DNA of 64,000 bases from Caulifigura coniformis (GTDB lineage: Bacteria > Planctomycetota > Planctomycetia > Planctomycetales > Planctomycetaceae), in assembly GCF_007745175.1 (NCBI RefSeq), contig NZ_CP036271.1, positions 2,621,814 through 2,685,813 of the forward strand. The letters are read 5' to 3'. The first letter of the stretch is position 1, and every line of letters begins with the position of its first letter. Positions 1-64,000 of this stretch are shown here, piece by piece. The translations under genes and the position numbers were made by a program. The notes beneath the pieces were generated by a model. That model had not been told where the DNA came from. It saw only the letters and a list, made by a program, of their open reading frames with translations, and did no database searches.

Positions 1-323
1 GGCGGCATCCGATCGTCCCCCGTCGAAGTGACGCGCCGGATGAGAGCGCTCTCGGCGGCCTTTCCCGCAATGATGACCGGACCGCTTTCACTCCCTTGGT
101 GAATCAGCCTGGCGGCGTCGGTTCGCAGGCCGGCCTCCTGCTTCACGGCGCCATGGCAGCCGAAGCACTTCTCCTTGAGCAGCGGCTTGATGCGGGCTTC
201 ATAGAGGTCGTCGGCAGCGGCAAGCCTGGAAGTCGACGTGGCCGGAAGTGCTCCGCACAGCATCGCGACGGCGGCCGTCAGCGACAGACGCGCCTGTCGA
301 AGACGTGGTTCACGGTGAAACAT
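1..323 (-). CDS. Planctomycete cytochrome c domain protein (PSCyt1/DUF1549 type), N-terminal part only
   Basis: The frame is open from an ATG at 323 down to the window edge, giving about 107 residues of a longer protein. Residues 1-36 look like a signal peptide (basic start, hydrophobic Leu/Ala/Val core, Ala-rich end). A single haem-binding CxxCH motif (CFGCH) lies at about residues 53-57, preceded by a YEARIKPLLKEKC segment and followed by a G-L-R-T-D-A stretch. That arrangement is typical of the PSCyt1 domain, which in planctomycetes is usually followed by DUF1549 and DUF1553. The rest is outside the window, so the full domain set is inferred. The product is expected to be exported and to bind haem; its substrate is unknown. 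Confidence 0.85.
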   Translation of the reverse strand, partial: MFHREPRLRQARLSLTAAVAMLCGALPATSTSRLAAADDLYEARIKPLLKEKCFGCHGAVKQEAGLRTDAARLIHQGSESGPVIIAGKAAESALIRRVTSTGDDRMP

Positions 324-520
324 GCCGCGGCCTTGAGGGAGGGGATCAGGGGGGCGAGGGCGCACAGCGGAGGGCAGTTCTATTTCACCTTCCCCGACTG
401 CCGACGGCAAGGGGAAGGATGTCTCCACTCAGACGCGGACTGCGGTTCCTCGCCCCGGCCGCGAGGGCGATGTCGCCGGACGAGTCGCATCCAGCCAACG
501 GTTCTTGATTCACGCGGCAC

Positions 521-554
521 AAAAAAAGGCCGGGCATGCAGGGCATGTCCGGCC
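521..554 (-). terminator. Rho-independent terminator after the 580-2859 gene
   Basis: Read on the minus strand, a 12-bp stem (GGCCGGACATGC paired with GCATGCCCGGCC, one G-T pair) closes a 3-base loop and runs into seven T residues. It lies about 25 bases past the stop codon of the upstream minus-strand gene. Confidence 0.85.
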
Positions 555-579
555 TTCAGCGTTCCGAAAAACGCCTGAC

Positions 580-2859
580 TCACTGCGCGACGACCGAAAC
601 CCAACCGTCCCGGGTGACCACATCGGTGACCCGCACGGGGATGTTCTTGTCGCCGCTCTTCATGTTCATCGTCGCCTTGACGCGGCGTTCGGGCGTCAGC
701 CGGGCGATGTTGCTCCGCATCACGTTGGCGCGAACGATCTGCTCGCCGCGATTCTGCACCGGGCCGACAGGACGCACGGCGATCGTTCCGACGCGGTCGA
801 TCACGATCTCGTCGCCCTCGACGGTCATGCCGAGCGAGACTTCGATCTGCTGCGTCGGGATCGGATCGGCGCCTTCACGCTTCAGGCCGGTCCGCATGAT
901 CATCTTCACGATGCCATTGCTGACCTTGAACTTGATGGCGTCATGTTCATCGAACACGAAGACGGCCGTCTTGTCCTTTTCGTCCGGTGCAGGAACGTCC
1001 TCCACCTTGGAAGGCTCGTCGGCCTTCGTGGGCTCACTGGAATCCGTCGCCTCGTTGGCTTCGACCTTCTGCTCCAGCGGGCGTCCCAGAAGCTTCTCCA
1101 TGCGGGCCCGCAGTTCGTCCTGCAGCTGCTGCTGGGTCAGCTCACGGCCGGCAAAATTCGCCCGCTCGATCGAGTTGTTCAGCAGGCTCTCATGCGTCTG
1201 GATCACGATGCCCCTGGACGGCATCGGGAGGTTCGGCCATTCGCTTCCGCCGAGCTCGAGGTCTTCCATGAGCCGGGCACGCACGAGGATGGCGTCATCC
1301 GTGCTGTTGACGTCGAGTTCCTGCGGGTACGACTCCAGCTCGCGGAGCGGACCGTAGAGCTTGGCTTCGAGTTGGGTCGACGCCTTGTCGAAGTTCTCGG
1401 CCACTTCGCTGTCGAGCCGTGGCTGAACCTGCGTCGTGATCTTCTGCCGAGTGATGGCGTTCGACTGCGGCATCTTCTCCTGAACCTTGCTCATCGCGAT
1501 GCCGTTGGCGATGCCGCGGATGATCGGAAGGCGGATGCCCGTATCGACGCTCACGGGCTGGTTGTTCGCCGCGACCGAGACCACCGATCCCGAAGCGGTG
1601 AAGGCGTGGCCATCGAAGAAGGCGGCCTTCTCAGCGTGGAACCGGTGATTGCCGACCGTATGGGCCGTCGCCTGGCTCGTCACCGCCTGGGTGTTCGAAC
1701 GGACATTGCCGTCGAGCATCAGGCAGAACTTCGCCGAACCGCTGTTCGGCATGATGTCCACGTTCAGCTGTGTGTTCGTGCACTGATAACCCGTCACGCG
1801 GGCTTCCATGATGCAGTCGTTGACCCAGCTTCCTTCGGAGCGGTTGGTTTCAAAGACGCGCTTCATGAAGCCTTCCGATGCCACAAGCCGGAAGTTGAAG
1901 TTCATGTAGTGCTTCCGAAGCACTTCCGACATCGCGGCTCCGCCATCGGCGGCGACCGCCTTCCACGCCGCGTACTGCTCGCGGATGGCCTGCGCCTCGA
2001 GTTCGCCCGACCGGACCTCGTATTCTTCGAGGGCCTGGAACATCGCGGCCCCGATGCGCTGCAGGTCGGCGACGTACGTCCCCGGATCGCGCTGCGTCGA
2101 TGCTTCGAGCACCGTGTCGATCGCCCGCTCAAGCGTCACGAAAGAGGCCCGGTGCAGGAACTCGCGCTGTGCCTCGCCTTCCAGCGTGCTCCGGCCGGCG
2201 AGATTCACCTTCACCGTCTCGAGAAGTTCCGGCGACGTCGCCTTTTCCTGGGCGAGTGCCTTCAGCTGATCGGCGTGAACGTAGGGGAGCCATTTCCGGC
2301 CGTTGGGGTACCGGGAGACGTCCCGTTCGACGGTCGCAACCGCCTGTTCGAGCTTCCCGAGGGCCGTGGTCAGCTTCTTTTCCTGGGCGACGCCGACATT
2401 GGCTCGCTGGGCCTCGAGAATGACCCGGGCCACGTCCACACGGCGGCGCAGCCGGCCGTGCAGGTCGGAGAGAGCACCGTGAACGGCGCGATACTTGGAG
2501 TCGGCCAACGCCTTCTCCATCGTGCCGAGCTTGATCTCAACGTTGGCCAGGTCGACGTCGAGTTCGTCCAGATTCTCGTGCGGCCGGAAGACGTTCGAAA
2601 CCGCGGTGGCGGCTTCGTCCGCCCAGGTGGCCCACGTTCCCGTGAGCGTCTGGAAGTCGTCAGCCGAGAGGCCAGCCGGAATCTCTTCCGGAAGAATGCC
2701 GTTCAGCGTCGGAGCAGCGCTGCCGTTGGCCGGCAGGGGCGGGAGGTCGTCGCTCCAGCCGGAGGTTCCCAGCGCGAGCACGCTGCAACCGAGAACGAGA
2801 TGCTTCCACCGCCGGGCCAGGCCAGATTGACGAGCCGAGCGGGACTGTTTCCATACCAT
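580..2859 (-). CDS. Large secreted protein of unknown function
   Basis: A 759-residue protein I cannot place in a family. The N-terminus has a basic stretch (SARQSGLARRWKH) followed by a hydrophobic segment ending near residue 36, consistent with export. The first half is largely helical and charged, while residues about 390-500 include many Asn/Thr/Val residues that look like beta structure. A Lys/Glu/Asp-rich linker (about 610-640) precedes a compact C-terminal domain. The complementary strand is also open over most of this region, but that frame is rich in Arg, His and Pro and has no signal peptide, so the minus-strand reading is the real one. It stands alone, with its own terminator. Confidence 0.8.
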   Translation of the reverse strand: MVWKQSRSARQSGLARRWKHLVLGCSVLALGTSGWSDDLPPLPANGSAAPTLNGILPEEIPAGLSADDFQTLTGTWATWADEAATAVSNVFRPHENLDELDVDLANVEIKLGTMEKALADSKYRAVHGALSDLHGRLRRRVDVARVILEAQRANVGVAQEKKLTTALGKLEQAVATVERDVSRYPNGRKWLPYVHADQLKALAQEKATSPELLETVKVNLAGRSTLEGEAQREFLHRASFVTLERAIDTVLEASTQRDPGTYVADLQRIGAAMFQALEEYEVRSGELEAQAIREQYAAWKAVAADGGAAMSEVLRKHYMNFNFRLVASEGFMKRVFETNRSEGSWVNDCIMEARVTGYQCTNTQLNVDIMPNSGSAKFCLMLDGNVRSNTQAVTSQATAHTVGNHRFHAEKAAFFDGHAFTASGSVVSVAANNQPVSVDTGIRLPIIRGIANGIAMSKVQEKMPQSNAITRQKITTQVQPRLDSEVAENFDKASTQLEAKLYGPLRELESYPQELDVNSTDDAILVRARLMEDLELGGSEWPNLPMPSRGIVIQTHESLLNNSIERANFAGRELTQQQLQDELRARMEKLLGRPLEQKVEANEATDSSEPTKADEPSKVEDVPAPDEKDKTAVFVFDEHDAIKFKVSNGIVKMIMRTGLKREGADPIPTQQIEVSLGMTVEGDEIVIDRVGTIAVRPVGPVQNRGEQIVRANVMRSNIARLTPERRVKATMNMKSGDKNIPVRVTDVVTRDGWVSVVAQ

Positions 2860-3131
2860 GTGTCAGCGACCTCCCCTTTGCATCGCCGGGCGTCCAAGCC
2901 ACCTCTCCCGGGTCTCACTATCGACCGGGCGGGCTCGAAAAACTGCAGCAACCCGCACGGACGGAAGAACCGAACAGCAGGGTAGCCGGCGTAATTTGCG
3001 TAAGTGTCACGCGCGGAGCATGGCGTGCAACCCGGAAAACTTGCAAGTGTGGGGGAACGGGAAAGGTTTGCGGATTGGGCAGTCTGCGGGGAATGCTCTG
3101 CCGCAACTCCCTTGACCGTACACGAATACAG

Positions 3132-3166
3132 AAGGCCGCCCCCGAATCGACCTCGGGGGCGGCCTT
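3132..3166 (-). terminator. Strong hairpin terminator after the cytochrome c peroxidase-like gene
   Basis: A perfect 14-bp stem (AAGGCCGCCCCCGA and its complement) with a 7-base loop lies 15 bases past the stop codon at 3181. The T-tract is short, but the stem is very stable. It could act on both strands. Confidence 0.75.
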
Positions 3167-3180
3167 TCGAAAAGTTGGAA

Positions 3181-4533
3181 TTACAGGCAGCGCAGAAACG
3201 CGGTCAGGTCCGCTTTCTCTGCTCCCGTCAGCCGGGTTCCCAGAACGACGTTGAAGAACTCGACCGTGTCCTCGATCGTCATCAGACGGTCATCGTGCAG
3301 ATACGGCGCGGAGTCTTTCAAGCCTCGCAGCGGGAACGTCTTGATCGGACCGTCGGCCGAGGCCATCCGCCCGTTGATCATCTTCGGTTTGAAGAACCGT
3401 TCTGTCTGCAGGTTGTGCATCAGGTTGTCGGTGAAGTACGGACCGGAATGGCAGACCGCGCACTGGGCCTTGCCGTGGAACAGCGCCTCACCGCGAAGCT
3501 CGCTTTCGGAGGCTTTCACCGAGTCGAGCTTCCCGAGGACGTTCAGCTTCGGGGCCGGCGGGAAGTCGAGCAGCTCCTGGAACTCGGCCATGTGATGCAC
3601 CTGGCTGCCGCGCTCGAGGGGACTGATCCCCTTCTTGGCCGCAGTCATCGGATCGCCGTCGAAATAGGCGGCCCGCTGCTCGAACTCGGTGAAGTCTTCC
3701 ACCGTTTTCAGCGCCCGCTGGGAACCAAACAGCCGCTGAATATTCACCCCGCGGAGCGAAGGAGTGTCGATCCGATGTCGATGCTCGTTGGGCCGGATAT
3801 CGCCCACGGTGTGCGTGGCCGCGTTCGTATGGCCGTTGACGTGGCAATCGAAACAGCTGACGCCCAGCGAGGCAGCCAGGGAACGCCGGTCATCCGTCGC
3901 GTTAAACTGCTGCTGCGGGAACGGAGTGACCAGCAGCCGCAGGCCATCCAGTTGTTTCGGATTCAGGCAGTCCTTGAACAACTCGTAGTAGTTGGCCGTC
4001 GTGACCAGCTGTCCTTTGGAAACATCCCCCAGGTCGGGACGGGTCGTGAGGAAGATTGCCGGCGGGAACTCGGCGAGCATGTGGTCCGGGAGGTCGTAGT
4101 CGAGATCGAACCGGGTCAGGTCTCGACCAGTCTGCTTCTTGATCTCGTCGATTGTCGATTTGGGAAAGACCATTCCCCCCGCCTCATGGTGCGGATGGGG
4201 AAGCGGATAGAAACCGGCCGGCCAGAGGTCTTTGGCTTTGATCTCAGCCGGCGACATCGCCGCCAGCTGGTCCCAGGTGCCGCCCGCCGGAAGCTTGACC
4301 CGCACGCCCCCCTGGACGGGCTTCCCGCGCGTCGTGGTGACGCCCGCGGCTGGCTTGTTCGACAAGTCGTAGCGCTCTTCAAGGAGCTGCTTCTGCCGCT
4401 CGGCGAACTTCGGTTTGTCGGCGGTCGTCTGTTTGACGACCGCGTCGAATTCGGGATCAGCGAGGGCCAGCGTCGTCAGGGCTGCCAGGATGGCCGGCGC
4501 CAGCAGAACCATGTGCAGGGGCTTGCGCAACAT
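3181..4533 (-). CDS. Di-haem cytochrome c peroxidase-like protein
   Basis: This 450-residue protein begins with a clear signal peptide (residues 1-25, ending LALA before DPEFD). Two haem c attachment motifs are visible: CFDCH at 227-231 and CAVCH at 358-362, the latter in a CHSGPYFTDN context. A late segment (LRGLKDSAPYLHDDR, then TIEDTVEFFN) is typical of the C-terminal part of bacterial di-haem cytochrome c peroxidases and MauG-like proteins. The protein should be exported and carry two covalent haems; whether it reduces peroxide or oxidises another substrate cannot be told. It appears monocistronic, with a terminator just after it. Confidence 0.85.
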   Translation of the reverse strand: MLRKPLHMVLLAPAILAALTTLALADPEFDAVVKQTTADKPKFAERQKQLLEERYDLSNKPAAGVTTTRGKPVQGGVRVKLPAGGTWDQLAAMSPAEIKAKDLWPAGFYPLPHPHHEAGGMVFPKSTIDEIKKQTGRDLTRFDLDYDLPDHMLAEFPPAIFLTTRPDLGDVSKGQLVTTANYYELFKDCLNPKQLDGLRLLVTPFPQQQFNATDDRRSLAASLGVSCFDCHVNGHTNAATHTVGDIRPNEHRHRIDTPSLRGVNIQRLFGSQRALKTVEDFTEFEQRAAYFDGDPMTAAKKGISPLERGSQVHHMAEFQELLDFPPAPKLNVLGKLDSVKASESELRGEALFHGKAQCAVCHSGPYFTDNLMHNLQTERFFKPKMINGRMASADGPIKTFPLRGLKDSAPYLHDDRLMTIEDTVEFFNVVLGTRLTGAEKADLTAFLRCL

Positions 4534-4675
4534 TGTCGTTCTCCATGCGATCGCGATGCGACAGGGACAGTAGCGATGGCTTTATGGTATCTCCGACTTT
4601 TCGTGGAACAGCCCTGTTTCGGCTAATACCTCCAATAATGGATTTGCATGTCGCGCGACTGAGGAAAGGCGAGCC

Positions 4676-5020
4676 TCACATCTGTTCCAGCGTTTCGCGC
4701 AGGACCTGCGCGCTGTTGTGCACGTCATCTTTCGCCGCGTAGACGAACGTCACAGTTCCCTCGCTGGTTCGTTGCTTCAGAAGCGCCAGTAGATCGGCCT
4801 TCTTCTTCAACTCCGCGCGGTACCGCTTCTGGAACTCTGTCCACTTCTCCACGTCGTGGTTGAACCACTTGCGGAGTTCCGTGGTCGGCGCGAGGTCCTT
4901 GAGCCACAAGTCGATCGCCAGGGTCTCCTTGCGGACTCCGCGGGGCCACAGACGTTCGACGAGGATTCGCAGCCCGTCCCGCGGCGAGGCCTCTTCATAA
5001 GCACGCTTCAACCGGATCAC
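4676..5020 (-). CDS. DUF488 family protein (YeaO-like)
   Basis: A 114-residue cytosolic protein with the family signature: an N-terminal IRLKRAYE segment, the G-x-R-I-L-V-E-R-L-W-P-R-G motif at about residues 16-28, L-K-D-L-A-P around 41-46, W-F-N-H-D near 52-56, and a C-terminal T-F-V-Y-A-A-K-D strand. Length matches the family. The biochemical role of DUF488 proteins is not established. It starts about 80 bases past the end of the NHL-type gene, so co-transcription is possible. Confidence 0.85.
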   Translation of the reverse strand: MIRLKRAYEEASPRDGLRILVERLWPRGVRKETLAIDLWLKDLAPTTELRKWFNHDVEKWTEFQKRYRAELKKKADLLALLKQRTSEGTVTFVYAAKDDVHNSAQVLRETLEQM

Positions 5021-5097
5021 CGGAAACTCCTCCGGGCACGAGGCGGACGGCTTTCACCGCGCGGCAGGTCGCGACATTTGTCGCGTCCGCGAATCCC

Positions 5098-6105
5098 TCA
5101 GTTCTTCACCCGCACGAGCTTCATGATCCGACCCGAGACGTTCCAGTCCTGGACGTACAGGTTCCCGTCCTTGTCCCACGAGGAGCCGTGAGTTCCGCTG
5201 AAGATGCCCTCGATCCACTGATCCTGCGGGATGGCGTAGCTCCTTCCCTTGGCCGGATCGGGATTGTGGCCGAGAACGGCCATGATCGTATTGCTCTTGT
5301 CGAGGATCACGACGCGGCCGTGGAGATCAGGCACTGAGACGTAGTCCCCCTGGATGGACGCGGACGTCGGCATGCCGAGGCCGGTAATCACTTCCTCGAT
5401 GAAGTTGCCGTCGAGGTCGTAGTGCAGCAGCCGGCCCTTCGGTTCGTGGTTCCGGTCGCAGATCAGGAGCCGTGGCGGCGTGGAGCGCGTGTCGAGCACC
5501 ATCCCGTGACAGGTCTTGAACTCCTTCAGTCCGTTGCCGGCGACGCCGAAGTGCTTGAGGTACTTTCCGTCCTTGTCGAACTTGAAGATGCGATTGCTGG
5601 CATAGCCGTCGGCCAGAAAGATGTCACCGTTGGGAGCCACCGTGATGGCCGTTGGATTGAACTTCTCCGGTTTCGGACCGGCTTCTTCGGGATACGTCAG
5701 CCGGAGCGCAATGGCGCCGTCCTGGGCATTGAACTTGATCCCTTCGCGGGCGTTGTTGCGGGCGCCGTACAGGAACTCGCCTTCCGCCTCGTCCCGGATC
5801 TTGAGGTCGTGGATCATCGTGTATTCGTCGGTGATGAAACGGCGGAGCACCTTGCCTTCCGGGTTGAAGACGACCACACCGAAGTTGGCGCTGACATAGA
5901 TGCTGCCGTCCTTGCCGACCGCCACGCCGCCGTGCGTTCCCTTGGGGCCGAGCTGCGGCTTGCCTGCGTCATCCAGTCCCCAGCCGGGAACGGTGTCGAA
6001 AGTCATGATGCCGCAGCCCATGCGAACGGGCTCAGCCTTTTCCGCGGCGGGCAGCGAAGCCGCGAATCCCAGAATCAGACCGACAACTGCAGAACTCGAC
6101 CGCAT
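5098..6105 (-). CDS. Exported NHL-repeat / six-bladed beta-propeller protein
   Basis: About 335 residues from the ATG at 6105, which I prefer because AGGT sits a suitable distance upstream; an ATG at 6111 and a longer reading from 6159 are also open. After a signal peptide (SAVVGLILGFAASLPAAE) come repeated blades with the pattern V-A-P-N-G-D-I-F-L-A-D-G-Y and F-D-K-D-G-K-Y-L-K-H-F-G, typical of NHL/SMP-30-like propellers. A final blade reads W-D-K-D-G-N-L-Y-V-Q-D-W. Such proteins are common in planctomycetes and often bind or act on small molecules in the periplasm. The ligand cannot be read from sequence. Confidence 0.85.
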   Translation of the reverse strand: MRSSSAVVGLILGFAASLPAAEKAEPVRMGCGIMTFDTVPGWGLDDAGKPQLGPKGTHGGVAVGKDGSIYVSANFGVVVFNPEGKVLRRFITDEYTMIHDLKIRDEAEGEFLYGARNNAREGIKFNAQDGAIALRLTYPEEAGPKPEKFNPTAITVAPNGDIFLADGYASNRIFKFDKDGKYLKHFGVAGNGLKEFKTCHGMVLDTRSTPPRLLICDRNHEPKGRLLHYDLDGNFIEEVITGLGMPTSASIQGDYVSVPDLHGRVVILDKSNTIMAVLGHNPDPAKGRSYAIPQDQWIEGIFSGTHGSSWDKDGNLYVQDWNVSGRIMKLVRVKN

Positions 6106-6216
6106 GTTCATGACCTGGCGCCTGATCGGAGAGTGTCGAAACGTTGCAGCGGCCAACATCGCAGAACCCGGCAGGAAGGCAAGCGTCGGACTTCCCCCGA
6201 ACGCGTCACTTCCATC

Positions 6217-6351
6217 TCACCATCTGATATCGCGCAGTGCAGCGAGCACGCGAAATGCGACCATGATCAGCCCTGTCGCGACAAGCGTCATGAATGGCAG
6301 GAGCGGCCACGACAGCAGAAACAGCACGCAAAGATCGACGATCGATTCCAT
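6217..6351 (-). CDS. Membrane microprotein, 44 residues
   Basis: A short frame with ATG at 6351 and TGA at 6217-6219. An AAAAGGG stretch lies at the usual ribosome-binding distance. The product (starting MESIVDLCVLFLLSWP, ending ALRDIRW) is hydrophobic from residue 4 to about 38, with Arg residues only near the end, consistent with one or two membrane passes. It resembles the neighbouring 36-residue protein in size, start (M-E/G, then V) and an A-T-x-x-V/I motif. It is a probable distal member of the beta-lactamase-fold hydrolase transcript. Function unknown. Confidence 0.55.
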   Translation of the reverse strand: MESIVDLCVLFLLSWPLLPFMTLVATGLIMVAFRVLAALRDIRW

Positions 6352-6473
6352 AGTCCAACCCTTTTGAATCGACTCTCACGAAGGAGATTCAGGGCGGCGG
6401 TCGTCAGCTCGCACAGAAGCCTCGCTCACCCCGGTGGCCAGGTGCTAGACCCAAGTTTGTCCACGAACGGCGC

Positions 6474-6584
6474 TCAACGCGTTGCGATGAGGAAGCCCGC
6501 GATGACAACCGCAGATGTTGCCAATGCGGCAAGCGGGAAGATCCCGATGATGATCAGGAACGCAATGACGACCCATTCTCCCAT
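6474..6584 (-). CDS. Membrane microprotein, 36 residues
   Basis: ATG at 6584, TGA at 6474-6476, with a GGGAGAGA ribosome-binding sequence nine or so bases upstream. The product (MGEWVVIAFLIIIGIF, then a second hydrophobic stretch ending in a single Arg) is almost entirely apolar and would sit in the membrane. It lies 60 bases past the stop of the serine hydrolase gene and 120 bases before the 44-residue microprotein on the same strand. Function unknown. The strong ribosome-binding site is the main reason to believe it is translated. Confidence 0.6.
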   Translation of the reverse strand: MGEWVVIAFLIIIGIFPLAALATSAVVIAGFLIATR

Positions 6585-6645
6585 GCCGATCTCTCCCGCG
6601 CTGGACTGCCCAGGCCGGGTCTTGAACCGTCGGGCGGGATGATCT

Positions 6646-7788
6646 TTAACCACGAATCGCTGCGGTGATCGCGTTGGACAGCTTCACGATTGGCGAGCGA
6701 TCTTTCTCGACCGGCTGAGACGACAGGATCACCGCGGCTGTCTGGTTCTCGCGGTTCATCCAGAACAGCGTCCCCGTCGCGCCCCAGTGACCAAAAGCGG
6801 AGGCCGGCAACAGGTCGCTCAGGCAGGCCGGATGTGCCGGCCAGTTGAGCCGCCATCCATAGCCCCACGGGCGCGTCCGGCGATCGGCTTCGGGAACGTC
6901 CGGGAAGTCGTCCAGTCGGTTTGTGGTGGAAAGACTCGCCGTTGCCGGCGAAAGCACGCGAACGCCTCCCAGCGATCCGTCGCCGAGCATCATCGCACAG
7001 AATCTGGCGAGATCGCCGGCCGTCGAAAGCATTCCGCCCCACGGAGCGCCGAGCTGCTGCCAGTATCGACTGTTCCAGTTCCAGTCGTTCCCGCCCGCCA
7101 TCTCGCCGGGAACGCGAATCTCGGCGACAGGACTTTCCACGATCGGACGCACGTCCCCCAGGCTGGTCGACGTCATCCCGAGAGGATCGAAAAACGTTTC
7201 CTTGAGAAACCGGCCGCACGAGATACCAGAGACCGATTCGATGATCTCCCCCAGCAGTGCGTATCCGAGGCTCTGGTACTGCACTCCCCGACCCGGCGGA
7301 AAATCGAGCCCGATCGCGCACGCGCCGTTGACGAACTCCGCCAATGGAGCGTGCTCTTTGCGCAGGGGAACATTGTTCGGCAGTGAATCGGGGAGGCCCG
7401 AGGTGTGTGTCAGCAGGTGACGGACGGTCGTCGGACGTTTTGCAGCGTCGCGATACGCGGGGATGAGGTCCCGGACCCTGTCGTTCAAACCGATGCGTCC
7501 CTGCTCGACCAGCGTTATCAGGCCCATCGCCACGACCGGCTTGGTCAGGGACGCGACAACGAACCGGTCGCCCGGCTCGACCTTCGCGTCAGCATCCGCC
7601 AGGCGCCGCCGGCCGAAGGCAAGCGGCGCGATGCACCGATTGCCCCGCACGACGCACAATGACAGGGCCGGCAGGAGATCCCGGCCGGTGAGTTCCTGAC
7701 AAAGGTCCAGCACCCGCTGCCAGCGGTCGAAATCGATACCGCATTCGCCGACGGACGCCACCTTCAGCCCACTGCCATCCCCAGTCAT
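6646..7788 (-). CDS. Serine beta-lactamase-fold hydrolase (class C / PF00144 family)
   Basis: 380 residues. The S-x-x-K nucleophile motif is seen as S-L-T-K in VVASLTKPVVAMG (around residue 80). The Y-x-N-like position is in the YQSLGYALLGEIIE segment, and the third motif is H-W-G-A-T-G near residue 335. An H-L-L-T-H-T-S-G-L-P stretch between them is diagnostic of the family. No signal peptide is visible, so it is probably cytosolic. Most planctomycete members act as esterases or D-amino-acid peptidases rather than antibiotic-degrading enzymes, and the substrate is not predictable. Its ATG overlaps the stop of the upstream STAS gene by four bases, indicating translational coupling. Confidence 0.88.
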   Translation of the reverse strand: MTGDGSGLKVASVGECGIDFDRWQRVLDLCQELTGRDLLPALSLCVVRGNRCIAPLAFGRRRLADADAKVEPGDRFVVASLTKPVVAMGLITLVEQGRIGLNDRVRDLIPAYRDAAKRPTTVRHLLTHTSGLPDSLPNNVPLRKEHAPLAEFVNGACAIGLDFPPGRGVQYQSLGYALLGEIIESVSGISCGRFLKETFFDPLGMTSTSLGDVRPIVESPVAEIRVPGEMAGGNDWNWNSRYWQQLGAPWGGMLSTAGDLARFCAMMLGDGSLGGVRVLSPATASLSTTNRLDDFPDVPEADRRTRPWGYGWRLNWPAHPACLSDLLPASAFGHWGATGTLFWMNRENQTAAVILSSQPVEKDRSPIVKLSNAITAAIRG

Positions 7789-8135
7789 GCCTGGTCGTTC
7801 CGCCGCGCGCTGAAATCGATTTCGTGAATCGGCATCAGTCGATTGAGATTGGTCGTCTCGAGCACTTCCCGCACATCGGGCGAGGGGTTGTAGAGATGCA
7901 CATTGACCCCCAGGCCACGCACGGACGCCATCAGGCCCAGGAATCCGCTGGGGATCAGCCGCACACCCGTGAGATCGAATCCCAGGGTCTTCGCTTTTGC
8001 GGACTGCAGCAGCTTGACGAGTTCTTCCCGGCAGAGCGCCAGGTTGATGTCGTCCAGCACATCACGATTGCCAAAGCCGACCACCGTCGTCGGGCCCGCA
8101 TCATAGACATCCAGAATCGCATCGCTTGTTGGCAT
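7785..8135 (-). CDS. STAS-domain protein (anti-sigma factor antagonist-like)
   Basis: 116 residues from the ATG at 8135 (MPTSDAILDVYD); a longer reading from 8180 adds a basic stretch that does not fit the domain. The fold pattern is that of a STAS domain: N-terminal beta strands, an N-R-D-V-L-D-D-I-N loop, a central L-G-F-D-L-T-G-V strand followed by I-P-S-G-F-L-G-L-M. The Ser in that last segment occupies the place where SpoIIAA-type antagonists are phosphorylated. It probably regulates a partner kinase or sigma factor, but none is adjacent. It overlaps the hydrolase gene downstream by four bases. Confidence 0.8.
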   Translation of the reverse strand: MPTSDAILDVYDAGPTTVVGFGNRDVLDDINLALCREELVKLLQSAKAKTLGFDLTGVRLIPSGFLGLMASVRGLGVNVHLYNPSPDVREVLETTNLNRLMPIHEIDFSARRNDQA

Positions 8136-8252
8136 TGATGACCCTATCGCGATCGAACGTCCCCGCGGCCGCCGCCCCACTGGTTGAAGTGTAGCAGTCG
8201 GTCGACCGCAAAGCAGTGGAGGCGTTCACGAGGCGCTCTGCGCCGCCGTCGC

Positions 8253-9398
8253 TCACAGCCCGGTCAATCGGGCCACCACCTGGGCAATCCGACGTACGGA
8301 GTCATCAATCTCTTCGGCCGTGTTCGTCCATCCGACGCTGAACCGCAACGACGACCTCGCAACCGATTCAGAGCACCCCATCGCCAGCAGAATCGGAGCC
8401 GGCTCGGACGACCCACTCGCACAGGCGCTTCCCAGTGAAGCACACACGCCCGCCAGGTCGAGGGCCACCAGGAGGGCGTCTCCGTCGCAGCCAGGAAACG
8501 CAATGTTCGACGTGTTCGGCAGCCGGGGCGCGCCCGCAGCGTGAACGAACGATCCCGGCACGGCCGCAAGCACACCCGCTTCGAAGCGGTCTCGAAGCGC
8601 CCCGAGCCGTCGAGTCCGGTCGTCACGATCGAGTTGCCACAGTTCGAGCGACTTCGCCATTCCCGCCGCCAGCGAAGTGACTTCCGTGCCCGGCCGCATC
8701 CCCGATTCCTGGTGTCCGCCGAAGGCCATCGCCGGGAGGCGGGAACCGGTTCGGACGAGCAGCACGCCGATTCCGCGGGGCCCCCCGAATTTGTGCGCCG
8801 CGATCGACATCGTCGTCGCCCCGCTGGCTCGGAAGTCGACGTCGACCTTGCCCGCCGCCTGCACCGCGTCGACGTGAAACGGAATCCTTCCCCCCAGGCA
8901 CTCTGTCCCCCACGGGCCGACTTCGCGGATCACCCCGGTTTCGTTGTGCGCCAGCATCATGGTCGCGAAGCCGATCGTCGCACTCGGGCCATCCGGCGGC
9001 GACAGCATCTCAGCGGCCACGGCCGGGAGCCCTTCCGGTGACATCGGGATCGTGCAGCGACGCCAGCCGCGGGCTTCCAGTTCCTTCAGCGGCTCTTCGA
9101 TCGACGGGTGCTCCCCCTCCATTGCGGCGAACGTGCCCGATCGGCCGCGAGCGAAACCGAACAGGGCGAGATTGTTGGCTTCGGTTCCGCCGCTGGTGAA
9201 AACGATCTCTGACGGCGCCGCGTCGAGCACCTGGCCGATGATTTCGCGGGCCTCATCGAGAACCCGGCGCGCCACTCGGCCGCCGGCATGTCGGCTTCCG
9301 GGATTGGCGAAAGCCTCGCGGGAAATGCGAGCCACGGTTTCGACCACCTCCGGAAGGGGAGGCGTCGTCGCGTTGTGGTCCAGATAGATCGAAGACAT
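8253..9398 (-). CDS. Cysteine desulfurase (NifS/IscS family, PLP-dependent)
   Basis: 381 residues with every hallmark of class V aminotransferase-fold cysteine desulfurases: I-Y-L-D-H-N-A-T-T-P-P at the start, F-T-S-G-G-T-E-A-N-N-L-A around 68-79, M-M-A-H-N-E-T-G-V at about 147-155, the PLP lysine in S-I-A-A-H-K-F-G-G-P-R-G, and the catalytic Cys in C-A-S-L-G-S-A-C-A-S-G-S. It takes sulfur from cysteine for Fe-S clusters or thiolated tRNA. No iscU, iscR or mnmA gene is adjacent, so the pathway cannot be named. The small gene upstream (9467-9694) is on the same strand and may share its transcript. Confidence 0.92.
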   Translation of the reverse strand: MSSIYLDHNATTPPLPEVVETVARISREAFANPGSRHAGGRVARRVLDEAREIIGQVLDAAPSEIVFTSGGTEANNLALFGFARGRSGTFAAMEGEHPSIEEPLKELEARGWRRCTIPMSPEGLPAVAAEMLSPPDGPSATIGFATMMLAHNETGVIREVGPWGTECLGGRIPFHVDAVQAAGKVDVDFRASGATTMSIAAHKFGGPRGIGVLLVRTGSRLPAMAFGGHQESGMRPGTEVTSLAAGMAKSLELWQLDRDDRTRRLGALRDRFEAGVLAAVPGSFVHAAGAPRLPNTSNIAFPGCDGDALLVALDLAGVCASLGSACASGSSEPAPILLAMGCSESVARSSLRFSVGWTNTAEEIDDSVRRIAQVVARLTGL

Positions 9399-9466
9399 TC
9401 GTCCCGCTCAGTCCCTCGGTCCCGCCGGGGGGGCGTCGCCCGAACTGTCCTGAGCAAGCCGTGCGT

Positions 9467-9694
9467 TCACCGGGTCACGATCTCTCGAACCAGGCTCTTG
9501 GCTGCCTTGTGGGCGTGCTTGATCGCGAAGACGCGGGTTTCGATCTGCTCTTCCGTGTAGTAGCGACCGCTCTCACTGGTCGGCAGGCCTGCCAGCGCCA
9601 GCGTCAGCGGCAGCAGGTCCATGAATTCCTTGTATCGCCGCGCCAGGTCGGACGATTGCGAAGTCCCGGAGGTGGAAGGAGATGGTTCAGCCAC
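9467..9694 (-). CDS. Small helical protein of unknown function
   Basis: 75 residues from ATG at 9694. After a Ser/Thr-rich start come two amphipathic helices (LARRYKEFMDLLPLTLALAG and a C-terminal segment ending KSLVREIVTR) around a YYTEEQIETR motif. There are no cysteines and no membrane segment. I recognise no family. It lies 68 bases upstream of the cysteine desulfurase on the same strand and is probably co-transcribed with it, which weakly suggests a link to that enzyme. Confidence 0.6.
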   Translation of the reverse strand: MAEPSPSTSGTSQSSDLARRYKEFMDLLPLTLALAGLPTSESGRYYTEEQIETRVFAIKHAHKAAKSLVREIVTR

Positions 9695-10159
9695 GTCGTA
9701 CTCCGCAGACCGTCAAAAACAGGTGTCCCTCATCACAGTTGCGACCGCCCGCCGGTCGACCCTTGCCACCATACCGTGCGCCGCCCGCCATCAGCAAGAA
9801 CCGACAGGGAGAGCCCTGAATTCCGTCTGCGGTCCGCGACTCGAAGACCGCGAAAGTTCACTCGGACCAGTGACGTGGGCCGGTTCTGCCATTCCGGCAG
9901 GTGTTCACACGGTTCGACAGCCTCATTCCCGCCGATCCGGCGATACGTCCTGTCGAGGAAATCTTGTAATTGACCAATTTGGAACGACTTACGTTACTTG
10001 TGGTTATTGGTACACCCTTCGCTATGGCCCCCTGTGCGTTCCGGTGCGCCCAGATTCTTGCCGCACTCCGACAAACAGGACGCCGAGCACTGATGCTCGT
10101 GATTGAAATCAATCGGCTTCACTCAGCCCGTATTCGACGAGAGGTTTGGGGGTTCAACG
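9695..10159. other. Intergenic region upstream of groES, divergent promoter area
   Basis: 465 bases without a convincing gene. It separates the minus-strand small gene from the plus-strand groES. Bases 9961-10020 are clearly AT-richer than their surroundings and include a TTGACC that could be a -35 box (9970-9975). Two inverted repeats lie nearer groES (10084-10099 and 10101-10114). I looked for a CIRCE element (TTAGCACTC-N9-GAGTGCTAA) and found none. Confidence 0.5.
10084..10114 (+). promoter_or_regulatory. Two adjacent inverted repeats before groES
   Basis: CGAGCA-CTGA-TGCTCG at 10084-10099 is a perfect 6-bp-arm palindrome. GATTGA-AA-TCAATC at 10101-10114 is another, one base apart. They lie 46-76 bases upstream of the groES start, in the expected 5' leader or promoter. 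They could be an operator or an RNA element. They do not match CIRCE. Confidence 0.4.
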
Positions 10160-10477
10160 ATGGCGAAGAAGGTCGCAGCGAAATCCGGCAGCATCAAGCT
10201 CGTGCCGTTGGGCGACAAGGTCGTTCTCAAGCGTCAGGCCGCGGAATCCAAGACCGCCGGCGGCATCGTCCTCCCCGACTCCGCGAAGGATAAGCCCCAG
10301 AAGGGCGAGATTCTGGCTGTCGGCGAAGGCCACGTGAAGAAGGACGGCACCCGCGTCGCCCTGACCGTGAAGCCCGGCGACCGCGTCATTTTCTCCAGCT
10401 ACGCCGGCGACGAAATCAAGGTCAATGACGAGGAATACCTCCTCCTCCGCGAGTCCGACATCCTCGCGACGTACTAA
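10160..10477 (+). CDS. groES: Co-chaperonin GroES (10 kDa)
   Basis: 105 residues from the ATG at 10160 ([21 protein letters not shown]), chosen because the homologous region begins there and a GGGGGT sequence precedes it. Family motifs are present: P-L-G-D-K-V-V-L near residue 16, the mobile loop [10 protein letters not shown], the E-I-L-A-V-G-E-G segment, and the [12 protein letters not shown] roof-loop region. It ends E-S-D-I-L-A. It caps the GroEL ring during protein folding in the cytosol. groEL follows 144 bases downstream on the same strand. Confidence 0.97.
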
Positions 10478-10621
10478 AGAGGTCAGAGGCCGGACGTCAG
10501 AGGTCAGTGATCTTCTGTCGGGCCTGACTGCGAATGACTGAGGACCGGGTACTGAGGACTCAGTACCGCCTCCACCCCGAACACACCTCCACCACACATA
10601 AGCTCCCGGAGCACATCACTC
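10478..10621 (+). repeat. groES-groEL spacer with short direct repeats and a perfect palindrome
   Basis: AGAGGTCAG occurs at 10478-10486 and again at 10499-10507. A 20-base perfect hairpin, GGTACTGAG-GA-CTCAGTACC, lies at 10548-10567 about 55 bases before the groEL start. No T-run follows it, so it is unlikely to be a simple terminator. It could set the groES:groEL ratio by attenuation or mRNA processing. Confidence 0.5.
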
Positions 10622-12241
10622 ATGGCCAAGATGATTGCCTTTGACCAGGAAGCCCAGGAAGCGATGCGTCGCGGCGTCTCGAAACTCGCCCGCGCCGTTC
10701 GCGTCACCCTCGGCCCCAAAGGTCGCAACGTCATCCTCGAAAAGTCGTTCGGTTCGCCGACCGTCACGAAGGACGGCGTCACCGTCGCCCGCGAAATCGA
10801 ACTGACCGACAAGTTCGAAGACATGGGCGCCCGCATGGTTCGCGAAGTCGCCTCGAAGACCTCGGACGTCGCCGGTGACGGCACGACCACCGCGACCATC
10901 ATGGCCGAAGCCATCTACAACGAAGGCCTCAAGGCCGTCGTCGCCGGCGTCAGCCCGCTCGAAATGAAGCGCGGCATGGATAAGGCCGTCGCCGACATCA
11001 CCGCGAAGCTCAAAGACGCGGCAATCAAGTGCGACAAGAAGGAAGCCATCGCCCAGGTCGGCACCGTCGCCGCCAACGGCGACAAGACGATCGGTGAAAT
11101 CCTCGCCAACGCGATGGAACAGGTCGGCAAGGACGGCGTCATCACCGTCGAAGAAGGCAAGAGCCTGACCACCGACTTCGAAGTCGTCGAAGGCATGCAG
11201 TTCGACCGCGGCTATCTGTCCCCCTACTTCGTCACCGATCCGCAGTCGATGGAGTGCGTCCTCGAAGACGCCTACGTCCTGGTGCACGAAAAGAAGATCT
11301 CGTCGATCAAGGACCTCGTCCCGGTTCTCGAGAAGGTTGTCAACAGCGGCAAGCCGCTGCTGATCATCGCCGAAGAAGTCGAAGGCGAAGCCCTCGCGAC
11401 TCTCGTGATCAACAAGCTCCGCGGCACGTTCAAGATCGCCGCCGTCAAGGCTCCTGGCTACGGCGACCGCCGCAAGGCCATGCTGCAGGACGTCTCGATC
11501 ATGTGCGGCGGCCAGGCCATCTTCGAAGACCTCGGCATCAAGCTGGAAAACATCCAGCTGACCGACCTCGGTCGCGTGAAGAAGGTCGTCATCGACAAGG
11601 ACAACACGACCCTGATCGAAGGCGCCGGCAAGACGGCCGATATCAAGGCCCGCGTCGACCAGATCCGCAAGGAACGGGAAGGCTCGAGCAGCGACTACGA
11701 CCGCGAGAAGCTCGATGAGCGGATCGCGAAGCTCTCCGGCGGCGTGGCCCAGATCAACGTCGGGGCCGCCACCGAAAGCGAAATGAAGGAGAAGAAGGCC
11801 CGCGTCGAAGACGCCCTCCACGCGACCCGTGCGGCTGTCGAAGAAGGCATCCTCCCCGGCGGCGGCGTCGCTCTGCTTCGCGCCAGCACCGCGGTGAAGC
11901 CCGGCGAACTGACCCACGACGAAGAAGTGGGTTACAACATCATCCGCCGCGCCTGCCGCGCTCCGCTGACGCAGATCTCCAACAACGCCGGCAAGGACGG
12001 CTCGGTCATCTGCGAGAAGGTCTCGGAGATGAAGGGCAACATGGGTTACAACGCCGCGACCGACACCTACGAAGACCTCGTAAAGTCGGGCGTCATCGAC
12101 CCGGTGAAGGTCACCCGCACCGCCCTCCAGAACTCGTCGTCGGTCGCCACCCTCCTGCTCACCAGCGATGCCCTCATCGCCGAAGCGCCGAAGGACGACC
12201 ACCACGACAGCAAGAATGGCGGCGCTGACGACATGTACTAA
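10622..12241 (+). CDS. groEL: Chaperonin GroEL (60 kDa)
   Basis: 539 residues. The N-terminus ([15 protein letters not shown]) carries the nucleotide-binding loop, and D-G-T-T-T-A-T around residues 86-92 is the ATPase motif with its catalytic Asp. The apical domain contains [10 protein letters not shown], and the equatorial C-terminal part holds [12 protein letters not shown]. The tail is [14 protein letters not shown], not the Gly-Gly-Met repeat of the classical housekeeping GroEL. Planctomycetes often carry several groEL copies, so other loci may exist. A strong terminator follows. Confidence 0.97.
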
Positions 12242-12614
12242 GAGCCAGTGAGCCGGATGCGTCAGCGTCCGGAGCATTGAGAGTGATCACCACGAAAGCC
12301 CGGCTTCTCCAGGAAGCCGGGCTTTTTCGTTTTGGACGCGAACCTCGACGCCGCCCGCGTTATCTTCTTAATCCAGTCGGCCAGGCCGACGATGATCCGG
12401 CCGCCACTCGGGGCGGACGCTGTCGACATCAGTCAGCGTTGCTGGTTCGAATCCAGTCCAGACCATTCGCCCCGGCGGGATCAGGAGCGGGCAAACAAAT
12501 GGTTCCTGCGATCTCCTCTCGGAAGGATCGCTCAGATTTGCCTGATCTGGATGCCCGTTCTCCACATCGATTCCGCTTCGGGGCACTTACACGCGGTCGA
12601 CAGGAGTCTGCAGC
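12242..12614. other. Intergenic region between groEL and the SPFH gene
   Basis: 373 bases. The first part holds the groEL terminator. Around 12430-12470 there is a tRNA T-arm-like sequence (GGTTCGAATCC with pairing flanks), but no matching acceptor stem was found upstream, so I do not call a tRNA. No convincing coding frame. Confidence 0.5.
12295..12333 (+). terminator. Rho-independent terminator of groES-groEL
   Basis: AAAGCCCGGCTTC-TCCA-GGAAGCCGGGCTTTTTCGTTTT: a GC-rich stem of about 12 bp followed directly by a T-rich run, 55 bases after the groEL stop codon. Confidence 0.93.
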
Positions 12615-13478
12615 ATGACGATCTCCAACCCGGGAACAGAGTTCATCGTCAAAACCACCCATCGCGGGCTCTGGTACGAGAACGGAAAACTCACGAAGGT
12701 CCTTGATGCCGGACGGTATGAAATCCCCAAGCGCTCGGCGTGGCGGCGCACTGATCCGAACGTCGAGTGCGTTCTCGTGGATGTCCGTGAACGCGACCTC
12801 ACGATCAAAGGCCAGGAAATCCTCACGGCCGACAAGGTTGCGATCCGGGTCAGCATCCTCGTGCAGTTTCGCGTGACGGATCCGACCGCCGCGGTGCACA
12901 ACGTCGAGAACTTCGAGGACCGGCTCTACAGCGATGTTCAACTCGCCGCACGCCGCGCACTCGCCTCAATGGTGCTCGAAGAGATCCTGACCAACCGGAA
13001 CAAGCTCAGCGAGCAGATCCTGGCAGAGGTCACGGAAGTCGCGGCCGGTTACGGCGTGAACATCCGTCGGGCCGACGTGAAGGATCTGCTCTTTCCCGGC
13101 AATCTCCAGGAGATCATGAATCGCGTCCTCGCTGCCGAGCGGCACAGCCAGGCCCAGTTGGTGGAAGCGCGCACGAAGGCGGAGGTGGAGGAGATTCAGG
13201 CGCGGTCCCGCGCGGAGACGCGGCGTGTGGAAGCGGAAGCAGAGGCGGCCGCCCGGCGGCTTCAGGATCAGGCGGAAGCCGAAGCCGTCCGCCTGCGCGC
13301 GTCTGCTGAAGCACACACCTACGCCGAGCGGTCGAAGTCGGCCAGCGTCCTGGCGCAGCATCCGGCGCTGCTTCGTCTCACGGAACTCGAGACGCTGCAG
13401 ACGCTGGCCCAGAACGCCAACGCGCGGCTGTACATCGGCTTCGACGACCGCGGCTTTCGAATGCACAGCGACGCATGA
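12615..13478 (+). CDS. SPFH/band-7 domain protein (slipin-like)
   Basis: 287 residues from ATG at 12615, with GGAG about ten bases upstream. The protein lacks the usual N-terminal membrane anchor and starts directly in the band-7 domain: R-G-L-W-Y-E-N-G-K-L-T-K-V-L-D-A-G-R-Y near residues 17-35, then V-D-V-R-E-R-D-L, and L-T-A-D-K-V-A-I-R-V at about 70-79. Residues about 170-230 form an Ala/Glu/Arg heptad-rich coiled coil typical of slipins and flotillins. It probably forms oligomers at a membrane. No NfeD partner lies beside it. The role here is not known. Confidence 0.85.
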   Translation: MTISNPGTEFIVKTTHRGLWYENGKLTKVLDAGRYEIPKRSAWRRTDPNVECVLVDVRERDLTIKGQEILTADKVAIRVSILVQFRVTDPTAAVHNVENFEDRLYSDVQLAARRALASMVLEEILTNRNKLSEQILAEVTEVAAGYGVNIRRADVKDLLFPGNLQEIMNRVLAAERHSQAQLVEARTKAEVEEIQARSRAETRRVEAEAEAAARRLQDQAEAEAVRLRASAEAHTYAERSKSASVLAQHPALLRLTELETLQTLAQNANARLYIGFDDRGFRMHSDA

Positions 13479-13756
13479 TCGGCACGATGGGGCGTGGGCG
13501 ACCCGGCCGAAACTTGCGACCGACTTGATCGGAATGTCGGGCTTCAAACTCGAGGCCCGACACTCTTGTTGCGCCACGTCGCCGCAGAGATTCCTGCCGC
13601 GGCGGCTCTTCTCCGGGGCCGTCGGGGGAGAATCGATCCGCCATCGCCATGACAACTAGCTGACAGACCTCTCCGCCATAGTCTCTCTGGGCCGAGGCGG
13701 GGCATTGCGGACCTTTCAAGCCATGACGGCGCAGCGAAGGTCGGCGGGAACGCGCT

Positions 13757-16135
13757 GTGTCGGCGGGGCGCGGGACACGAACTCTCGGGGCCGAGAGTTC
13801 GTCGGTTGCAAAGGGAGGGGCGACGTTGCTTCAGCGTCGGGGCCAACTCGAGCACGGGGTGAACCGGCATGGACTTGCTGGTTCAGGATCAATCCCGCAC
13901 GGCGCAACCGGGTCGCAACGCCGATCCGCCCTCGCCGGGAACGTGCGCACCTCGGAACGCGAAGCGGTGGCGGACCGCGGCGCCAAGGCAGGCACGCTCC
14001 ACATTCCGGGACTGACGGATCTCTGGTCCGCGACGAAGGGCGATCCGCGGATCATGATTGCCGTCCTGGATGGTCCGGTCAGCCTGGCCCATCCTGCTTT
14101 CTCCGGCGCTCGCCTGAGCGTGGCTGGAGTGCACGGCGAGGCAACCGGCGCCTCGGCCGCGCACGGGACGCATGTCGCGAGCGTGATCTTCGGCCAGCAT
14201 GTCGGGCCTGTCGCGGGGATTGCTCCGAATTGTCGCGGCGTGATCATCCCCGTGTTCAAGGACGGAGCGGACGGGCGAGTCGCGCCCTGTTCACAGATCC
14301 GCCTGGCGGAGGCCATCACTCTGGCCGTGGAATTCTCCGTGAAGAATGGGGCGGACTTTCTTGTCATCAATATCAGCGGCGGTGAGTTCACTCCGTCCGG
14401 AGAAGCTCATCCCATCCTGGAGAAAGTCGTTCGTGGATGCGATCGACGAAAAGTGTTGATCGTTGCTGCGGCAGGGAATCAGGGGTGTGACTGCCTGCAC
14501 ATTCCTGGCGCGATTCCATCTGTTCTGGCCGTCGGCGCCATGAACTCGGAAGGTCATCCGCTCGAGTTCAGCAATTGGGGAGCCGCGTACCAGGCCCAGG
14601 GTGTTCTGGCCCCGGGTGAAAACATCCTCGGAGCATCTCCGTCCGGCGAGGTCGCTGCCCACACAGGAACAAGCTATGCGACTCCCATCGTGGCGGGCGT
14701 CGCAGCGCTGCTGCTCTCGTTGCAGCTGCGCCATGGAATTCATCCCTCGGCTGCCAGCGTACGTGAGTCGATTCTCGGGTCCGCCTTGGGATGTCAACAC
14801 CGGCCGGTGAAGGATTGCCGCCGACTTCTGGCAGGACGGCTGAACATTCCCGGTGCAATCGCACTCTCACTCAGCAAAGGGCAGGCTTCGATGGACTCAC
14901 ACCTCGAATTGGGATACAGCGGAACTCCAGGCAATGTTCTTCCACAGGGCGATGGGGTGGCCGCAGACGTGACGACGTCTGCGGCGTCAATTGAGACGCC
15001 CCTGCCATTCTCTCAAGTCACGTGTTCGTCGATCGAAAACTCGATGCCGGAACTGGTGATGCCGTCCGATTGTGGATGCGGCGGAAAGAAGACCTCGGCT
15101 CCCTCCTTCCAGAAGGTCTACGCCATCGGGAAGCTGAGCTTCGACTATGGCACGCGGCAGCGGCGTGAATACTTCGCGAACCGGATCGGCGGCGATCCGG
15201 AGAACCATACCAATCTCTTTAACTACCTCACGGCCCGGCCAGTAACAGTCGACGACGCCGGGACTCCCATCCAGGCGTTCGACGCCACCGGCAGGCCGAT
15301 TCTCAACGACGCGGGAAATCCGCTTTACCTCGGTCTTCCACACTACACGATCCTGAACGGTCCCCAGTTCGCCAACCGCACGGACGTCACCGCGCTGACC
15401 TGGATTCTCAAGATCGATGAGACGCCGATCTATGCCATCAATCCCATGGGGCCATTTGCGTTCGAAACCCACGACACTCTGACGGCCTTTCTCAGGAGTC
15501 AACTGCCGCCCCCACCTCCGCCTGAAGATCCGGAAGGACGCCGGCCCCGAAGAGGCCGAAGAGAGGAGCCAGTGCAACTCCCGGGGATCGTCTACGGAGA
15601 GGGAGTCGAACGGATTGCCGTGCCGGGCGTGATCATTGGGGAGACGCGTCTGTACACCGGTGAGCAGGTGCCGGTCCTGGCGCCCGATCACCGCGGAATT
15701 GCCAACTGGACGACGGACGCGTTGATCGACGCCATCACCGCTCACTTTCCGGCCGGTGGCGACGATCTGGGAGGACGCGGAGCCATCGAGATGACCAGGG
15801 ACATCCTGGACCGGATGTATGAGCTCACGAGAAACCTGGGCATCTCGTCACGAGATCGGGCGCTCAACTACGCCGCGACCGATGCGCTGCAGCTCCAGGG
15901 CATCCTGGCCGACCCCGCCAACCAGTCGCGTTTCGTCGGAATGGAACTGGACACGATCGAGGTGGAGAAGAGTCCGATCTGCCGGCCGGATTACGACTGC
16001 TGGGACGTGGTGATCATCTTCTTCAATCCGGACAACCTCCAGCAGGCGCGTCGCGGAATCCGGTACACGATCGATGTCAGTGATGTGATGCCGCACATCC
16101 TGTCCGGATCACAGAGGGTCTTCACGTTGCGCTGA
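13757..16135 (+). CDS. PatA/PatG-like subtilisin protease of a probable RiPP cluster
   Basis: 792 residues from the GTG at 13757; the true start is uncertain (an in-frame GTG at 13859 or later is possible, since the conserved domain starts near residue 80). The S8 catalytic triad is complete: Asp105 in A-V-L-D-G, His136 in H-G-T-H-V-A, Ser306 in G-T-S-Y-A-T-P, with the oxyanion Asn241. The segment G-C-D-C-L-H-I-P-G-A-I-P-S-V-L-A-V-G-A-M and the domain opening I-P-G-L-x-D-L-W are characteristic of the cyanobactin maturation protease (PatA/PatG) family. After a Cys-Gly-rich linker (CGCGGKK at 439-445) comes Y-A-I-G-K-L-S-F-D-Y-G-T-R-x-R-R, typical of the extra domain found in such proteases. 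No signal peptide. Three small Cys-rich genes follow at once, which I infer to be its substrates. Confidence 0.85.
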   Translation: MSAGRGTRTLGAESSSVAKGGATLLQRRGQLEHGVNRHGLAGSGSIPHGATGSQRRSALAGNVRTSEREAVADRGAKAGTLHIPGLTDLWSATKGDPRIMIAVLDGPVSLAHPAFSGARLSVAGVHGEATGASAAHGTHVASVIFGQHVGPVAGIAPNCRGVIIPVFKDGADGRVAPCSQIRLAEAITLAVEFSVKNGADFLVINISGGEFTPSGEAHPILEKVVRGCDRRKVLIVAAAGNQGCDCLHIPGAIPSVLAVGAMNSEGHPLEFSNWGAAYQAQGVLAPGENILGASPSGEVAAHTGTSYATPIVAGVAALLLSLQLRHGIHPSAASVRESILGSALGCQHRPVKDCRRLLAGRLNIPGAIALSLSKGQASMDSHLELGYSGTPGNVLPQGDGVAADVTTSAASIETPLPFSQVTCSSIENSMPELVMPSDCGCGGKKTSAPSFQKVYAIGKLSFDYGTRQRREYFANRIGGDPENHTNLFNYLTARPVTVDDAGTPIQAFDATGRPILNDAGNPLYLGLPHYTILNGPQFANRTDVTALTWILKIDETPIYAINPMGPFAFETHDTLTAFLRSQLPPPPPPEDPEGRRPRRGRREEPVQLPGIVYGEGVERIAVPGVIIGETRLYTGEQVPVLAPDHRGIANWTTDALIDAITAHFPAGGDDLGGRGAIEMTRDILDRMYELTRNLGISSRDRALNYAATDALQLQGILADPANQSRFVGMELDTIEVEKSPICRPDYDCWDVVIIFFNPDNLQQARRGIRYTIDVSDVMPHILSGSQRVFTLR

Positions 16136-16171
16136 TCAGTCGTCACCGAACCCACTCTCTGGAGGACTGAC

Positions 16172-16375
16172 ATGAAGCTTCCCAATCTGACCCCCGCCTC
16201 CCGCCGCGGCGAGAGACCGGCAGTCGAACACCTGAAAGACTCCATCAACGGAATCGTGCCGTCCGCGAGCGTCGTCGGATTTGGCAGCTGCCAGACCAGG
16301 TGCTTCGGCGGATGGTGCCGACAATGTTGTCCTGGATCTGACTGCGTGACCTACGCCGATCCCGGCCAGTCCTGA
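16172..16375 (+). CDS. Putative RiPP precursor 1, six-Cys peptide (67 residues)
   Basis: ATG at 16172 preceded by GGAGG at ideal spacing. The N-terminal two-thirds (MKLPNLTPAS and a charged stretch to about residue 35) looks like a leader. The C-terminal part holds six Cys at residues 40, 44, 49, 52, 53 and 58, with Gly, Trp and Pro between them. The M-K-L-P start and six-Cys tail recur in the next two genes. It begins 36 bases after the PatA-like protease stop. The call as a precursor is inference from size, composition, repetition and position; no modifying enzyme other than the protease lies directly alongside. Confidence 0.7.
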   Translation: MKLPNLTPASRRGERPAVEHLKDSINGIVPSASVVGFGSCQTRCFGGWCRQCCPGSDCVTYADPGQS

Positions 16376-16386
16376 AGCTGAGTGCT

Positions 16387-16409
16387 GGAATGAGAGCGTC
16401 TCTCGTTCC
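16387..16409 (+). terminator. Stem-loop after precursor 1
   Basis: GGAATGAGAG-CGT-CTCTCGTTCC: ten-bp arms with one G-T pair and a 3-base loop, starting 11 bases after the stop codon. No T-run, so it may be an mRNA-stability or partial-termination element. Confidence 0.5.
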
Positions 16410-16442
16410 GAAGTGTCGTTGGACCCCAAAAAGGAGGGTGAG

Positions 16443-16631
16443 ATGAAGCTTCCAAAACAGACTGTGAACCGGGATCGCGGCAACGAAACCGCGCCGCAAA
16501 GCACGGGGGGCGTCGCCCCACAGTCGTTATGCCAGATCGGGTGCAATCTGGCACACGGCGCGTGCATCGCGGCCGGCATTCCTCCAGCGGTCTGCAACGC
16601 AGGGCTCGCCGCGTGCCTCAGCGCCTGCTAG
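16443..16631 (+). CDS. Putative RiPP precursor 2, six-Cys peptide (62 residues)
   Basis: ATG at 16443 with a near-perfect AAGGAGGGTG ribosome-binding sequence; the frame is open further upstream, but this site decides the start. Leader-like residues 1-28 (MKLPKQTVNRDRGN and so on) are polar. Six Cys follow at residues 30, 34, 41, 51, 58 and 62. The two outer pairs each have the C-x3-C spacing known from helical-hairpin peptides, and the core is rich in Ala, Gly and Ile. It shares the M-K-L-P-K start with its neighbours. Function as a protease-matured peptide is inferred. Confidence 0.7.
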   Translation: MKLPKQTVNRDRGNETAPQSTGGVAPQSLCQIGCNLAHGACIAAGIPPAVCNAGLAACLSAC

Positions 16632-16703
16632 CCAGGCCGCAGGAACCAGCGCAACGGGCTCAACGTCGGCATGAACGTCGCCTGAGCGCCAGCGCTTTCC
16701 CGT

Positions 16704-16732
16704 CGTGCCGCGGTTCAAGCAGCCGCGGCACG
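16704..16732 (+). terminator. Stem-loop between precursors 2 and 3
   Basis: CGTGCCGCGG-N9-CCGCGGCACG: a perfect ten-bp, fully GC-rich stem. It lies 72 bases after the precursor 2 stop. No T-run; possible attenuator or RNA-stability element. Confidence 0.5.
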
Positions 16733-16809
16733 CGGTCTTGTCATCCGCCGCGTGGTCGTCGCGCGCCCGGAGGACAGTCCCTATTGGCCATCCATCGAGA
16801 GAGGTTCCT

Positions 16810-17016
16810 ATGAGGCTGCCGAAGTTTTCGATGAACGTCGCTTCCCGGCAGGGATCCGATCCGTTCCAGGCCCCCGGGCGGAACGAATCCGGCCCTGCAG
16901 CGGAGACCGCCAACGGTCTGTCGCCCTCGGGCGAATGCGGCTGCGGTGGACGCCGGCACTGTCTGGGGCCCTGCGTCCTGGGAAGCTGCCTGGGAACATG
17001 CATCCCCAACGTGTGA
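16810..17016 (+). CDS. Putative RiPP precursor 3, six-Cys peptide (68 residues)
   Basis: ATG at 16810 preceded by AGAGAGG; the ribosome-binding site and the conserved M-R-L-P-K start fix it, although the frame opens earlier. A polar leader-like part runs to about residue 41. The tail has six Cys at 43, 45, 51, 55, 60 and 64, giving a regular C-x3-C-x4-C-x3-C with Leu-Gly between. Its E-C-G-C-G-G-R-R motif strikingly resembles the CGCGGKK linker of the upstream protease, which may mark a shared recognition or processing feature. Precursor role inferred. Confidence 0.7.
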   Translation: MRLPKFSMNVASRQGSDPFQAPGRNESGPAAETANGLSPSGECGCGGRRHCLGPCVLGSCLGTCIPNV

Positions 17017-17438
17017 TCGGCTGAACCGTCGACCACGCGATGCGCTGTCGCTCGAAAGGAAGCGTCGTGGACCGCAGGGTGAGTCTGGGCGATCTTCGGC
17101 TGGGTTCACCCTGCTTGCGTTCCGCACAACACGAAGGCATCGAGGGCCCAAGACCCGTGGAAGCCCTCAACGAGACGTGCGTACACCGCCGTGTTGGCCG
17201 TGTACGCACGCCAGCGTTTGCCAGGTCTGCATGGCTCAAAGAGCCTTGGCGCGAATTCCGTTCAACAGAACTGCTCGCGCCGTCAACTCGCGAGATCGGC
17301 ATGATCCGTTTCACGAAATCGGAATACCGCGACTGCTGTCGCCGAGCCACCTCCCGGCTTGCGCTGCCCCGTCACAACCGCTAAAAGTGACCGGTCGCGC
17401 CGCCTTCCGGCGCGGTTGAGTGTTCGGGGAGTCTCGTT
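17017..17438. other. Intergenic region after the six-Cys peptide genes
   Basis: 422 bases with no convincing gene. Weak open frames exist on the plus strand, but they lack a good ribosome-binding site and have Arg/Ser-rich composition typical of shadow frames. It holds a strong inverted repeat at 17176-17210 and a small GC hairpin near 17397-17416. Confidence 0.5.
17176..17210 (+). terminator. Stem-loop downstream of precursor 3
   Basis: CGTGCGTACAC-N13-GTGTACGCACG: perfect 11-bp arms around a 13-base loop. It lies 160 bases past the precursor 3 stop codon. A short TTT follows after about seven bases, so it may end the cluster transcript imperfectly. Confidence 0.5.
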
Positions 17439-18020
17439 GTGCTTGAGAATTCGCGGAGCCGTGCCCTGTTGTCGCGACAGACATCGAGGCTGTTGATTGT
17501 CGATGTCCAGTCGAAGCTCATTCGCATCATGCTCGATGCGGAAGCGACGACGGATGCCTGCCGGCGGTTGCTGGAGGCAGCCCGCGTGCTTGGAATTCCG
17601 ACCGACGCCACGGAGCAGTATCCCAGGGGGCTGGGAGCGACGGTGGAATCGCTGGCCGCGCACCTGGACGCTCCCGTCGCCAAGATGCGGTTCAGCGCGG
17701 TCCCCTCACTCGAATGGATGGCCAGCGCAGCCGCCGGCGAGCGACGCCAGGTGGTCGTTGCCGGAATTGAAACCCACGTCTGCATCCTGCAGACCGTGCT
17801 CGACCTCGTCGCCCGCGGGTTCGACGTGCATGTCCCGGCCGATGCAGTCACCTCCAGAAAGTCGCTCGATCACGAGATCGCCCTCCGGCGGATGAGCGCC
17901 GAAGGCGCGACGATCACCACGTGGGAATCGGTCCTGTTCGAGTGGTGTGAGACGGCTGAAGCGACGGAGTTCAAGACGATCAGCCGACTCGTCGTCGAAC
18001 GCGCGAAACCGGATGCGTGA
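17439..18020 (+). CDS. Isochorismatase-fold cysteine hydrolase
   Basis: 193 residues from a GTG at 17439 with GGGGAG upstream. The fold's catalytic residues are visible: Asp in L-L-I-V-D-V-Q (about residue 22), Lys in A-K-M-R-F-S-A (about 82), and the nucleophilic Cys in G-I-E-T-H-V-C-I-L-Q-T (about 114). The D-A-V-T-S-R-K motif after it is also typical. Members hydrolyse small amides such as nicotinamide or ureidoacrylate; the YcaC-like subgroup has no firm substrate. It sits between the two putative RiPP systems on the plus strand. A role in either is possible but not shown. Confidence 0.85.
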   Translation: MLENSRSRALLSRQTSRLLIVDVQSKLIRIMLDAEATTDACRRLLEAARVLGIPTDATEQYPRGLGATVESLAAHLDAPVAKMRFSAVPSLEWMASAAAGERRQVVVAGIETHVCILQTVLDLVARGFDVHVPADAVTSRKSLDHEIALRRMSAEGATITTWESVLFEWCETAEATEFKTISRLVVERAKPDA

Positions 18021-18055
18021 AACTCCGGCAGGGCGCGCCGCGGTCGGTCGCGTCC

Positions 18056-18961
18056 TCAGGGGGCGATCAGCAGGTCGATGAGGCTGGTCGTCAACGGTAG
18101 GCCGGTGCGTTCTTCGAAGCCGAGAAACATCGGGCTGGGATTGGCCTCCAGCAGGACGTATCGCCCATCGACTGTCCTGCGGAGATCTATGCCGGTCCAC
18201 ACCAGGCCGAGCACGGCCGCCGCCCGGCGGCAGAAGTCCGCGACGTCAGAGGGAAGTGCTATCAGTTTGAGCCGTGCGGACGGATCGTCGCGATAGTCGA
18301 GGGCCGAAGTCTCGAATTCGCAGGCGTGCAGGGCCTCGCCGGCGATGAACACGCGGACGCTTTCGCCGACAATCTCCTCCTGCAGGGCGATCGGCGCGAT
18401 CGCCAGGTTCCGCAGGCGCTGGCTCGAGAGATCCTTGAGTGCCAGGCGCCTCGCGTGAGCGCCTCCCTGAACCGGTTTGGAGATCACCCGCGAATGCCGG
18501 CGCACAAACTCCCGCACCGCGTCGGGGTCGTTCGTCACGAGCGTGGGAGGAACCGGAATCCCGGCTGCCGCGAGGATCGCCAGCTGGGCCGGCTTGGTCT
18601 GATGGGATTGATAGGCGGCCCAGGAATTCACCCACCGCGCCGGAAGCTGGATCAACAGCGACTCGAACAGACTTCGTGAATCGTTCTGGGCGATGTACGA
18701 CTGGTCGCTGTCCGGGAGTCGCGGCGACAGGACGCCAAAGTAGTTTCGCCAATAGACCGCGCTGATCTCTTCGAGCGGAATCGTCCGGCCGTCTTCGATC
18801 GTGATGAAGCCGCTGCCGGTGTCTGGAGACCAGCTGATTCGCAGGTTTTGCGGAAACCGGCGGCTGTCGAGCAGGAAGGCCGGTCGTCCGATTCGGGCAA
18901 GAAACTGCAGAACATGCATCGCATGTTCGTCGTCTTCTCCGCCGAGAATGAGGATGGGCAT
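18056..18961 (-). CDS. RimK/MvdD-like ATP-grasp ligase (graspetide synthetase candidate)
   Basis: About 301 residues from the ATG at 18961 (MPILILGGEDDEHAMHVLQF); four more residues are possible from 18973. The N-terminal pre-ATP-grasp domain ends in S-A-V-Y-W-R-N-Y-F-G. ATP-grasp elements, numbered from the longer start, follow: R-V-I-S-K-P-V-Q-G-G at 162-171 with the ATP-binding Lys, L-Q-E-E-I-V-G at 197-203, V-R-V-F-I-A-G, W-T-G-I-D-L at 259-264, and metal-binding L-L-E-A-N-P-S-P-M-F near 274-283. The family joins carboxylates to hydroxyls or amines. Members that make microviridins and other graspetides form ester or amide cross-links. Its divergent neighbour encodes TT-x4-EE repeats, which strongly suggests that role here. 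Confidence 0.88.
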   Translation of the reverse strand: MPILILGGEDDEHAMHVLQFLARIGRPAFLLDSRRFPQNLRISWSPDTGSGFITIEDGRTIPLEEISAVYWRNYFGVLSPRLPDSDQSYIAQNDSRSLFESLLIQLPARWVNSWAAYQSHQTKPAQLAILAAAGIPVPPTLVTNDPDAVREFVRRHSRVISKPVQGGAHARRLALKDLSSQRLRNLAIAPIALQEEIVGESVRVFIAGEALHACEFETSALDYRDDPSARLKLIALPSDVADFCRRAAAVLGLVWTGIDLRRTVDGRYVLLEANPSPMFLGFEERTGLPLTTSLIDLLIAP

Positions 18962-19045
18962 CGCTGATTCCACCGGTTGACCGCGTGTCTGGACGCGCTA
19001 CGATCAATCCTGCGGCTGGCGAATTCGCGTGCCTGGATCAGGACA

Positions 19046-19532
19046 ATGCAACATCCATTTGATGGCGTGATTTTACCCGTTGACGACGTCGGGACGGAGA
19101 GAACTGTCGAGGGGAGGTCGCCGCGACGCGGCTTTTTCAAGACAGCCGCCGCCTATGCTCTGGGGCTCCTGACATTCGGGGTTGCAGGGACCGCATTCGC
19201 GCGTGACGGATGGCGTCACCGTTCGGGCGGACGCCACTACTACTCCCAGCCGCGGCGATATTGGAGTTCGCCGCGTCACGACGTACGCCGTCGGCGAGGA
19301 AGGGGGAGGCCGGGTGACGACGTATGCCATTGGTGAGGAAGGCGGCGGCCGGGTGACAACGTACGCCGTTGGAGAGGAAGGCGGCGGAACGGTGACCACC
19401 TACGCCGTCGGAGAAGAAGGGGGAGGCCGCCCACCAGTACAGGCGACGACTTACGCGCTGGGCGAAGAAGGTGGGGGTGGCAGCGTGACGACCCAGGCGC
19501 TGGGGGAAGAAGGAGGACGGACTCCGCGTTGA
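19046..19532 (+). CDS. Graspetide (plesiocin-type) precursor; leader and core repeats in different frames
   Basis: The leader frame starts at ATG 19046 (MQHPFDGVILPVDDVGTERT), continues through a Tat-like or hydrophobic segment (S-P-R-R-G-F-F-K-T-A then a Leu/Ala/Gly stretch to about residue 52) and a Tyr/Arg-rich spacer. It then reads out of frame. One base forward, the other frame encodes six copies of a 12-13-residue unit, five beginning V/A-T-T-Y-A and one T-T-Q-A, each holding TT-x4-EE followed by Gly-rich spacers, and ending at TGA 19530. That frame has a stop at 19170, so it cannot include the leader. TT-x4-EE is the ester-linking motif of plesiocin-group graspetides. The gene therefore seems to carry one extra base (or two missing) between about 19173 and 19275, whether real, recoded or a sequencing error. 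The ATP-grasp gene is divergent, 84 bases away. Confidence 0.8.
19275..19520 (+). repeat. Six tandem TT-x4-EE-GGG coding repeats
   Basis: Units of about 36-39 bases encode VTTYAVGEEGGG or close variants (Val/Ile/Leu at the sixth position; the last unit has Gln for Tyr). The spacing between units 4 and 5 is longer. Synonymous differences between units (GCC ATT, GCC GTT, GCC GTC, GCG CTG) show selection on protein rather than recent DNA duplication. Confidence 0.85.
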
Positions 19533-19614
19533 ACGCCGGCCGCGTTTGCACGTGATCCGAAGATGGTGCGAATTCTCCGCAGCTCGAGAACGGTCAACAT
19601 TGTCAGGATGTACG

Positions 19615-19649
19615 AAAAAAGAGGCCCGGTCAAACAACCGGGCCTCTTC
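19615..19649 (-). terminator. Rho-independent terminator after the S46 peptidase gene
   Basis: On the minus strand an 11-12 bp stem (AGAGGCCCGGTT with AACCGGGCCTCT, short loop) runs into TTTTTT. It is about 25 bases past the stop at 19674. It may also stop plus-strand transcripts from the graspetide precursor. Confidence 0.9.
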
Positions 19650-19673
19650 TCCTGGAACGACGACCGTCGATCT

Positions 19674-21758
19674 TCAGTTCGTCATCTCATCCACCAGTGC
19701 CTGCGCCCCGTACACCTTCTTGAGAGATTCGACGATCGCCCGCGCGTCGACACTCACGGCGCGGCATTGCTTGTCCGTATAGCCCACGTCGAGCGCCAGG
19801 CCGTAGATGTTGCTGTCGAACAGCAGCCCGACGATCCGACCTTCCCGATCGACAATCGGGCTCCCGGAGTTGCCGCCGATGTGGTCGAGCTTTGAGACGA
19901 AGTTGAATGGCGTCTCGAGGTTCAGCTTGTCCCTGGCCTCGATCCACCGTTTGGGAAGGTCGAACGGTTCTTTCCTGTCGTTGAGTTCCCAGCGCTTGTA
20001 AAGGCCGGCGAAATGCGTGAACGGCTGAACCTTCTGGCCGTTCTCTTCGAAGCTGGCGACGGGACCGAACGAAAGACGCAGCGAGAACGTCGCGTCGGGA
20101 TAGACATCTTCGCCGCCGAGAGCCAGCCGGGCGGCGGCGATCTTCGAGTAGGCCTGCCGCAGCCGTTCTTCCACCTGCGTTTCGTAGGTTTTCCTCGCCT
20201 GCCGCGCCTTCTCATCGACGATTCGCGCCAGTTTCAGCAGAGGATCCTGGCTGGCCCGGATCTTTTCCGGGCCCCCTTCCAGCAGTTCCTTCCGGTAGTC
20301 CGCTTCGTGCAATCTTGAGCCGTTGACCAGCGCTGCGGCGCGTTCGACGGGCGACGCACCATCGAGAACCTTCTTCAGCAGCGGGTCATCCGCACCGACG
20401 CTGGTAAACCACCTCGTCAGCGAGGAACGCAGCTTGATGATCTCCAGGTCCGGGTAGACGGGGACCGGCGCTTCCAGCCCGTCCCTGATGGTCGGCAGGT
20501 TCGATTCCGAAAAGTCCTTCAGGCGATCCGCGTTCGGCTTGCCGATCTCATCGGCGTAACGCACGAGGCTCCGTGCGAAATGGAACATCTTGCTCTCGAA
20601 GGCGGCGCCCCTCTCCAGGTTGTTGTAGTCGTGTCGCACGGCTTCCCAGGCCTTGCACGCTTCGGCAACCTCATGGAACGCAGCTTCCGTCGACTTCAAC
20701 CCGGGATTGGCCGCGATCTTCGATCGGAACTCCTTCTCGAATTCCATCTTCGCATCCATGAACTCGGGGCTCTGTAGCGTTTCCAGCCCGCCGGTGCGGG
20801 CCTTCCGGCTGTTCTGGATGCCGAACAGATCGTCCTTGGCCCGACGACCATTCTCCGGGCTCCGGCCGCTCCAGGAGTTCAGCGCCACTTCCAGCCGGCG
20901 CAGCAACTCGAGGATCTCCGGAACGGCGATGTCGCGCATGTATTCCAGATGCGCGACCGTGTTGAGGCGGTTCGTCCGCGCGGGGTGCCCGGCGATGAAC
21001 ACCAGGTCCTCTTCCTTCAGGTCCTTGCCCCATTTCAGGAAGTGTTCGGGTTTGACCGGCTTGTCGTCTTCGTAAACGCGGAAGACGCAGAAATCGAGGC
21101 AGTAACGCGGATACTCGAAATTGTCGGGATCGCCGCCAAAGAAGGCGATCTGCATCTCTGGAGCCATCACCAGACGCACGTCGGTATAGCGCTTGTAGGA
21201 ATAGAGATGATACTGCGCGCCCTGGTAGAGCGTGACGACCTGGCACTTCAGCTTCGTCTTGTCCTGGGCTTCCTTCTCGATCGTGTTGATCGTGGCCTGG
21301 CGGGCCTTCTGCGAAGCTGCCAGGTCCATTCCCTCTTTCACGGAGCCAGTCACCCTGGCGGTAACGTCCTCGATGCTGACGAGATTGTTCAGCTCAAGGT
21401 CGGGGCATTTCAGCTCTTCAGCGCGGGTCTTCGCTGAGAAGCCGTCCTTGATGTAGTTGTGCTCGGCTGTCGAGAGCTGATCGATGAATTCCGAGCCGAC
21501 ATGATGGTTGGTGATCACCAGCCCTTCGGGCGAAACGAACGAACCCGAGCCTCCCGGAAAACGCACGCACGAACGCATCAGGTGATGCGTCCATTCGTCG
21601 GTGGCGTCGAATCCGTAGCGTTCCTTGAGCTGCTTTTTGGGGAGGGCGTTGAAGAGCCACATCCCTTCATCGGCCTGGGCGAGGCCGGCGGCGATTGCCA
21701 GGCTGGCGAATGCCATCATCGCCGGACGCAGAAATTTCCGTGACATGATCATCCTCAT
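19674..21758 (-). CDS. S46 family dipeptidyl-peptidase (DPP7/DPP11-like)
   Basis: 694 residues with a signal peptide (AMMAFASLAIAAGLAQA, cleaved about residue 29). The start E-G-M-W-L-F-N-x-L-P is a hallmark of S46 enzymes. The chymotrypsin-like catalytic residues are visible: His in I-T-N-H-H-V-G (H86), an Asp in the middle domain, and Ser in G-G-N-S-G-S-P-I (about 631). The length matches the family (about 700). These exported enzymes remove dipeptides from peptide N-termini, feeding amino-acid uptake. The P1 preference (hydrophobic or acidic) cannot be assigned with confidence. It is single, with its own terminator, on the strand opposite to the graspetide precursor. Confidence 0.9.
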   Translation of the reverse strand: MRMIMSRKFLRPAMMAFASLAIAAGLAQADEGMWLFNALPKKQLKERYGFDATDEWTHHLMRSCVRFPGGSGSFVSPEGLVITNHHVGSEFIDQLSTAEHNYIKDGFSAKTRAEELKCPDLELNNLVSIEDVTARVTGSVKEGMDLAASQKARQATINTIEKEAQDKTKLKCQVVTLYQGAQYHLYSYKRYTDVRLVMAPEMQIAFFGGDPDNFEYPRYCLDFCVFRVYEDDKPVKPEHFLKWGKDLKEEDLVFIAGHPARTNRLNTVAHLEYMRDIAVPEILELLRRLEVALNSWSGRSPENGRRAKDDLFGIQNSRKARTGGLETLQSPEFMDAKMEFEKEFRSKIAANPGLKSTEAAFHEVAEACKAWEAVRHDYNNLERGAAFESKMFHFARSLVRYADEIGKPNADRLKDFSESNLPTIRDGLEAPVPVYPDLEIIKLRSSLTRWFTSVGADDPLLKKVLDGASPVERAAALVNGSRLHEADYRKELLEGGPEKIRASQDPLLKLARIVDEKARQARKTYETQVEERLRQAYSKIAAARLALGGEDVYPDATFSLRLSFGPVASFEENGQKVQPFTHFAGLYKRWELNDRKEPFDLPKRWIEARDKLNLETPFNFVSKLDHIGGNSGSPIVDREGRIVGLLFDSNIYGLALDVGYTDKQCRAVSVDARAIVESLKKVYGAQALVDEMTN

Positions 21759-22039
21759 TGAGATCCGGGGTCAGGTGGCATCTTAGGGGGGCCGGCGGGC
21801 AGGAAAAGTGTGGGCCCACCGGCGTCGGATTCGCTCCCGGGAACGGGCGTGAAGACGATCTTATGTTCGCTTCAGTCGTGCTTCAGACGGGCGGTCTATC
21901 CTCACGGGCCGCGGGATCATGGGCGGTCCGGATCACAGACGGTTCGAGTCCGGGGGGGACACTGCGTATACTTGTCCTTTGCGATGATCCTGCGAGTGTC
22001 CCGGCGTCAACGAGCCTGGAATGACCGGAGAATCGCGAG

Positions 22040-22780
22040 ATGACGACTGAATCCATGACCACCGGTGCGGATGCCGCCCGGGTGAAAGTCCGCCGTATGA
22101 GCCGAATTCTGGTGATCGAGGATGAGTCGCGAATCAGCGACTTCGTCGTTCGTGGGCTCTCCGAAGAAGGTTACCGCGTCGAGCATGCGGCCGATGGCGT
22201 TGCTGGCTGGACGGCCATGCAGGCTTCGCAGTGGGACCTGATTCTTCTCGACTGGTGGCTGCCGGGTGAGGATGGAATCCATCTCCTGCGCAGGTTCCGG
22301 CAGAAGAATCGCTCGACGCCCGTCATGCTCCTCACTGCACGCGATGCCGTTCCCCAGCGGGTGGAAGGCCTCGATGCCGGCGCCGACGACTATATGTGCA
22401 AGCCGTTCTCGTTCGAAGAACTGCTCGCACGCGTGCGCGTCCTGCTGCGGCGACCGGGACAGGACTCCCTGACGCTCGAGTATTCCGATATCCGGGCCGA
22501 CCTCGCCAGCCAGCGTGTCTCGCGCGGCGGTCAGTCGATCGATCTCACCGCCAAAGAGTTCCTGCTGCTGACTCTGTTCCTGCGGAACCCGGGAGTCGTC
22601 CTGTCGCGAACGCGGATCTTCGACAGCGTCTGGGGCGAACAGTATGACGGGTCGTCGAATACGCTCGAAGTCCATATCAAGGAACTGCGGCGGAAACTCG
22701 AGGTGAACGGGCCCCGGGTGATTCAGACCCGCCGTGGTAGCGGCTACATGCTGGACGCAGCCCCCGGTGACGAGGTCTAA
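22040..22780 (+). CDS. OmpR/PhoB-family response regulator
   Basis: 246 residues from ATG 22040 (GGAG nine bases upstream); a later ATG at 22097 starts exactly at the receiver domain (M-S-R-I-L-V-I-E-D-E). The receiver has the acidic pair E27/D28, phospho-acceptor D71 in L-I-L-L-D-W-W-L-P, a Thr in L-L-T-A, and K121 in D-D-Y-M-C-K-P-F. The winged-helix output domain follows (L-T-A-K-E-F-L-L-L, S-R-T-R-I-F-D-S-V-W, I-Q-T-R-R-G-S-G-Y-M). It would bind DNA as a dimer after phosphorylation by the adjacent kinase. The gene is three bases from the kinase start, so they form one operon. Confidence 0.95.
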   Translation: MTTESMTTGADAARVKVRRMSRILVIEDESRISDFVVRGLSEEGYRVEHAADGVAGWTAMQASQWDLILLDWWLPGEDGIHLLRRFRQKNRSTPVMLLTARDAVPQRVEGLDAGADDYMCKPFSFEELLARVRVLLRRPGQDSLTLEYSDIRADLASQRVSRGGQSIDLTAKEFLLLTLFLRNPGVVLSRTRIFDSVWGEQYDGSSNTLEVHIKELRRKLEVNGPRVIQTRRGSGYMLDAAPGDEV

Positions 22781-22783
22781 GGC

Positions 22784-24286
22784 ATGACGCTCGTCAATCG
22801 AGTCTCTGCCTTCTTCCTGATTGCTCTGGCGTCGTCGCTGGCCGGCTTCTCACTGCTGCTCTACGGGCTCATGGAGCGAAACCTGACGCAGCAGTTTCAT
22901 CAGCGGATGCACTCGGCGATCAACACCCTGATCGCCGCCATCGAAGACGAACCGGACGACGTGAAATGGGAGCGCTCCGACCATACTGTCGCGATCGGAG
23001 CCGAAGACGGACTCGAGGAGATTCGCTGGGCGGTTTTCAATGAGGTCGGAGGGACCGTCGACCACTCCGGGAATTTGTCGCTCGAAGAGGAACGCGATCT
23101 GGCGGAGGTGGCCCGCTACGAGCTGGGCCGGGATTCGATGGATCCCGAAGGAACAGTCCACACGCACTTCCGCCGCGGCGATCGGGAATACCTGACGGCC
23201 TTCCGCTCGGCCGAGGCCCCGAAGCCAGTCGAAGAGCGGACCTCGCTCGAGTTTTCGCGGCTCGTCGTCGCCGTGATGTGTTCGAACGAATCGCTCGACA
23301 GAAACCTCCACGAACTCGCTCTCCTCGTCGGCGGCCTGTCGATCGGCACATTCCTGCTTGCCGCCATCGCCGGCCGGTGGTATTGCATCAAGGCGCTGCG
23401 CCCCGTGCGGATCATGGCCGACCGCGCCCGGTCAGTCACCGCGGCCGATTTCCGCATGCGGCTGCCGGTGACCGACCAGAGGGACGAAGTGGCCGAACTG
23501 GCCCTCGCCTTCAATTCACTCCTCGATCAGCTGCAGGGCGCCTTTGAGCGTCAGCAGCGGTTCACCGGCGACGCCGCCCATCAGCTGCGAACCCCGCTGA
23601 CGGTGCTGCAGGGGCAGATCGATGTGACATTGAGACGTCCCAGAACGCCGGAGGAATACAACCGGACGTTGACGCTGCTGCGTGAGCAGGCGACGGAAAT
23701 GCATCAGGCGGTGGAAGGCCTGCTGTTCCTCGCGCGGGCCGAAGGGGAAGGACATCCTCCGGTGTTTGAGGAGGGGGATGTCGCAACATGGATTTCGCGT
23801 CAGCTGGAACGATGGAACATCCACACCCGTCGGATGGACCTGGTGGTGCAGGTGGAGCCCGATCTTCGACTGTCGACCTCCTGGGCCCTGCTCAGTCAGC
23901 TGCTCCACAATCTTGTCGACAATGCCTTCAAGTACAGCGCTCCCGGTTCGCAGGTCATCGTCAAGGCGGTCCGGCAGGCAGATGAATTCGTCCTGTCCGT
24001 GCAGGACCATGGCCACGGCATCTTCAAGGAAGACCAGCCCGCGATTTTCGAGCCGTTCTTTCGGTCGAAATCGGCCAGGCGATCAGGCGTTCCGGGAGTC
24101 GGACTCGGACTTCCGATCGTCCAGAGGATCGCGCAGGCGCTTCAGGGACGGATCGAGTTCGAAAGCATTCCCGACGAAGGAAGCACGTTTCGTTTGCGCG
24201 TGCCCCTCCACCCCGGTTCACTGGGCGCGACAGAAGAACGCCCCCGTGGACAGGTGGTCGACCGCGAGCCGGCGGCGACCACCTAG
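22784..24286 (+). CDS. Membrane sensor histidine kinase, partner of the 22040 regulator
   Basis: 500 residues. Two transmembrane segments (about 8-28 and 177-200) enclose an extracytoplasmic sensor region of about 150 residues. A HAMP domain (W-Y-C-I-K-A-L-R-P-V-R-I-M, then M-R-L-P-V) follows. The HisKA motif has the phospho-accepting His266 in G-D-A-A-H-Q-L-R-T-P-L. The HATPase domain shows the N box (H-N-L-V-D-N-A-F-K-Y-S), G1 (V-Q-D-H-G-H-G-I) and G2 (G-V-G-L-G-L-P-I-V). The signal is unknown; the architecture resembles that of heavy-metal or envelope-stress sensors such as QseC/CusS types. Co-transcribed with the regulator. Confidence 0.95.
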   Translation: MTLVNRVSAFFLIALASSLAGFSLLLYGLMERNLTQQFHQRMHSAINTLIAAIEDEPDDVKWERSDHTVAIGAEDGLEEIRWAVFNEVGGTVDHSGNLSLEEERDLAEVARYELGRDSMDPEGTVHTHFRRGDREYLTAFRSAEAPKPVEERTSLEFSRLVVAVMCSNESLDRNLHELALLVGGLSIGTFLLAAIAGRWYCIKALRPVRIMADRARSVTAADFRMRLPVTDQRDEVAELALAFNSLLDQLQGAFERQQRFTGDAAHQLRTPLTVLQGQIDVTLRRPRTPEEYNRTLTLLREQATEMHQAVEGLLFLARAEGEGHPPVFEEGDVATWISRQLERWNIHTRRMDLVVQVEPDLRLSTSWALLSQLLHNLVDNAFKYSAPGSQVIVKAVRQADEFVLSVQDHGHGIFKEDQPAIFEPFFRSKSARRSGVPGVGLGLPIVQRIAQALQGRIEFESIPDEGSTFRLRVPLHPGSLGATEERPRGQVVDREPAATT

Positions 24287-24374
24287 GGGATCGGTCCACA
24301 GTTGCGTGACCGGGCCGCGCCCGGCAGACGGCTCTCACATGAATGGGACTGACGCCAGTTCCCCGGCCGACATG

Positions 24375-25115
24375 TCACTTCGACGGGGCAGGCGGTCGGC
24401 TCCAGCCGGCCTTCATCGCGTGGCGCCACCAGCGGAGATAGAGCGGCAGCCACTTCCATAACTGGAATCGCGATTCGCCGGCGGTGCGGTCTGTCCACGT
24501 TGAGGGTGTTTCCGCGATCCGCTCCCGTCGCGCATAGGCCTTGGCGGTGAGTTCCAGGCCGATCTCGAATCCGCGCTCGCTCTCGATTCCCATCTCATTG
24601 ACGAGATCGGCGTCGTACAGCCGGAAGTTGTTCGTGGCGTCGTGCGTGGGCAGCCCCGCGAGATAGTACAGCGACAGGCCGGCCATCCGGCTGAGCGTCC
24701 GCTTGAGCAACGGGCCTCCCACCTGCTTGCCGCCGCGCATGTAGCGGGAGGCGCAGACGACGCGATTCCCTTCGCGGTACAGGCGGAGCATCTCCGGCAC
24801 GCAACGGAGATCGTCGGACAGGTCCGCCATCACCACCAGCGCCGGGCCCGAACCGGCCGCCTGAAAGCCGGCCCGGATGGCGTTGGCCGGGCCCCGGCCG
24901 AGAGTGTTGTGAACGAGGCTCATCCAGGGACGCGTCGCCGCCAGTTCGCGCGCCACCGGAACCGTCGTGTCGCCGTCGAAGTCGTACACCATCAGCAGGC
25001 GGAACGGCTGCGGGATGTCCCGCTCCACCTGCTCGACCAGGCGCGGGAAATTCTCGTGCTCGTTGTAGACCGGCACGATGAGCGTCAGCAGCTCCGCCTG
25101 TGGGGAGGAGTCCAT
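24375..25115 (-). CDS. Glycosyltransferase family 2 (dolichyl-phosphate-sugar-synthase-like)
   Basis: 246 residues with a GT-A fold opening L-T-L-I-V-P-V-Y-N-E-H-E-N. The nucleotide and metal region is altered: the first Asp pair lies in M-V-Y-D-F-D-G-D-T-T and the catalytic DxD-like motif is V-V-M-A-D-L-S-D-D-L. A G-R-G-P-A-N-A-I-R-A-G-F motif matches the polyprenyl-phosphate glycosyltransferase subgroup. There are no clear transmembrane helices. The stop of the upstream epimerase overlaps its start codon, so the two are translationally coupled. Likely part of a surface-glycan pathway with the next three genes. Confidence 0.88.
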   Translation of the reverse strand: MDSSPQAELLTLIVPVYNEHENFPRLVEQVERDIPQPFRLLMVYDFDGDTTVPVARELAATRPWMSLVHNTLGRGPANAIRAGFQAAGSGPALVVMADLSDDLRCVPEMLRLYREGNRVVCASRYMRGGKQVGGPLLKRTLSRMAGLSLYYLAGLPTHDATNNFRLYDADLVNEMGIESERGFEIGLELTAKAYARRERIAETPSTWTDRTAGESRFQLWKWLPLYLRWWRHAMKAGWSRPPAPSK

Positions 25116-26140
25116 CAGATCGTTCCCAGTTTGATCTGCTCGGCGATCCAGGGGAGTACTTCGTCGAGAATCTCGTCCAGTGTCGTCGCGGCCTCGAATC
25201 CCAGGAGACGCTTTGATTTTTCGACCGACGGAGACCGGAACGCGACGTCGTGGGGAAACGGGGCGTCGCTGACGTAGTGGAACGGCTTTGATGCGCCGTG
25301 AACTTTCTTCCAGATCGCCTCGGCCAGTTCGAGCACCGTGGTCGGCGTGGCCGTGGAGATGTTGAAGTCGTCGTTCAGGGCCTGCGGGTGCTCGACGCAG
25401 ACACGGATGCCGCGGGCGAGGTCGCCCCCATAGGTGTAATGCCGGACCTGCGAACCGTCTCCCAGCAGGTGCAGCGGATCCTGGCCTTTGAGGATCTTCT
25501 GGGCCAGGTCGGGAACAACGTGGCTCAACGCCAGCTTGATGTTGCCCGACATCACCTCGTGGTCGGCCAGCGCTCGCCGCTCACCGATGCCGACGCAGTT
25601 GAACGGTCGGACGATCGTGTAGGGCAGGGCATACTGCTGGAACGCCCCCTGGGCGAAATACTCGGTGGCGAGCTTCTGGAACCCGTATGTCGAGGAAGGG
25701 GGAGGGCTCCGGCGCTCCGCCCCTTCGGGCGTCGGGAATTCCGTCGCGTTCTCGAACACCATCGACGACGACAGCACCGTCACCTTCTGCAGGCTCCCTC
25801 TCGCATGGGCCGAGATGGCGGCCTCGAACGCGGCCGCGGTGATCCGTTCGTTTTCGGCCAGCAGGTCGAACGCGAGCGCGTGGAAGTACGCGATCCCGCC
25901 GATCATTGCCGCGGCGGCGAGGAAATGGTCGCAGTCGAGCAGAAGCGACTTGAGCAGGTCGACGTCTTTGGCGTCGCCTCGAACGAACCGGTAGCGGGGA
26001 TGATCGCTGTAAGCGGGCCGCAGTTCGCCATACTTCGAGAAGTTGTCGATCCCGACGACGTCCCAGCCGGCGTTCAGGAACTCACCGACAACATAGGCGC
26101 CAATGAACCCGGCGGACCCGGTGATCAGAATCTTCGGCAT
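25115..26140 (-). CDS. NAD-dependent nucleotide-sugar epimerase/dehydratase (extended SDR)
   Basis: 341 residues. The Rossmann glycine motif is at the very start (I-L-I-T-G-S-A-G-F-I-G-A-Y), followed by the acidic D-N-F that selects NAD. The catalytic Tyr and Lys appear in Y-G-F-Q-K-L-A-T-E-Y-F with a Ser-rich S-S-S-M-V-F-E-N strand before them. R-P-F-N-C-V-G and R-H-Y-T-Y-G-G-D-L-A motifs are typical of sugar-nucleotide SDRs. The exact substrate is not readable. Between GT2 and the nucleotide-sugar dehydrogenase on the same strand. Confidence 0.9.
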   Translation of the reverse strand: MPKILITGSAGFIGAYVVGEFLNAGWDVVGIDNFSKYGELRPAYSDHPRYRFVRGDAKDVDLLKSLLLDCDHFLAAAAMIGGIAYFHALAFDLLAENERITAAAFEAAISAHARGSLQKVTVLSSSMVFENATEFPTPEGAERRSPPPSSTYGFQKLATEYFAQGAFQQYALPYTIVRPFNCVGIGERRALADHEVMSGNIKLALSHVVPDLAQKILKGQDPLHLLGDGSQVRHYTYGGDLARGIRVCVEHPQALNDDFNISTATPTTVLELAEAIWKKVHGASKPFHYVSDAPFPHDVAFRSPSVEKSKRLLGFEAATTLDEILDEVLPWIAEQIKLGTI

Positions 26141-26192
26141 GCGCTGACCGATCCCACTTCAGAATGTTTCAGGGCGAGTTGACTGGAAGACG

Positions 26193-27410
26193 TCAGCGAA
26201 TGGCCTGCTTTTTCAGGAATCCGAAAACGTCAACGACCGGCTTGTCGATCACAAGGTCACGATACTGCGAATGACAGGCCCCCAGGATCAGGAAGTCCGA
26301 TTTCGCGACGCACTCGTCCAGCGACACGAACGAAGGATCGACAATGTAAGGGTCCGTGCAGAGCACCTCGCGACATTCCAGGGTCAGCACCTTGCGGAGC
26401 TTGTACGACAGCGAGCTCCGCGGATCGTCGCAGTTGCCTTTAAAGGCCATCCCGAGAATGCCGGCGGTCGAATGGATCAGCGGCCCTTTGGACTTCAGCT
26501 GGTCGACAATGAACCGGGGGAGCCCTTCATTGATCATCATCGCGTTCTGCCCGAGCGTGAGCAGATTGTGATTGAACGACGCCAGCTGCATCGTGTCTTT
26601 CAGCAGGCACGGCCCCCCTGCGAATCCCGAACGGGCAAAGCCCTTCATCCGCGGATAGTCGAACGTCACGGCGTCATAGATACGGCCGAAGTCGGCGCTA
26701 TGACGCTCCGCCAGCATGTAGAACTGGTTCGAGATGGCGAAGTTGATGTAGCGAAAGCTGTTGGTGAACAGCTTGGCGAGTTCGGCTTCGACGGGAGATA
26801 ACGGGATCACCCGCGCCCCGAGGTCTTCAAAGAATTTCGTCGCCCGCTCCTCGGCTTCGGGCGAGCAGCCCGAGACGATCTGAGGCAGTTCCGTCAGCTC
26901 GCGGAGCGCATAGCCCTGCGCGATTCGCTCGGGGCAGTAGGCGACCTGCGCCTCGATTCCCCGGTCGGCCACGCGGCGGGCCAGCCGCTCGGTAACCCCT
27001 GGGAACACCGTACTGCGGATCATCAGCAGCTGGCCGTCGCGCATCCACTGCACGACGTCATCGATCACGCGGTCGAACGTGCGGATGTCCGGGTCGAGGT
27101 ATTCGTCGACGGGCGTGCCGATCGTGACCAGGACGACGTCCTGGTCGCGGACTGATTCCGCCGCCAGCGTCAGCTTGAGTCGTCCGGATGCCAGGCACTT
27201 TGGCAGGAGTTCGTCCGCCCCAAGTTCGTCAAACGGAACCTTCCCCTCGGAGACCGTTTTGACGGACGCGGCATTCACGTCGACGAGCGTCACCGTGTGT
27301 CCGCGATCGCACAGCAGCAGCCCCAGCGGAAGGCCGATATGCCCGCAACCGCCGACGACGGCGATCCGAAGGGGTGACGCAACCTGCCTGGGGACCGAGC
27401 TCGCAGACAT
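26193..27410 (-). CDS. UDP-/GDP-sugar dehydrogenase (UDP-glucose/ManNAc dehydrogenase family)
   Basis: About 405 residues from the ATG at 27410, chosen because the frame opens earlier (27482) only by overlapping the upstream gene. N-terminal NAD domain: R-I-A-V-V-G-G-C-G-H-I-G-L-P-L. A V-T-I-G-T-P-V-D-E-Y segment and I-R-S-T-V-F-P-G-V-T follow. The catalytic Cys is in F-A-G-G-P-C-L-L-K-D-T, and the C-terminal UDP-binding domain has G-M-A-F-K-G-N-C-D-D-P-R. It oxidises a nucleotide sugar C6 hydroxyl to the uronic acid. The first Gly motif is slightly unusual (G-G-C-G-H-I-G). Part of the same glycan operon. Confidence 0.9.
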   Translation of the reverse strand: MSASSVPRQVASPLRIAVVGGCGHIGLPLGLLLCDRGHTVTLVDVNAASVKTVSEGKVPFDELGADELLPKCLASGRLKLTLAAESVRDQDVVLVTIGTPVDEYLDPDIRTFDRVIDDVVQWMRDGQLLMIRSTVFPGVTERLARRVADRGIEAQVAYCPERIAQGYALRELTELPQIVSGCSPEAEERATKFFEDLGARVIPLSPVEAELAKLFTNSFRYINFAISNQFYMLAERHSADFGRIYDAVTFDYPRMKGFARSGFAGGPCLLKDTMQLASFNHNLLTLGQNAMMINEGLPRFIVDQLKSKGPLIHSTAGILGMAFKGNCDDPRSSLSYKLRKVLTLECREVLCTDPYIVDPSFVSLDECVAKSDFLILGACHSQYRDLVIDKPVVDVFGFLKKQAIR

Positions 27411-27424
27411 GACGACGTGAGCCG

Positions 27425-28966
27425 CTAAGGGGACGGAGAGGTTTTGGCCGTGGACTGCGGACGGTAGACCTCCGCATAGCACGCCAGAGGATCATCCTTG
27501 GGGCCGAAACTTCGGACAAGCTCGCCTTCAAGTTGCTTTGGAATTTCCTTCCGAAGTCCGTCGCGGCTGACGACCAGCCAGTCGTACGGCTGGCGTTCGA
27601 CCTGGAAATCGTAGGGATTGGCGCGGAGTGTGACGTTTTTTCCGGCCAGCCAGAGTTCAAAGACGAACTCGGGGTCAGCCAGGTACGCCCCCTCGGAAGG
27701 CAGCTCGGCGACGACCCGACGCGCGAACTCGGGTCCGTCATACCGGGCATCGGCCGTCGGAACGACCTGTTTCCACCAGGTCCGCAGACCCGATTCCGGA
27801 ATGAGCAACGCGACGACGCCAACTGCGAGGCCTGCGGCCGCGACAGCGGACCGCGATTTCAGACGGTCGAGAACCTTTGCAAGGCAGACTCCCGCCGCTG
27901 CAAGCGCGAGCGCCCCCGTGAAGCACCAGTATCCCTTCGTGGGATGAAAGCCCTGGATCGCCGTCAGCAGGTACAGCCCCCCCCAGACCAGCGCGACCAG
28001 CCGCCGTTCCGCGGAAGTCGCCGATCGGCGAAAAGCGAACAGCGTGGCGACGATCACACCGACGGCCATCAGGCCCGTCTGGGCAGCCCCCGCCTGTTCA
28101 TAGAGCAGCCGCGCCTGGTGAACCACATACGGCCACGGCCACAGAAGCCGGACCGTCAGCCCGGGCCCGGCCGGTCGGAGAACGTTATTGAAGAACTGGT
28201 GCTCGAAGGCGTCGCGATGCGCCAGGATCAACGGCAGCCACAGCGCGAACACGACCAGCGTCGTCATCGTCAGCAGCGAGGCCGCAATCAGTCGCTTCGT
28301 GATCCGCGCGGCGATCAGCAGCGTCCACACCCCCGCAAGCAGGCAGAAGATGATGGCGAACGGATGGCAGAGCATTCCGAGTCCGAGCAGCGCGCCGGCG
28401 GCGATCACCCACCGCAGCCGCCCCGTGTCGGCATAGTTCCACACGAGCAGAATCGCACCCAGCCCGCAGGTCGCGCACGGCTGGTCGGGACGGGCCATCG
28501 TCGCCGCGAAAAACAGCACACGCGACAGCCCATAGAGCCCCGCCGCCCACAGGCCCGCCATGTTGCCCGCGACGCGGCGGGCCAGTTCGTACACGAGCCA
28601 GATGGCCACGGCGCCTGCCAGGAAGCACGGCCAGCGCCCGGTCGGGTATCCCGCCGGCAGGGCCAGGTAGAACGGAGCCTGCAGGTAGAACAGCCCGGGC
28701 GGCAGCGCAAACACCGCCTCGTCCGCTTTGTAGAAGAACGCATCCGGATGCCGGGCCGGGTAGAACGGGATCCGCGGAACGCCTTCGCGGGCCACCGTCA
28801 AACCCGGCGGGGCGAACAACTGCTCATCCTGGCCGCCGAGCTGCTTGAGAACGAACGGAACCCGGAAGGCCGCATAGACCGCGAGAATCACCAGCAGCCA
28901 GGCGATCGACCACGAGCGTGATCCCGCCTCGATGCGGTTCTCGGCTTGATGCCCACCGTCGGTCAT
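27425..28966 (-). CDS. GT39/ArnT-like integral membrane glycosyltransferase
   Basis: 513 residues with about ten hydrophobic segments (first at about 19-36, then through residue 400) and a soluble C-terminal part. The first periplasmic loop carries G-G-Q-D-E-Q-L-F, the acidic pair expected for the catalytic site of the GT-C PMT/ArnT superfamily, and the loop after it contains H-P-D-A-F-F-Y-K-A-D-E. Such enzymes move a sugar from a polyprenyl-phosphate donor to a glycan, lipid or protein on the outer face. It overlaps the small gene upstream by four bases (ATGA) and is followed 14 bases on by the sugar dehydrogenase. Confidence 0.8.
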   Translation of the reverse strand: MTDGGHQAENRIEAGSRSWSIAWLLVILAVYAAFRVPFVLKQLGGQDEQLFAPPGLTVAREGVPRIPFYPARHPDAFFYKADEAVFALPPGLFYLQAPFYLALPAGYPTGRWPCFLAGAVAIWLVYELARRVAGNMAGLWAAGLYGLSRVLFFAATMARPDQPCATCGLGAILLVWNYADTGRLRWVIAAGALLGLGMLCHPFAIIFCLLAGVWTLLIAARITKRLIAASLLTMTTLVVFALWLPLILAHRDAFEHQFFNNVLRPAGPGLTVRLLWPWPYVVHQARLLYEQAGAAQTGLMAVGVIVATLFAFRRSATSAERRLVALVWGGLYLLTAIQGFHPTKGYWCFTGALALAAAGVCLAKVLDRLKSRSAVAAAGLAVGVVALLIPESGLRTWWKQVVPTADARYDGPEFARRVVAELPSEGAYLADPEFVFELWLAGKNVTLRANPYDFQVERQPYDWLVVSRDGLRKEIPKQLEGELVRSFGPKDDPLACYAEVYRPQSTAKTSPSP

Positions 28967-29301
28967 GAGGATCGCTTGGCCCCTGCGGTGTCCGCCTGCA
29001 CCCGTTCGATCGCCTGGCAGATGTATTCGATTGCCCCGCGATGCTCGAGCAGATCAGCGAGCAGCCGATGAGCGTTGGTGTTCGAGACCGCGCCGATCAT
29101 CGGAGTAAAAAAATGGATCGCCTGCGACGTCACGTAGTTCAGCGGATGCGACATCTCGAGAAACGCGAGCGCCGGAACCGTCATGCCGCGACGGACGACT
29201 TCGTGCGCCAGGCGATCAACGAGGGCGGCCTGCTCGGGCGTCGGCGTCAGCGGACCGTCGTCCGCGGCGAACGCGTGCTTCAGCCACCCCGGCAGGCGCA
29301 T
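28963..29301 (-). CDS. Small soluble protein of unknown function in the ftsY operon
   Basis: 112 residues from ATG at 29301 (MRLPGWLKHAFAADDGPLTP); the frame is open to 29364 but would overlap ftsY more. The product has two helical segments (A-L-V-D-R-L-A-H-E-V-V-R-R-G-M and a C-terminal Y-I-C-Q-A-I-E-R-V-Q) with a M-S-H-P-L-N-Y-V-T-S-Q-A-I-H-F-F-T-P motif between them. No family recognised. Its start overlaps the ftsY end region and its stop overlaps the GT39-like gene start by four bases, so all are co-transcribed. Confidence 0.65.
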   Translation of the reverse strand: MRLPGWLKHAFAADDGPLTPTPEQAALVDRLAHEVVRRGMTVPALAFLEMSHPLNYVTSQAIHFFTPMIGAVSNTNAHRLLADLLEHRGAIEYICQAIERVQADTAGAKRSS

Positions 29302-29305
29302 CGCG

Positions 29306-30250
29306 TCATCCTTCCGAGAACAGTGCGTCCACGAAGTCGTCCGGAGAAAACAGCTCGAGATCATCGATCTGCTCTCCCACGCCGACGTACTTCACGGGGA
29401 TTCCCATCTGCTCGCGGATTGCGACCACGATCCCTCCTTTCGCTGTCCCGTCGAGCTTCGCGAGAACGAGGCCCGTGCAGTTCGCCGCATCGCTGAACTT
29501 GCTCGCCTGGCTGAGCCCGTTCTGGCCCGTGGTCGCATCGAGAACGAGCAGGGATTCATGCGGCGCGCCGGGGATCCGTTTCCCGATCACGCGGTGAATT
29601 TTCCCGAGTTCCTGCATCAGGTTCTGGTGCGTCTGCAGCCGGCCCGCCGTGTCGATGATGACGACGTCGGCCCCCGTCGTGACGGCCCGGTCGCATCCCT
29701 CGAAAGCCACGCTCGCCGGATCGCTGCCCGAAGGCTTGGTCACGATCTCACAGCCCAGACGCTTTGCCCACATCGTCAATTGTTCGACAGCCGCCGCCCG
29801 GAAGGTGTCTCCGGCGGCCAGCACCACCTTCTTTCCCGATTTCGTCAGCAGCTTGGCCAGCTTGGCGATCGACGTCGTCTTGCCGACGCCGTTCACGCCG
29901 CAGACGAGAATGACCGTCGGCCCCGACTCCGCGAGCTTCAGCGGCGACAGCGGATTCTTTGAATCCCAGGCCACGTCCCCTTTGCCGACGAGGATGATCC
30001 GCAGACGCTCCTTGACCGTCCCCCACACCTCATCGAGGACCATCGTGCGGCCAAGGTATTTCTTCCGCAGGTCTTCGACGATCTGGTTCGACGCCGACAC
30101 GCCCATGTCGGTCGTGATCAGTCCCTTCTGGAATTCTTCGAGCTTCGGCTCATCAAGAATGACGCCTGCTTTGAACAGGTCGCGGACGTCCGTGCGCAAG
30201 ACGTCCTTCGTCTTCTGCAGCGCACCTTTCAGCTTGTCGAATAAACCCAT
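29306..30250 (-). CDS. ftsY: Signal recognition particle receptor FtsY
   Basis: 314 residues: short N domain without the long acidic N-terminal region of the E. coli protein, then the NG GTPase. Motifs are complete: G1 G-V-N-G-V-G-K-T-T-S (about 119-128), the D-T-F-R-A-A-A-V-E-Q-L insertion-box start, I-I-D-T-A-G-R-L-Q-T (G3), L-D-A-T-T-G-Q-N-G, T-K-L-D-type G4 as A-K-L-D-G-T-A-K-G-G, and G-V-G-E-Q-I-D-D-L at the end. It docks SRP-bound ribosomes at the membrane. The start at 30250 (MGLFDKLKGALQKTKDVL) matches the family. It leads the glycan gene block on this strand. Confidence 0.95.
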   Translation of the reverse strand: MGLFDKLKGALQKTKDVLRTDVRDLFKAGVILDEPKLEEFQKGLITTDMGVSASNQIVEDLRKKYLGRTMVLDEVWGTVKERLRIILVGKGDVAWDSKNPLSPLKLAESGPTVILVCGVNGVGKTTSIAKLAKLLTKSGKKVVLAAGDTFRAAAVEQLTMWAKRLGCEIVTKPSGSDPASVAFEGCDRAVTTGADVVIIDTAGRLQTHQNLMQELGKIHRVIGKRIPGAPHESLLVLDATTGQNGLSQASKFSDAANCTGLVLAKLDGTAKGGIVVAIREQMGIPVKYVGVGEQIDDLELFSPDDFVDALFSEG

Positions 30251-30415
30251 CGGAGAGCATTCACCTCACGCATCGCACGGTCTCCGCAAGCCCTCGAAAA
30301 CCTGCTGGTTCCCGACACGGAGAGAAGCCGGAACTTTATCCGCCGGCTCCGCGCGCCGGAAGCGTGTGCGGCACGTCCGATCCGCCGCCACCCGGGCAGC
30401 AGACAGGTCCTCCGA

Positions 30416-31951
30416 TCACCGTCCCGCCAGTTGAACCGGCGAGAGTGACTGCACCTGGATCAGGTCGGCCCGCAGCTGCGGCCGATGACCCCGGGGACCG
30501 ACCAGGCCCATCGACTGGCCAACGTAACCCCGCAGGTCAACCTGGTTGCTCTCGATGAACGCAAGAAACCGGCCATCAGCCGCAGTGATCATGAACTGGG
30601 GCAGCCCCGCCCCCCGCAGATTGGTGGCCTGGACGATGCCAGCCCCGGCGAACGGGGAGTTGTTGGGAGCCGGCGTCTGGACGCCTGAGGCCTGAACGAC
30701 GCCGCCACGAGCCATCGGTGAGGCCGCTCCACCCGCTGGCATCACTCCGCCAGCGGCGTTGACGCCCCCTGCCTGCATCACCCCCTGCTGAGGAGCAAAC
30801 GCCGGCGCTGCCGACAGCATGGTCTGGGCGGCCGTGGTGGGAGGAACGTTGGTCGGAGCGCCCAGTTGGACGGCTGGGGGCTGCATGGCCATCGACATCG
30901 CCGCGGCGGGAGCCGCGGGCATGAATCCGGCGGGCGGGCCCTGGACGGCGATGTTCATTCCCGCGGAGGGGGCCTGAGCCATGGCCGGTGCGACCATACC
31001 AAGCAGTTCCGCATCGCGACGCTCGGTCGCGGCAGTCACCTGCGCGAATCGGGCGTAGTTTTCGTACAGCTTTTCCCGTTCGGCCAGCGCCGAAAGACGG
31101 ACGTCGATCTTCGCGGCGAGCATCGGCTCGACCTGTGCTTTGAGCGACTCATAGGCCGCGCGGAGCTCGCCCGGCTGCCACTGCGAGATATCGAGAGCCA
31201 TCATGTCGGCGTAACGATTGTCGATCTCAAGAAGTTGCATCCGGTGCGGGTGCGAGGCCAACACGGCCGGCGAAGGAGCGGCTTCTTCGGCCGCGGCGGT
31301 TTTCGTCTCGGCCTTGCGGGCAGGAGAGGGGAGCGGCGGGAGTTCGGTGTTGGCGATGGCAACCGCGGCCTTCGTGCCGCGGTGATGCGACGGAATCGCA
31401 TAGGGGTCGCTGTCGGCGTGCTGGCGGAGGGCTGCATCCGCTGGAACGATGAAGTCGCCCTTCACCCAGCGGTATTCGCGCAGCGGCGGGACGATCTGCA
31501 GCATGCGAACGGGGCCCTGCGGCATGGCGAGCGTCTGCTCGCCGATGATTTCCACTTCATCGCCCGATGCCAGGCGACGACCCGTGTAACCGTGATCGTC
31601 CGACAGCGTGCTGCCGATGCGAACCACAGCCTGCCCGGGGCGTCCCTGCTCATCGGCCGGGACGTTCACGATGCCGCGATCCCCCTGACGCTCGACGAGC
31701 GTCGCCTCGATCCAGCTGATGCTGCCTGGCGGCGGCGAAATCATGTACCAGCCGCCCGGATCGTGGCGGTGGACGATGACCTGCAGATTCCGCTCGAGTT
31801 TGCTCGTGGCGTAGTAGTTTTTCCCCGGTCCGCTGCGGACGACAACGTCGTCACCGGCCACCATCGCTTCGTACGGAAACTGCATTTCGCTGGCCCGAAG
31901 GCTCGACGAAACGCTGACGACGACACAGGCAAGGGCGAGGGATCGCAACAT
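30416..31951 (-). CDS. Exported SH3-like domain protein with Ala/Pro/Gly-rich tail
   Basis: About 511 residues from the ATG at 31951, chosen because GGAG lies six bases upstream; earlier in-frame starts exist. Signal peptide: LRSLALACVVVSVSSSLRAS. A bacterial SH3-like region follows with V-V-R-S-G-P-G-K-N-Y-Y-A-T and a W-Y-M-I-S-P-P-P-G stretch, resembling SH3b domains that bind cell-wall material. The middle (about 230-310) is helical and charged. The last 190 residues are Ala/Pro/Gly/Met-rich repeats of low complexity, ending in an ordered strand pair. Function unknown. Confidence 0.75.
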   Translation of the reverse strand: MLRSLALACVVVSVSSSLRASEMQFPYEAMVAGDDVVVRSGPGKNYYATSKLERNLQVIVHRHDPGGWYMISPPPGSISWIEATLVERQGDRGIVNVPADEQGRPGQAVVRIGSTLSDDHGYTGRRLASGDEVEIIGEQTLAMPQGPVRMLQIVPPLREYRWVKGDFIVPADAALRQHADSDPYAIPSHHRGTKAAVAIANTELPPLPSPARKAETKTAAAEEAAPSPAVLASHPHRMQLLEIDNRYADMMALDISQWQPGELRAAYESLKAQVEPMLAAKIDVRLSALAEREKLYENYARFAQVTAATERRDAELLGMVAPAMAQAPSAGMNIAVQGPPAGFMPAAPAAAMSMAMQPPAVQLGAPTNVPPTTAAQTMLSAAPAFAPQQGVMQAGGVNAAGGVMPAGGAASPMARGGVVQASGVQTPAPNNSPFAGAGIVQATNLRGAGLPQFMITAADGRFLAFIESNQVDLRGYVGQSMGLVGPRGHRPQLRADLIQVQSLSPVQLAGR

Positions 31952-32229
31952 GGACATCTCCGGGCCTCGAGACGGGCCGCGGCACGCGGACACCAGGACT
32001 TGAGGGAAAACCGGGGCGGATTTAGAGAATCACCGGGAAAGTGCTCAAGACGGGGAGCACCCGGCCAATTTCGGCAGAGTGCGGCAAAACCTTTTGAGAG
32101 AAGGGGGTTACAGCGTGAGGCCCACTTCACGCCTCTCTGAAACGCAGAAGCGTTCCGGCAGAAGCTGCCGTTTGGCGGGCCGGAGGTCATTGGTAAGGTA
32201 GCGCTCATCAATCTCTCCTGGGGGGCACG

Positions 32230-33789
32230 ATGGCTCTGGCGTCTCGACAGATGTGGCTGTTTCTGGCGTTGGTTGGCGGTCTGGCGGGCGATCGGATGGC
32301 CCTGGCTCAGGAGACGCCGCCGTTCAGGCCCATTCCGGCCGCGCAGCCGGCCGAGATCGACCTCACCACGAAGTTCGGTGTTAGCCAGCTGGTCGAGCTG
32401 AAGAGCGACCGGAAGGGGCAAATCCGGTACGGGATGTTCATCAACGTGCCGAAGAGGCAGAAGGCCTTCGTCACTCTTCAGGAGACGCCCGCCCGCCGTG
32501 GATACGCGCGGGGCGGCTTTCCAATCTCGAAAGCCGCTGGCGGCGAAGCCAAAGTCGAGCTGACGTTCGAATACACCCTCGATGAACGGCAGGACGAACC
32601 GAATCCGCTGCTCAGCACGGTCGACACAATCGGCTACGCCTGGAAGTCGGCCGGTTGCGACCATCCCGCGGGAGGTGTTTCGGCGTTCAGCCTCCCCCTC
32701 AACACGGTGGCAACCGCCGACAAGAAGATCGTCCTGCTCGATCCGAACGACCCCCTGGCCCGGATCGAACAGGGCTACCGGCTGATGCTCATCATTCCGA
32801 AGGACGCAAATCCGATAACGCCCGATGAGGTTGAGGCCATCCAGCCACGCGGCGAAGTCATTGTCCAGACGCTGACGCCGACCGAGCCGCCGGAGCCGGC
32901 AATCGATGACCAGCTGGTTCGTGCCTGGGAGCGCCGGAACCGGGCGATTGGCACGGGCCATTTCAAGTACCAGGATTCCTTCGTGGCGTATGACCAGGTC
33001 AAGCCGCTGACGATCAACGAAATCGACCAGATCCTGGGCGAAAAACCGTGGCAGTTGAGCCGGAAAGAGGGATTCGCAAGGCTCCTGAAGGTGTTCACGC
33101 AGGAGACGGCCGACCAGTTCAAAGGTTTGCCGCCCGCCTGGAGCGAACTGCTCTGCGTGGGCCTGCGGTCCATCGAACGGGCTTCCTATGGCGACATCCG
33201 CCTCATCGAGGCCGACATCGATCTTCATTTCGACGCGGCCAACCGCCAGCTGAAAGTCGTCCAGCAGGACGCCGAGCCATTCTTGGCGGCCACGAGCTTG
33301 TACGACTTTCTGGGAGACCCGTTCGGCCCTGAGTTCCTCAAGGGCGCCAGCACTCGGATGGTCGATGGACTCGCGATCGTCGAGCGGAAGGAAGGGACGA
33401 TCGTTGTGGATCCCAGGACCGGCTTCGTGTTCTCCAGCCGGATCAACCTGGAGAACGGAGAGCCCTACCGCTACCGATTGCAACTCGATCCCCAGGCGTT
33501 TTCTGGCGGCCTCTCTCTCCCACGGCTCGCTGTTTCGATGGACTTCGAAGACGGCAAGCTGAGCAGCGTGCAGGTCTTCTCCGTCGAGGAAATGCGGATC
33601 AACGAGCCGTTCACACAGGACGACTTCAAACTCAGGATCGAGCCCGGAACGACGATCGTCGATGAACGGAACGCTGGACCGGATGGTCCGCCTTCGTATC
33701 GGCTCAAGCAGCCCATCGAGGATGCGGCCGCACACTTCCGCAAGCACAGGCCGCTGCCCGTCCCCCGCAGCCTGCAGCTTCTGCGCTGA
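32230..33789 (+). CDS. Exported protein of unknown function
   Basis: 519 residues. A signal peptide (M-W-L-F-L-A-L-V-G-G-L-A-G-D-R-M-A-L-A-Q) precedes a mature start ETPPFRPIPAAQPAE. A middle segment contains an F-V-A-Y-D-Q-V-K-P-L-T-I-N-E-I-D-Q-I motif, and the C-terminal half has the alternating hydrophobic pattern of beta structure (G-T-I-V-V-D-P-R-T-G-F-V-F). I recognise no family. The reverse strand is also open here but gives an Arg/Glu-rich frame without a signal peptide. The gene converges with the DUF1501 gene, six bases apart. Confidence 0.75.
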   Translation: MALASRQMWLFLALVGGLAGDRMALAQETPPFRPIPAAQPAEIDLTTKFGVSQLVELKSDRKGQIRYGMFINVPKRQKAFVTLQETPARRGYARGGFPISKAAGGEAKVELTFEYTLDERQDEPNPLLSTVDTIGYAWKSAGCDHPAGGVSAFSLPLNTVATADKKIVLLDPNDPLARIEQGYRLMLIIPKDANPITPDEVEAIQPRGEVIVQTLTPTEPPEPAIDDQLVRAWERRNRAIGTGHFKYQDSFVAYDQVKPLTINEIDQILGEKPWQLSRKEGFARLLKVFTQETADQFKGLPPAWSELLCVGLRSIERASYGDIRLIEADIDLHFDAANRQLKVVQQDAEPFLAATSLYDFLGDPFGPEFLKGASTRMVDGLAIVERKEGTIVVDPRTGFVFSSRINLENGEPYRYRLQLDPQAFSGGLSLPRLAVSMDFEDGKLSSVQVFSVEEMRINEPFTQDDFKLRIEPGTTIVDERNAGPDGPPSYRLKQPIEDAAAHFRKHRPLPVPRSLQLLR

Positions 33790-33795
33790 AGTCGC

Positions 33796-35220
33796 TCACG
33801 CGATCAGCGCGTCGACGACGTTGCCGTAAACGTCCGTCAGCCGGAAGTCGCGGCCGGCGAAGCGGTAGGTCAGCTTCTCGTGGTCGAACCCGAGCAGGCG
33901 GAGCATCGTCGCGTGGAGGTCGTGGACGGAAACCCGGTTCTCGACCGCCGCGAAACCGAATTCATCGGTCGCCCCGTGGACCTGGCCCCCTTTCACGCCG
34001 CCGCCTGCCATCCAGCAGGTGAAACCCCAGTGGTTGTGGTCGCGGCCGTTGATCTTCCCCTGGTTCGACCCGGCGGTCGGCAATTCCACGACGGGCGTGC
34101 GTCCGAATTCCCCACCCCACAGGATCAGCGTTTCATCCAGCAGGCCACGCTGCTTGAGGTCCTTGAGCAGCGCCGCCAGCGGCTGATCGATCTGCCCGGC
34201 CAGCTTGCGGTGGTTCACCTCGAGGTCGTCGTGGTTGTCCCACGGCTGCCCGGCCCCGTGCCACAGCTGCACGAAGCGGACGCCCCGCTCCACCAGGCGG
34301 CGGGCGATCAGCAACTGCCGGGCATGCGTCCCTTTGCCGTACATCTCCTGGATGTGTTTCGGTTCCCGGGAAATGTCGAACGCATCGGCCGCATCGGTCT
34401 GCATGCGGTACGCCAGCTCGAAGGAATGGATCCGCGCTTCGAGGGCAGGATCCGCTCCGCGCTCTTCGAGATGCCGGCGGTTCATCGTCTGCAGCAGGTC
34501 CAGCTGCTTCCGCTGTTTGTCGAGCGGCAGCTGCTTGTTGCGAATGTCGGCGATCAGCTTCTCGACGTCCGTTTCTTTCGTGTCGACGTAGGTCCCCTGG
34601 AACGCGCCGGGGAGGAAGGAGGAGCGCCAGTTGGCCGACTCGGTGATCGGAAGTCCGCCCGGACACATGGCGATGAACCCGGGAAGGTTCTGGTTTTCAG
34701 AGCCGAGCCCGTAGGTGACCCAGCTGCCGAAGCTGGGACGCGACTGTCGGGCCTCGCCGCAGTTCATGAGCATCAGCGACGGCTCATGGTTGGGAACCTC
34801 CGCGTACATCGAGCGGATGACGGCAATGTCATCGATGCACTGGCCCACGTTGGCGAACAGGTCGCTGACTTCGATGCCGCTTTCGCCGTACTTCTGGAAC
34901 TTGAACGGTGAGCCCAGGGCCGCGCCGGTCTTGCGCTCGGTCTTCAGGTTCTGTGTCGGCAGTTCCTTGCCGTGGTACTCGTTGAGCTTCGGTTTGGGGT
35001 CGAACGTGTCGACGTGCGACGGCCCGCCATTGCAGAAGATGTGGATGACATGCTTCGCCTTGGCCGGGAACTGCGGCTGCCGCGGGGCCATCGGCGACTG
35101 TGTGCCGGCCAGAACGGGACGACTCAGGCCGGCATCGCTGAGCAGGCCGGGCAGGGCGAGCGCGCCGAGTCCGAAGCCGGAGCGCCGGAGGAATTCGCGT
35201 CGGGAGGCGGGAAGCAGCAT
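33796..35220 (-). CDS. DUF1501 protein, Tat-exported, alkaline-phosphatase-like fold
   Basis: 474 residues. A twin-arginine signal (S-R-R-E-F-L-R-R-S-G-F-G-L-G-A-L-A) starts at residue 6. Downstream are the DUF1501 markers: F-C-N-G-G-P-S-H-V-D-T-F-D-P-K near residue 60, P-N-H-E-P-S-L-M-L-M-N-C-G near 145, L-W-H-G-A-G-Q-P-W-D-N-H-D-D, and G-E-F-G-R-T-P late in the protein. Planctomycetes hold many such genes, often beside DUF1553 cytochrome proteins; here no such partner is adjacent. The fold suggests metal-dependent hydrolysis, but no substrate is established. Confidence 0.93.
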   Translation of the reverse strand: MLLPASRREFLRRSGFGLGALALPGLLSDAGLSRPVLAGTQSPMAPRQPQFPAKAKHVIHIFCNGGPSHVDTFDPKPKLNEYHGKELPTQNLKTERKTGAALGSPFKFQKYGESGIEVSDLFANVGQCIDDIAVIRSMYAEVPNHEPSLMLMNCGEARQSRPSFGSWVTYGLGSENQNLPGFIAMCPGGLPITESANWRSSFLPGAFQGTYVDTKETDVEKLIADIRNKQLPLDKQRKQLDLLQTMNRRHLEERGADPALEARIHSFELAYRMQTDAADAFDISREPKHIQEMYGKGTHARQLLIARRLVERGVRFVQLWHGAGQPWDNHDDLEVNHRKLAGQIDQPLAALLKDLKQRGLLDETLILWGGEFGRTPVVELPTAGSNQGKINGRDHNHWGFTCWMAGGGVKGGQVHGATDEFGFAAVENRVSVHDLHATMLRLLGFDHEKLTYRFAGRDFRLTDVYGNVVDALIA

Positions 35221-35566
35221 GGGCGGGTCTCCTGCGGGAGGAGCTTCAGGTCGCGAGGCGGGGGGCCAGCGGCGGGCATTGCAGTATAACGCGCCGGGCC
35301 AGACGGCGGCAGAGGTTCGTCGACGGGCGCAAGACTGGCCTGCGTTTCACGTTCGGCCGGCGAGCGGCCGGATTTGTCACTGGCCGGCTCGTTCTCAGAA
35401 AGCCTTCCGTCGGGCACGACCTGGTTCCCGTCTTCAAAAACGCCAGCCCTGCAGGCGGCGGGGCCCGGGTGACTGGAGGGCATGGTGAAGCAGGAGGGGA
35501 AGAGGGGCAGGGGAAGGGGGCGTTGGTGAGCAAGTGCGCAACCCTCCACGGAATATCGGAGGGACC
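35221..35566. other. Intergenic region upstream of DUF1501 and of the small ORF at 35567
   Basis: 346 bases, GC-rich at first and purine-rich (GAGG/GGGG runs) from about 35470. It should hold the promoter of the minus-strand DUF1501 gene. I see no gene or clear promoter box in it. Confidence 0.4.
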
Positions 35567-35845
35567 ATGAACACGATCACCGTCAATCAGTCAGCCGCCA
35601 GCACCGCCGCCGCACCGATCGCCTCCGGACGACCGGTCCCGGGCCGCTGCACGACGCGAGTCCAGGATTTCCAGGGGAGGAAGGGCGAGAAGTACGGAAC
35701 ACCCCCTGCCACCGTCCGTCTCGGTCGCGATTCCCCCCGGCGCTCGAAAATGCAGGGTTTCGGCTTCGATTTCTCCTCGCCGGATGGGCAAGGCGAACGC
35801 CGACGCGCCTCGGTCACGCCAGTCAGGCGTTCGTTTCCCCGTTGA
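35567..35845 (+). CDS. Small ORF, member of a two-copy element in this window
   Basis: 92 codons from ATG 35567, with GGAGG just upstream. The start M-N-T-I-T-V-N-Q-S matches M-N-T-T-T-V-N-L-S of the ORF at 48808 on the other strand. A middle segment, D-F-Q-G-R-K-G-E-K-Y-G-T, corresponds to D-F-R-G-K-K-E-G-E-E-Y-S-T in a shifted frame of that copy. The last bases overlap the convergent ABC-2 permease gene by 23. Most of the product is basic and unordered. Whether it is made as protein is doubtful; the conserved start with ribosome-binding site is the main argument. Confidence 0.4.
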   Translation: MNTITVNQSAASTAAAPIASGRPVPGRCTTRVQDFQGRKGEKYGTPPATVRLGRDSPRRSKMQGFGFDFSSPDGQGERRRASVTPVRRSFPR

Positions 35846-37385
35846 GGGTGGCGGAGATCGGGAGGTGAAAGCCCGCGGCGATTCCGAGATCGAGGAACCC
35901 GGCACAGAGGAACACGATCCCGGCCGTTTCGTTTCCGTCCAGGTCCATCAGGCCGAAGCAGCACATGAAAGGGGTGGCCGTGATGAAGCCGAACAGACCG
36001 GCCGCGATGACGGTGCCCAGCCACGGATTGACCCGCAGGCTGAAGTAGCACGTCAGGTAAACCGCCAGCACCGTCGCCATGATGCAGTAGATCGTGACGC
36101 AGCCGAACACCACCGGATGACGATCGAACTCACGGAAGATTTCCCGGAAGAGACGCTCTTCCATCATCATTCCGAGCAACAGGGCGACAAACGTCGGCAC
36201 GAGGGCCCACCCTGCGGCCAGGATCTTCCGGCGAACGATGCTTCCCATCGACATCGGGAGCATCCGCAGCGAATCCCAGGTCTGGTTCTTCACTTCGCGG
36301 TAGAGCAGGTGGCCTGCGTGGAAAACGATCTCCGCGATGCCGGCCCAGAAGGCGGTGACGATCAGCCCGACGCCGATCCGCTGCCAGTAGCTCCCCCAGC
36401 CATCGAGCGAAAACAGAAAGCCCATCACGAAGTATCCAAGGGCCCGCAACATCCACCATCGGTAGCCGCCGCCGAATTGCCGGAAGTCTTTCCAGAGAAT
36501 GGCCCGTCCCACCGGGCCAACGGGCGCGCGGCGAGGAGCGCGTCGTCGACGGATCGGGTCCGGAAGACGCGATTTCATCCACGCCAGCAGCCTCGATTCC
36601 CGCCCCGGGACCTGGTCGTACGTGTTCACGCGGTCGAGCAGCAGCCACGAGAGTCCCAGGAGCACGAACGCGGCCGCGAAGTTCGTCCAGACCTGCGTCG
36701 ACATCAGCCCGCCGGTGTAGCCCGGGCGAACGATCACGCCGAGCTGATAAGGCACCATGTTGCGATACAGCGGCGGGAACGGACTATTGGCCCGCGTGAT
36801 CAGGTGGAACTCGCGCAACAACTCCTCGGCGATGAGGGGCCCGAACAGCAACAGAAAGATGGTGATCATTGAGGCGACGCACGCTCGCCCCGTCGTGGTG
36901 AAGTAGACCGAGCAGAGCGTCCCGATCTGCGACATCAGCGCCAGGTGGGCCGCGAGCGAGACCGCCACCGCCGCGACCTGTGTCGTCGTCACGCCACCCA
37001 GCGTGACGCACAGCCACCAGTACGGAAGGCTGACGGCGATCAGCAGGAGCACCACCCCGACGCGGGCGACCGATTTGCCGAGGAGCAGCGTCAACGAACT
37101 GACTCCGGCCATCCGCAGCAGGCCGAGCGTGTGCTCTTCCTTTTCCTCGGTAATCACGGACGGGAAGTAGAAGGCGCCCAGCAGCGTGAGCATCACCATC
37201 GTGGAGAAGGTGAGGCCTTCACAGAACTGCAGTCCAGGGGAGCTTCTCCAGGAGCTGTCGAAATGAATGATCGACAGCAGCCACAGGACCCCCAGGGCGA
37301 TGCCGCCGCGCAGCAGGTGCGTCCGCACCTGGCGGACGTCGACGCGAAATGTCTGCGACAGGAGCGCAACCGCCTTGGTCAGCAT
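35823..37385 (-). CDS. ABC-2 type transporter permease
   Basis: 520 residues with about twelve hydrophobic segments in two sets of six separated by a cytoplasmic loop (about 265-300). The first set contains the F-P-S-V-I-T-E-E-K-E-E-H-T-L-G-L-L-R motif, which marks ABC-2 permeases: a conserved acidic-rich coupling segment that contacts the ATPase. The second half has a related N-Q-T-W-D-S-L-R-M-L-P stretch. No ATPase gene adjoins it; its partner may be encoded elsewhere. The large upstream gene (37471-41574) is on the same strand 85 bases away and may share its transcript. Confidence 0.85.
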   Translation of the reverse strand: MLTKAVALLSQTFRVDVRQVRTHLLRGGIALGVLWLLSIIHFDSSWRSSPGLQFCEGLTFSTMVMLTLLGAFYFPSVITEEKEEHTLGLLRMAGVSSLTLLLGKSVARVGVVLLLIAVSLPYWWLCVTLGGVTTTQVAAVAVSLAAHLALMSQIGTLCSVYFTTTGRACVASMITIFLLLFGPLIAEELLREFHLITRANSPFPPLYRNMVPYQLGVIVRPGYTGGLMSTQVWTNFAAAFVLLGLSWLLLDRVNTYDQVPGRESRLLAWMKSRLPDPIRRRRAPRRAPVGPVGRAILWKDFRQFGGGYRWWMLRALGYFVMGFLFSLDGWGSYWQRIGVGLIVTAFWAGIAEIVFHAGHLLYREVKNQTWDSLRMLPMSMGSIVRRKILAAGWALVPTFVALLLGMMMEERLFREIFREFDRHPVVFGCVTIYCIMATVLAVYLTCYFSLRVNPWLGTVIAAGLFGFITATPFMCCFGLMDLDGNETAGIVFLCAGFLDLGIAAGFHLPISATLNGETNA

Positions 37386-37470
37386 GCCCGTTCACTGCTC
37401 AACAGGGGGAGCCGCGCGACGTCCGCGGCAGTCGTCTCACTGCGTCGCCACGCAGGCTACTCGCGTGAGG

Positions 37471-40400
37471 CTACTTTTTCTTGTTCAGCGATTCCCGATA
37501 ACGCTTTTCCGCCGCCCGATATTCGGCCGGGGCTGGCCTTCCGGACGTCCCGAAGCCCGAAGTGGAAGGCCCTTCACCCGTTCCGGCGGCCCGCTTGCTC
37601 GTCTGTGTCTGGAGATCGATCCCCTTGAGGAGCTGCTCAAACTGCCGGCGGCGGGCCTGGGCCTCGGGCGAATTGTCGTCGCCAGTGTCTGCCAGACGCT
37701 CCTCCAGCCGATCCATGAACGAACGCAGCTCGTCGTCGGTAAATCCGAGTTCCTTCTGAAGCTCGGGATCGATGTCGCCCCGTTCGAGGGTTTCCTGCAG
37801 GCGCTTGAGGGCGAGATTGGTCGCCTTCTTGCGGTTCTCGAGGTTCGCGGCCTCGGCCGTCGATTCGCCGCCCGAGCCCTCTCCCTGCGCCCCTTCCGCC
37901 GCAGCGGCGCCCGGCCCCGAACTTCCGGCGCCTCCCGCTCCCGGCTTGGCGCCGCTGCTCATTCCGGGCTTGGGATCGCCCCCTTCTCCCGAACTGGACT
38001 GTTTTCCAGACGCGTTATCGCCACCGGGTTTCGACGACTGGCCACCGCCGTCTTTCGAATCCTGACCGCCCTGTTTCTGCTCACCACCCTTCTGGTCGCC
38101 ACCGCCCTGTTTCTGATCGCCGCCCTTCTGGTCGCCACCGGCCTTGTCGTCGCTCCCACCCTGTTTCTGGTCGCCACCCTGTTTGCCGGAGTCCTGTTCC
38201 TGAGACGACTTCTCGTCGCCTCCCTTCTCGCCCGGCTTCTGGCCGCCGTCCTGCGGCGAGTCGCTCATGGGGGAGTTGTTCCCCTTTCCGGATTGATCCG
38301 CCCCTTTGGCTGAACCATCGTCCTGAGGTTTCGAGCTGCCGTCCCCCTTCGAGTCTCCACCTTCCTTCGAGCCGGGCTGCGAGGACTTGCTGCCGTTCTC
38401 GGACTTGCCTGTTCCCGATTTTTCGCCGGTCTTCGACGACTCGCCGTTCTTTCCGGCTTCTCCCTGGCCGGGCGTTTTCTGGCCGCCGGTCTCACCGGGC
38501 TTAGACGAACCGGGATCGCCCATCCCCTGCTCGCGGGTGCCCATGTCGTCGTTCTGACCGACGGGTTTTTGCGAGCTATTCCCCGGCTTTTCCTGCGCGC
38601 CAGGCTTCTGCTCACCCGGCTGGGTGCGGTCGCCCGACTTGCCGTCCGGAGAGTCCTGTCCCTTGGCGCCGGTGTTCGCGTTGTCCTGGTCTGCGGGTTT
38701 CCGTTCGTTCGAAGTCGCCTTGTCGCCGGGCGCATTTCGGTCGCCCATCGGGGACTGTGCGCTGTTCTCGGTCTGGTCGGCGGAGGGGGCGCCCGGCATC
38801 GGCGTTGAGCCAGGTTTCTGGCCCGCATCCGGCTTCGCTCCTGGCTGACCGGGCGCGGCGGGATCCGAGGGCGTGGAGGCCTGATTGCCGTCGGGTTTTT
38901 TCGACGAGGAATTGTCGCCCGTCCCGGGCTGGTTCTTCTGATCGGGCGACGTGGAGGGAGAGTCCTCCATACCGGGTTTTCCGGATTCGGTTCCCTGACG
39001 GTTGTCCGGCGACGGCTGCTCACCTTTGGCGGAGGGTTTCTGCATCGGTTGGCCGGAGGGGGTTCCACCCGGCTCACCCTTGCTCGTCGTCTCGCCTTCG
39101 GACTTCGAGCCGTCGCTCTTCGACGTCTTGTTGTCCTGCTGCCCGTCACGCTTCTCGCCGGGCTTTCCGGGTGCAGCGTCTTCCTCGCCCTTCATCGGAC
39201 TGGAAGGATCGGCGCCTGGTTCAGTCTGCGGGGAACGGCCGTCGGGACCTTTCTCACCCGGCTTGCCCGCGTCGTCCTGAGGCTTCGATTCCTGTGGATT
39301 TGATTCGTTCGGTTTCGACGGATCGGCTTCGCCCGGCTTGTTTCCGGACTGTTCGCGCTCCGTCTGTTTCTTGTGCCAGTCGATCAGCTTCTGGATCTGG
39401 GTGTCATCCGGCGCCTGTTCGCGCGGGCCCGAAGGCTGTCCGTCGTTCCCCTTCTGGTCGGAGTTCGAGCCCTGTGAGCCGTTCCGGTCGCGGCCCTGAT
39501 CGCCCGGACGCTGTTCGGCCCCGGGCTTCGATTCGCCGGACGCAGTTTTGTCCCCCGCGGCGCCGTCCTTGCCTTCCTGCTTCTCGCCCGTGTTCTCACG
39601 CGAGGGCTGCTGCTGCTGTGCGCCATTCGGCTGCTGCTGCTCCTGGGGAGGCTGCTGTTCGTGCGGGGGATTCTGTGCCGCGTCGCCCGGCATGGGGGAC
39701 GGTTTTTCACCCGGTGTCGAGTTTTCCGGTTTCTGCCCAGGATTGTTTTCGGTTCCCGGACGCTGTTCGGCCTGGTCCGGATCGCTGGGTGGCTTGGACT
39801 CGCTTGCGCCCTGGGCGCCGTCAGGACGCTCCGCGCCGTTGTCCTCGGCGCCGGCCGGCTGGGGCTGATCGGGCCGGGCCTGGTCGAGCGCTTCCTGCGC
39901 ATCCTTCGAGGCCTGCTCTTCCTGCTTCCTGGTTTCGGCCGGCGGCTTCGGAGCGACGAGATCGATATTCAGCCGGGGAGTGAACGAGCGGTTGATCCCG
40001 CGGTCGGCGAAAGGCTCGAAGTTGTCGCGGGCTTCGATCCAGTAGGTCAGCCGGCTGCCGGCGGCGAGGTTCAACTCCGCGAGCCGGAGCTTGTAGGTTC
40101 CCTGCCGTGACTCCTCATCGGGGGGGCCGGTGAAGAGTCGTGGCGATGACACGAGGACCTGGCCGTCGTGCTCGAGGTTCAGGACCAGCGAACGGAGTTT
40201 GAAATCGGGATCGGATGCCCGGTACGCGATCTCGACGACTCCGTTGACCGGGGCCTGAAGATCGCTTTTCGGATAGAGGACTTCGACGCGCGGTGGCAGG
40301 TCGGGACGGATGTTGAGCGGCTGCAGGGTCGGCTGCGGGTCCTGATGGTTTTCCTCGGTGACCAGCTGGACGCGGTAGAAACGGGGAAAGGATCCATCTC

Positions 40401-41574
40401 TGCGCAGCGCCAGCTGCCAGCTCACCTTGAGCTTCGTTCCATCGGCGACGAGCATCGGCAGCTCTTCGGCTTTCACCGAGGTGTCCTCGGTGTCGGAGAA
40501 CAGCAGCATGGCCGACTTCACCTTGCGATTGGCCGTGGCATTGACCGTGACGCGGGTTCCTTCCCAGGCGTCGATCGCCCCGCCAGGCTCACTCTTGTTG
40601 CTGACGCCGGTGTAGGGGAGGTACTCGTAGTCGACTCCATCGACGACTGCCGCGGGAGACTCGATCACATTGACGGTGTAGGTCTCAGACCGCGCATCGC
40701 CTGCGACGACGTGGTAAGTGAGATTCTGGCGCAGGCCGCGTCCGTCCGGTCCGATGAGCGTTCCGCGATACCGCCGGAGTCCTTCGCCAGAGTCGCGGAG
40801 GGGCAGGGCTTCATCGACGAATGCGCCGTCGGCCGTGGTGTAGTAGAGGGTCGCTTCCTGTGGGGCCTGCCCGGAGGTTTCCACTTCGATCTCGAGGTGG
40901 GCCAGCGCGGGAACCTCAGCGTTTCCGGGGTTCACGCGGTCGATCCGCGTGCGGGTCGCGACGCCCGTCGAAGTGAACGGGGCGATCGCCCGCCAGGCCG
41001 ACTGGAGGATGCTCTTGGGGGAAAAGAGCGCGTAGCCGCAAAATGTCGCCAGCAGGAACAGCAGGGCGTAGGAAGATGTCATGAGCGCGCTGCGATCGAC
41101 GGCTTCCTCGACATCCGCCTTCGAGAGGCCGACTGCTGCCCGCTTTTCCAGCGACCCGAGGATCTGCCCGGACGCGGTTCGTCCCGACTGTTTGAGATCG
41201 GTGAGCGTCAGCAGGCTGCTCTTCAGGCCCGGCTGGGTTCGCTCGATCTGCCGGGCTGCGAACAGCACGTTGACGCGACTGTTCAGCGGCCGCAGGAGCC
41301 GCGTGACGATCCAGTAGCCGAGCGCAACGGTTCCCACGCTCCAGAAGGCGATGCGGGCCCAGAGCCCGAGGCCGCCCGTCACGAGCCAGTGGTCGGCGAC
41401 AATGAAGGCAAAGAGGTAAAGCGTGACGCCGAGGGCCGCGCCGACAACGCCGACAAGGACATCCGTCGACTGGATGCTTTTGCTCGTCTTGTTGAGCTGG
41501 TAGTCGATGAATTCATCGAACTCGACGAACCGGTTGCCGGCAGGAGGCGTCGCTTCGGCAGCGCTCTTGGGCAT
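37471..41574 (-). CDS. Very large membrane protein with a 700-residue low-complexity Gly/Gln/Lys/Asp/Pro region
   Basis: 1367 residues. Two hydrophobic segments near residues 40-95 and another at about 170-190 anchor the N-terminal part. Residues 200-530 look like beta-rich extracytoplasmic domains. From about 540 to 1250 the protein is low complexity, built from Pro-Gly-Gln-Lys-Asp-Ser-Gly variants such as GQKPGEKGGDEKSS and GGDQKGGDQKQGG. The last 100 residues are charged and helical (L-Q-E-T-L-E-R-G-D-I-D-P-E-L-Q-K-E-L), ending in Arg/Lys. The N-terminal layout resembles DUF4175-type planctomycete proteins; I am not certain. A long tract of this type can be a stalk or linker. Function unknown. 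Confidence 0.8.
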   Translation of the reverse strand: MPKSAAEATPPAGNRFVEFDEFIDYQLNKTSKSIQSTDVLVGVVGAALGVTLYLFAFIVADHWLVTGGLGLWARIAFWSVGTVALGYWIVTRLLRPLNSRVNVLFAARQIERTQPGLKSSLLTLTDLKQSGRTASGQILGSLEKRAAVGLSKADVEEAVDRSALMTSSYALLFLLATFCGYALFSPKSILQSAWRAIAPFTSTGVATRTRIDRVNPGNAEVPALAHLEIEVETSGQAPQEATLYYTTADGAFVDEALPLRDSGEGLRRYRGTLIGPDGRGLRQNLTYHVVAGDARSETYTVNVIESPAAVVDGVDYEYLPYTGVSNKSEPGGAIDAWEGTRVTVNATANRKVKSAMLLFSDTEDTSVKAEELPMLVADGTKLKVSWQLALRRDGSFPRFYRVQLVTEENHQDPQPTLQPLNIRPDLPPRVEVLYPKSDLQAPVNGVVEIAYRASDPDFKLRSLVLNLEHDGQVLVSSPRLFTGPPDEESRQGTYKLRLAELNLAAGSRLTYWIEARDNFEPFADRGINRSFTPRLNIDLVAPKPPAETRKQEEQASKDAQEALDQARPDQPQPAGAEDNGAERPDGAQGASESKPPSDPDQAEQRPGTENNPGQKPENSTPGEKPSPMPGDAAQNPPHEQQPPQEQQQPNGAQQQQPSRENTGEKQEGKDGAAGDKTASGESKPGAEQRPGDQGRDRNGSQGSNSDQKGNDGQPSGPREQAPDDTQIQKLIDWHKKQTEREQSGNKPGEADPSKPNESNPQESKPQDDAGKPGEKGPDGRSPQTEPGADPSSPMKGEEDAAPGKPGEKRDGQQDNKTSKSDGSKSEGETTSKGEPGGTPSGQPMQKPSAKGEQPSPDNRQGTESGKPGMEDSPSTSPDQKNQPGTGDNSSSKKPDGNQASTPSDPAAPGQPGAKPDAGQKPGSTPMPGAPSADQTENSAQSPMGDRNAPGDKATSNERKPADQDNANTGAKGQDSPDGKSGDRTQPGEQKPGAQEKPGNSSQKPVGQNDDMGTREQGMGDPGSSKPGETGGQKTPGQGEAGKNGESSKTGEKSGTGKSENGSKSSQPGSKEGGDSKGDGSSKPQDDGSAKGADQSGKGNNSPMSDSPQDGGQKPGEKGGDEKSSQEQDSGKQGGDQKQGGSDDKAGGDQKGGDQKQGGGDQKGGEQKQGGQDSKDGGGQSSKPGGDNASGKQSSSGEGGDPKPGMSSGAKPGAGGAGSSGPGAAAAEGAQGEGSGGESTAEAANLENRKKATNLALKRLQETLERGDIDPELQKELGFTDDELRSFMDRLEERLADTGDDNSPEAQARRRQFEQLLKGIDLQTQTSKRAAGTGEGPSTSGFGTSGRPAPAEYRAAEKRYRESLNKKK

Positions 41575-41739
41575 CTCGGTTGTTCCTGTCCCTGAATCAC
41601 ACGGCAGTCGAAATCGACGGAAGCGCGTTCCACGTCAACAGCCTCCGTCGAATTATAGTCGACGCATGAGACGGGGTGGATGCTCCAAAAAATCGGGACG
41701 GGAAGGCCGAAATCGTCGAAAACGGTTCGTTTCCGCAGA

Positions 41740-42270
41740 TTACGCTTCTTTGTCGGCCTGCTGTTGGGGGTCGGGGAGCGGAATGTCGGCGCCGAGGCCG
41801 GCATAGGCCTCCAGGGCGGTGGCCATGCGATCGAGCATGAGAATCGAGTTCGGGACGTCCGCATCGAGGCGGCGGCGAAGGACCGACAGCCGGCTGCGGA
41901 ATTCATCGATTTCCTGACGGATCTTGATCGTCCATCGCCGCACGCGTTCGATCTGCTCCTGGCAGTGCTGCAGACGCCGTTTCGCGGCAGCATGGGCCTG
42001 CTTTTCTTCAATGCAACTCGAGCGGCGGCCGGCGACGGTCCGCATCAGGCAGGTGTTCAGTGCGGTTCGCGTCGAGGCGACCAGCTCGAAGGCCTTGCGG
42101 GTTTCGTTCTGCCAGTAGGCAGGGCGGTCGTGCTCGATCCAGTCGATGGCGCGGTGAAGCTCCATGAGCATCATGTCGATCGACGACGAGGCATCTTCGC
42201 GAAAAAGAGCGAGCGCCGCCTTGAACTCGCGGAGCGCGGGGATCGACCGGACCTGGGCCTTCTCGGACAT
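41740..42270 (-). CDS. Coiled-coil protein of unknown function
   Basis: 176 residues, almost entirely helical with heptad-like spacing (residues about 30-160), rich in Arg, Glu, Gln and Leu. There is no signal peptide or membrane segment. An I-E-H-D-R-P-A-Y-W-Q-N-E-T-R-K-A-F-E motif near residue 47 is the most distinctive feature. It lies 165 bases upstream of the large low-complexity protein on the same strand. I recognise no family. Could be a structural or scaffolding protein. Confidence 0.7.
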   Translation of the reverse strand: MSEKAQVRSIPALREFKAALALFREDASSSIDMMLMELHRAIDWIEHDRPAYWQNETRKAFELVASTRTALNTCLMRTVAGRRSSCIEEKQAHAAAKRRLQHCQEQIERVRRWTIKIRQEIDEFRSRLSVLRRRLDADVPNSILMLDRMATALEAYAGLGADIPLPDPQQQADKEA

Positions 42271-42317
42271 GGCAGATGATTATGGGCCGACGCGCCGGGC
42301 GGGCAACAGCGCTGGGC

Positions 42318-43142
42318 TCAATAGAGCCAGATGGCGCCGCCGTCGTTCCATCGAAACGCGGGCTGCGGAGTCTGGCGGCGGGCGCCGAAGACGCGCCGGT
42401 CGGCGGCCCGCAGAAGCCAGTCGCGCCGGCGGGGAGCGACGTTCAGCAGGGAACGCGGAGAGGCATCGGCGGCTGACCAGAGGCCGATGATTTCGCGCCA
42501 CGCGGCCGTTCGCCAGGGACGGCGGATGTGGATGGGATCGAAGCCGTACCATTCCGGGCGGGGGGCGAAGGGTGTCGCACCCAGTTCCTGCGCCCGGGCG
42601 ACGATCAGTTCGTCGAGGCGGGGAACATCGGAGAGCATTCGCTCGTAGGTCAGCGGGGAATTCGGGAAGAAGAAACTGCGGGTCGCCTTGAACCGCGTCC
42701 GGCCGATCCGCTGCAGGGCGAAGACGGGGGGACGGCCGACGGTCAGCACCGCTCCTTCCCGTTTCAGCGGGGCAAGGCACTCCCGGAGCCATTCGTCGAT
42801 CTGGTCGGGGGTGGCTCCAAACAGGAGGTCGTTTCCGAGATCAGTCGCGAGGGCGTAGAGGGGGGGGGCCTGGCCCGCCTGCTGCGCCTGGTCGCGAGCG
42901 GCGCGGAAGGCGTCCCACAGCCCGCATTGCCTCAGGCCGGGGAGTGTCCGGAAGGGGGCCCAGCTGGGCCGGCCATAGGAGCGACCGTGTCCGTGGGCGG
43001 CGAAGATCTGGAGGCGGCCGGGGAACTGTCGGCGGATTTCGGCGACAATCCGTGGAAACCCCAGCGTCACGTTGCTCGCCCCAAGAATGACGACGTGGGC
43101 CGCATCGCAGTCGTGAATCGCGTCCGTTGGCATGGTTGCCAT
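42318..43142 (-). CDS. SGNH-hydrolase-like protein
   Basis: 274 residues from ATG 43142; the frame is open to a GTG at 43175. A GDS-like block is seen as V-I-L-G-A-S-N-V-T-L (Ser at the nucleophile position), a GxND-like block as A-T-D-L-G-N-D-L-L-F-G, and a D-x-x-H as G-F-D-P-I-H-I near residue 210. These match the SGNH/GDSL hydrolase order, although the family is divergent and substrate unknown. The very basic middle (K-A-T-R-S-F-F-F-P-N) may be a substrate loop. It is divergent from the ABC exporter gene with about 100 bases between. Confidence 0.6.
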   Translation of the reverse strand: MATMPTDAIHDCDAAHVVILGASNVTLGFPRIVAEIRRQFPGRLQIFAAHGHGRSYGRPSWAPFRTLPGLRQCGLWDAFRAARDQAQQAGQAPPLYALATDLGNDLLFGATPDQIDEWLRECLAPLKREGAVLTVGRPPVFALQRIGRTRFKATRSFFFPNSPLTYERMLSDVPRLDELIVARAQELGATPFAPRPEWYGFDPIHIRRPWRTAAWREIIGLWSAADASPRSLLNVAPRRRDWLLRAADRRVFGARRQTPQPAFRWNDGGAIWLY

Positions 43143-43241
43143 GAACTTTAGAGGCGCTCCCCGCGATTTTGCCACAGGGATGGCGCGGGCCGCCGTGATT
43201 CGTCACTTGACGCCCCTCCAGCGAGTCTCGACTCTCCCGCC

Positions 43242-45452
43242 GTGACTCCTCAGCCTTCTCCCTCTGCTGGCATCGGCTCGCTCGCCCCAGGCTGGCGTGC
43301 GAGCGTCGAGCGCGCGCTGCTGAGTGACGAGCGGCTGCTGGGCTTTCTCGACATCGATCTCGATCCGGATCGGCGGTTCAGCCCGGGGCTGCTCGTCCTG
43401 ACCGACGGACGCTGGCTCGCCTGGGTGGGGAGTTCTCCGCTTGTCGAGACCGACGTCCGACGACTCCAGCACATCGAACTGCACGACTACGGTTCGCTGA
43501 GCGAACTGGTCGTCCAGTGGGCCGATCAGCAGACGACTCGCTACCCGCTGTCGGCCACGCGGCGTGAAGCGGCGCGGGCGTTCGTGGAGCAGGTCGAACG
43601 GTTCTTGCGCGGCGGACTTTCGGAGGACCTCCCGCCGGATGCGCGCTGCGAGAAATGCGGCGGACCGCTCGGGCCGGGAGGCGAATGCCCGGAATGCCAT
43701 GTCTCGGACGCGCCGCCGGCGGTGCGCTCGATCATGCGGCTGGCGCGGTTCGCGCGTCCCTGGGCCGCCTACAGCGCGCTTGGCGTTGCCCTGACGATCA
43801 CGAGCACGGCGGCCGCCCTGGTCTGGCCGTACCTGACGGGGCAACTGGTGGACGACCTGAGCGCGCGGGGGCCGGACGTCCGGTCGCTGATCGTCCGGTC
43901 GCTGCTGGGCCTTGGTGTGGCGTCGCTCGTGGCGTGCGTGCTGGGCTGGGCGCGGACGTGGGTGCTGTCGTGGGTCAGCGAGCGGATCAGCGCGGACCTG
44001 CGCGTGGCGACATATCGTCATCTGCAGTCGCTGTCGCTCACATACTTCAGCGGCAAACGGACGGGCGACCTGATCGCTCGAGTCAGCCAGGACACCGACC
44101 GCATCTGCTACTTCCTGTCGGTCAACGCGATCGACTTTGCCTGTGACGCCCTGACGCTGATCATCACCGCGATCATCCTGCTGTGGATCGATCCGCTGTT
44201 CGCGCTGATCACCCTCGCACCGCTGCCGATCATCGCATGGGCTGTGCAGATCGTGCGCAATCGGCTGCGGGGCGGATTTGCGGCCGGAGGCAGGGCCTGG
44301 GGTGAAATGACCTCGGTCCTTGCGGACACGATCCCGGGAATCCGCGTCGTGAAGGCGTTTGCGCAGGAACGACGCGAAGTCGAACGGTTCAAGTCCGCGA
44401 ATCAGAGAGTGCTCGACGCGAACGACCGCGTGAACCAGACCTGGTCACTCTTCGGTCCGCTGATCATCCTGCTGACGGACGCCGGCCTGCTGATCGTGTG
44501 GGCCTTCGGAGCGTGGTGGGTCATCAACGACCGGCTGACGGTCGGCGAACTGACGGCCTTCGCTCTCTACCTCACGCGGTTCTATGGCCGGCTGGAATCG
44601 ATGAGCCGGATGATCGCAGCGGTGCAGCGGGCCGCGGCGAGTGCGCACCGCATCTTCGAGATCCTTGATATGCCGCCCGATGCTCCGGTCACGCGAACGT
44701 CGCGCAGCATTGGCCGGGTCGAGGGACGGATCGAGTTCCGGAATATCGGCTTCAGCTATGGCAACCGGCAGGTGATCCGGGATGTCTCCCTGGACGTCCG
44801 GCCGGGGGAGATGGTCGGCCTGGTCGGTCCCAGCGGTTCTGGGAAGACGACCCTCGTCAACCTGGCCTGTCGATTCTACGACATCACGTCGGGCGCGATC
44901 CTCGTCGACGGCAACGACATCCGCGACCTGAAGATCGAAGACTACCGGAGGAATATCGGGCTGGTGCTCCAGGAGCCGTTCCTGTTTTACGGCTCGATCG
45001 CCGAGAACATTGCCTACGGGAAGCCAGAGGCGACCCGGGCCGAGATCATCGCCGCCGCACGGGCGGCCCGCGCGCACGACTTTATTCTCAAGCAGATCGA
45101 CGGCTACGACGCGATTGTCGGCGAGCGGGGCCAGCAGCTTTCCGGCGGGGAACGCCAGCGGATCTCGATCGCGCGGGCTTTGCTCATCGACCCGGCCCTG
45201 CTGATCCTCGATGAGGCGACGTCGGCAGTCGACACCGAGACGGAACGCGACATTCAGCTGGCGCTGGAGAACCTGATTCGCGGGCGGACGACGATTGCGA
45301 TCGCGCACCGCCTCAGCACGCTGCACAAGGCGGACCGGATCGTCGTGCTGGAAAACGGGCAGATCGTTGAAGTCGGCCCGCACCAGGAACTGCTGGAACG
45401 CGGCGGAGCGTACGCCCGGCTGTACCAGGCGCAGCTCCGCGACGTGGAATAG
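43242..45452 (+). CDS. ABC exporter (TMD-NBD half-transporter) with N-terminal zinc-ribbon-like module
   Basis: 736 residues from a GTG at 43242. Residues 1-125 form an extra N-terminal domain of unclear origin. It is followed by a zinc-ribbon-like C136-x2-C139...C149-x2-C152. Six transmembrane helices of the type-IV exporter fold run from about 175 to 445. The nucleotide domain has Walker A G-P-S-G-S-G-K-T-T near 525, Q-loop L-V-L-Q-E-P-F, signature L-S-G-G-E-R-Q-R, Walker B A-L-L-I-L-D-E-A-T and a switch His in I-A-H-R-L. It should work as a homodimer exporting lipid, peptide or drug. The zinc-ribbon insertion is unusual. Confidence 0.93.
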   Translation: MTPQPSPSAGIGSLAPGWRASVERALLSDERLLGFLDIDLDPDRRFSPGLLVLTDGRWLAWVGSSPLVETDVRRLQHIELHDYGSLSELVVQWADQQTTRYPLSATRREAARAFVEQVERFLRGGLSEDLPPDARCEKCGGPLGPGGECPECHVSDAPPAVRSIMRLARFARPWAAYSALGVALTITSTAAALVWPYLTGQLVDDLSARGPDVRSLIVRSLLGLGVASLVACVLGWARTWVLSWVSERISADLRVATYRHLQSLSLTYFSGKRTGDLIARVSQDTDRICYFLSVNAIDFACDALTLIITAIILLWIDPLFALITLAPLPIIAWAVQIVRNRLRGGFAAGGRAWGEMTSVLADTIPGIRVVKAFAQERREVERFKSANQRVLDANDRVNQTWSLFGPLIILLTDAGLLIVWAFGAWWVINDRLTVGELTAFALYLTRFYGRLESMSRMIAAVQRAAASAHRIFEILDMPPDAPVTRTSRSIGRVEGRIEFRNIGFSYGNRQVIRDVSLDVRPGEMVGLVGPSGSGKTTLVNLACRFYDITSGAILVDGNDIRDLKIEDYRRNIGLVLQEPFLFYGSIAENIAYGKPEATRAEIIAAARAARAHDFILKQIDGYDAIVGERGQQLSGGERQRISIARALLIDPALLILDEATSAVDTETERDIQLALENLIRGRTTIAIAHRLSTLHKADRIVVLENGQIVEVGPHQELLERGGAYARLYQAQLRDVE

Positions 45453-45464
45453 CGGTGACGGGCG

Positions 45465-46205
45465 TCAGATCTGCGGAGCGCCGAGTTCTCGAATCCAGAT
45501 GTTCCGGAACTTCACGGGGTTGCCGTGGTTCTGCAGCTTGATGGGGCCTTTGGTGACCTCCGGGTTGTAGCGCGGAGCGCGGACGTACGGCGTGTCGCCG
45601 AGCAGCTCGAGATGATCCTGCACCAGCACGTTGTTTTGCAGGACCGTGATCGTTGCCGGACGCTTCAGCTCTCCGTCGTCATGGAATTGCGGCGCGTGGA
45701 AGATGATGTCGTATGACTGCCACTCGCCTGGCTTCCTGCAGGCATTCACGAGCGGGGGCCGCTGCTTGTAGATGCCGCCGCACTGGCCGTCGAAATAGGT
45801 CTTGTTCTCGTACGAATCGAGGACCTGAACTTCGAACTCGCCGCACAGGAACACGCCGCTGTTGCCGCGTCCCTGCCCATCCCCTTTCACCGCTTCCGGA
45901 GTGGCGAACTCGATGTGCAGCTGGCAGTCGGAGAATTCCTGTTTCGTTGCAATGTCGCCTTTCGTGGGGCTGGCGTATCCGTCCTTCACCACCCAGCCAT
46001 CCGCTCCTTTCCAGGCGTCGAGCGACTTGCCGTCGAACAGGACGATGGCGTCCGAAGGGGGAGCGACCCCTTCACCCGGAGTGACGATCTTCGGCTCGGG
46101 CCAGTTGACGCCGCTCTTCCATTCGCGGCTCTGGGCATACAGGCCCGTCACAGCGATGAGCATTGCGGCCGAAGTGAAGCAGGTCCGGCGAGTCAGTCGA
46201 GGCAT
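45465..46205 (-). CDS. DUF1080 protein (3-keto-disaccharide hydrolase-like)
   Basis: 246 residues with a signal peptide ([20 protein letters not shown]). The DUF1080 signature is clear: [14 protein letters not shown] (about 52-65), W-V-V-K-D-G-Y, the central [17 protein letters not shown], and the C-terminal [19 protein letters not shown]. Members have a concanavalin-type fold. Some hydrolyse 3-keto-glycosides, a reaction shown for a few homologues only; most planctomycete copies are untested. Converges with the ABC exporter gene. Confidence 0.92.
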
Positions 46206-46320
46206 TTCAAAACCCGGAGAGCGAGGAGACGGACAACCCGCCGATCAGCTTACGAGAGGAACTGCGGCAGAAAAAGCGGCGCAAGTTCGAGTTCGTGCCA
46301 GCGGCTCAACAGACGCCGTT

Positions 46321-48387
46321 TCAGGTCAGCGAATTCCAGAAGTCGTCGCCGCCGTCGTCCTTCGTCGAGCCTCGCGAGCCGGGCTTCTTTGATTTTGGCG
46401 GAGGGAGTTTGACGGTGTCCGGATCGCCCAGTGATTCGGGGAGCTGTCGGGGCTTCGACGACTTGACTGCCGGCATGCCTTTGGGAGGCGTCGGCTTGAT
46501 CACCGGTTTTCGGGAGGTGGCCCTCGGCGGAGTCGACGAATTCAGCGTCGTTCCACATCCAGGGCAACGCCCCCGGGCGTCGAACGGCTCGCCACAGGAG
46601 TTGCAAAGGGGGATCGGGCGATCGGCTTCTTCCAGACGCTGACGGGCCCCGGGATTTACCGGGCGTGCCGGCGTCGCCGCCGCTGGCCGCTGGGACTTCG
46701 GTTGCGGCGGAGCGGGCGGAGGAAGCGGCGGGAGCGCAACGGGAATTGGTGATCCTTTCCGGGCCGCGGTGAGGACGGGCGTATCGAGCGGACTGATGTC
46801 GGAACTCGGCTGGGCCGGAAGATGCTTCAGGTTCTCAGTGCGGGTGATCGTCGTCTTCGCATTCCGGCCGCTGCGGGGTTCCCGGGCCGAGACGTGCACG
46901 CGGGCCTGTTCGTCGTAGCGGATGGTGACCTCGATCGGCGTCGCTTCCGGAAGTTCCGGCGGGAGTTCGTCGACGACGCACTCCCCGATGTCGAGGTAGG
47001 GATCGTCGGGCGAGGCTCCGCTTTCGACGATATGCAGGCTCACTCGGCGCTGATCGGGAGTCACGGTCCCGAAACTCTGGCGGGCCGCGACGGGGAGGGA
47101 AGTATTCGCCGGGATGAGGTAGTGGGCGAGGCGCTGTCCGGTCGATTTGTCGCGGACGACGATCCCGAGGGCCCGGGCCGTGATGCTCTGCTGCTTGAAC
47201 TTCGCCAGCCGGGCGGTCGCCTGCTTGTTCAACACCGACGCGGAGAGTTTCTGGCCGCTGAGCAGCATGCCGGAGTAATAGGCCGCGCCATGGGCGATCG
47301 ACTGGTCGGGAGAGAGCGTGGTATTGAGCGTGGTCCCGCTGATGCGCTGGAGCATGTCGCGGATCATCGGCATGCGCGACGCGCCGCCCGTCACGAGAAC
47401 TGCGTTCACATGGGCCCAGCCGGCGTGTTTGCTGTTGCTGGCGCGGCCTTCGATCTCGACCTTGTGCGCCCGCAGCAACTGCTCCGTCACGTCGCGTGCC
47501 TTGTCGACGAGTCCCTGCGTCAGCTTCTCGAACGATTCCCGGGCCACGCCGAACGACTTCCGTCGTCCGGCATGCTGCACCGTCACCGTCGCCCGCGGCC
47601 GCACGCTGAGCGCCCGCTTGGCCTGTTCGACGTCGTTGGCCAGTGCCTGCATCGTGTGCAGGTCGAGGCGCGGGTCTTCTCCGGGAGTTTCCTGCAGGAA
47701 CTGTTCGCAGGCCCATTTCTCAAGGGCCGCGTTCCAGTCGATGCCCCCCAGGTTCAGATTTCCGCCACTGGCGACGACAGTGACCTGTTGCTTGTTGTAA
47801 CGCACGAGTGACAGGTCGAACGTGCCGCCGCCCAGGTCGAACACCATCACGGTCTGGTCGTTGGCCAGTTCGGCGAACCACATCCCTTCACCGAGGACGT
47901 AGCAGAGCGACGCGGCGACCGGTTCGTTGATGATGTCGACCCGTTCCAGCCCGGCCTTATGGCCCGCTTCGATTGTCCGCTGCCGCTGAAAGTCGCTGAA
48001 CTGGGCCGGAACCGTGATGACCGCATGCCGCAATCGCGCGCCCAGCCGCGCTTCCGCACCGCTGAGCAGCTTCCGGATGATCAGGGCGGAGATGTCGACG
48101 GGCGTGTAGACCTGGCCGTCAACGACCCAGCATTTGTGGGAATCGCCCATGTAGCGTTTCGCATGCTGGACGACGCGTTCCGGCTGGGCGACAGCGTTCC
48201 GGAGCGCCTCGGAGCCGACGACGATCTCATCGCCATCGAAGAGGACGACCGAAGGGGTCGTCATTTCGCCTTCTTCATTGGGGCAGGCGACCGGCTGACC
48301 CTGGGGGGTCAGGTAGGAGAGACAGGAGTACGTGGTGCCCAGATCGATTCCAGCCGCATACACGGGCGTCGCATCGCGTCCAGCCAT
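46321..48387 (-). CDS. Hsp70-family protein with proline-rich linker and C-terminal zinc ribbon
   Basis: 688 residues. The actin-like ATPase domain has the canonical phosphate loops: A-G-I-D-L-G-T-T-Y-S-C-L at residue 12, V-M-V-F-D-L-G-G-G-T-F-D-L at about 180-192, and V-L-V-T-G-G-A-S-R-M-P near 333. E-P-V-A-A-S-L connects the subdomains. A substrate-binding-like beta domain follows (I-E-V-T-I-R-Y-D-E-Q-A). The tail replaces the usual lid with a Pro-rich linker (about 560-600) and a C-N-S-C...C-P-G-C zinc ribbon near 605-622, then a basic tail. It is therefore not the housekeeping DnaK; the role is unknown. No co-chaperone gene is adjacent. Confidence 0.9.
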   Translation of the reverse strand: MAGRDATPVYAAGIDLGTTYSCLSYLTPQGQPVACPNEEGEMTTPSVVLFDGDEIVVGSEALRNAVAQPERVVQHAKRYMGDSHKCWVVDGQVYTPVDISALIIRKLLSGAEARLGARLRHAVITVPAQFSDFQRQRTIEAGHKAGLERVDIINEPVAASLCYVLGEGMWFAELANDQTVMVFDLGGGTFDLSLVRYNKQQVTVVASGGNLNLGGIDWNAALEKWACEQFLQETPGEDPRLDLHTMQALANDVEQAKRALSVRPRATVTVQHAGRRKSFGVARESFEKLTQGLVDKARDVTEQLLRAHKVEIEGRASNSKHAGWAHVNAVLVTGGASRMPMIRDMLQRISGTTLNTTLSPDQSIAHGAAYYSGMLLSGQKLSASVLNKQATARLAKFKQQSITARALGIVVRDKSTGQRLAHYLIPANTSLPVAARQSFGTVTPDQRRVSLHIVESGASPDDPYLDIGECVVDELPPELPEATPIEVTIRYDEQARVHVSAREPRSGRNAKTTITRTENLKHLPAQPSSDISPLDTPVLTAARKGSPIPVALPPLPPPAPPQPKSQRPAAATPARPVNPGARQRLEEADRPIPLCNSCGEPFDARGRCPGCGTTLNSSTPPRATSRKPVIKPTPPKGMPAVKSSKPRQLPESLGDPDTVKLPPPKSKKPGSRGSTKDDGGDDFWNSLT

Positions 48388-48496
48388 TCAAGCCCCAGTC
48401 ACCAGTTGGAATCGGCACGAAATCAGAGCGAAGACAGGATTCTTATCCTACGCAGAAGACTGACGCGGGGGAAAGAACCCGCCGGCGGGCCAGGGC

Positions 48497-48587
48497 GAGT
48501 CACTTTTTTCACAACAGGTCGTCGGTCGTCACCGCAGATCATGTTGCGGCAACGACGAACTGGCCCATCTTGAAAACGTGACCGGCC
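48497..48587 (+). repeat. Left copy of a ~100-bp direct repeat with inverted ends
   Basis: 91 bases beginning GAGTCACTTTTTT and ending AAAACGTGACCGGCC, with internal GTCGTC, GTTGCGGCAACG and CCCATCTTGAAAA blocks shared with the copy at 48900-49000 in the same orientation. The ends are near-complementary (GTCACTTTT versus AAAACGTGAC), as in small non-autonomous mobile elements or hairpin-forming intergenic repeats. Confidence 0.75.
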
Positions 48588-48808
48588 GTGCGCGGAACTC
48601 TCAGGCTCGTGCAGGGATAGGGAACAGTGCGGAGGTGTTTGACACCGAGGGGGGCAAGGAGGGCGCGTTGTGTGGGTGGTACTGTACTCCTCGCCCTCTT
48701 TCTTCCCCCTGAAGTCTTGCGGAGGGATCGGGAGAGCGTGGGTGGTGCGGACATGGATCCGGCCGGGCCCGGGGTGAGTGACGACAGGTTGACGGTGGTT
48801 GTGTTCAT
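48539..48808 (-). CDS. Small repeat-flanked ORF, second copy of the 35567 element
   Basis: 89 codons from ATG 48808, with GGAGGACACC upstream. It shares its start M-N-T-T-T-V-N-L-S and a DNA segment at about 48675-48718 with the ORF at 35567. In that segment another reading frame gives D-F-R-G-K-K-E-G-E-E-Y-S-T, close to the segment in the other copy, so one of the two copies is frameshifted. The predicted product is basic and poorly ordered, and its C-terminal residues come from the left direct repeat. It is doubtful as a functional protein. Confidence 0.35.
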   Translation of the reverse strand: MNTTTVNLSSLTPGPAGSMSAPPTLSRSLRKTSGGRKRARSTVPPTQRALLAPLGVKHLRTVPYPCTSLRVPRTAGHVFKMGQFVVAAT

Positions 48809-48899
48809 GGTGTCCTCCACCATGACGGGGGCGGTTGCGCGGGAGGGCCCGGTACTCGGTACTCGGAAGTGCTTGGGCGGGTGGTGATTGGGGCGGGGT

Positions 48900-49000
48900 G
48901 AGTCACTTTTTGAAGTCGGTCGTCTTTCGTCACCTCAGGTCATTTTGCGGCAACGGCGCAACCCAATGATGAATTGTCCCATCTTGAAAAAGTGACCAGC
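48900..49000 (+). repeat. Right copy of a ~100-bp direct repeat with inverted ends
   Basis: 101 bases beginning GAGTCACTTTTTGAAG and ending CTTGAAAAAGTGACCAGC; the ends form an inverted repeat of about 14 bp. It shares TTTTGCGGCAACG and CCCATCTTGAAAA blocks with the left copy at 48497-48587. The two copies bracket the small ORF at 48539-48808. Confidence 0.75.
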
Positions 49001-49047
49001 CCTGGCCGGCGGGCCGGACTGTGGACGGTTGGACTGGCTGCCAATGA

Positions 49048-49083
49048 AAAAACGCGTCGGGCGACAAAGTCGCACGACGCGTC
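49048..49083 (-). terminator. Rho-independent terminator after the pilin-like gene
   Basis: On the minus strand ACGCGTCGTGCGAC-TTT-GTCGCCCGACGCGT (13 of 14 pairs) runs straight into a T-run. It starts about 30 bases after the stop codon at 49113. Confidence 0.9.
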
Positions 49084-49112
49084 AAGCGCTGGCCCGCACT
49101 CGCTGAGATCCA

Positions 49113-49427
49113 TTACCACTTCGGGCCTTCGCCGCGGACGTGGCCGTCGCAGTTGATGTCGTTCTGGCTGTCGCAGAAGTCCTTCTCGTCGGTGAAGCAG
49201 GTGCCGGTGGAGGAACCCTTGTGTCCGCAGGCACCGGCGTAGGAGTACGACTGGTTCAGGGCACCGAAGGCGGAGCCAACGTCTTCGAGTTCGTTGTTGA
49301 TGTTGATGGAGACTTCCGAGAGTCCGACGACCAGGCCGATGACGGTGATGGTCGAGATCAGGACGAGTTCGGCGGAGACGATGAAGCCGGCCTCGTCGTT
49401 CAGCAGGGCGGTGGCAACGCGGTACAT
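49113..49427 (-). CDS. Flp/TadE-pilin-like small secreted protein
   Basis: 104 residues from ATG 49427 (AAGGA ten bases upstream); the frame is open to 49532, but this start fits. After a short charged start comes D-E-A-G-F-I-V-S-A-E-L-V-L-I at residues 11-24. This looks like a prepilin cleavage site (Gly before Phe) followed by a long hydrophobic helix to about residue 40. The Glu lies at +6 rather than the usual +5. The C-terminal part has four Cys (67, 77, 85, 93) and is Ser/Thr/Asp-rich. No tad or flp assembly genes lie nearby. Structural pilin or surface protein; inferred. Confidence 0.6.
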   Translation of the reverse strand: MYRVATALLNDEAGFIVSAELVLISTITVIGLVVGLSEVSININNELEDVGSAFGALNQSYSYAGACGHKGSSTGTCFTDEKDFCDSQNDINCDGHVRGEGPKW

Positions 49428-49798
49428 GGTGTGGTCCTTTTGAAGAGTGATGTGCGACCGTCCGACGGGTGGGGTTGGCAAGCCCGGAAAGTCATCTGGT
49501 TCGCCAGGACCATTTGGCGAAGGGCGTACCATTCAGACTCGTGAGCGCGCATGGATTTCGTGGCGAGGCGTATTTGCTTGAGAGATAAGTCCTCTGTGGC
49601 AATGTCTTTAAGTGCGATGTTTCAGGATGCGTGCGCGTTTCGAATCGCAATCACATGCCTGAATGCGCGTTGCCGACAGGCATCTTCAGGTGTTGCATTG
49701 AGGCATCGCGGCAACATCAGATTCTGCGGAAAGCCCCCTTGGCAGCGATTGTGCGGGGCGGGCAGGGAGTTCGACCCGAGTGGATCGAGGAGAGGTTG
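49428..49798. other. Intergenic region between the pilin-like gene and the small membrane protein
   Basis: 371 bases. AT-richer around 49560-49640, so the divergent promoters probably lie here. No gene is visible; open frames on the plus strand read through but start without a ribosome-binding site. Confidence 0.4.
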
Positions 49799-50071
49799 AT
49801 GGAAGCCGTCACGTTGGCTTGGATCGCCAGCGCTCTCTCCGCCGTCCTCGCCCTGGCGGCCTCCAGCGTCAGCTATGCGCCCTCAGTCCCCCGTTGGATC
49901 CCGGTCGCACTTCCGGCAATCTCAAGCGCCATGTTCCTTTTCTCGACCGCGGGCGCCATTGCTCTCGGCAGACTGTCGCCGGGGCACCGCATCCGGCAAT
50001 CACGATCCCTCCGGTTCATGCTTGCCGTGGTGGTTCTGCTCGCGTTGGTGTTGGTCGTGCTTGTCGGGTAG
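49799..50071 (+). CDS. Small multi-pass membrane protein of unknown function
   Basis: 90 residues from ATG 49799, preceded by GAGGAGAGG. Three hydrophobic segments (about 5-22, 33-55 and 74-90) with a basic G-H-R-I-R-Q-S-R loop between the second and third suggest a membrane protein. No family recognised. The GT2 gene begins 263 bases later on the same strand. Confidence 0.55.
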
Positions 50072-50334
50072 CGGTGGCTTCGCTCAGAACTCCATCCGCC
50101 CGTCACCGATCTCGCCGGCGATCCAGGGGCCTGGCAACCGAGGGGCAGGCTGAAGGCCGGACGTCCCAGGGCTCTGCTTCCTGTGGCCTTCTGGCTGAGG
50201 CACACGGGCCGGGAACTCCCGGCATTCGCCGCATCGCCGGTGACATCGCATTTGACCTCGCCGGCCTGTTTCGCAATTCTGGCGGTTCGAGTTGTGTCTC
50301 CGCGGAGTTGAAGGTGTCGACAGAAACTGCGTCC

Positions 50335-51168
50335 ATGGAATCGAATCCACCTGTGTCGTCACTCCGTCCATACTCCCGCGAATGGTATGAGCAGCATCAC
50401 GCGACTCTGGGAGAAGGCCCCTGCCGTCAGCTGGGCATCTACTGCCTGCCGGACAACTTCGTCCTCTCGGTCGTGATCCCGGTCTACAACGAGCGCAATA
50501 CGCTTCCGTTGCTGCTGGACAAGGTGAAAGCCGTCCCGATCCCCAAGGAGATCGTGCTCGTCGACGACTGCAGCAAGGACGGAACAACCGATCTGCTCAG
50601 GGAATATGCGACGCGTCCGAATGACGACCCGATGAACCGGTTGTCCGTCCACTTCCACGATGTGAACCAGGGCAAGGGGGCGGCCGTCCGGACCGGCTTC
50701 CTCAAGGCGACGGGCAACGCGATGATCATCCAGGACGCCGACCTGGAATATGACCCATCCGAGATTCCGCGGCTGCTGCAGCCGATCGTGGAAGGGCGGG
50801 CGGACGTGGTGTTCGGCAGCAGGTTCCTGGGGGACCAGCCGCACCGGGTGCTGTACTACTGGCACTACCTGGGGAACCGGTTTCTGACGACGCTGTCGAA
50901 CTGCTTCACGAACCTGAACCTGACCGACATGGAGACGTGCTACAAGCTGTTCACCCGGGAGGTGATCCAGAAGGTGGCGCCGAACCTGAAGCAGAACCGG
51001 TTCGGGATCGAGCCGGAGATCACGGCCCGCGTGGCCCGGGCGCGGTACAAGGTGTTCGAGATGTCGATCAGCTACAGCGGCCGGACGTACAAAGAGGGGA
51101 AGAAGATCGGCTGGAAGGACGGGTTCCAGGCGCTGTACTGTATCGTCCGATACGGACTCGCCGACTGA
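50335..51168 (+). CDS. Glycosyltransferase family 2 (polyprenyl-phosphate type)
   Basis: 277 residues from ATG 50335 (a GTG at 50314 is also in frame). The GT-A core is clear: [37 protein letters not shown], and the catalytic [21 protein letters not shown] motif and [10 protein letters not shown] occur downstream, matching DPM1/Ppm1-like glycosyltransferases. No transmembrane segment. An ABC ATPase gene begins 39 bases downstream, so the two may share a transcript. Confidence 0.9.
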
Positions 51169-51207
51169 TTCCTGCCCACTCCCCACTCACATCGACCTGC
51201 TCGCAAC

Positions 51208-51906
51208 GTGGAATACGCGGCCCAGATCATCGACCTGCACAAGGAATACGACCTTGGTCCGGTCAAAGTCCACGCCCTGCGGGGGGTGACGATCGATATC
51301 CCCAATGGCGATTTCCTGGCCATCATGGGAACGTCGGGCAGCGGGAAGAGCACGCTGCTGAACCTGCTCGGCGCGCTGGACCGTCCGACCAGTGGCCAAT
51401 ACATCCTCCGCGGACAGGATGTCGCTCAATTGGAAGACGACCGGCTCTCCGAGATCCGCAATCAGGAAATCGGATTCATCTTCCAGTCGTTCAACCTGAT
51501 CGCCCAATACACGGTTCTCGAGAACATTGAAGTTCCGCTGCTGTACCGGCCCGGCTATCCGCCGCTGACGGCCGCCGATCATGAACGCTGCCTGGAAGTG
51601 GCCAATCTCGTGGGGCTGGGCGAGCGCCTCGACCACAAGCCGTTCCAGCTCTCCGGTGGTCAGCAGCAGCGCGTGGCCATTGCCCGCTCACTCATCAATA
51701 ACCCGGCCATCATCATGGCGGACGAACCGACCGGAAACCTCGATTCCGCGACCGGAACGGAGATCATGAAGTTCCTGTGCAAGCTCAACGAGCAGGGACG
51801 AACGATCATCATGGTGACGCACGAGCCATCGATCGCCCGGCAGGCGAAACGGGCCATCTATATGAAAGACGGCCTCGTGGCCGGTGAGGGCGTGTTCCCC
51901 GGATAG
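51208..51906 (+). CDS. ABC transporter ATPase, LolD/MacB type
   Basis: 232 residues from a GTG at 51208. Walker A is G-T-S-G-S-G-K-S-T-L (about 43-52), Q-loop G-F-I-F-Q-S-F-N-L-I, signature L-S-G-G-Q-Q-Q-R-V, Walker B I-I-M-A-D-E-P-T-G-N-L-D, and switch His in M-V-T-H-E-P. The D-E-P-T-G-N-L-D form is characteristic of the MacB/LolD/FtsE group, which works with FtsX-like permeases in lipoprotein or efflux transport. No permease gene is adjacent here, so its partner must be encoded elsewhere. Confidence 0.92.
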   Translation: MEYAAQIIDLHKEYDLGPVKVHALRGVTIDIPNGDFLAIMGTSGSGKSTLLNLLGALDRPTSGQYILRGQDVAQLEDDRLSEIRNQEIGFIFQSFNLIAQYTVLENIEVPLLYRPGYPPLTAADHERCLEVANLVGLGERLDHKPFQLSGGQQQRVAIARSLINNPAIIMADEPTGNLDSATGTEIMKFLCKLNEQGRTIIMVTHEPSIARQAKRAIYMKDGLVAGEGVFPG

Positions 51907-51965
51907 GCGGGGTACGGCGGTGGGCAGCGATTGCGGGCGGAGACTGGTTGGCCGACGAGCGGGGC

Positions 51966-53249
51966 TTACAGCTTTCCCTTTCCGCTGCGGTAGGCGTCCC
52001 AGTAGAGCTGCCAGGCGTTTTCGTCGTAACCGAAGTCCTGCTGGGTCAGTTTCTGCAGCGACGCGAGGACGTCTTCGTTGCGGACGTTCACGCGGACGGA
52101 GACGCGGCGGGTCTTGATCCCCTGGGGATTGACGACCTGGACGCCATAGGGGAGCTGTCCGGTCCGCAGGAGCAGTTCGATATTGGGCGGCAGCGCGACG
52201 CCTGACTGGCCGCCGATGGAATACCGTCCGTCGGAAGTGCGTCCGAGGCTCACGTTGTCCTGGACGGGGGCGTCGTAGGAGATCTTGTGGCTGGTGACGA
52301 GGGCGCGGGTCAGGGCGGGGACGACGCGGAAATCACCAATCCCGCCGAGGGCGATGGCGGCCCGGTTGACCACCGGATTCTGGGCGTCTGTGAGAGCTTC
52401 AATGTAGTAGGGGATCGCCGCCTCGCGCTGGTCGGCGGCGAGGCCTTCGAACGCCGCCTGCCGGATCTGGGAATCGACATCCCGCAGCGACGAACGAACG
52501 AGACAGGCGACCGGCTTCACGCCGCGCATGGCAGACAGACGTTCGATATACAACTGCCGGAGAGCGATCTGGGGAACGTCGGACAGGAAGTCTTCCAGTG
52601 CGGGAATGGCGTCTTCATCGTCGATCGATCGCAGGTTCGAGAGGCCATCCATCTGGCGGCCTTGATGGCTTCCGAGCACCCAGCCCTTCCACAGGCGGAC
52701 CCTGGGGTACCAGGCCTGCTCGGCCTGACGCTGCGCCGTCGTTTTCTCGAGGAGATCGATTTCCTGCCGGGTGAGATACTTGCCCTTGTGTTTGATGTAC
52801 CCTTGCGCGCGCATCGACTCGTCGCGCGTCATCCACTCTCCCTGGTGGAGAACGTGGTCGAGACCGCGGTGGGCCAGCGTGTGGGTCGGGTCGAGTTCGA
52901 GCAGGGCTTCGAGCTGTTCTTCCCGCTGGCTGGTGAGCTGCTGCGCCTTGCACCATTCAGCCAGTTCCCAGTGGGCCTCAACGGTCTTCGGGATTGAGCG
53001 GGAACGCGTGACGTATTCCTCGACCTCCGGCCTGCGCCGGGCGCTCGATTCCACGGCCTCGGCGGGAAGCACAATCCGCCCGCCGAGCAGCGTCTCCATC
53101 GTCAACGGCTGATTCCGGATACTCTCTCCGACGAAGGCGCCACGAACTTCGCCGCCGTTCTTCAGGCGTGCGAGATCGGCGCATGCTTCGCGGCCCGCCA
53201 GCAGCAGGACCGAAACCGCGACGGCCGGCACAGCGTATCTACGATCCAT
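51966..53249 (-). CDS. Exported HEAT-like repeat protein
   Basis: About 427 residues from ATG 53249 (MDRRYAVPAVAVSVLLL), chosen because a signal peptide follows at once; the frame opens to 53342. The central and C-terminal part has HEAT-like helical repeats with repeating Ala-Leu and Asp-Ala-Pro patterns (A-I-P-A-L-E-D-F-L; R-Q-A-A-F-E-G-L; R-A-A-I-A-L-G-G-I-G). An N-terminal D-L-A-R-L-K-N-G-G-E-V-R-G segment resembles domains that follow signal peptides in other planctomycete proteins. Probably a periplasmic protein-protein scaffold. Function unknown. Confidence 0.7.
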   Translation of the reverse strand: MDRRYAVPAVAVSVLLLAGREACADLARLKNGGEVRGAFVGESIRNQPLTMETLLGGRIVLPAEAVESSARRRPEVEEYVTRSRSIPKTVEAHWELAEWCKAQQLTSQREEQLEALLELDPTHTLAHRGLDHVLHQGEWMTRDESMRAQGYIKHKGKYLTRQEIDLLEKTTAQRQAEQAWYPRVRLWKGWVLGSHQGRQMDGLSNLRSIDDEDAIPALEDFLSDVPQIALRQLYIERLSAMRGVKPVACLVRSSLRDVDSQIRQAAFEGLAADQREAAIPYYIEALTDAQNPVVNRAAIALGGIGDFRVVPALTRALVTSHKISYDAPVQDNVSLGRTSDGRYSIGGQSGVALPPNIELLLRTGQLPYGVQVVNPQGIKTRRVSVRVNVRNEDVLASLQKLTQQDFGYDENAWQLYWDAYRSGKGKL

Positions 53250-53534
53250 CCAGAGCCCCCACCTCGAAGCCCGTCCCCACATTCTACGCGATTTTCGGCC
53301 GGCTGTCGCTTCGCAGAGGTCACCTGCCGCCAATCGCCACAACCCTCCACCTCCCTACAACGGTTGCAGCCGGCACGACCGGAGAAGTCGGGGTTTCCCT
53401 GAGAAGGGCGGATCGGAAGGACCCCCTCCGCCCGGCCGACTCGGTCAAGGGCGAGCTAGGTTTCTGCGTGGAGACTTTGCTGCAACTCCTCTCCTGCAGC
53501 GGGTCGAGCTCCATGCTCACCGAGGCCAAAGAGA

Positions 53535-54743
53535 ATGCTTGCTACCCTGGAACCTGCGCTCACTTCGTTGCTTCGCCCCATGGCGATTGAGCGCGCGCCT
53601 GAACGGAAGTCCGTCCTCCCCTCCGTGGCTCCCGCCACGGCGTTGATCATGCTCATCGATGATGAGCCGATCAACATCAAGGTTGCCCGCCGCTATCTCC
53701 AGGAAGCGGGATACAAGGACTTCATCGCGATCACCGATTCGACGATTGCCCTGGACGAGATCACCGCACATAAGCCCGACGTGATCGTGCTCGACGTGAT
53801 GATGCCGAGAATCAACGGCATCGAACTGCTGACGTCGATCCGCTCGAACCCGCAGACCGCGCACATTCCGGTCCTGATTCTCACCGCCAACTGCGAACGC
53901 GAAACGCGGCTGAAGGCCCTCGACGCCGGAGCGACCGACTTTCTCGAGAAACCGGTCGACCCGGCCGAACTGCTCCCTCGCGTCCGCAACTCCCTCACCA
54001 TCAAGGCCCACCACGACCATCTCGAGCGGCAGGCCGAGGAACTGGAAGCCGCCGTCCAGAAGCGCACGGCCGAACTGGCCGCGTCGCGCCTGGAAGTGGT
54101 GCAATGCCTCGCCCGGGCTGCGGAATTCCGCGATGACAATACAGGTCGCCACGTCATTCGCGTGGGACGCTACGCGGGCGTGATCGCCCGTTCGCTGGGA
54201 CTGGCGGATGAGTTCGTCAACCTGCTGGAACTCGCTGCGCAGCTTCACGACGTCGGCAAGATCGGCATCCCCGACAGCATCCTGCTGAAGGCCGGCTCGC
54301 TGACGCCCGACGAGTTCGACATGGTCCAGCGGCACTGCGGATTCGGCAAGCGGGTGTTCGAAAGCGCGACCGAGCAGGACAGCATGATGCTGCGGCAACA
54401 CTCCAAGCTCGGCGCGCAGATGCTCAACTGCACGTCCTCGCCGCTGATCCAGATCGCCGCCCGCACGGCCCTGACCCATCACGAACGCTGGGACGGCACG
54501 GGCTATCCGCTCGGTCTTGCCGGGGAGGATATCCCCATCGAGGGAAGGATCGTCGCCGTCGCGGACGTGTTTGACGCCCTCAGCAGCCGCCGTCCCTACA
54601 AGCCCGCATTCCCTCTCACGAAGTGCTTCCAGATCCTGGAAGAAGGTCGCGGCAAGCACTTCGATCCTCAGATTCTGGACGCTTTCGAGAGCGCGCGGAA
54701 CGAGATCGTGCAGATTCAGCTGGAGTATGCAGACGTGAATTGA
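53535..54743 (+). CDS. Response regulator with HD-GYP phosphodiesterase output
   Basis: 402 residues. A receiver domain (I-M-L-I-D-D-E-P-I-N, phospho-acceptor Asp in V-I-V-L-D-V-M-M-P, Lys in F-L-E-K-P-V-D) occupies residues about 35-155. A coiled-coil linker leads to the HD-GYP domain: H-D-V-G-K-I-G-I-P-D (about 236-245), then A-L-T-H-H-E-R-W-D-G-T-G-Y-P near 315-328 and V-A-D-V-F-D-A-L. Such enzymes hydrolyse the second messenger c-di-GMP. A GGDEF protein is encoded 22 bases downstream, so one operon contains both synthesis and breakdown functions. Confidence 0.92.
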   Translation: MLATLEPALTSLLRPMAIERAPERKSVLPSVAPATALIMLIDDEPINIKVARRYLQEAGYKDFIAITDSTIALDEITAHKPDVIVLDVMMPRINGIELLTSIRSNPQTAHIPVLILTANCERETRLKALDAGATDFLEKPVDPAELLPRVRNSLTIKAHHDHLERQAEELEAAVQKRTAELAASRLEVVQCLARAAEFRDDNTGRHVIRVGRYAGVIARSLGLADEFVNLLELAAQLHDVGKIGIPDSILLKAGSLTPDEFDMVQRHCGFGKRVFESATEQDSMMLRQHSKLGAQMLNCTSSPLIQIAARTALTHHERWDGTGYPLGLAGEDIPIEGRIVAVADVFDALSSRRPYKPAFPLTKCFQILEEGRGKHFDPQILDAFESARNEIVQIQLEYADVN

Positions 54744-54765
54744 GCCGCGATGCCCGCGGAACTGT

Positions 54766-55836
54766 TTGAATGAGTCATCGTCGGCCTGGTTGTCGTTCGC
54801 AATGGAAGCTCCCATCACCCTCATGCCCTCCGCAGCGTGTCCCGGCAAGGCGGCGGCACTCACGGTGCACCATCACGTCAACACGCACCCGGTGGTTCTT
54901 CCCTGTCGCATGCTTCTGCACGAGGCGCTGGAGCGTTTCGACCTCGCCGCGCACCCCTACTTCCTGCTGGCCGACGACGCGGGCATGCTGATCGGCGTCC
55001 TCGCTCCCGAGGAAATCGCCTCACGCATCGGCTCGTGGAACGAGATCGAGCGGAAACGCTGGGCCGATATGCCGCTGGAAGGCCTTCTCAAGACGAGGAT
55101 GGAGGCCGGTCATTTCCTGGATGGGCCTGCCGATCCGGTTCCAGCAATCACGACGGCGACCGTCCCGTGCACGGTCCTTATCGAAGGGGGACGTCTGATC
55201 GGCGTCATGACCTCGGATGACCTGCTGCTCAGCTGGCGGACCGCGGAATCAACGCTGCGGACGGCCCTCGTCGACGCGGTCACGCAGCTTCCCAATCGGC
55301 TCGTTTTTCACCAGCGCCTGAACGAAGAACTCGAGCGGGCCCAGCGCATCCGCCATTCGATCGGCGTGATCCTGGTCGACGTCGATCACTTCAAGCAGAT
55401 CAACGACGAATTCGGACACGCCTCCGGAGATCTCGTGCTGCGATCGGTCGCCAGGTGTCTGCAGAACACGATGCGTTCGTACGACCATGTCGCCCGCTAT
55501 GGCGGGGATGAATTCGCCGTGATCTGTTCCGGCTGCCGCCCGGGAGAAATCGACCTGCCACTGAAGCGGCTGCATCGGGCCGTCGAGGAAATGCGGAAGC
55601 GCTCTTCGATCTTCGAGCGGGTGACGGTGTCGGTCGGCGCTGCCGTCGCCCATGCGCCCGAGATGGTCGGGAAACCGCAGGAACTGGTCGACTCGGCCGA
55701 TCAGTGTCTTTACCAGGCCAAGGCGAATGGACGCAACTGCGAGTACAAGCGCGAGAGTCGCGAACGTCCGTTGCACGCGTCCGAGATCGTCCCGCTGACG
55801 CCCGCCACGCCGAAACATCAAATGCAGACGTGCTGA
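54766..55836 (+). CDS. Diguanylate cyclase (GGDEF) with N-terminal CBS-like sensor
   Basis: 356 residues. The N-terminal part (about 25-155) resembles a pair of CBS-like motifs (V-L-P-C-R-M-L-L-H-E-A-L-E-R-F, F-L-L-A-D-D-A-G-M-L-I-G-V, then V-L-I-E-G-G-R-L-I-G-V-M). The GGDEF domain follows: D-A-V-T-Q-L-P-N-R-L, V-D-V-D-H-F-K-Q-I-N-D, active site Y-G-G-D-E-F-A-V. An R-S-Y-D sequence sits five residues before GGDEF, the spacing of the inhibitory I-site for c-di-GMP feedback. It makes c-di-GMP from two GTP. In an operon with the HD-GYP regulator. Confidence 0.92.
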   Translation: MNESSSAWLSFAMEAPITLMPSAACPGKAAALTVHHHVNTHPVVLPCRMLLHEALERFDLAAHPYFLLADDAGMLIGVLAPEEIASRIGSWNEIERKRWADMPLEGLLKTRMEAGHFLDGPADPVPAITTATVPCTVLIEGGRLIGVMTSDDLLLSWRTAESTLRTALVDAVTQLPNRLVFHQRLNEELERAQRIRHSIGVILVDVDHFKQINDEFGHASGDLVLRSVARCLQNTMRSYDHVARYGGDEFAVICSGCRPGEIDLPLKRLHRAVEEMRKRSSIFERVTVSVGAAVAHAPEMVGKPQELVDSADQCLYQAKANGRNCEYKRESRERPLHASEIVPLTPATPKHQMQTC

Positions 55837-55897
55837 GCGACTTCCAGGCGCGCGGATGCAACTCGATCGATCGCATCCCGTGCTTCGCGACGCCCTT

Positions 55898-56278
55898 CTA
55901 AGTGGCTCCCGAATCCGGGCCGCTGTGTTCCAGCAGTCGTCTCGCGGCCTTCCTTGTCAGCCGCGCCAGCGATCCCTGGTATTCCTGCATCGTCCCGATC
56001 GTTCCCTGCTGGGGAATGACAACGAGATCGAGTCCGCGCGGTAAATCGGCCCGACTGAGCCGGAACGCTTCCCGCAGCAGCCGCTTGAGGTGGTGCCTCG
56101 CGACGGAACCTCCGTGTTTTCGGGAGACGCTGAACCCCGCCCGCGTCGTGTCCGTCGAGTTCGCTGCGGCGAACATCAGGAGACGCGCGTCGGAGAACCG
56201 CTGCTTGCCTGCGTAGACGCGATTGAAGTCGGCCGACGACGTCAGCCGGCAGGCACGCGGGTAACCGAAGCCGTTCAT
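55898..56278 (-). CDS. rnpA: Ribonuclease P protein component
   Basis: 126 residues. Family hallmarks: R-L-T-S-S-A-D-F-N-R-V-Y near residue 11, A-G-F-S-V-S-R-K-H-G-G-S-V-A-R-H-H-L-K-R-L-L-R-E-A-F-R (the RNR signature) at about 46-73, and a C-terminal L-V-V-I-P-Q-Q-G strand. It binds RNase P RNA and helps cleave tRNA 5' leaders. The usual upstream rpmH and downstream yidD/oxaA/dnaA are missing here. The gene upstream overlaps it by four bases (ATGA). Confidence 0.9.
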   Translation of the reverse strand: MNGFGYPRACRLTSSADFNRVYAGKQRFSDARLLMFAAANSTDTTRAGFSVSRKHGGSVARHHLKRLLREAFRLSRADLPRGLDLVVIPQQGTIGTMQEYQGSLARLTRKAARRLLEHSGPDSGAT

Positions 56279-56772
56279 CGAGCGCCGCCATCGGCCGCCG
56301 GACGGCTCTCGGCATCGGACAGAGGTTGTGACTCGTCCTTGCCTGTCGATTCCACGTCATCAAAACGCTCGGCCGGAAGTGGCTCACCTGCGGGCGATCC
56401 CTCGGTGAGCGGTTTTCGCCTGAGCCCCCGACGTGTCGCCGATCCACCGAGGATGGTCAACAGCACCAGCGCCAGCCCGGTGACAGCAATCAGCCCGCCG
56501 ACCAGGATGGCCAACCGCAGCTTGCGTTTCTTCTCCAGGTCCTGCGTCAGTTCATCCGCGGGCGCGCTGGCCGCCTCAGGAGCGGCTTCAGAAACATTCG
56601 CCACCGACGGGTCCGACTCGATGAGGGCCGAGCCTTTACCGGGCCCGGACGACGCTGAATCTGCCTGAAACGTGGCCGCCCGGACCGATGACATCACCGG
56701 GCTGACGGCTGCGAGGGCGCACGCGAGGCAGGCCAGGGGGATCCACCTGCCTGAACGCCGCTGGACGGTCAT
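56275..56772 (-). CDS. Membrane-anchored protein of unknown function upstream of rnpA
   Basis: 165 residues. The N-terminus has a basic start and a hydrophobic segment (W-I-P-L-A-C-L-A-C-A-L-A-A-V) that could be a signal peptide. A second hydrophobic helix lies at about 86-107 (L-A-I-L-V-G-G-L-I-A-V-T-G-L-A-L). The rest is Ala/Ser/Pro/Glu-rich and probably disordered. Its stop overlaps the rnpA start by four bases, so translation is coupled. This position is normally occupied by rpmH, which this gene is not. No family recognised. Confidence 0.6.
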   Translation of the reverse strand: MTVQRRSGRWIPLACLACALAAVSPVMSSVRAATFQADSASSGPGKGSALIESDPSVANVSEAAPEAASAPADELTQDLEKKRKLRLAILVGGLIAVTGLALVLLTILGGSATRRGLRRKPLTEGSPAGEPLPAERFDDVESTGKDESQPLSDAESRPAADGGAR

Positions 56773-56798
56773 CTCGATGCCCTCTGGAACCTAGCGGA

Positions 56799-57716
56799 TT
56801 ACCACAACGTGCCGCGGGGATTCTGTGGAGACTCCTGGGCGAGTTCCTCCAGAAGCTCTTTAACGCGGCCCTGCATGGGAGGACTGACGATCTTCACCAC
56901 GACATACTGGTCGCCATACGCCTTCGTCTTGGGATTCACAATCCCTTTGCCCTTCATCCGCAGCCGGGTGCCCGACGACGACCCGGTCGGAATCTTGAGG
57001 GTCACGAGCCCCTCATTGAGCGTCGGGACATCGACCTTCGCTCCCAGCGCCGCCTCGGTGAACGTGACCGGGACCTCGATGATCAGGTCATCCTGCTCGC
57101 GCTTGAAATAGGGATGTGGAGCGACACGCACGGTGACGAGCAGGTCACCGGCCGGACCGCCGCTCTGTCCGGCCTGCCCCTGCCCTCGCAGGCGAACGAC
57201 GCCGCCGTCCTTCATGCCGGCGGGAATTTTGACGGTCAGCCGTTCCTGGGAAGAGCCCGTCGCCAGCGTCAGGTCGTGGCTTCCCCCTAGGGCGGCGACG
57301 GAAAACGGAACCTGGATCTCGGTCTGCAGGTCGCTGCCGCGCTGCGCCCTGGCCTTGCGCCCGCGGCCTCCGAACAGGTCGCCGAGATCGAATCCGCCGC
57401 CAAAGAGGTCGGACGGATCAAAGTCGAACTGGGGCCCCCCGCCGGCGCTGCCCCTCGCGCCGCCGCGTCCCCCCGCGCCCATCTGATCGGCGTGTTTCCA
57501 GTGTTCGCCGAACTGGTCGTACTTCTTCCGCTTGTCCTCGTCCCCGAGGACTTCGTATGCCTCGGCCGCCTGTTTGAAGCGTTCCGCCGCCGCCTTGTCG
57601 CCCGGTTTGACGTCCGGATGCGATTCTTTCGCGATCTTCTTGTAGGCCTTTCGAATCTCGTCGGCCGTGGCCGTACGGGAGATTCCAAGCTGGCTGTAGT
57701 AGTCCGTGGAAGGCAT
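56799..57716 (-). CDS. DnaJ/CbpA-type J-domain protein
   Basis: 305 residues. The J domain starts at residue 4 with D-Y-Y-S-Q-L-G-I and holds the H-P-D tripeptide in S-H-P-D-V-K-P-G. A Gly-rich G/F-like region follows (G-G-R-G-G-A-R-G-S-A-G-G), with G-G-G-F-D-L-G-D-L-F-G-G after it. Two beta-barrel substrate-binding domains fill the rest (V-T-L-K-I-P-T-G-S-S-S-G-T-R-L-R-M-K-G-K-G near 250-270). No CxxCxGxG zinc finger is present, so it is of the type B (CbpA-like) class. It stimulates an Hsp70 ATPase; no dnaK is adjacent, though the atypical Hsp70 lies about 8 kb away. Confidence 0.93.
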   Translation of the reverse strand: MPSTDYYSQLGISRTATADEIRKAYKKIAKESHPDVKPGDKAAAERFKQAAEAYEVLGDEDKRKKYDQFGEHWKHADQMGAGGRGGARGSAGGGPQFDFDPSDLFGGGFDLGDLFGGRGRKARAQRGSDLQTEIQVPFSVAALGGSHDLTLATGSSQERLTVKIPAGMKDGGVVRLRGQGQAGQSGGPAGDLLVTVRVAPHPYFKREQDDLIIEVPVTFTEAALGAKVDVPTLNEGLVTLKIPTGSSSGTRLRMKGKGIVNPKTKAYGDQYVVVKIVSPPMQGRVKELLEELAQESPQNPRGTLW

Positions 57717-57808
57717 TGGCGCCGGGGAAGTGGTCGGGATGCGAAATCAGGCTGGGCGAATCTTATGGTGGTTTCGCTGGCACGAAAAGAACCCTCGCAC
57801 GCGGAACC

Positions 57809-58891
57809 CTACCAGCGTTCGTTGGGCCCCGAGGGAACGGCGACGTGCATCTCCGGGAGAATTCCGGTGCGGCTTCCGTGCATCGGCCCCGCTTCAGCAA
57901 TCCGGGCGATCGACGCTTCGATTTCCACCCAGCTCTTGGCGATCTGGAATTCGTTCCGGAGATCGGCCCGCACCCGCATCGCCTTCAGGTACCAGTGACC
58001 CATCTTGCGGAACGACGTGACCGCGCGGGATTCGCCGACCTGCTCAAGCAGAAAGCGCAGCTGCCGCTGCATCAGGGCCAGCCGGTCGTCGAAATTTCCC
58101 GGAGGGTCGTAGGTTCCGGTCGTTTCCCATTGCGCCAGCTGCCGGAAGATCCACGGATTGGCAAGCGCTCCGCGGCCGATCGAAATGCCCTGGCAGCCGG
58201 TTTCCTCGAACATCCTTGCGGCGTCCTCGACCGTACGGATGTCGCCGTTACCGATGACCGGAATGTTCTCGACGGCTTCCACGACCTGCCGGATTCCTGG
58301 ACGCTTCACGTGGCCGCTGAAGCCCTGCTCGCGCGTGCGGCCGTGGATTGCGATGGCAGCCACGCCGATCTTCTCGAACTCACGGGCGAAGAATGGCGCG
58401 GTGATCTGCGTGTCGTCCCAGCCCAGTCGCATTTTCACGGTGACCGGAACGCGGACCGCTTCGACAACCGTCCGCACGAGGGCGAGCGTCGCATCCGTGC
58501 GGCACATCATCGCCGAGCCGGCCCCGCCGGCGGTGATCCGGTGGACGGGGCAGCCCATGTTGATGTCGATCGAATCGACGCCCCGCGCCTCGACGAGCCG
58601 GGACGCGTCGCGCATCACGGCGGGGTCGTCTCCGAACAGTTGGACGGCGAAGGGGCGGTCTTCCTCGCACGACTCGACGAGCTGGAACGACTTCTGGCTC
58701 CCCTCCAGCAGCCCACGCGCGCTGACGAGATCGGTCGTCGCCAGTCCCAGGCCGCCGAGTTCGCGGACGACGCGCCGGAACGGCAGGTTGGTGAATCCAG
58801 CGAGCGGCGAGAGCGAATAGCGCGAAGGGAGCCTGAGCGCGCCGTAGTGAAGCGGCTTCGGCGTCGACGATGTTTCCGGAGAGAACGTCAT
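57809..58891 (-). CDS. dusB: tRNA-dihydrouridine synthase
   Basis: 360 residues. The flavin TIM-barrel is complete: S-P-L-A-G-F-T-N-L-P-F-R near residue 30, V-Q-L-F-G-D-D-P, the catalytic I-N-M-G-C-P-V-H-R-I-T (Cys), G-G-A-G-S-A-M-M, V-K-M-R-L-G-W-D-D (about 152-160), A-I-H-G-R-T-R-E-Q, V-I-G-N-G-D-I, and I-G-R-G-A-L-A-N-P-W-I-F. It reduces uridine to dihydrouridine in tRNA D-loops using FMN and NADPH. The subgroup label DusB is my best guess. It stands alone on this strand. Confidence 0.9.
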   Translation of the reverse strand: MTFSPETSSTPKPLHYGALRLPSRYSLSPLAGFTNLPFRRVVRELGGLGLATTDLVSARGLLEGSQKSFQLVESCEEDRPFAVQLFGDDPAVMRDASRLVEARGVDSIDINMGCPVHRITAGGAGSAMMCRTDATLALVRTVVEAVRVPVTVKMRLGWDDTQITAPFFAREFEKIGVAAIAIHGRTREQGFSGHVKRPGIRQVVEAVENIPVIGNGDIRTVEDAARMFEETGCQGISIGRGALANPWIFRQLAQWETTGTYDPPGNFDDRLALMQRQLRFLLEQVGESRAVTSFRKMGHWYLKAMRVRADLRNEFQIAKSWVEIEASIARIAEAGPMHGSRTGILPEMHVAVPSGPNERW

Positions 58892-58902
58892 GGACTGACA
58901 TG

Positions 58903-58938
58903 AAAAGCACCCCGACTGCTTTGGAGCAGCCGGGGTGC
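58903..58938 (-). terminator. Rho-independent terminator after the Gfo/Idh gene
   Basis: On the minus strand GCACCCCGGCTGCT-CCAA-AGCAGTCGGGGTGC followed by TTTT: a 14-bp stem with one G-T pair. It starts 27 bases after the stop codon at 58965. Confidence 0.88.
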
Positions 58939-58964
58939 GGGTGCGACTTCGGCTTCCAGGGCGA

Positions 58965-60290
58965 TCAGACGGTCTTCGTCACGCCGGGGACGGCGATCGG
59001 GTACTCGCCCTTGTCGTTCGGGACGCTCGGCGGCGTGCCGTTGAGCGAGTATTCCGAAGGCCGCAGGGCGATCTTGGAATTCATCGCTTCCTCCCAGGTG
59101 ATGACTTTGCCCGAGTAGGTGCACATCCGACCGAGGATGGCGACCATCGTCGACATCGCTCCGCGATGGGCCTCGTTGTATTTCTCTCCCTTGGCAATGG
59201 CATTCTGCAGGGCGGTGTGCTCGTTGACGTAGGGCAGGTCTCCCTTGCCCTTGTAACGGGTCACCTCTTTGCCGACCTGGATCGAGCAGTTCCGCGGAGC
59301 GTTATCGAGGTTGATGATCGCCTTCGTGCAATGGGCATGCTCGCTGACGGGGTTCCAGCAGTTTTTGATGTGCCGGCATTGGCTGAACATCACGCTGCCG
59401 TCGTCGAAAGTGAACTCGCAGGCGTGGTGGTCGAAGATCTCACCGTACTTCTTGTCGGTGCGCACTTCGCGACCGCCCATTCCGTTGGCCGACACGGGGT
59501 AGGAGCCTTTGATCCAGCAACCGACGTCGAGGTTGTGGATGTGCTGCTCGACGATGTGATCTCCGCACAGCCAGTTGTAGTAGTACCAGTTGCGGAGCTG
59601 GTACTCCATTTCCGTCTTGCACTCCTCGCGGGTGCGGCGGGGATCCCACACGCCGCCGCCGTTCCAATAGACCCGCATGGCGTGAACGTCGCCGAACTCG
59701 CCGCTCTTGATGCGGTCGATGTACTCGATGTACTGGGCCTGGTGCCGCCGCTGCAGCCCCACGCCCACCTTCAGGCCCTTCTCATCGGCGAGCTTCGCGG
59801 CCGCGAGCACCTGCTGCACCCCCGGGGCGTCGACGGCCACCGGCTTCTCGATAAAGCAGTTCTTGCCGGCCTTCACCGCGGCTTCAAAGTGCATCGGGCG
59901 GAAACCGGGCGGCGTGGCCATGATGACCATGTCGACACCGGAGTCGATCACCTTCTGGTAGGCGTCGAAGCCGACGAAGCGTCGGTCCGGCGGAACATCG
60001 ACCTTGTTGGCTCCCTCCGCTCCAAACAGCTTCTCCGCTTCCCGCTGCAGAGCCTTGAGCGAGCCGTCGATGGCGTCTTCGAACATGTCTCCCATCGAGA
60101 CCAGCTTGATCTGTGAGCTGGCGTTGAACGCATTGCCCATGGCTCCGGTGCCGCGGCCGCCGCAGCCGATGAGGCCGACCTTGATCTGATCACTTCCCTG
60201 GGCGAAAGCGCGGGCAGGCAGGCTGGACAGGGCCGTCACGCCGGCGGTCAGGGCGGCGGTGGACTGCAGAAACTCGCGGCGACTCGACAT
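58965..60290 (-). CDS. Gfo/Idh/MocA-family oxidoreductase, Tat-exported
   Basis: About 441 residues from ATG 60290 (MSSRREFLQSTAALTAG), chosen because it starts a twin-arginine signal; the frame is open further. The Rossmann domain has I-K-V-G-L-I-G-C-G-G-R-G-T-G, and the E-K-P motif is in F-I-E-K-P-V-A-V-D (cofactor binding and catalysis). A G-L-Q-R-R-H-Q-A-Q-Y motif and a Y-W-N-G-G-G-V-W segment follow. Such exported sugar oxidoreductases are frequent in planctomycetes and often act on modified sugars near DUF1080 proteins. The substrate is unknown. Confidence 0.92.
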   Translation of the reverse strand: MSSRREFLQSTAALTAGVTALSSLPARAFAQGSDQIKVGLIGCGGRGTGAMGNAFNASSQIKLVSMGDMFEDAIDGSLKALQREAEKLFGAEGANKVDVPPDRRFVGFDAYQKVIDSGVDMVIMATPPGFRPMHFEAAVKAGKNCFIEKPVAVDAPGVQQVLAAAKLADEKGLKVGVGLQRRHQAQYIEYIDRIKSGEFGDVHAMRVYWNGGGVWDPRRTREECKTEMEYQLRNWYYYNWLCGDHIVEQHIHNLDVGCWIKGSYPVSANGMGGREVRTDKKYGEIFDHHACEFTFDDGSVMFSQCRHIKNCWNPVSEHAHCTKAIINLDNAPRNCSIQVGKEVTRYKGKGDLPYVNEHTALQNAIAKGEKYNEAHRGAMSTMVAILGRMCTYSGKVITWEEAMNSKIALRPSEYSLNGTPPSVPNDKGEYPIAVPGVTKTV

Positions 60291-60651
60291 GAAGAACTCC
60301 TCACGGGACGCAGAGGGAGGCTGAAGGCGGGAAAAAGTAAGTTTGACGGTCGGGAAAATGGTTCGCAACCGGATCACTGCCAGGCCGGGGAGGCGACCTG
60401 CGTGAAACCCTCATTTTCCGAGTGAGTGTTGCAAGCATTGCGCGATTTCTGTGACAGCGCGACAATTGCGCCCACGTTCTGCCTGGTGTCGGCTTTCCTT
60501 CGAAGCGTCTGCAACATTCCACGAAAGGTTGCGCGCGCAAGCGTTCCGGGCGCCGCCGAAGCCGGTGACGTCGAGTGCTTTGCAGGGAGGACGAAGATCG
60601 GGGAGAGTGGGGCTGGTCTTCGAAGCCGCGTTTTCCGAAGGGGATGTCGTA

Positions 60652-62154
60652 ATGCGCTGGATCGTGCTCGTACTGCCGTTGTGCCTGTTGACCGTTCCCG
60701 CGGCGGCGGCAGAAGGCGACCGGAAACTCAACGTCGTCTTCATCCTCGCGGACGACCTCGGCTGGGGCGAAGTGGGCGCGTTCGGGCAGGAGAGAATCCC
60801 GACTCCCAATCTCGACCGGCTGGCTCGGGAAGGGATGCGCTTCACGCGGCATTACAGTGGAGCGCCGGTGTGCGCGCCGTCGCGGTGCGTGCTGATGACC
60901 GGAAAGCACCTTGGACACGCAGAGGTCCGCGGCAACCAGCAGGCGAAGCTGAAGTTTCCTCAGTTCACGGAAGGTCAGTATCCGCTGTCGCAGCAGGCGC
61001 TCAGCTGGCCGATGCTGCTGAAGAAGGCCGGCTATGCGACGGGCGCAATGGGGAAGTGGGGGCTGGGACCTGTCGGCAGCACAGGGGAGCCGAACCGCAA
61101 GGGGTTCGACCTGTTCTTCGGCTACAACTGCCAGTCGGTCGCGCACAGCTACTTTCCGCCGCACCTGTGGCGGAACCGCGAACGGTTCGTCCTGAATGAT
61201 CCGCCGATCCCGGGCCATCTCAAGAAGCCGGAGGGAGAGGTCAAGCTCGAGGACTATCAGGGGAAGCAGTACGCGCCAAAATTGATGATCGCCGAGGCGG
61301 AAAAGTTCATCGCAGCGCACGCCGGCGGGCCGTTCCTGCTCTACCTGCCGTTCATCGAGCCGCATGTTTCCATGCAGCCGCCGGCCGAGTCGGTCAACCG
61401 GTTTCCAAAGGAGTGGGACACCGAGGTCTATCGCGGTGAGAACGGCTACCTGCCGCATCCCCGGCCGCGGGCCGCCTATGCCGCGATGATTTCAGACCTC
61501 GACAGTTACGTGGGCCGGGTGCTGACCGCCCTCGACCTGGCGGGGGTGTCGGGTCGGACCCTCGTGGTGTTCTCGAGCGACAACGGAACGACGCATGACC
61601 GGCCGGCGAATCCGAAGCTGCACGTCGGCGGGGCCGATCCGAAGTTCTTCAACAGCACCCGTGACCTGCGGGGCTTCAAGGGGAGTGTCTATGAAGGGGG
61701 GATCCGCGTTCCCATGATCGCGAAACTGCCGGGCAAGATTATGGCCGGCACGGTGAACGAAACGCCGGGCTACTTCGCCGACTGGTTTCCAACACTCTGC
61801 GACGCGACCGGGATCGAGAAGCCGGAGGGCCTGGATGGCGAAAGCCTGTGGCCCGCCCTCACGGACGGAACGACGCACGCGCGAACCCGTCCGATGGTGT
61901 GGGTCTTCCCCGAATACCAGGGACAGGTGGCCGTGCAGATCGGCGATCTGAAAGCGGTGCGGACCGGCCTCAAAACGAAAAAGCCCGGGGCGTGGGAGGT
62001 CTACGACCTGGTGAAAGACCGGGGAGAGACGAAGGACATCGCCGGCGAGAACGCGACGTTCATCAAAGAGGTTGAGAGCGTTCTGCGCCGCGAAGTCGAC
62101 AATAACGACGTCTTCCCGCTGACGATTCCGGGGATCAACGATTCGAAGTCGTGA
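60652..62154 (+). CDS. Sulfatase (formylglycine-dependent)
   Basis: 500 residues from ATG 60652 with a signal peptide (VLVLPLCLLTVPAAAA). Metal-binding D-D follows in F-I-L-A-D-D-L-G-W-G. The Cys to be converted to formylglycine is Cys74 in C-A-P-S-R, the S1 sulfatase signature C-x-P-S-R, with the second part of the signature in L-M-T-G-K-H-L. Later metal and substrate residues appear in F-S-S-D-N-G-T-T-H. It would hydrolyse sulfate esters of polysaccharides outside the cytosol. Members of this kind are numerous in planctomycetes. Maturation needs a formylglycine-generating enzyme encoded elsewhere. Confidence 0.93.
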   Translation: MRWIVLVLPLCLLTVPAAAAEGDRKLNVVFILADDLGWGEVGAFGQERIPTPNLDRLAREGMRFTRHYSGAPVCAPSRCVLMTGKHLGHAEVRGNQQAKLKFPQFTEGQYPLSQQALSWPMLLKKAGYATGAMGKWGLGPVGSTGEPNRKGFDLFFGYNCQSVAHSYFPPHLWRNRERFVLNDPPIPGHLKKPEGEVKLEDYQGKQYAPKLMIAEAEKFIAAHAGGPFLLYLPFIEPHVSMQPPAESVNRFPKEWDTEVYRGENGYLPHPRPRAAYAAMISDLDSYVGRVLTALDLAGVSGRTLVVFSSDNGTTHDRPANPKLHVGGADPKFFNSTRDLRGFKGSVYEGGIRVPMIAKLPGKIMAGTVNETPGYFADWFPTLCDATGIEKPEGLDGESLWPALTDGTTHARTRPMVWVFPEYQGQVAVQIGDLKAVRTGLKTKKPGAWEVYDLVKDRGETKDIAGENATFIKEVESVLRREVDNNDVFPLTIPGINDSKS

Positions 62155-62205
62155 CTTCGATTGGGGCATGATTTCGACACAAAGGCACAAAGAGTCTCTT
62201 GGTGT

Positions 62206-63594
62206 CTAATGAGCCGGCGCTGACAGATCTGATCCAAGTGCTTCAGAAAGCCGGCGCGGGTCGGTGTCGCGGATGATTTCGTTGATGCCGGTCTGGTTGA
62301 AGCCCTTGTAGCCGTCGTTGCGCTCGAGAATCTCCAGGTGCGATCCGACGGCGCCTTTGGTCCGGAACGTTTCCGCCTGCTGCGGCGTGATGAGATTCTG
62401 TTCGAGGAGTGCGGCGATCCGTTCTGCGGCCACCGGCCAGACTTCTCCTTTCGTGAACGCCTGGCGCAGATAGGTGAAGTCGGTGAACGGCTTCATCGAG
62501 TCGACCCCGACTTCCTTCAGGCCTTCGCGAGCTGCGTTGAAGTCGAACTGGCATTCGAGGTGGTGCATGCCGGCCTCGAGGAACGCTTCGCCGTGCAGCT
62601 TGCACCAGAGCCCGACGGTGCCGAGCTTGTCCCGAGGGAAAAGCGGTGTGTGGGAGAAATCCTGGGCCACTTCTTCGGGGGACAGATCGACGTCGGCGAA
62701 AATCACGACGCCCGTCATTGGATCCTCGAGCACCTGCGCGCCCCAGCCGGCTTCCTTACCCGCATAGAACCTCTCCCGGCAATGGAAGCCCATCATCTCG
62801 AGAATGCGGATGAGTGTCGCGAAATACTCACGGCTGGAGCGGTAGGTGTGGTGATCGTGATTGGCCCAGCCCAGGCCCAGGGCGTCCTGCCGCATTTTCT
62901 GGATCTGTGCGGCGCGGTTGCGCGACTGCCAGTAGGACCGTTCCGCCCGGAAGAACAGGTCGCAGGCCCGCGGCATGCCGAGGTCGACGGCAGCCCATTT
63001 GATCAACATTTTCGTGTGCTCGAATCCGACAAGGTCATCGTCGAACTGGCGACGGCGAAGGAGAAGCCGTTCTTCATGGTGGAGCAGCTTCCCAGCATCA
63101 ACGGTCCCCGATTTGAGTGACAACGACGGGTCGCCATGCCGCTCGATGGCACAGACCACATGGAGACCTGCTGCGCGTTGCGGGCAATAGTCCCAGCGGA
63201 GGGATGCGGTCGGATCGCCCTGGATATTCAGATCTCCTACAGCGCCATGCGCCAGCAGGAAATCACGGACGGAATCGACCTTCAGCATCATCACGAAGAA
63301 TTTGCCGTCCAGGCGAACAGGCGGAAATAGGCCGGAGTCGATCCGCCATTCCTGGCCCCCTCGGTCGGTGTAGCCAACGGCGATCAGACGCGACTGGATT
63401 TCCGGGCCGGCTGGAAGCTGAAAGTGGTCGATCCAGTCGACCAGCCGTGTCCCGGTCTCGGTCTGCATCCTCGCGGCCAGGCGCGTGAGCCAGGGGCAAT
63501 CCCGCTGGAACTGTTCGACGAGTTCCGCAATGAACGCGGCCGCTTCTGGCTGTGGCTGCCACGTGAATTCCGTCAGGGCCGAGGTCGCCGTCAT
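62206..63594 (-). CDS. Cytosolic protein of unknown function
   Basis: 462 residues from ATG 63594 (MTATSALTEFTWQPQPEAAAFI). No signal peptide or membrane segment. Distinctive features: H-D-H-H-T-Y-R-S-S-R-E-Y-F in the middle, an F-H-C-R-E-R-F-Y-A-G-K-E-A-G-W-G-A-Q-V stretch, and V-V-I-F-A-D-V-D-L-S-P-E-E, which together could form a metal site (His, Asp, Glu). The C-terminal 100 residues are helical (A-E-R-I-A-A-L-L-E-Q-N-L-I-T-P-Q-Q-A-E-T). I recognise no family. Convergent with the sulfatase. Confidence 0.75.
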   Translation of the reverse strand: MTATSALTEFTWQPQPEAAAFIAELVEQFQRDCPWLTRLAARMQTETGTRLVDWIDHFQLPAGPEIQSRLIAVGYTDRGGQEWRIDSGLFPPVRLDGKFFVMMLKVDSVRDFLLAHGAVGDLNIQGDPTASLRWDYCPQRAAGLHVVCAIERHGDPSLSLKSGTVDAGKLLHHEERLLLRRRQFDDDLVGFEHTKMLIKWAAVDLGMPRACDLFFRAERSYWQSRNRAAQIQKMRQDALGLGWANHDHHTYRSSREYFATLIRILEMMGFHCRERFYAGKEAGWGAQVLEDPMTGVVIFADVDLSPEEVAQDFSHTPLFPRDKLGTVGLWCKLHGEAFLEAGMHHLECQFDFNAAREGLKEVGVDSMKPFTDFTYLRQAFTKGEVWPVAAERIAALLEQNLITPQQAETFRTKGAVGSHLEILERNDGYKGFNQTGINEIIRDTDPRRLSEALGSDLSAPAH

Positions 63595-63834
63595 GGCGGA
63601 GTCTCCGAGGGAGGGAATGGTCCTGGAAATTATAGGGGGCGACGAGCAAGCGGATCAGCAAGAAGGAGGGGAGCCCGCCCCGGCGTTGGATGTCACGACG
63701 AGCGGGGGGCGTGAGCCTCCTGATCATGGCAATCAACGCCCGGCATCAGATCATCGACCGGCTCGCGCCGGCCCAATCGCGTGCACTCTCAGAGTCCCGG
63801 CCTAGAATATCCCGTTTGATTGAGATCGGGTTTC

Positions 63835-64000
63835 GTGAGAAAGAATACGCTCGTGTCCGAAGAAGCGAATCAGTTCCATCCGTCTGTCGACCTGCCGCGG
63901 ATCGAAAAAGCTGTTCGGGAGATCCTGGCCGCCGTCGGCGAGAATCCGGATCGCGAAGGGCTGCTCGAAACGCCCAAACGCGTGGCGAAGATGTACGCCG
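63835..64000 (+). CDS. folE: GTP cyclohydrolase I, N-terminal part only
   Basis: The frame is open from a GTG at 63835 (or GTG 63853) to the window edge. It encodes [33 protein letters not shown], the highly conserved N-terminal region of type I GTP cyclohydrolase. The P-D-R-E-G-L-x-x-T-P-x-R-V-A motif is diagnostic. The enzyme opens GTP to dihydroneopterin triphosphate, the first step of tetrahydrofolate and pterin synthesis. The catalytic His/Cys zinc residues lie beyond the window, so they cannot be checked. Confidence 0.9.

Follow-up and report, generated by a model that had tools for sequence, protein, structure and literature searches.

A PatA-type protease and adjacent leader-bearing, cysteine-rich small proteins in Caulifigura coniformis: a candidate YcaO-free maturation system

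The window, a 64,000-nucleotide stretch of the Caulifigura coniformis genome, encodes a PatA-type S8 protease followed on the same strand by three small six-cysteine proteins, and this pairing recurs at other planctomycete loci. On the sequence comparisons described below, we consider it likely that a PatA-type protease matures disulfide-rich mini-proteins here, guided by their leaders and without YcaO, with predicted cleavage, predicted disulfides and predicted products.

Organization of the locus

The features of the locus are as follows.

13757..16135, + strand: S8 protease of PatA type, ending in the cyanobactin DUF; 792 aa when read from GTG 13757 (TIGR03895 and PDB matches)
14051..14785, + strand: Peptidase_S8 catalytic domain, residues 99–343, with D105, H136 and S306 (PF00082, 8.7e-27)
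15053..15085, + strand: linker motif L-V-M-P-S-D-C-G-C-G-G, residues 433–443, substrate-like, predicted self-processing site
15113..15505, + strand: PatG_D domain, residues 453–583 (PF18047, 6.3e-10)
15791..16105, + strand: PatG_C domain, residues 679–783 (PF18065, 8.2e-28)
16172..16375, + strand: putative precursor 1, 67 aa, with a leader starting MKLPNL..., the junction GIVPS at 16250–16264 and a six-Cys core
16443..16631, + strand: putative precursor 2, 62 aa, with the leader MKLPKQTVNR, the junction GVAPQS at 16509–16526 and a six-Cys core
16810..17016, + strand: putative precursor 3, 68 aa, with the leader MRLPKF, the junction GLSPS at 16915–16929 and a six-Cys core from GECGCGG

The protease combines an S8 triad with the C-terminal PatG_D/PatG_C DUF and scores 531.3 bits against TIGR03895, above the curated cut-off of 421.05, which confirms the earlier note's assignment to the PatA/PatG family with a full triad. 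The triad (D105/H136/S306) is invariant in the protease alignment A6. Both stretches singled out in that note are present, GCDCLHIPGAIPSVLAVG in the protease open reading frame and YAIGKLSFDYGT, from the extra cyanobactin-protease domain, at the start of PatG_D. The closest PDB structures are 4h6w, 4h6v, 3zxx and 3zxy, and residues 616–784 align with 4uvq, the structure of the PatG DUF. A GGGAGG element upstream of the alternative start TTG 13826, together with PatA similarity that begins near residue 82, argues that GTG 13757 is probably not the start and that TTG 13826 is the likelier one. At E 0.001 the 6.76 Mb single-contig genome contains one protease match, rather than separate A and G proteases.

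Three small ORFs with six Cys each (67, 62 and 68 aa) lie directly 3′ of the protease, as had been noted, with C-x3-C spacing once in precursor 1 and twice each in precursors 2 and 3. Of the strong ribosome-binding sites claimed for them, two hold (TGGAGG and AGGAGG), whereas the third is a weaker AGAGG. All three have an RSII-like site ahead of the core. Precursor 1 has a counterpart in locus L031 (7973–8176; 38% identity in alignment A5), precursor 2 in L031 and L064 (33% and 40% in alignment A3) and, more remotely, in L067 and in L115, and precursor 3 in L031 and L064 (32% and 41% in alignment A4). L031 has counterparts of all three in unchanged order, and L064 of two. An AF2 model of precursor 3 alone (mean pLDDT 62) placed two short strands in the core, whose blocks reached 70–81; the leader blocks reached 45–56.

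Recurrence of the protease–precursor pairing

PatG_C was detected in 17 of the 397 genomes of the class, the window's genome counted. We compared 19 planctomycete loci, comprising the window, L031 and 17 further regions (the proteases of L064 and L066 are partial or broken, and L062 is of split type). One script found adjacent same-strand Cys-rich ORFs starting M-x-[LIMV]-P at 16 of the 19, including one doubtful locus, L067, where the leader of the counted ORF is dubious. A further precursor, starting MHFP, was found by eye at L058; at L051 and L066, where the L066 protease is in pieces, neither script nor eye found one. By ORF criteria drawn up after inspection of the sequences, 30 Cys-rich ORFs lie within 3 kb on the protease strand (104,020 bp over the 19 loci), compared with three on the opposite strand of these stretches, two in 157,099 bp at greater distance and ten across 20 control regions that total 670,094 strand-bp; chance ORFs were rejected on these strand, distance and control counts. 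Outside the class, all five loci found later contain such ORFs, and in these loci the protease and the DUF are encoded by two genes. The recurrence bears out the view that the peptides stand beside the protease by more than coincidence.

Precursor profiles searched against the 397 class genomes, with 15 candidates scored per genome, gave two P3-like and eight P2-like matches. The strong ones (two P3-like, three P2-like) are sequences already in the profiles, and the five weak P2-like matches (E 4e-4 to 1e-3) fall in genomes without PatG_C. In an empty-site check against a same-genus genome that lacks PatG_C, the best matches of the flanking genes did not share a contig, and one of these matches reached just 31% identity.

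Leader, junction and core

The leader and the junction are the common part of the precursors; the cores vary. The junction [VLI]-x-P-[SAQ], a pattern composed after the sequences had been viewed, is present in 23 of 31 class precursors and missed by eight, against 2.1 expected by shuffling; the 31 are 30 picked by eye plus that of L058, excluding the candidates at L067 and an additional ORF at L053, and it is by this selection that M1 and P4 are constant. Among the split-type precursors of L112–L116, selected with a looser pattern and by eye, the junction occurs in seven of 12 and is missed in five, against 0.7 expected by shuffling. Together with the recurrence of the pairing, the common leader and junction make it likely that the peptides are substrates of the protease, as the earlier note had proposed.

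At L031 (8895–9272) a leader precedes a phospholipase A2 domain (PF06951, 46.2 bits against a gathering score of 34), which marks the leader as a module separable from the core. The Streptomyces plasmids L071, L073 and L074 encode leader-like peptides that are not Cys-rich, and the annotated genes listed for plasmid loci L068, L069 and L075 include no leader-bearing Cys-rich CDS. The pattern likewise found none in L119, L120 and L121, although a leaderless six-Cys CDS of 46 aa occurs in L120.

These observations also bear on the proposal that the small proteins are knottin-like inhibitors or regulators, coded beside the protease that they target, rather than its substrates. They do adjoin a subtilase, and their size is that of many known protease inhibitors. 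An inhibitor family, however, would be expected to conserve its reactive part, whereas here the N-terminus and the junction are shared and the cores diverge, and one leader precedes a phospholipase A2 domain; we regard the inhibitor role as very unlikely.

The L055 and L065 cores have a common framework, C-x6-C-x7-CC-x5-C-x6-C. In sequence and profile comparisons, no match supported assigning the six-Cys cores to a named fold, and three queries had no sequence match among solved structures in the PDB. Acanthaporin, a weak candidate for the L115 precursor (E 0.077), was set aside when a PDB search with the A7 profile did not bear it out. In Pfam and NCBIfam the small Cys-rich planctomycete proteins are unnamed, phospholipase A2 excepted.

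Linker motif and the split form

A junction-like motif before C-x-C was found in the protease–DUF linkers of 15 of 22 fused proteases, against 0.2 expected from shuffles, using a pattern devised after seeing the sequences and linkers from 16 class loci and six plasmid loci (L062, L064, L066, L072 and L075 left out). The clear misses among the other seven are the linkers of L067 and L070, the latter belonging to a true cyanobactin PatA. The resemblance of the linker motif to the precursor junction suggests self-processing of the fused protease.

Protease and DUF are separate genes in L112–L119, and the L112 DUF is split over two overlapping frames. The split form is one clade (100/100) in two trees, the first with the L031 row trimmed at a wrong position and the second without seven rows, the window's included.

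PatA type versus PatG macrocyclase

By its sequence, the enzyme is of PatA type, associated with leader removal, and not a PatG-type macrocyclase. Its catalytic domain scores 306 bits against PatA (4h6w) and 165 against PatG (4aks). The PatG chain 4h6x has about 40 residues between its Asp- and His-bearing stretches that are without counterpart in the protease; the macrocyclization insert, which we take to be located there, was looked for between Asp and His of the window protease and is absent. Asp105 and His136 are 31 residues apart, and the corresponding spacing is 33–38 in 18 other protease rows of the 21 printed, a count that excludes the window, L056 and L059 rows. In 26 of the 31 class precursors, the last Cys is followed by 0–6 residues up to the C-terminus, which leaves little space for a PatG follower and makes cyclization unlikely.

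Macrocyclization in the manner of PatG would mean that the protease cleaves its substrates and joins their ends, yielding backbone-cyclic Cys-rich peptides analogous to cyclotides. The protease is in the same NCBIfam family as PatG, and PatGmac reportedly cyclizes kalata B1, according to the title of one paper. Set against the higher PatA score, the missing stretch of 4h6x and the short C-terminal ends, we consider this outcome highly improbable, and macrocyclase identity was rejected for want of insert and follower. The earlier note's PatA/PatG-like assignment, given with the background that such enzymes cut and sometimes cyclize RiPP precursors, is narrowed to the PatA type, with cyclization unlikely.

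Modification enzymes and exporters

The absence of YcaO near the protease, reported in the earlier note, extends to the whole 6.76 Mb single-contig C. coniformis genome, in which PF02624 has no match. PF02624 was found in seven of 18 genomes, never on the PatA contig, several of those contigs being short. YcaO is described as optional in cyanobactin clusters (PMC4663559).

From 96 ORFs of at least 150 aa within 5 kb of 18 loci, we dropped seven that overlap precursors, protease or other ORFs; the remaining 89 proteins matched 155 Pfam families at E 1e-5, and the 25 commonest, headed by Pkinase (n = 6), include no modifier or exporter. A recurrent modification or transport partner was rejected for these 25 families.

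Modification of the Cys residues or core backbones by an enzyme encoded nearby or elsewhere would make the system a RiPP class with cross-links or other non-disulfide changes. Pointing this way, the L031 protease carries a fused domain of the cysteine desulfurase family (TIGR01977, 418.8 bits, cut-off 377), and three of the five split-type loci (L112, L113 and L116) have a radical-SAM domain nearby. The desulfurase fusion, however, is seen in L031 only, and the radical-SAM enzymes vary by locus: that of L113 is closest to the model for the peptide epimerase YydG (96 bits, cut-off 300), that of L116 to heme-pathway models (346 bits, cut-off 500), and that of L112 is a TatD-linked type above its cut-off. 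Two resemble other pathways, none exceeds a peptide-maturase cut-off, and the commonest neighbor families and the YcaO-free genome likewise speak against such modification, which we judge unlikely. The leader–core anatomy of RiPPs is supported in the precursors, but modification evidence ends at possible disulfides and the Streptomyces relatives pair with peptides that are not Cys-rich, so the proposed new RiPP class is at most a candidate.

Proposed mechanism

In the maturation pathway that we favor, three precursors would be made with a short leader, M-x-L-P...V-x-R, to be recognized by the DUF, the protease or both. The PatA-type domain would cleave at G-[VLI]-x-P-S and free the cores, whose Cys residues would pair as disulfides to give knottin-like or helical-hairpin mini-proteins, this pairing probably following export by some route. 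The protease may also cleave its own linker at the junction-type motif, and the resulting free protease and free DUF would correspond to what other bacteria encode as two genes. The role of the DUF as leader receptor is weakened by published NMR work in which the PatG DUF did not bind the cyanobactin precursor (PMC4259220).

More broadly, and with rather more doubt than confidence, we propose that Planctomycetota, Cyanobacteria, Actinomycetota and Alphaproteobacteria could have in common a general, horizontally mobile maturase, PatA plus DUF, which acts on leader-bearing small proteins: Cys-rich mini-proteins, a phospholipase A2 and peptides whose cores are not Cys-rich. Cyanobactins would then be the branch in which a heterocyclase and a macrocyclase were gained, the DUF would serve as leader receptor, and the fused enzyme would free itself through a substrate-mimicking linker.

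Relation to known systems

In the 2014 structure publication, the DUF of PatA/PatG was assigned no role, and PatB was described as non-essential with its role unassigned (PMC4259220). Open-licence PubMed Central papers yielded neither a later role for the DUF or PatB nor YcaO-free PatA loci with Cys-rich precursors. The loci where protease, DUF and leader-bearing peptides recur make the role of the DUF directly testable and flag small Cys-rich proteins in Planctomycetota. The recurring pairing points to a broader route to disulfide-rich peptides, and the simple leader–protease pair could be tried for making Cys-rich peptides.

None of the 30 class precursors searched matched TIGR03678 (PatE) or TIGR04220 (PatB) at E 1, and no RSI-like heterocyclase site was seen in the precursors. 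PatE (TIGR03678) has a weak match (E 0.059) in the leader of the precursor on the Nostoc plasmid, and PatB (TIGR04220) of Gloeothece starts MRLPKLAPPVKR, resembling planctomycete leaders. The six-Cys framework is shared with knottins and helical hairpins, although the three PDB queries gave no match and the disulfides are predicted.

The window differs from cyanobactin systems in having no YcaO/PatD, no PatG macrocyclase and, in most precursors, no RSIII-like follower; its cores are long and Cys-rich, and its linker bears a substrate-like motif. The cut site published for PatA, G(L/V)E(A/P)S (PMC10885120), resembles the window junctions GIVPS, GVAPQS and GLSPS without being identical to them. 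With cyanobactin PatA (TIGR03895; 4h6w, 4h6v, 3zxx, 3zxy) and the PatG DUF (4uvq), the window protease has its catalytic domain and its DUF in common, and in both systems a junction like G-[VLI]-x-P-S precedes the core.

PatA-type protease and six-Cys ORFs

The window contains a protease ORF and three small ORFs (precursors 1–3):

13757–16135, protease ORF, with a likelier start at TTG 13826
16172–16375, precursor 1 ORF
16443–16631, precursor 2 ORF
16810–17016, precursor 3 ORF

The protease, which the earlier note had placed in the PatA/PatG family, belongs there: it scores 531.3 bits against TIGR03895 (cut-off 421.05) and comprises the Pfam domains Peptidase_S8, PatG_D, and PatG_C. TTG 13826, preceded by GGGAGG, is more likely the true start. 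The closest solved structures are PatA-type (4h6w, named as an N-terminal cyanobactin protease, 4h6v, 3zxx, and 3zxy; 287–306 bits), and the PatG chains 4h6x, 4aks, and 4akt score 163–166 bits. Relative to the window protease, 4h6x has about 40 additional residues between the aligned Asp-bearing and His-bearing stretches; the macrocyclisation insert is described in PMC4663559 as two helices present in PatG and absent from PatA. Residues 616–784 match 4uvq, the C-terminal cyanobactin domain (DUF) of PatG. The structure matches, the PatG-only extra residues, and the 4uvq match together identify a predicted PatA-type leader peptidase bearing the cyanobactin DUF. Searching the Caulifigura genome with the protease returned a single match at E 0.001.

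The three downstream ORFs are as previously described, each with six Cys. Precursor 3 modelled alone gave a mean pLDDT of 62 (core blocks 70–81, with two short strands; leader blocks 45–56), and we claim no fold for the six-Cys cores.

Recurrence of the protease with Cys-rich ORFs

PatG_C was found in 17 of 397 class genomes, including that of the window, at 18 places, and in none of 14 control genomes. Nineteen loci (17 fetched regions, the window, and the planctomycete locus L031) were scanned by script for ORFs with an ATG or GTG start, M-x(1,2)-[LIMV]-P, 45–135 aa, and at least four Cys beyond the first third. On the protease's strand and within 3 kb, 30 ORFs matched, spread over 16 of the 19 loci, including L067 with its doubtful leader; since the criteria were set after sight of these loci, this is an enrichment count rather than a blind test. 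Elsewhere at the 19 loci, three matches lay on the opposite strand and two farther off; the 670,094 strand-bp of 20 control regions, of which four were limited by short contigs, gave 10 matches. An ORF with an MHFP start was found by eye at L058, and neither script nor eye found a precursor ORF at L051 or L066. The last Cys lies 0–6 residues from the C-terminal end in 26 of 31 class precursors (30 chosen by eye, the L067 candidates left out, and that of L058).

Profile searches against planctomycete genomes, the check proposed earlier, were run for precursors 2 and 3. With the precursor-3 profile, matches came from 2 of the 397 class genomes and lay at PatA loci in both. The precursor-2 profile matched eight: strongly in three (G000, the window's genome, G339, and G403), each with a PatA locus, and weakly (E 4e-4 to 1e-3) in five that lack PatG_C, some of these matches containing internal stops. 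With 15 candidates scored per genome and the strong matches being the profiles' own rows, this is a limited test of precursor occurrence.

Leader and junction

The 30 class precursors chosen by eye share the consensus MxLPxxxxxVxR...GVxPS, in which M1 and P4 were selection criteria, and the Arg of column R12 (present in at least 90%) and the junction were unselected. In the stretch from residue 16 to the first Cys beyond residue 25, [VLI]-x-P-[SAQ] occurs in 23 of 31 precursors (the 30 and that of L058), against 2.1 expected on shuffling the same stretches, the pattern having been fixed while these sequences were in view. The cut-site consensus of PatA, as given in PMC10885120, is G(L/V)E(A/P)S.

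The leader is modular, because in L031 (8895–9272) an MKLP leader precedes a phospholipase A2 domain (PF06951, 6.7e-12; 46.2 bits, cut-off 34). Counterparts of precursors 1–3 occur in the same order in L031, and of precursors 2 and 3 in L064 (32–41% identity).

Split-type loci and the protease-DUF linker

In a phylum survey, 7 of 392 genomes carried PatG_C, five of them both new and outside the class. At all five new loci the S8 protease (287–313 aa) and the DUF are separate ORFs ("split-type"), with between one and five Cys-containing ORFs downstream on the same strand; at L112 the DUF occupies two frames, and at L116 the DUF ORF carries PatG_D and PatG_C and the protease ORF Peptidase_S8 alone. 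The leader, unlike that of the class, is mostly M-(N/K)-[IM]-P-G-F-x-A-E, and at L115 it precedes a core resembling precursor 2. Among 12 split-type precursors, chosen with a looser pattern and by eye, seven have the junction pattern, which was set with these sequences in view too (expected on shuffling 0.7).

Relatives of the L116 DUF occur in five plasmid records, from Mesorhizobium (71.7% identity), Sinorhizobium (69.1%), Streptomyces (62.6% and 46.1%), and Photobacterium (26.9%). Leader-bearing Cys-rich ORFs lie downstream of the split DUF in the Mesorhizobium and Sinorhizobium records; by pattern, none was found in the two Streptomyces records or that of Photobacterium. Separately, a small ORF ahead of the split DUF gene (L118 4263–4424, L119 4033–4245, L120 4164–4328), common to the Sinorhizobium and Streptomyces plasmids, carries I/L-G-L-G-D-V and G-I-x-P-C-G-G-C.

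Of 22 fused proteases, 15 have in the linker [VLIMA]-x-P-[SAG] with C-x-C no more than 14 residues behind it (shuffles 0.2), the matches in L052, L054, and L063 being loose. The window has LVMPSDCGCGG, with P436 and C439–G443 identical in the window, L031, and L032. By eye, L031 (MVLPAGCGCGG) and L074 (GVRPSCPDCGG) are near misses; among the 22, the motif is clearly missing in L067 and in L070, the Gloeothece cyanobactin cluster. This motif and the existence of the split form suggest that the fused enzyme may separate itself at the linker.

Search for modification enzymes

The absence of YcaO, previously seen in the window, extends to the whole genome, which has no match to PF02624. YcaO is present in 7 of 18 PatA-bearing genomes, never on the PatA contig, several such contigs being short. 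The 89 neighbour proteins from 18 loci have matches to 155 Pfam families, and the 25 most frequent of these include no modification or transport family. Radical-SAM domains lie near three of the five split-type loci: L113 (4645–5685, minus strand, about 4 kb downstream of the split DUF gene; nearest model the YydG peptide epimerase, 96 bits, far below the cut-off of 300), L116 (nearest to heme-pathway models), and L112 (TatD-linked).

In L031 (4490–7954) a domain of the cysteine desulfurase family (TIGR01977, 418.8 bits, cut-off 377) is fused in frame to the N-terminal side of the PatA-type protease, giving 1154 aa; the remaining protease ORFs compared have at most 872 aa. The window also encodes an ATP-grasp enzyme (18056–18973, minus strand) with sub-cut-off similarity to the SAV_5884, MvdC, and MvdD peptide maturases, and divergent from it (about 19050–19532, plus strand) six TT-x4-EE repeats (e.g., TTYAVGEEGGG), a motif of plesiocin-type graspetides. 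In the window, the repeats are out of frame with a leader-like stretch; in a same-genus genome, the leader MQHPFEGILP and repeats of this kind share one frame, next to an ATP-grasp 57% identical to the window's.

Relation to cyanobactins

PatB of the Gloeothece cyanobactin cluster (gene at L070 10559–10774) starts MRLPKLAPPVKR, resembling the planctomycete leader MRLPKLSPAVARR of L054; this start suggests that PatB may itself be a PatA substrate. The patellamide leader model has a weak match (E 0.059) to residues 3–16 of a Nostoc plasmid precursor, MNLPIQSKPIFR.... Downstream of three proteases on Streptomyces plasmids lie peptides that have a GVEA stretch and leaders of the LQMPQQVPPVDR kind and lack a Cys-rich core. 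Because none of the 30 class precursors matches TIGR03678 (PatE) or TIGR04220 (PatB) at E 1, these likenesses are leads to a possible common ancestry, short of proof. The window locus does not qualify as a member of the cyanobactin pathway; it is probably a variant of PatA-directed maturation that works without YcaO, with Cys-rich mini-proteins as the predicted substrates.
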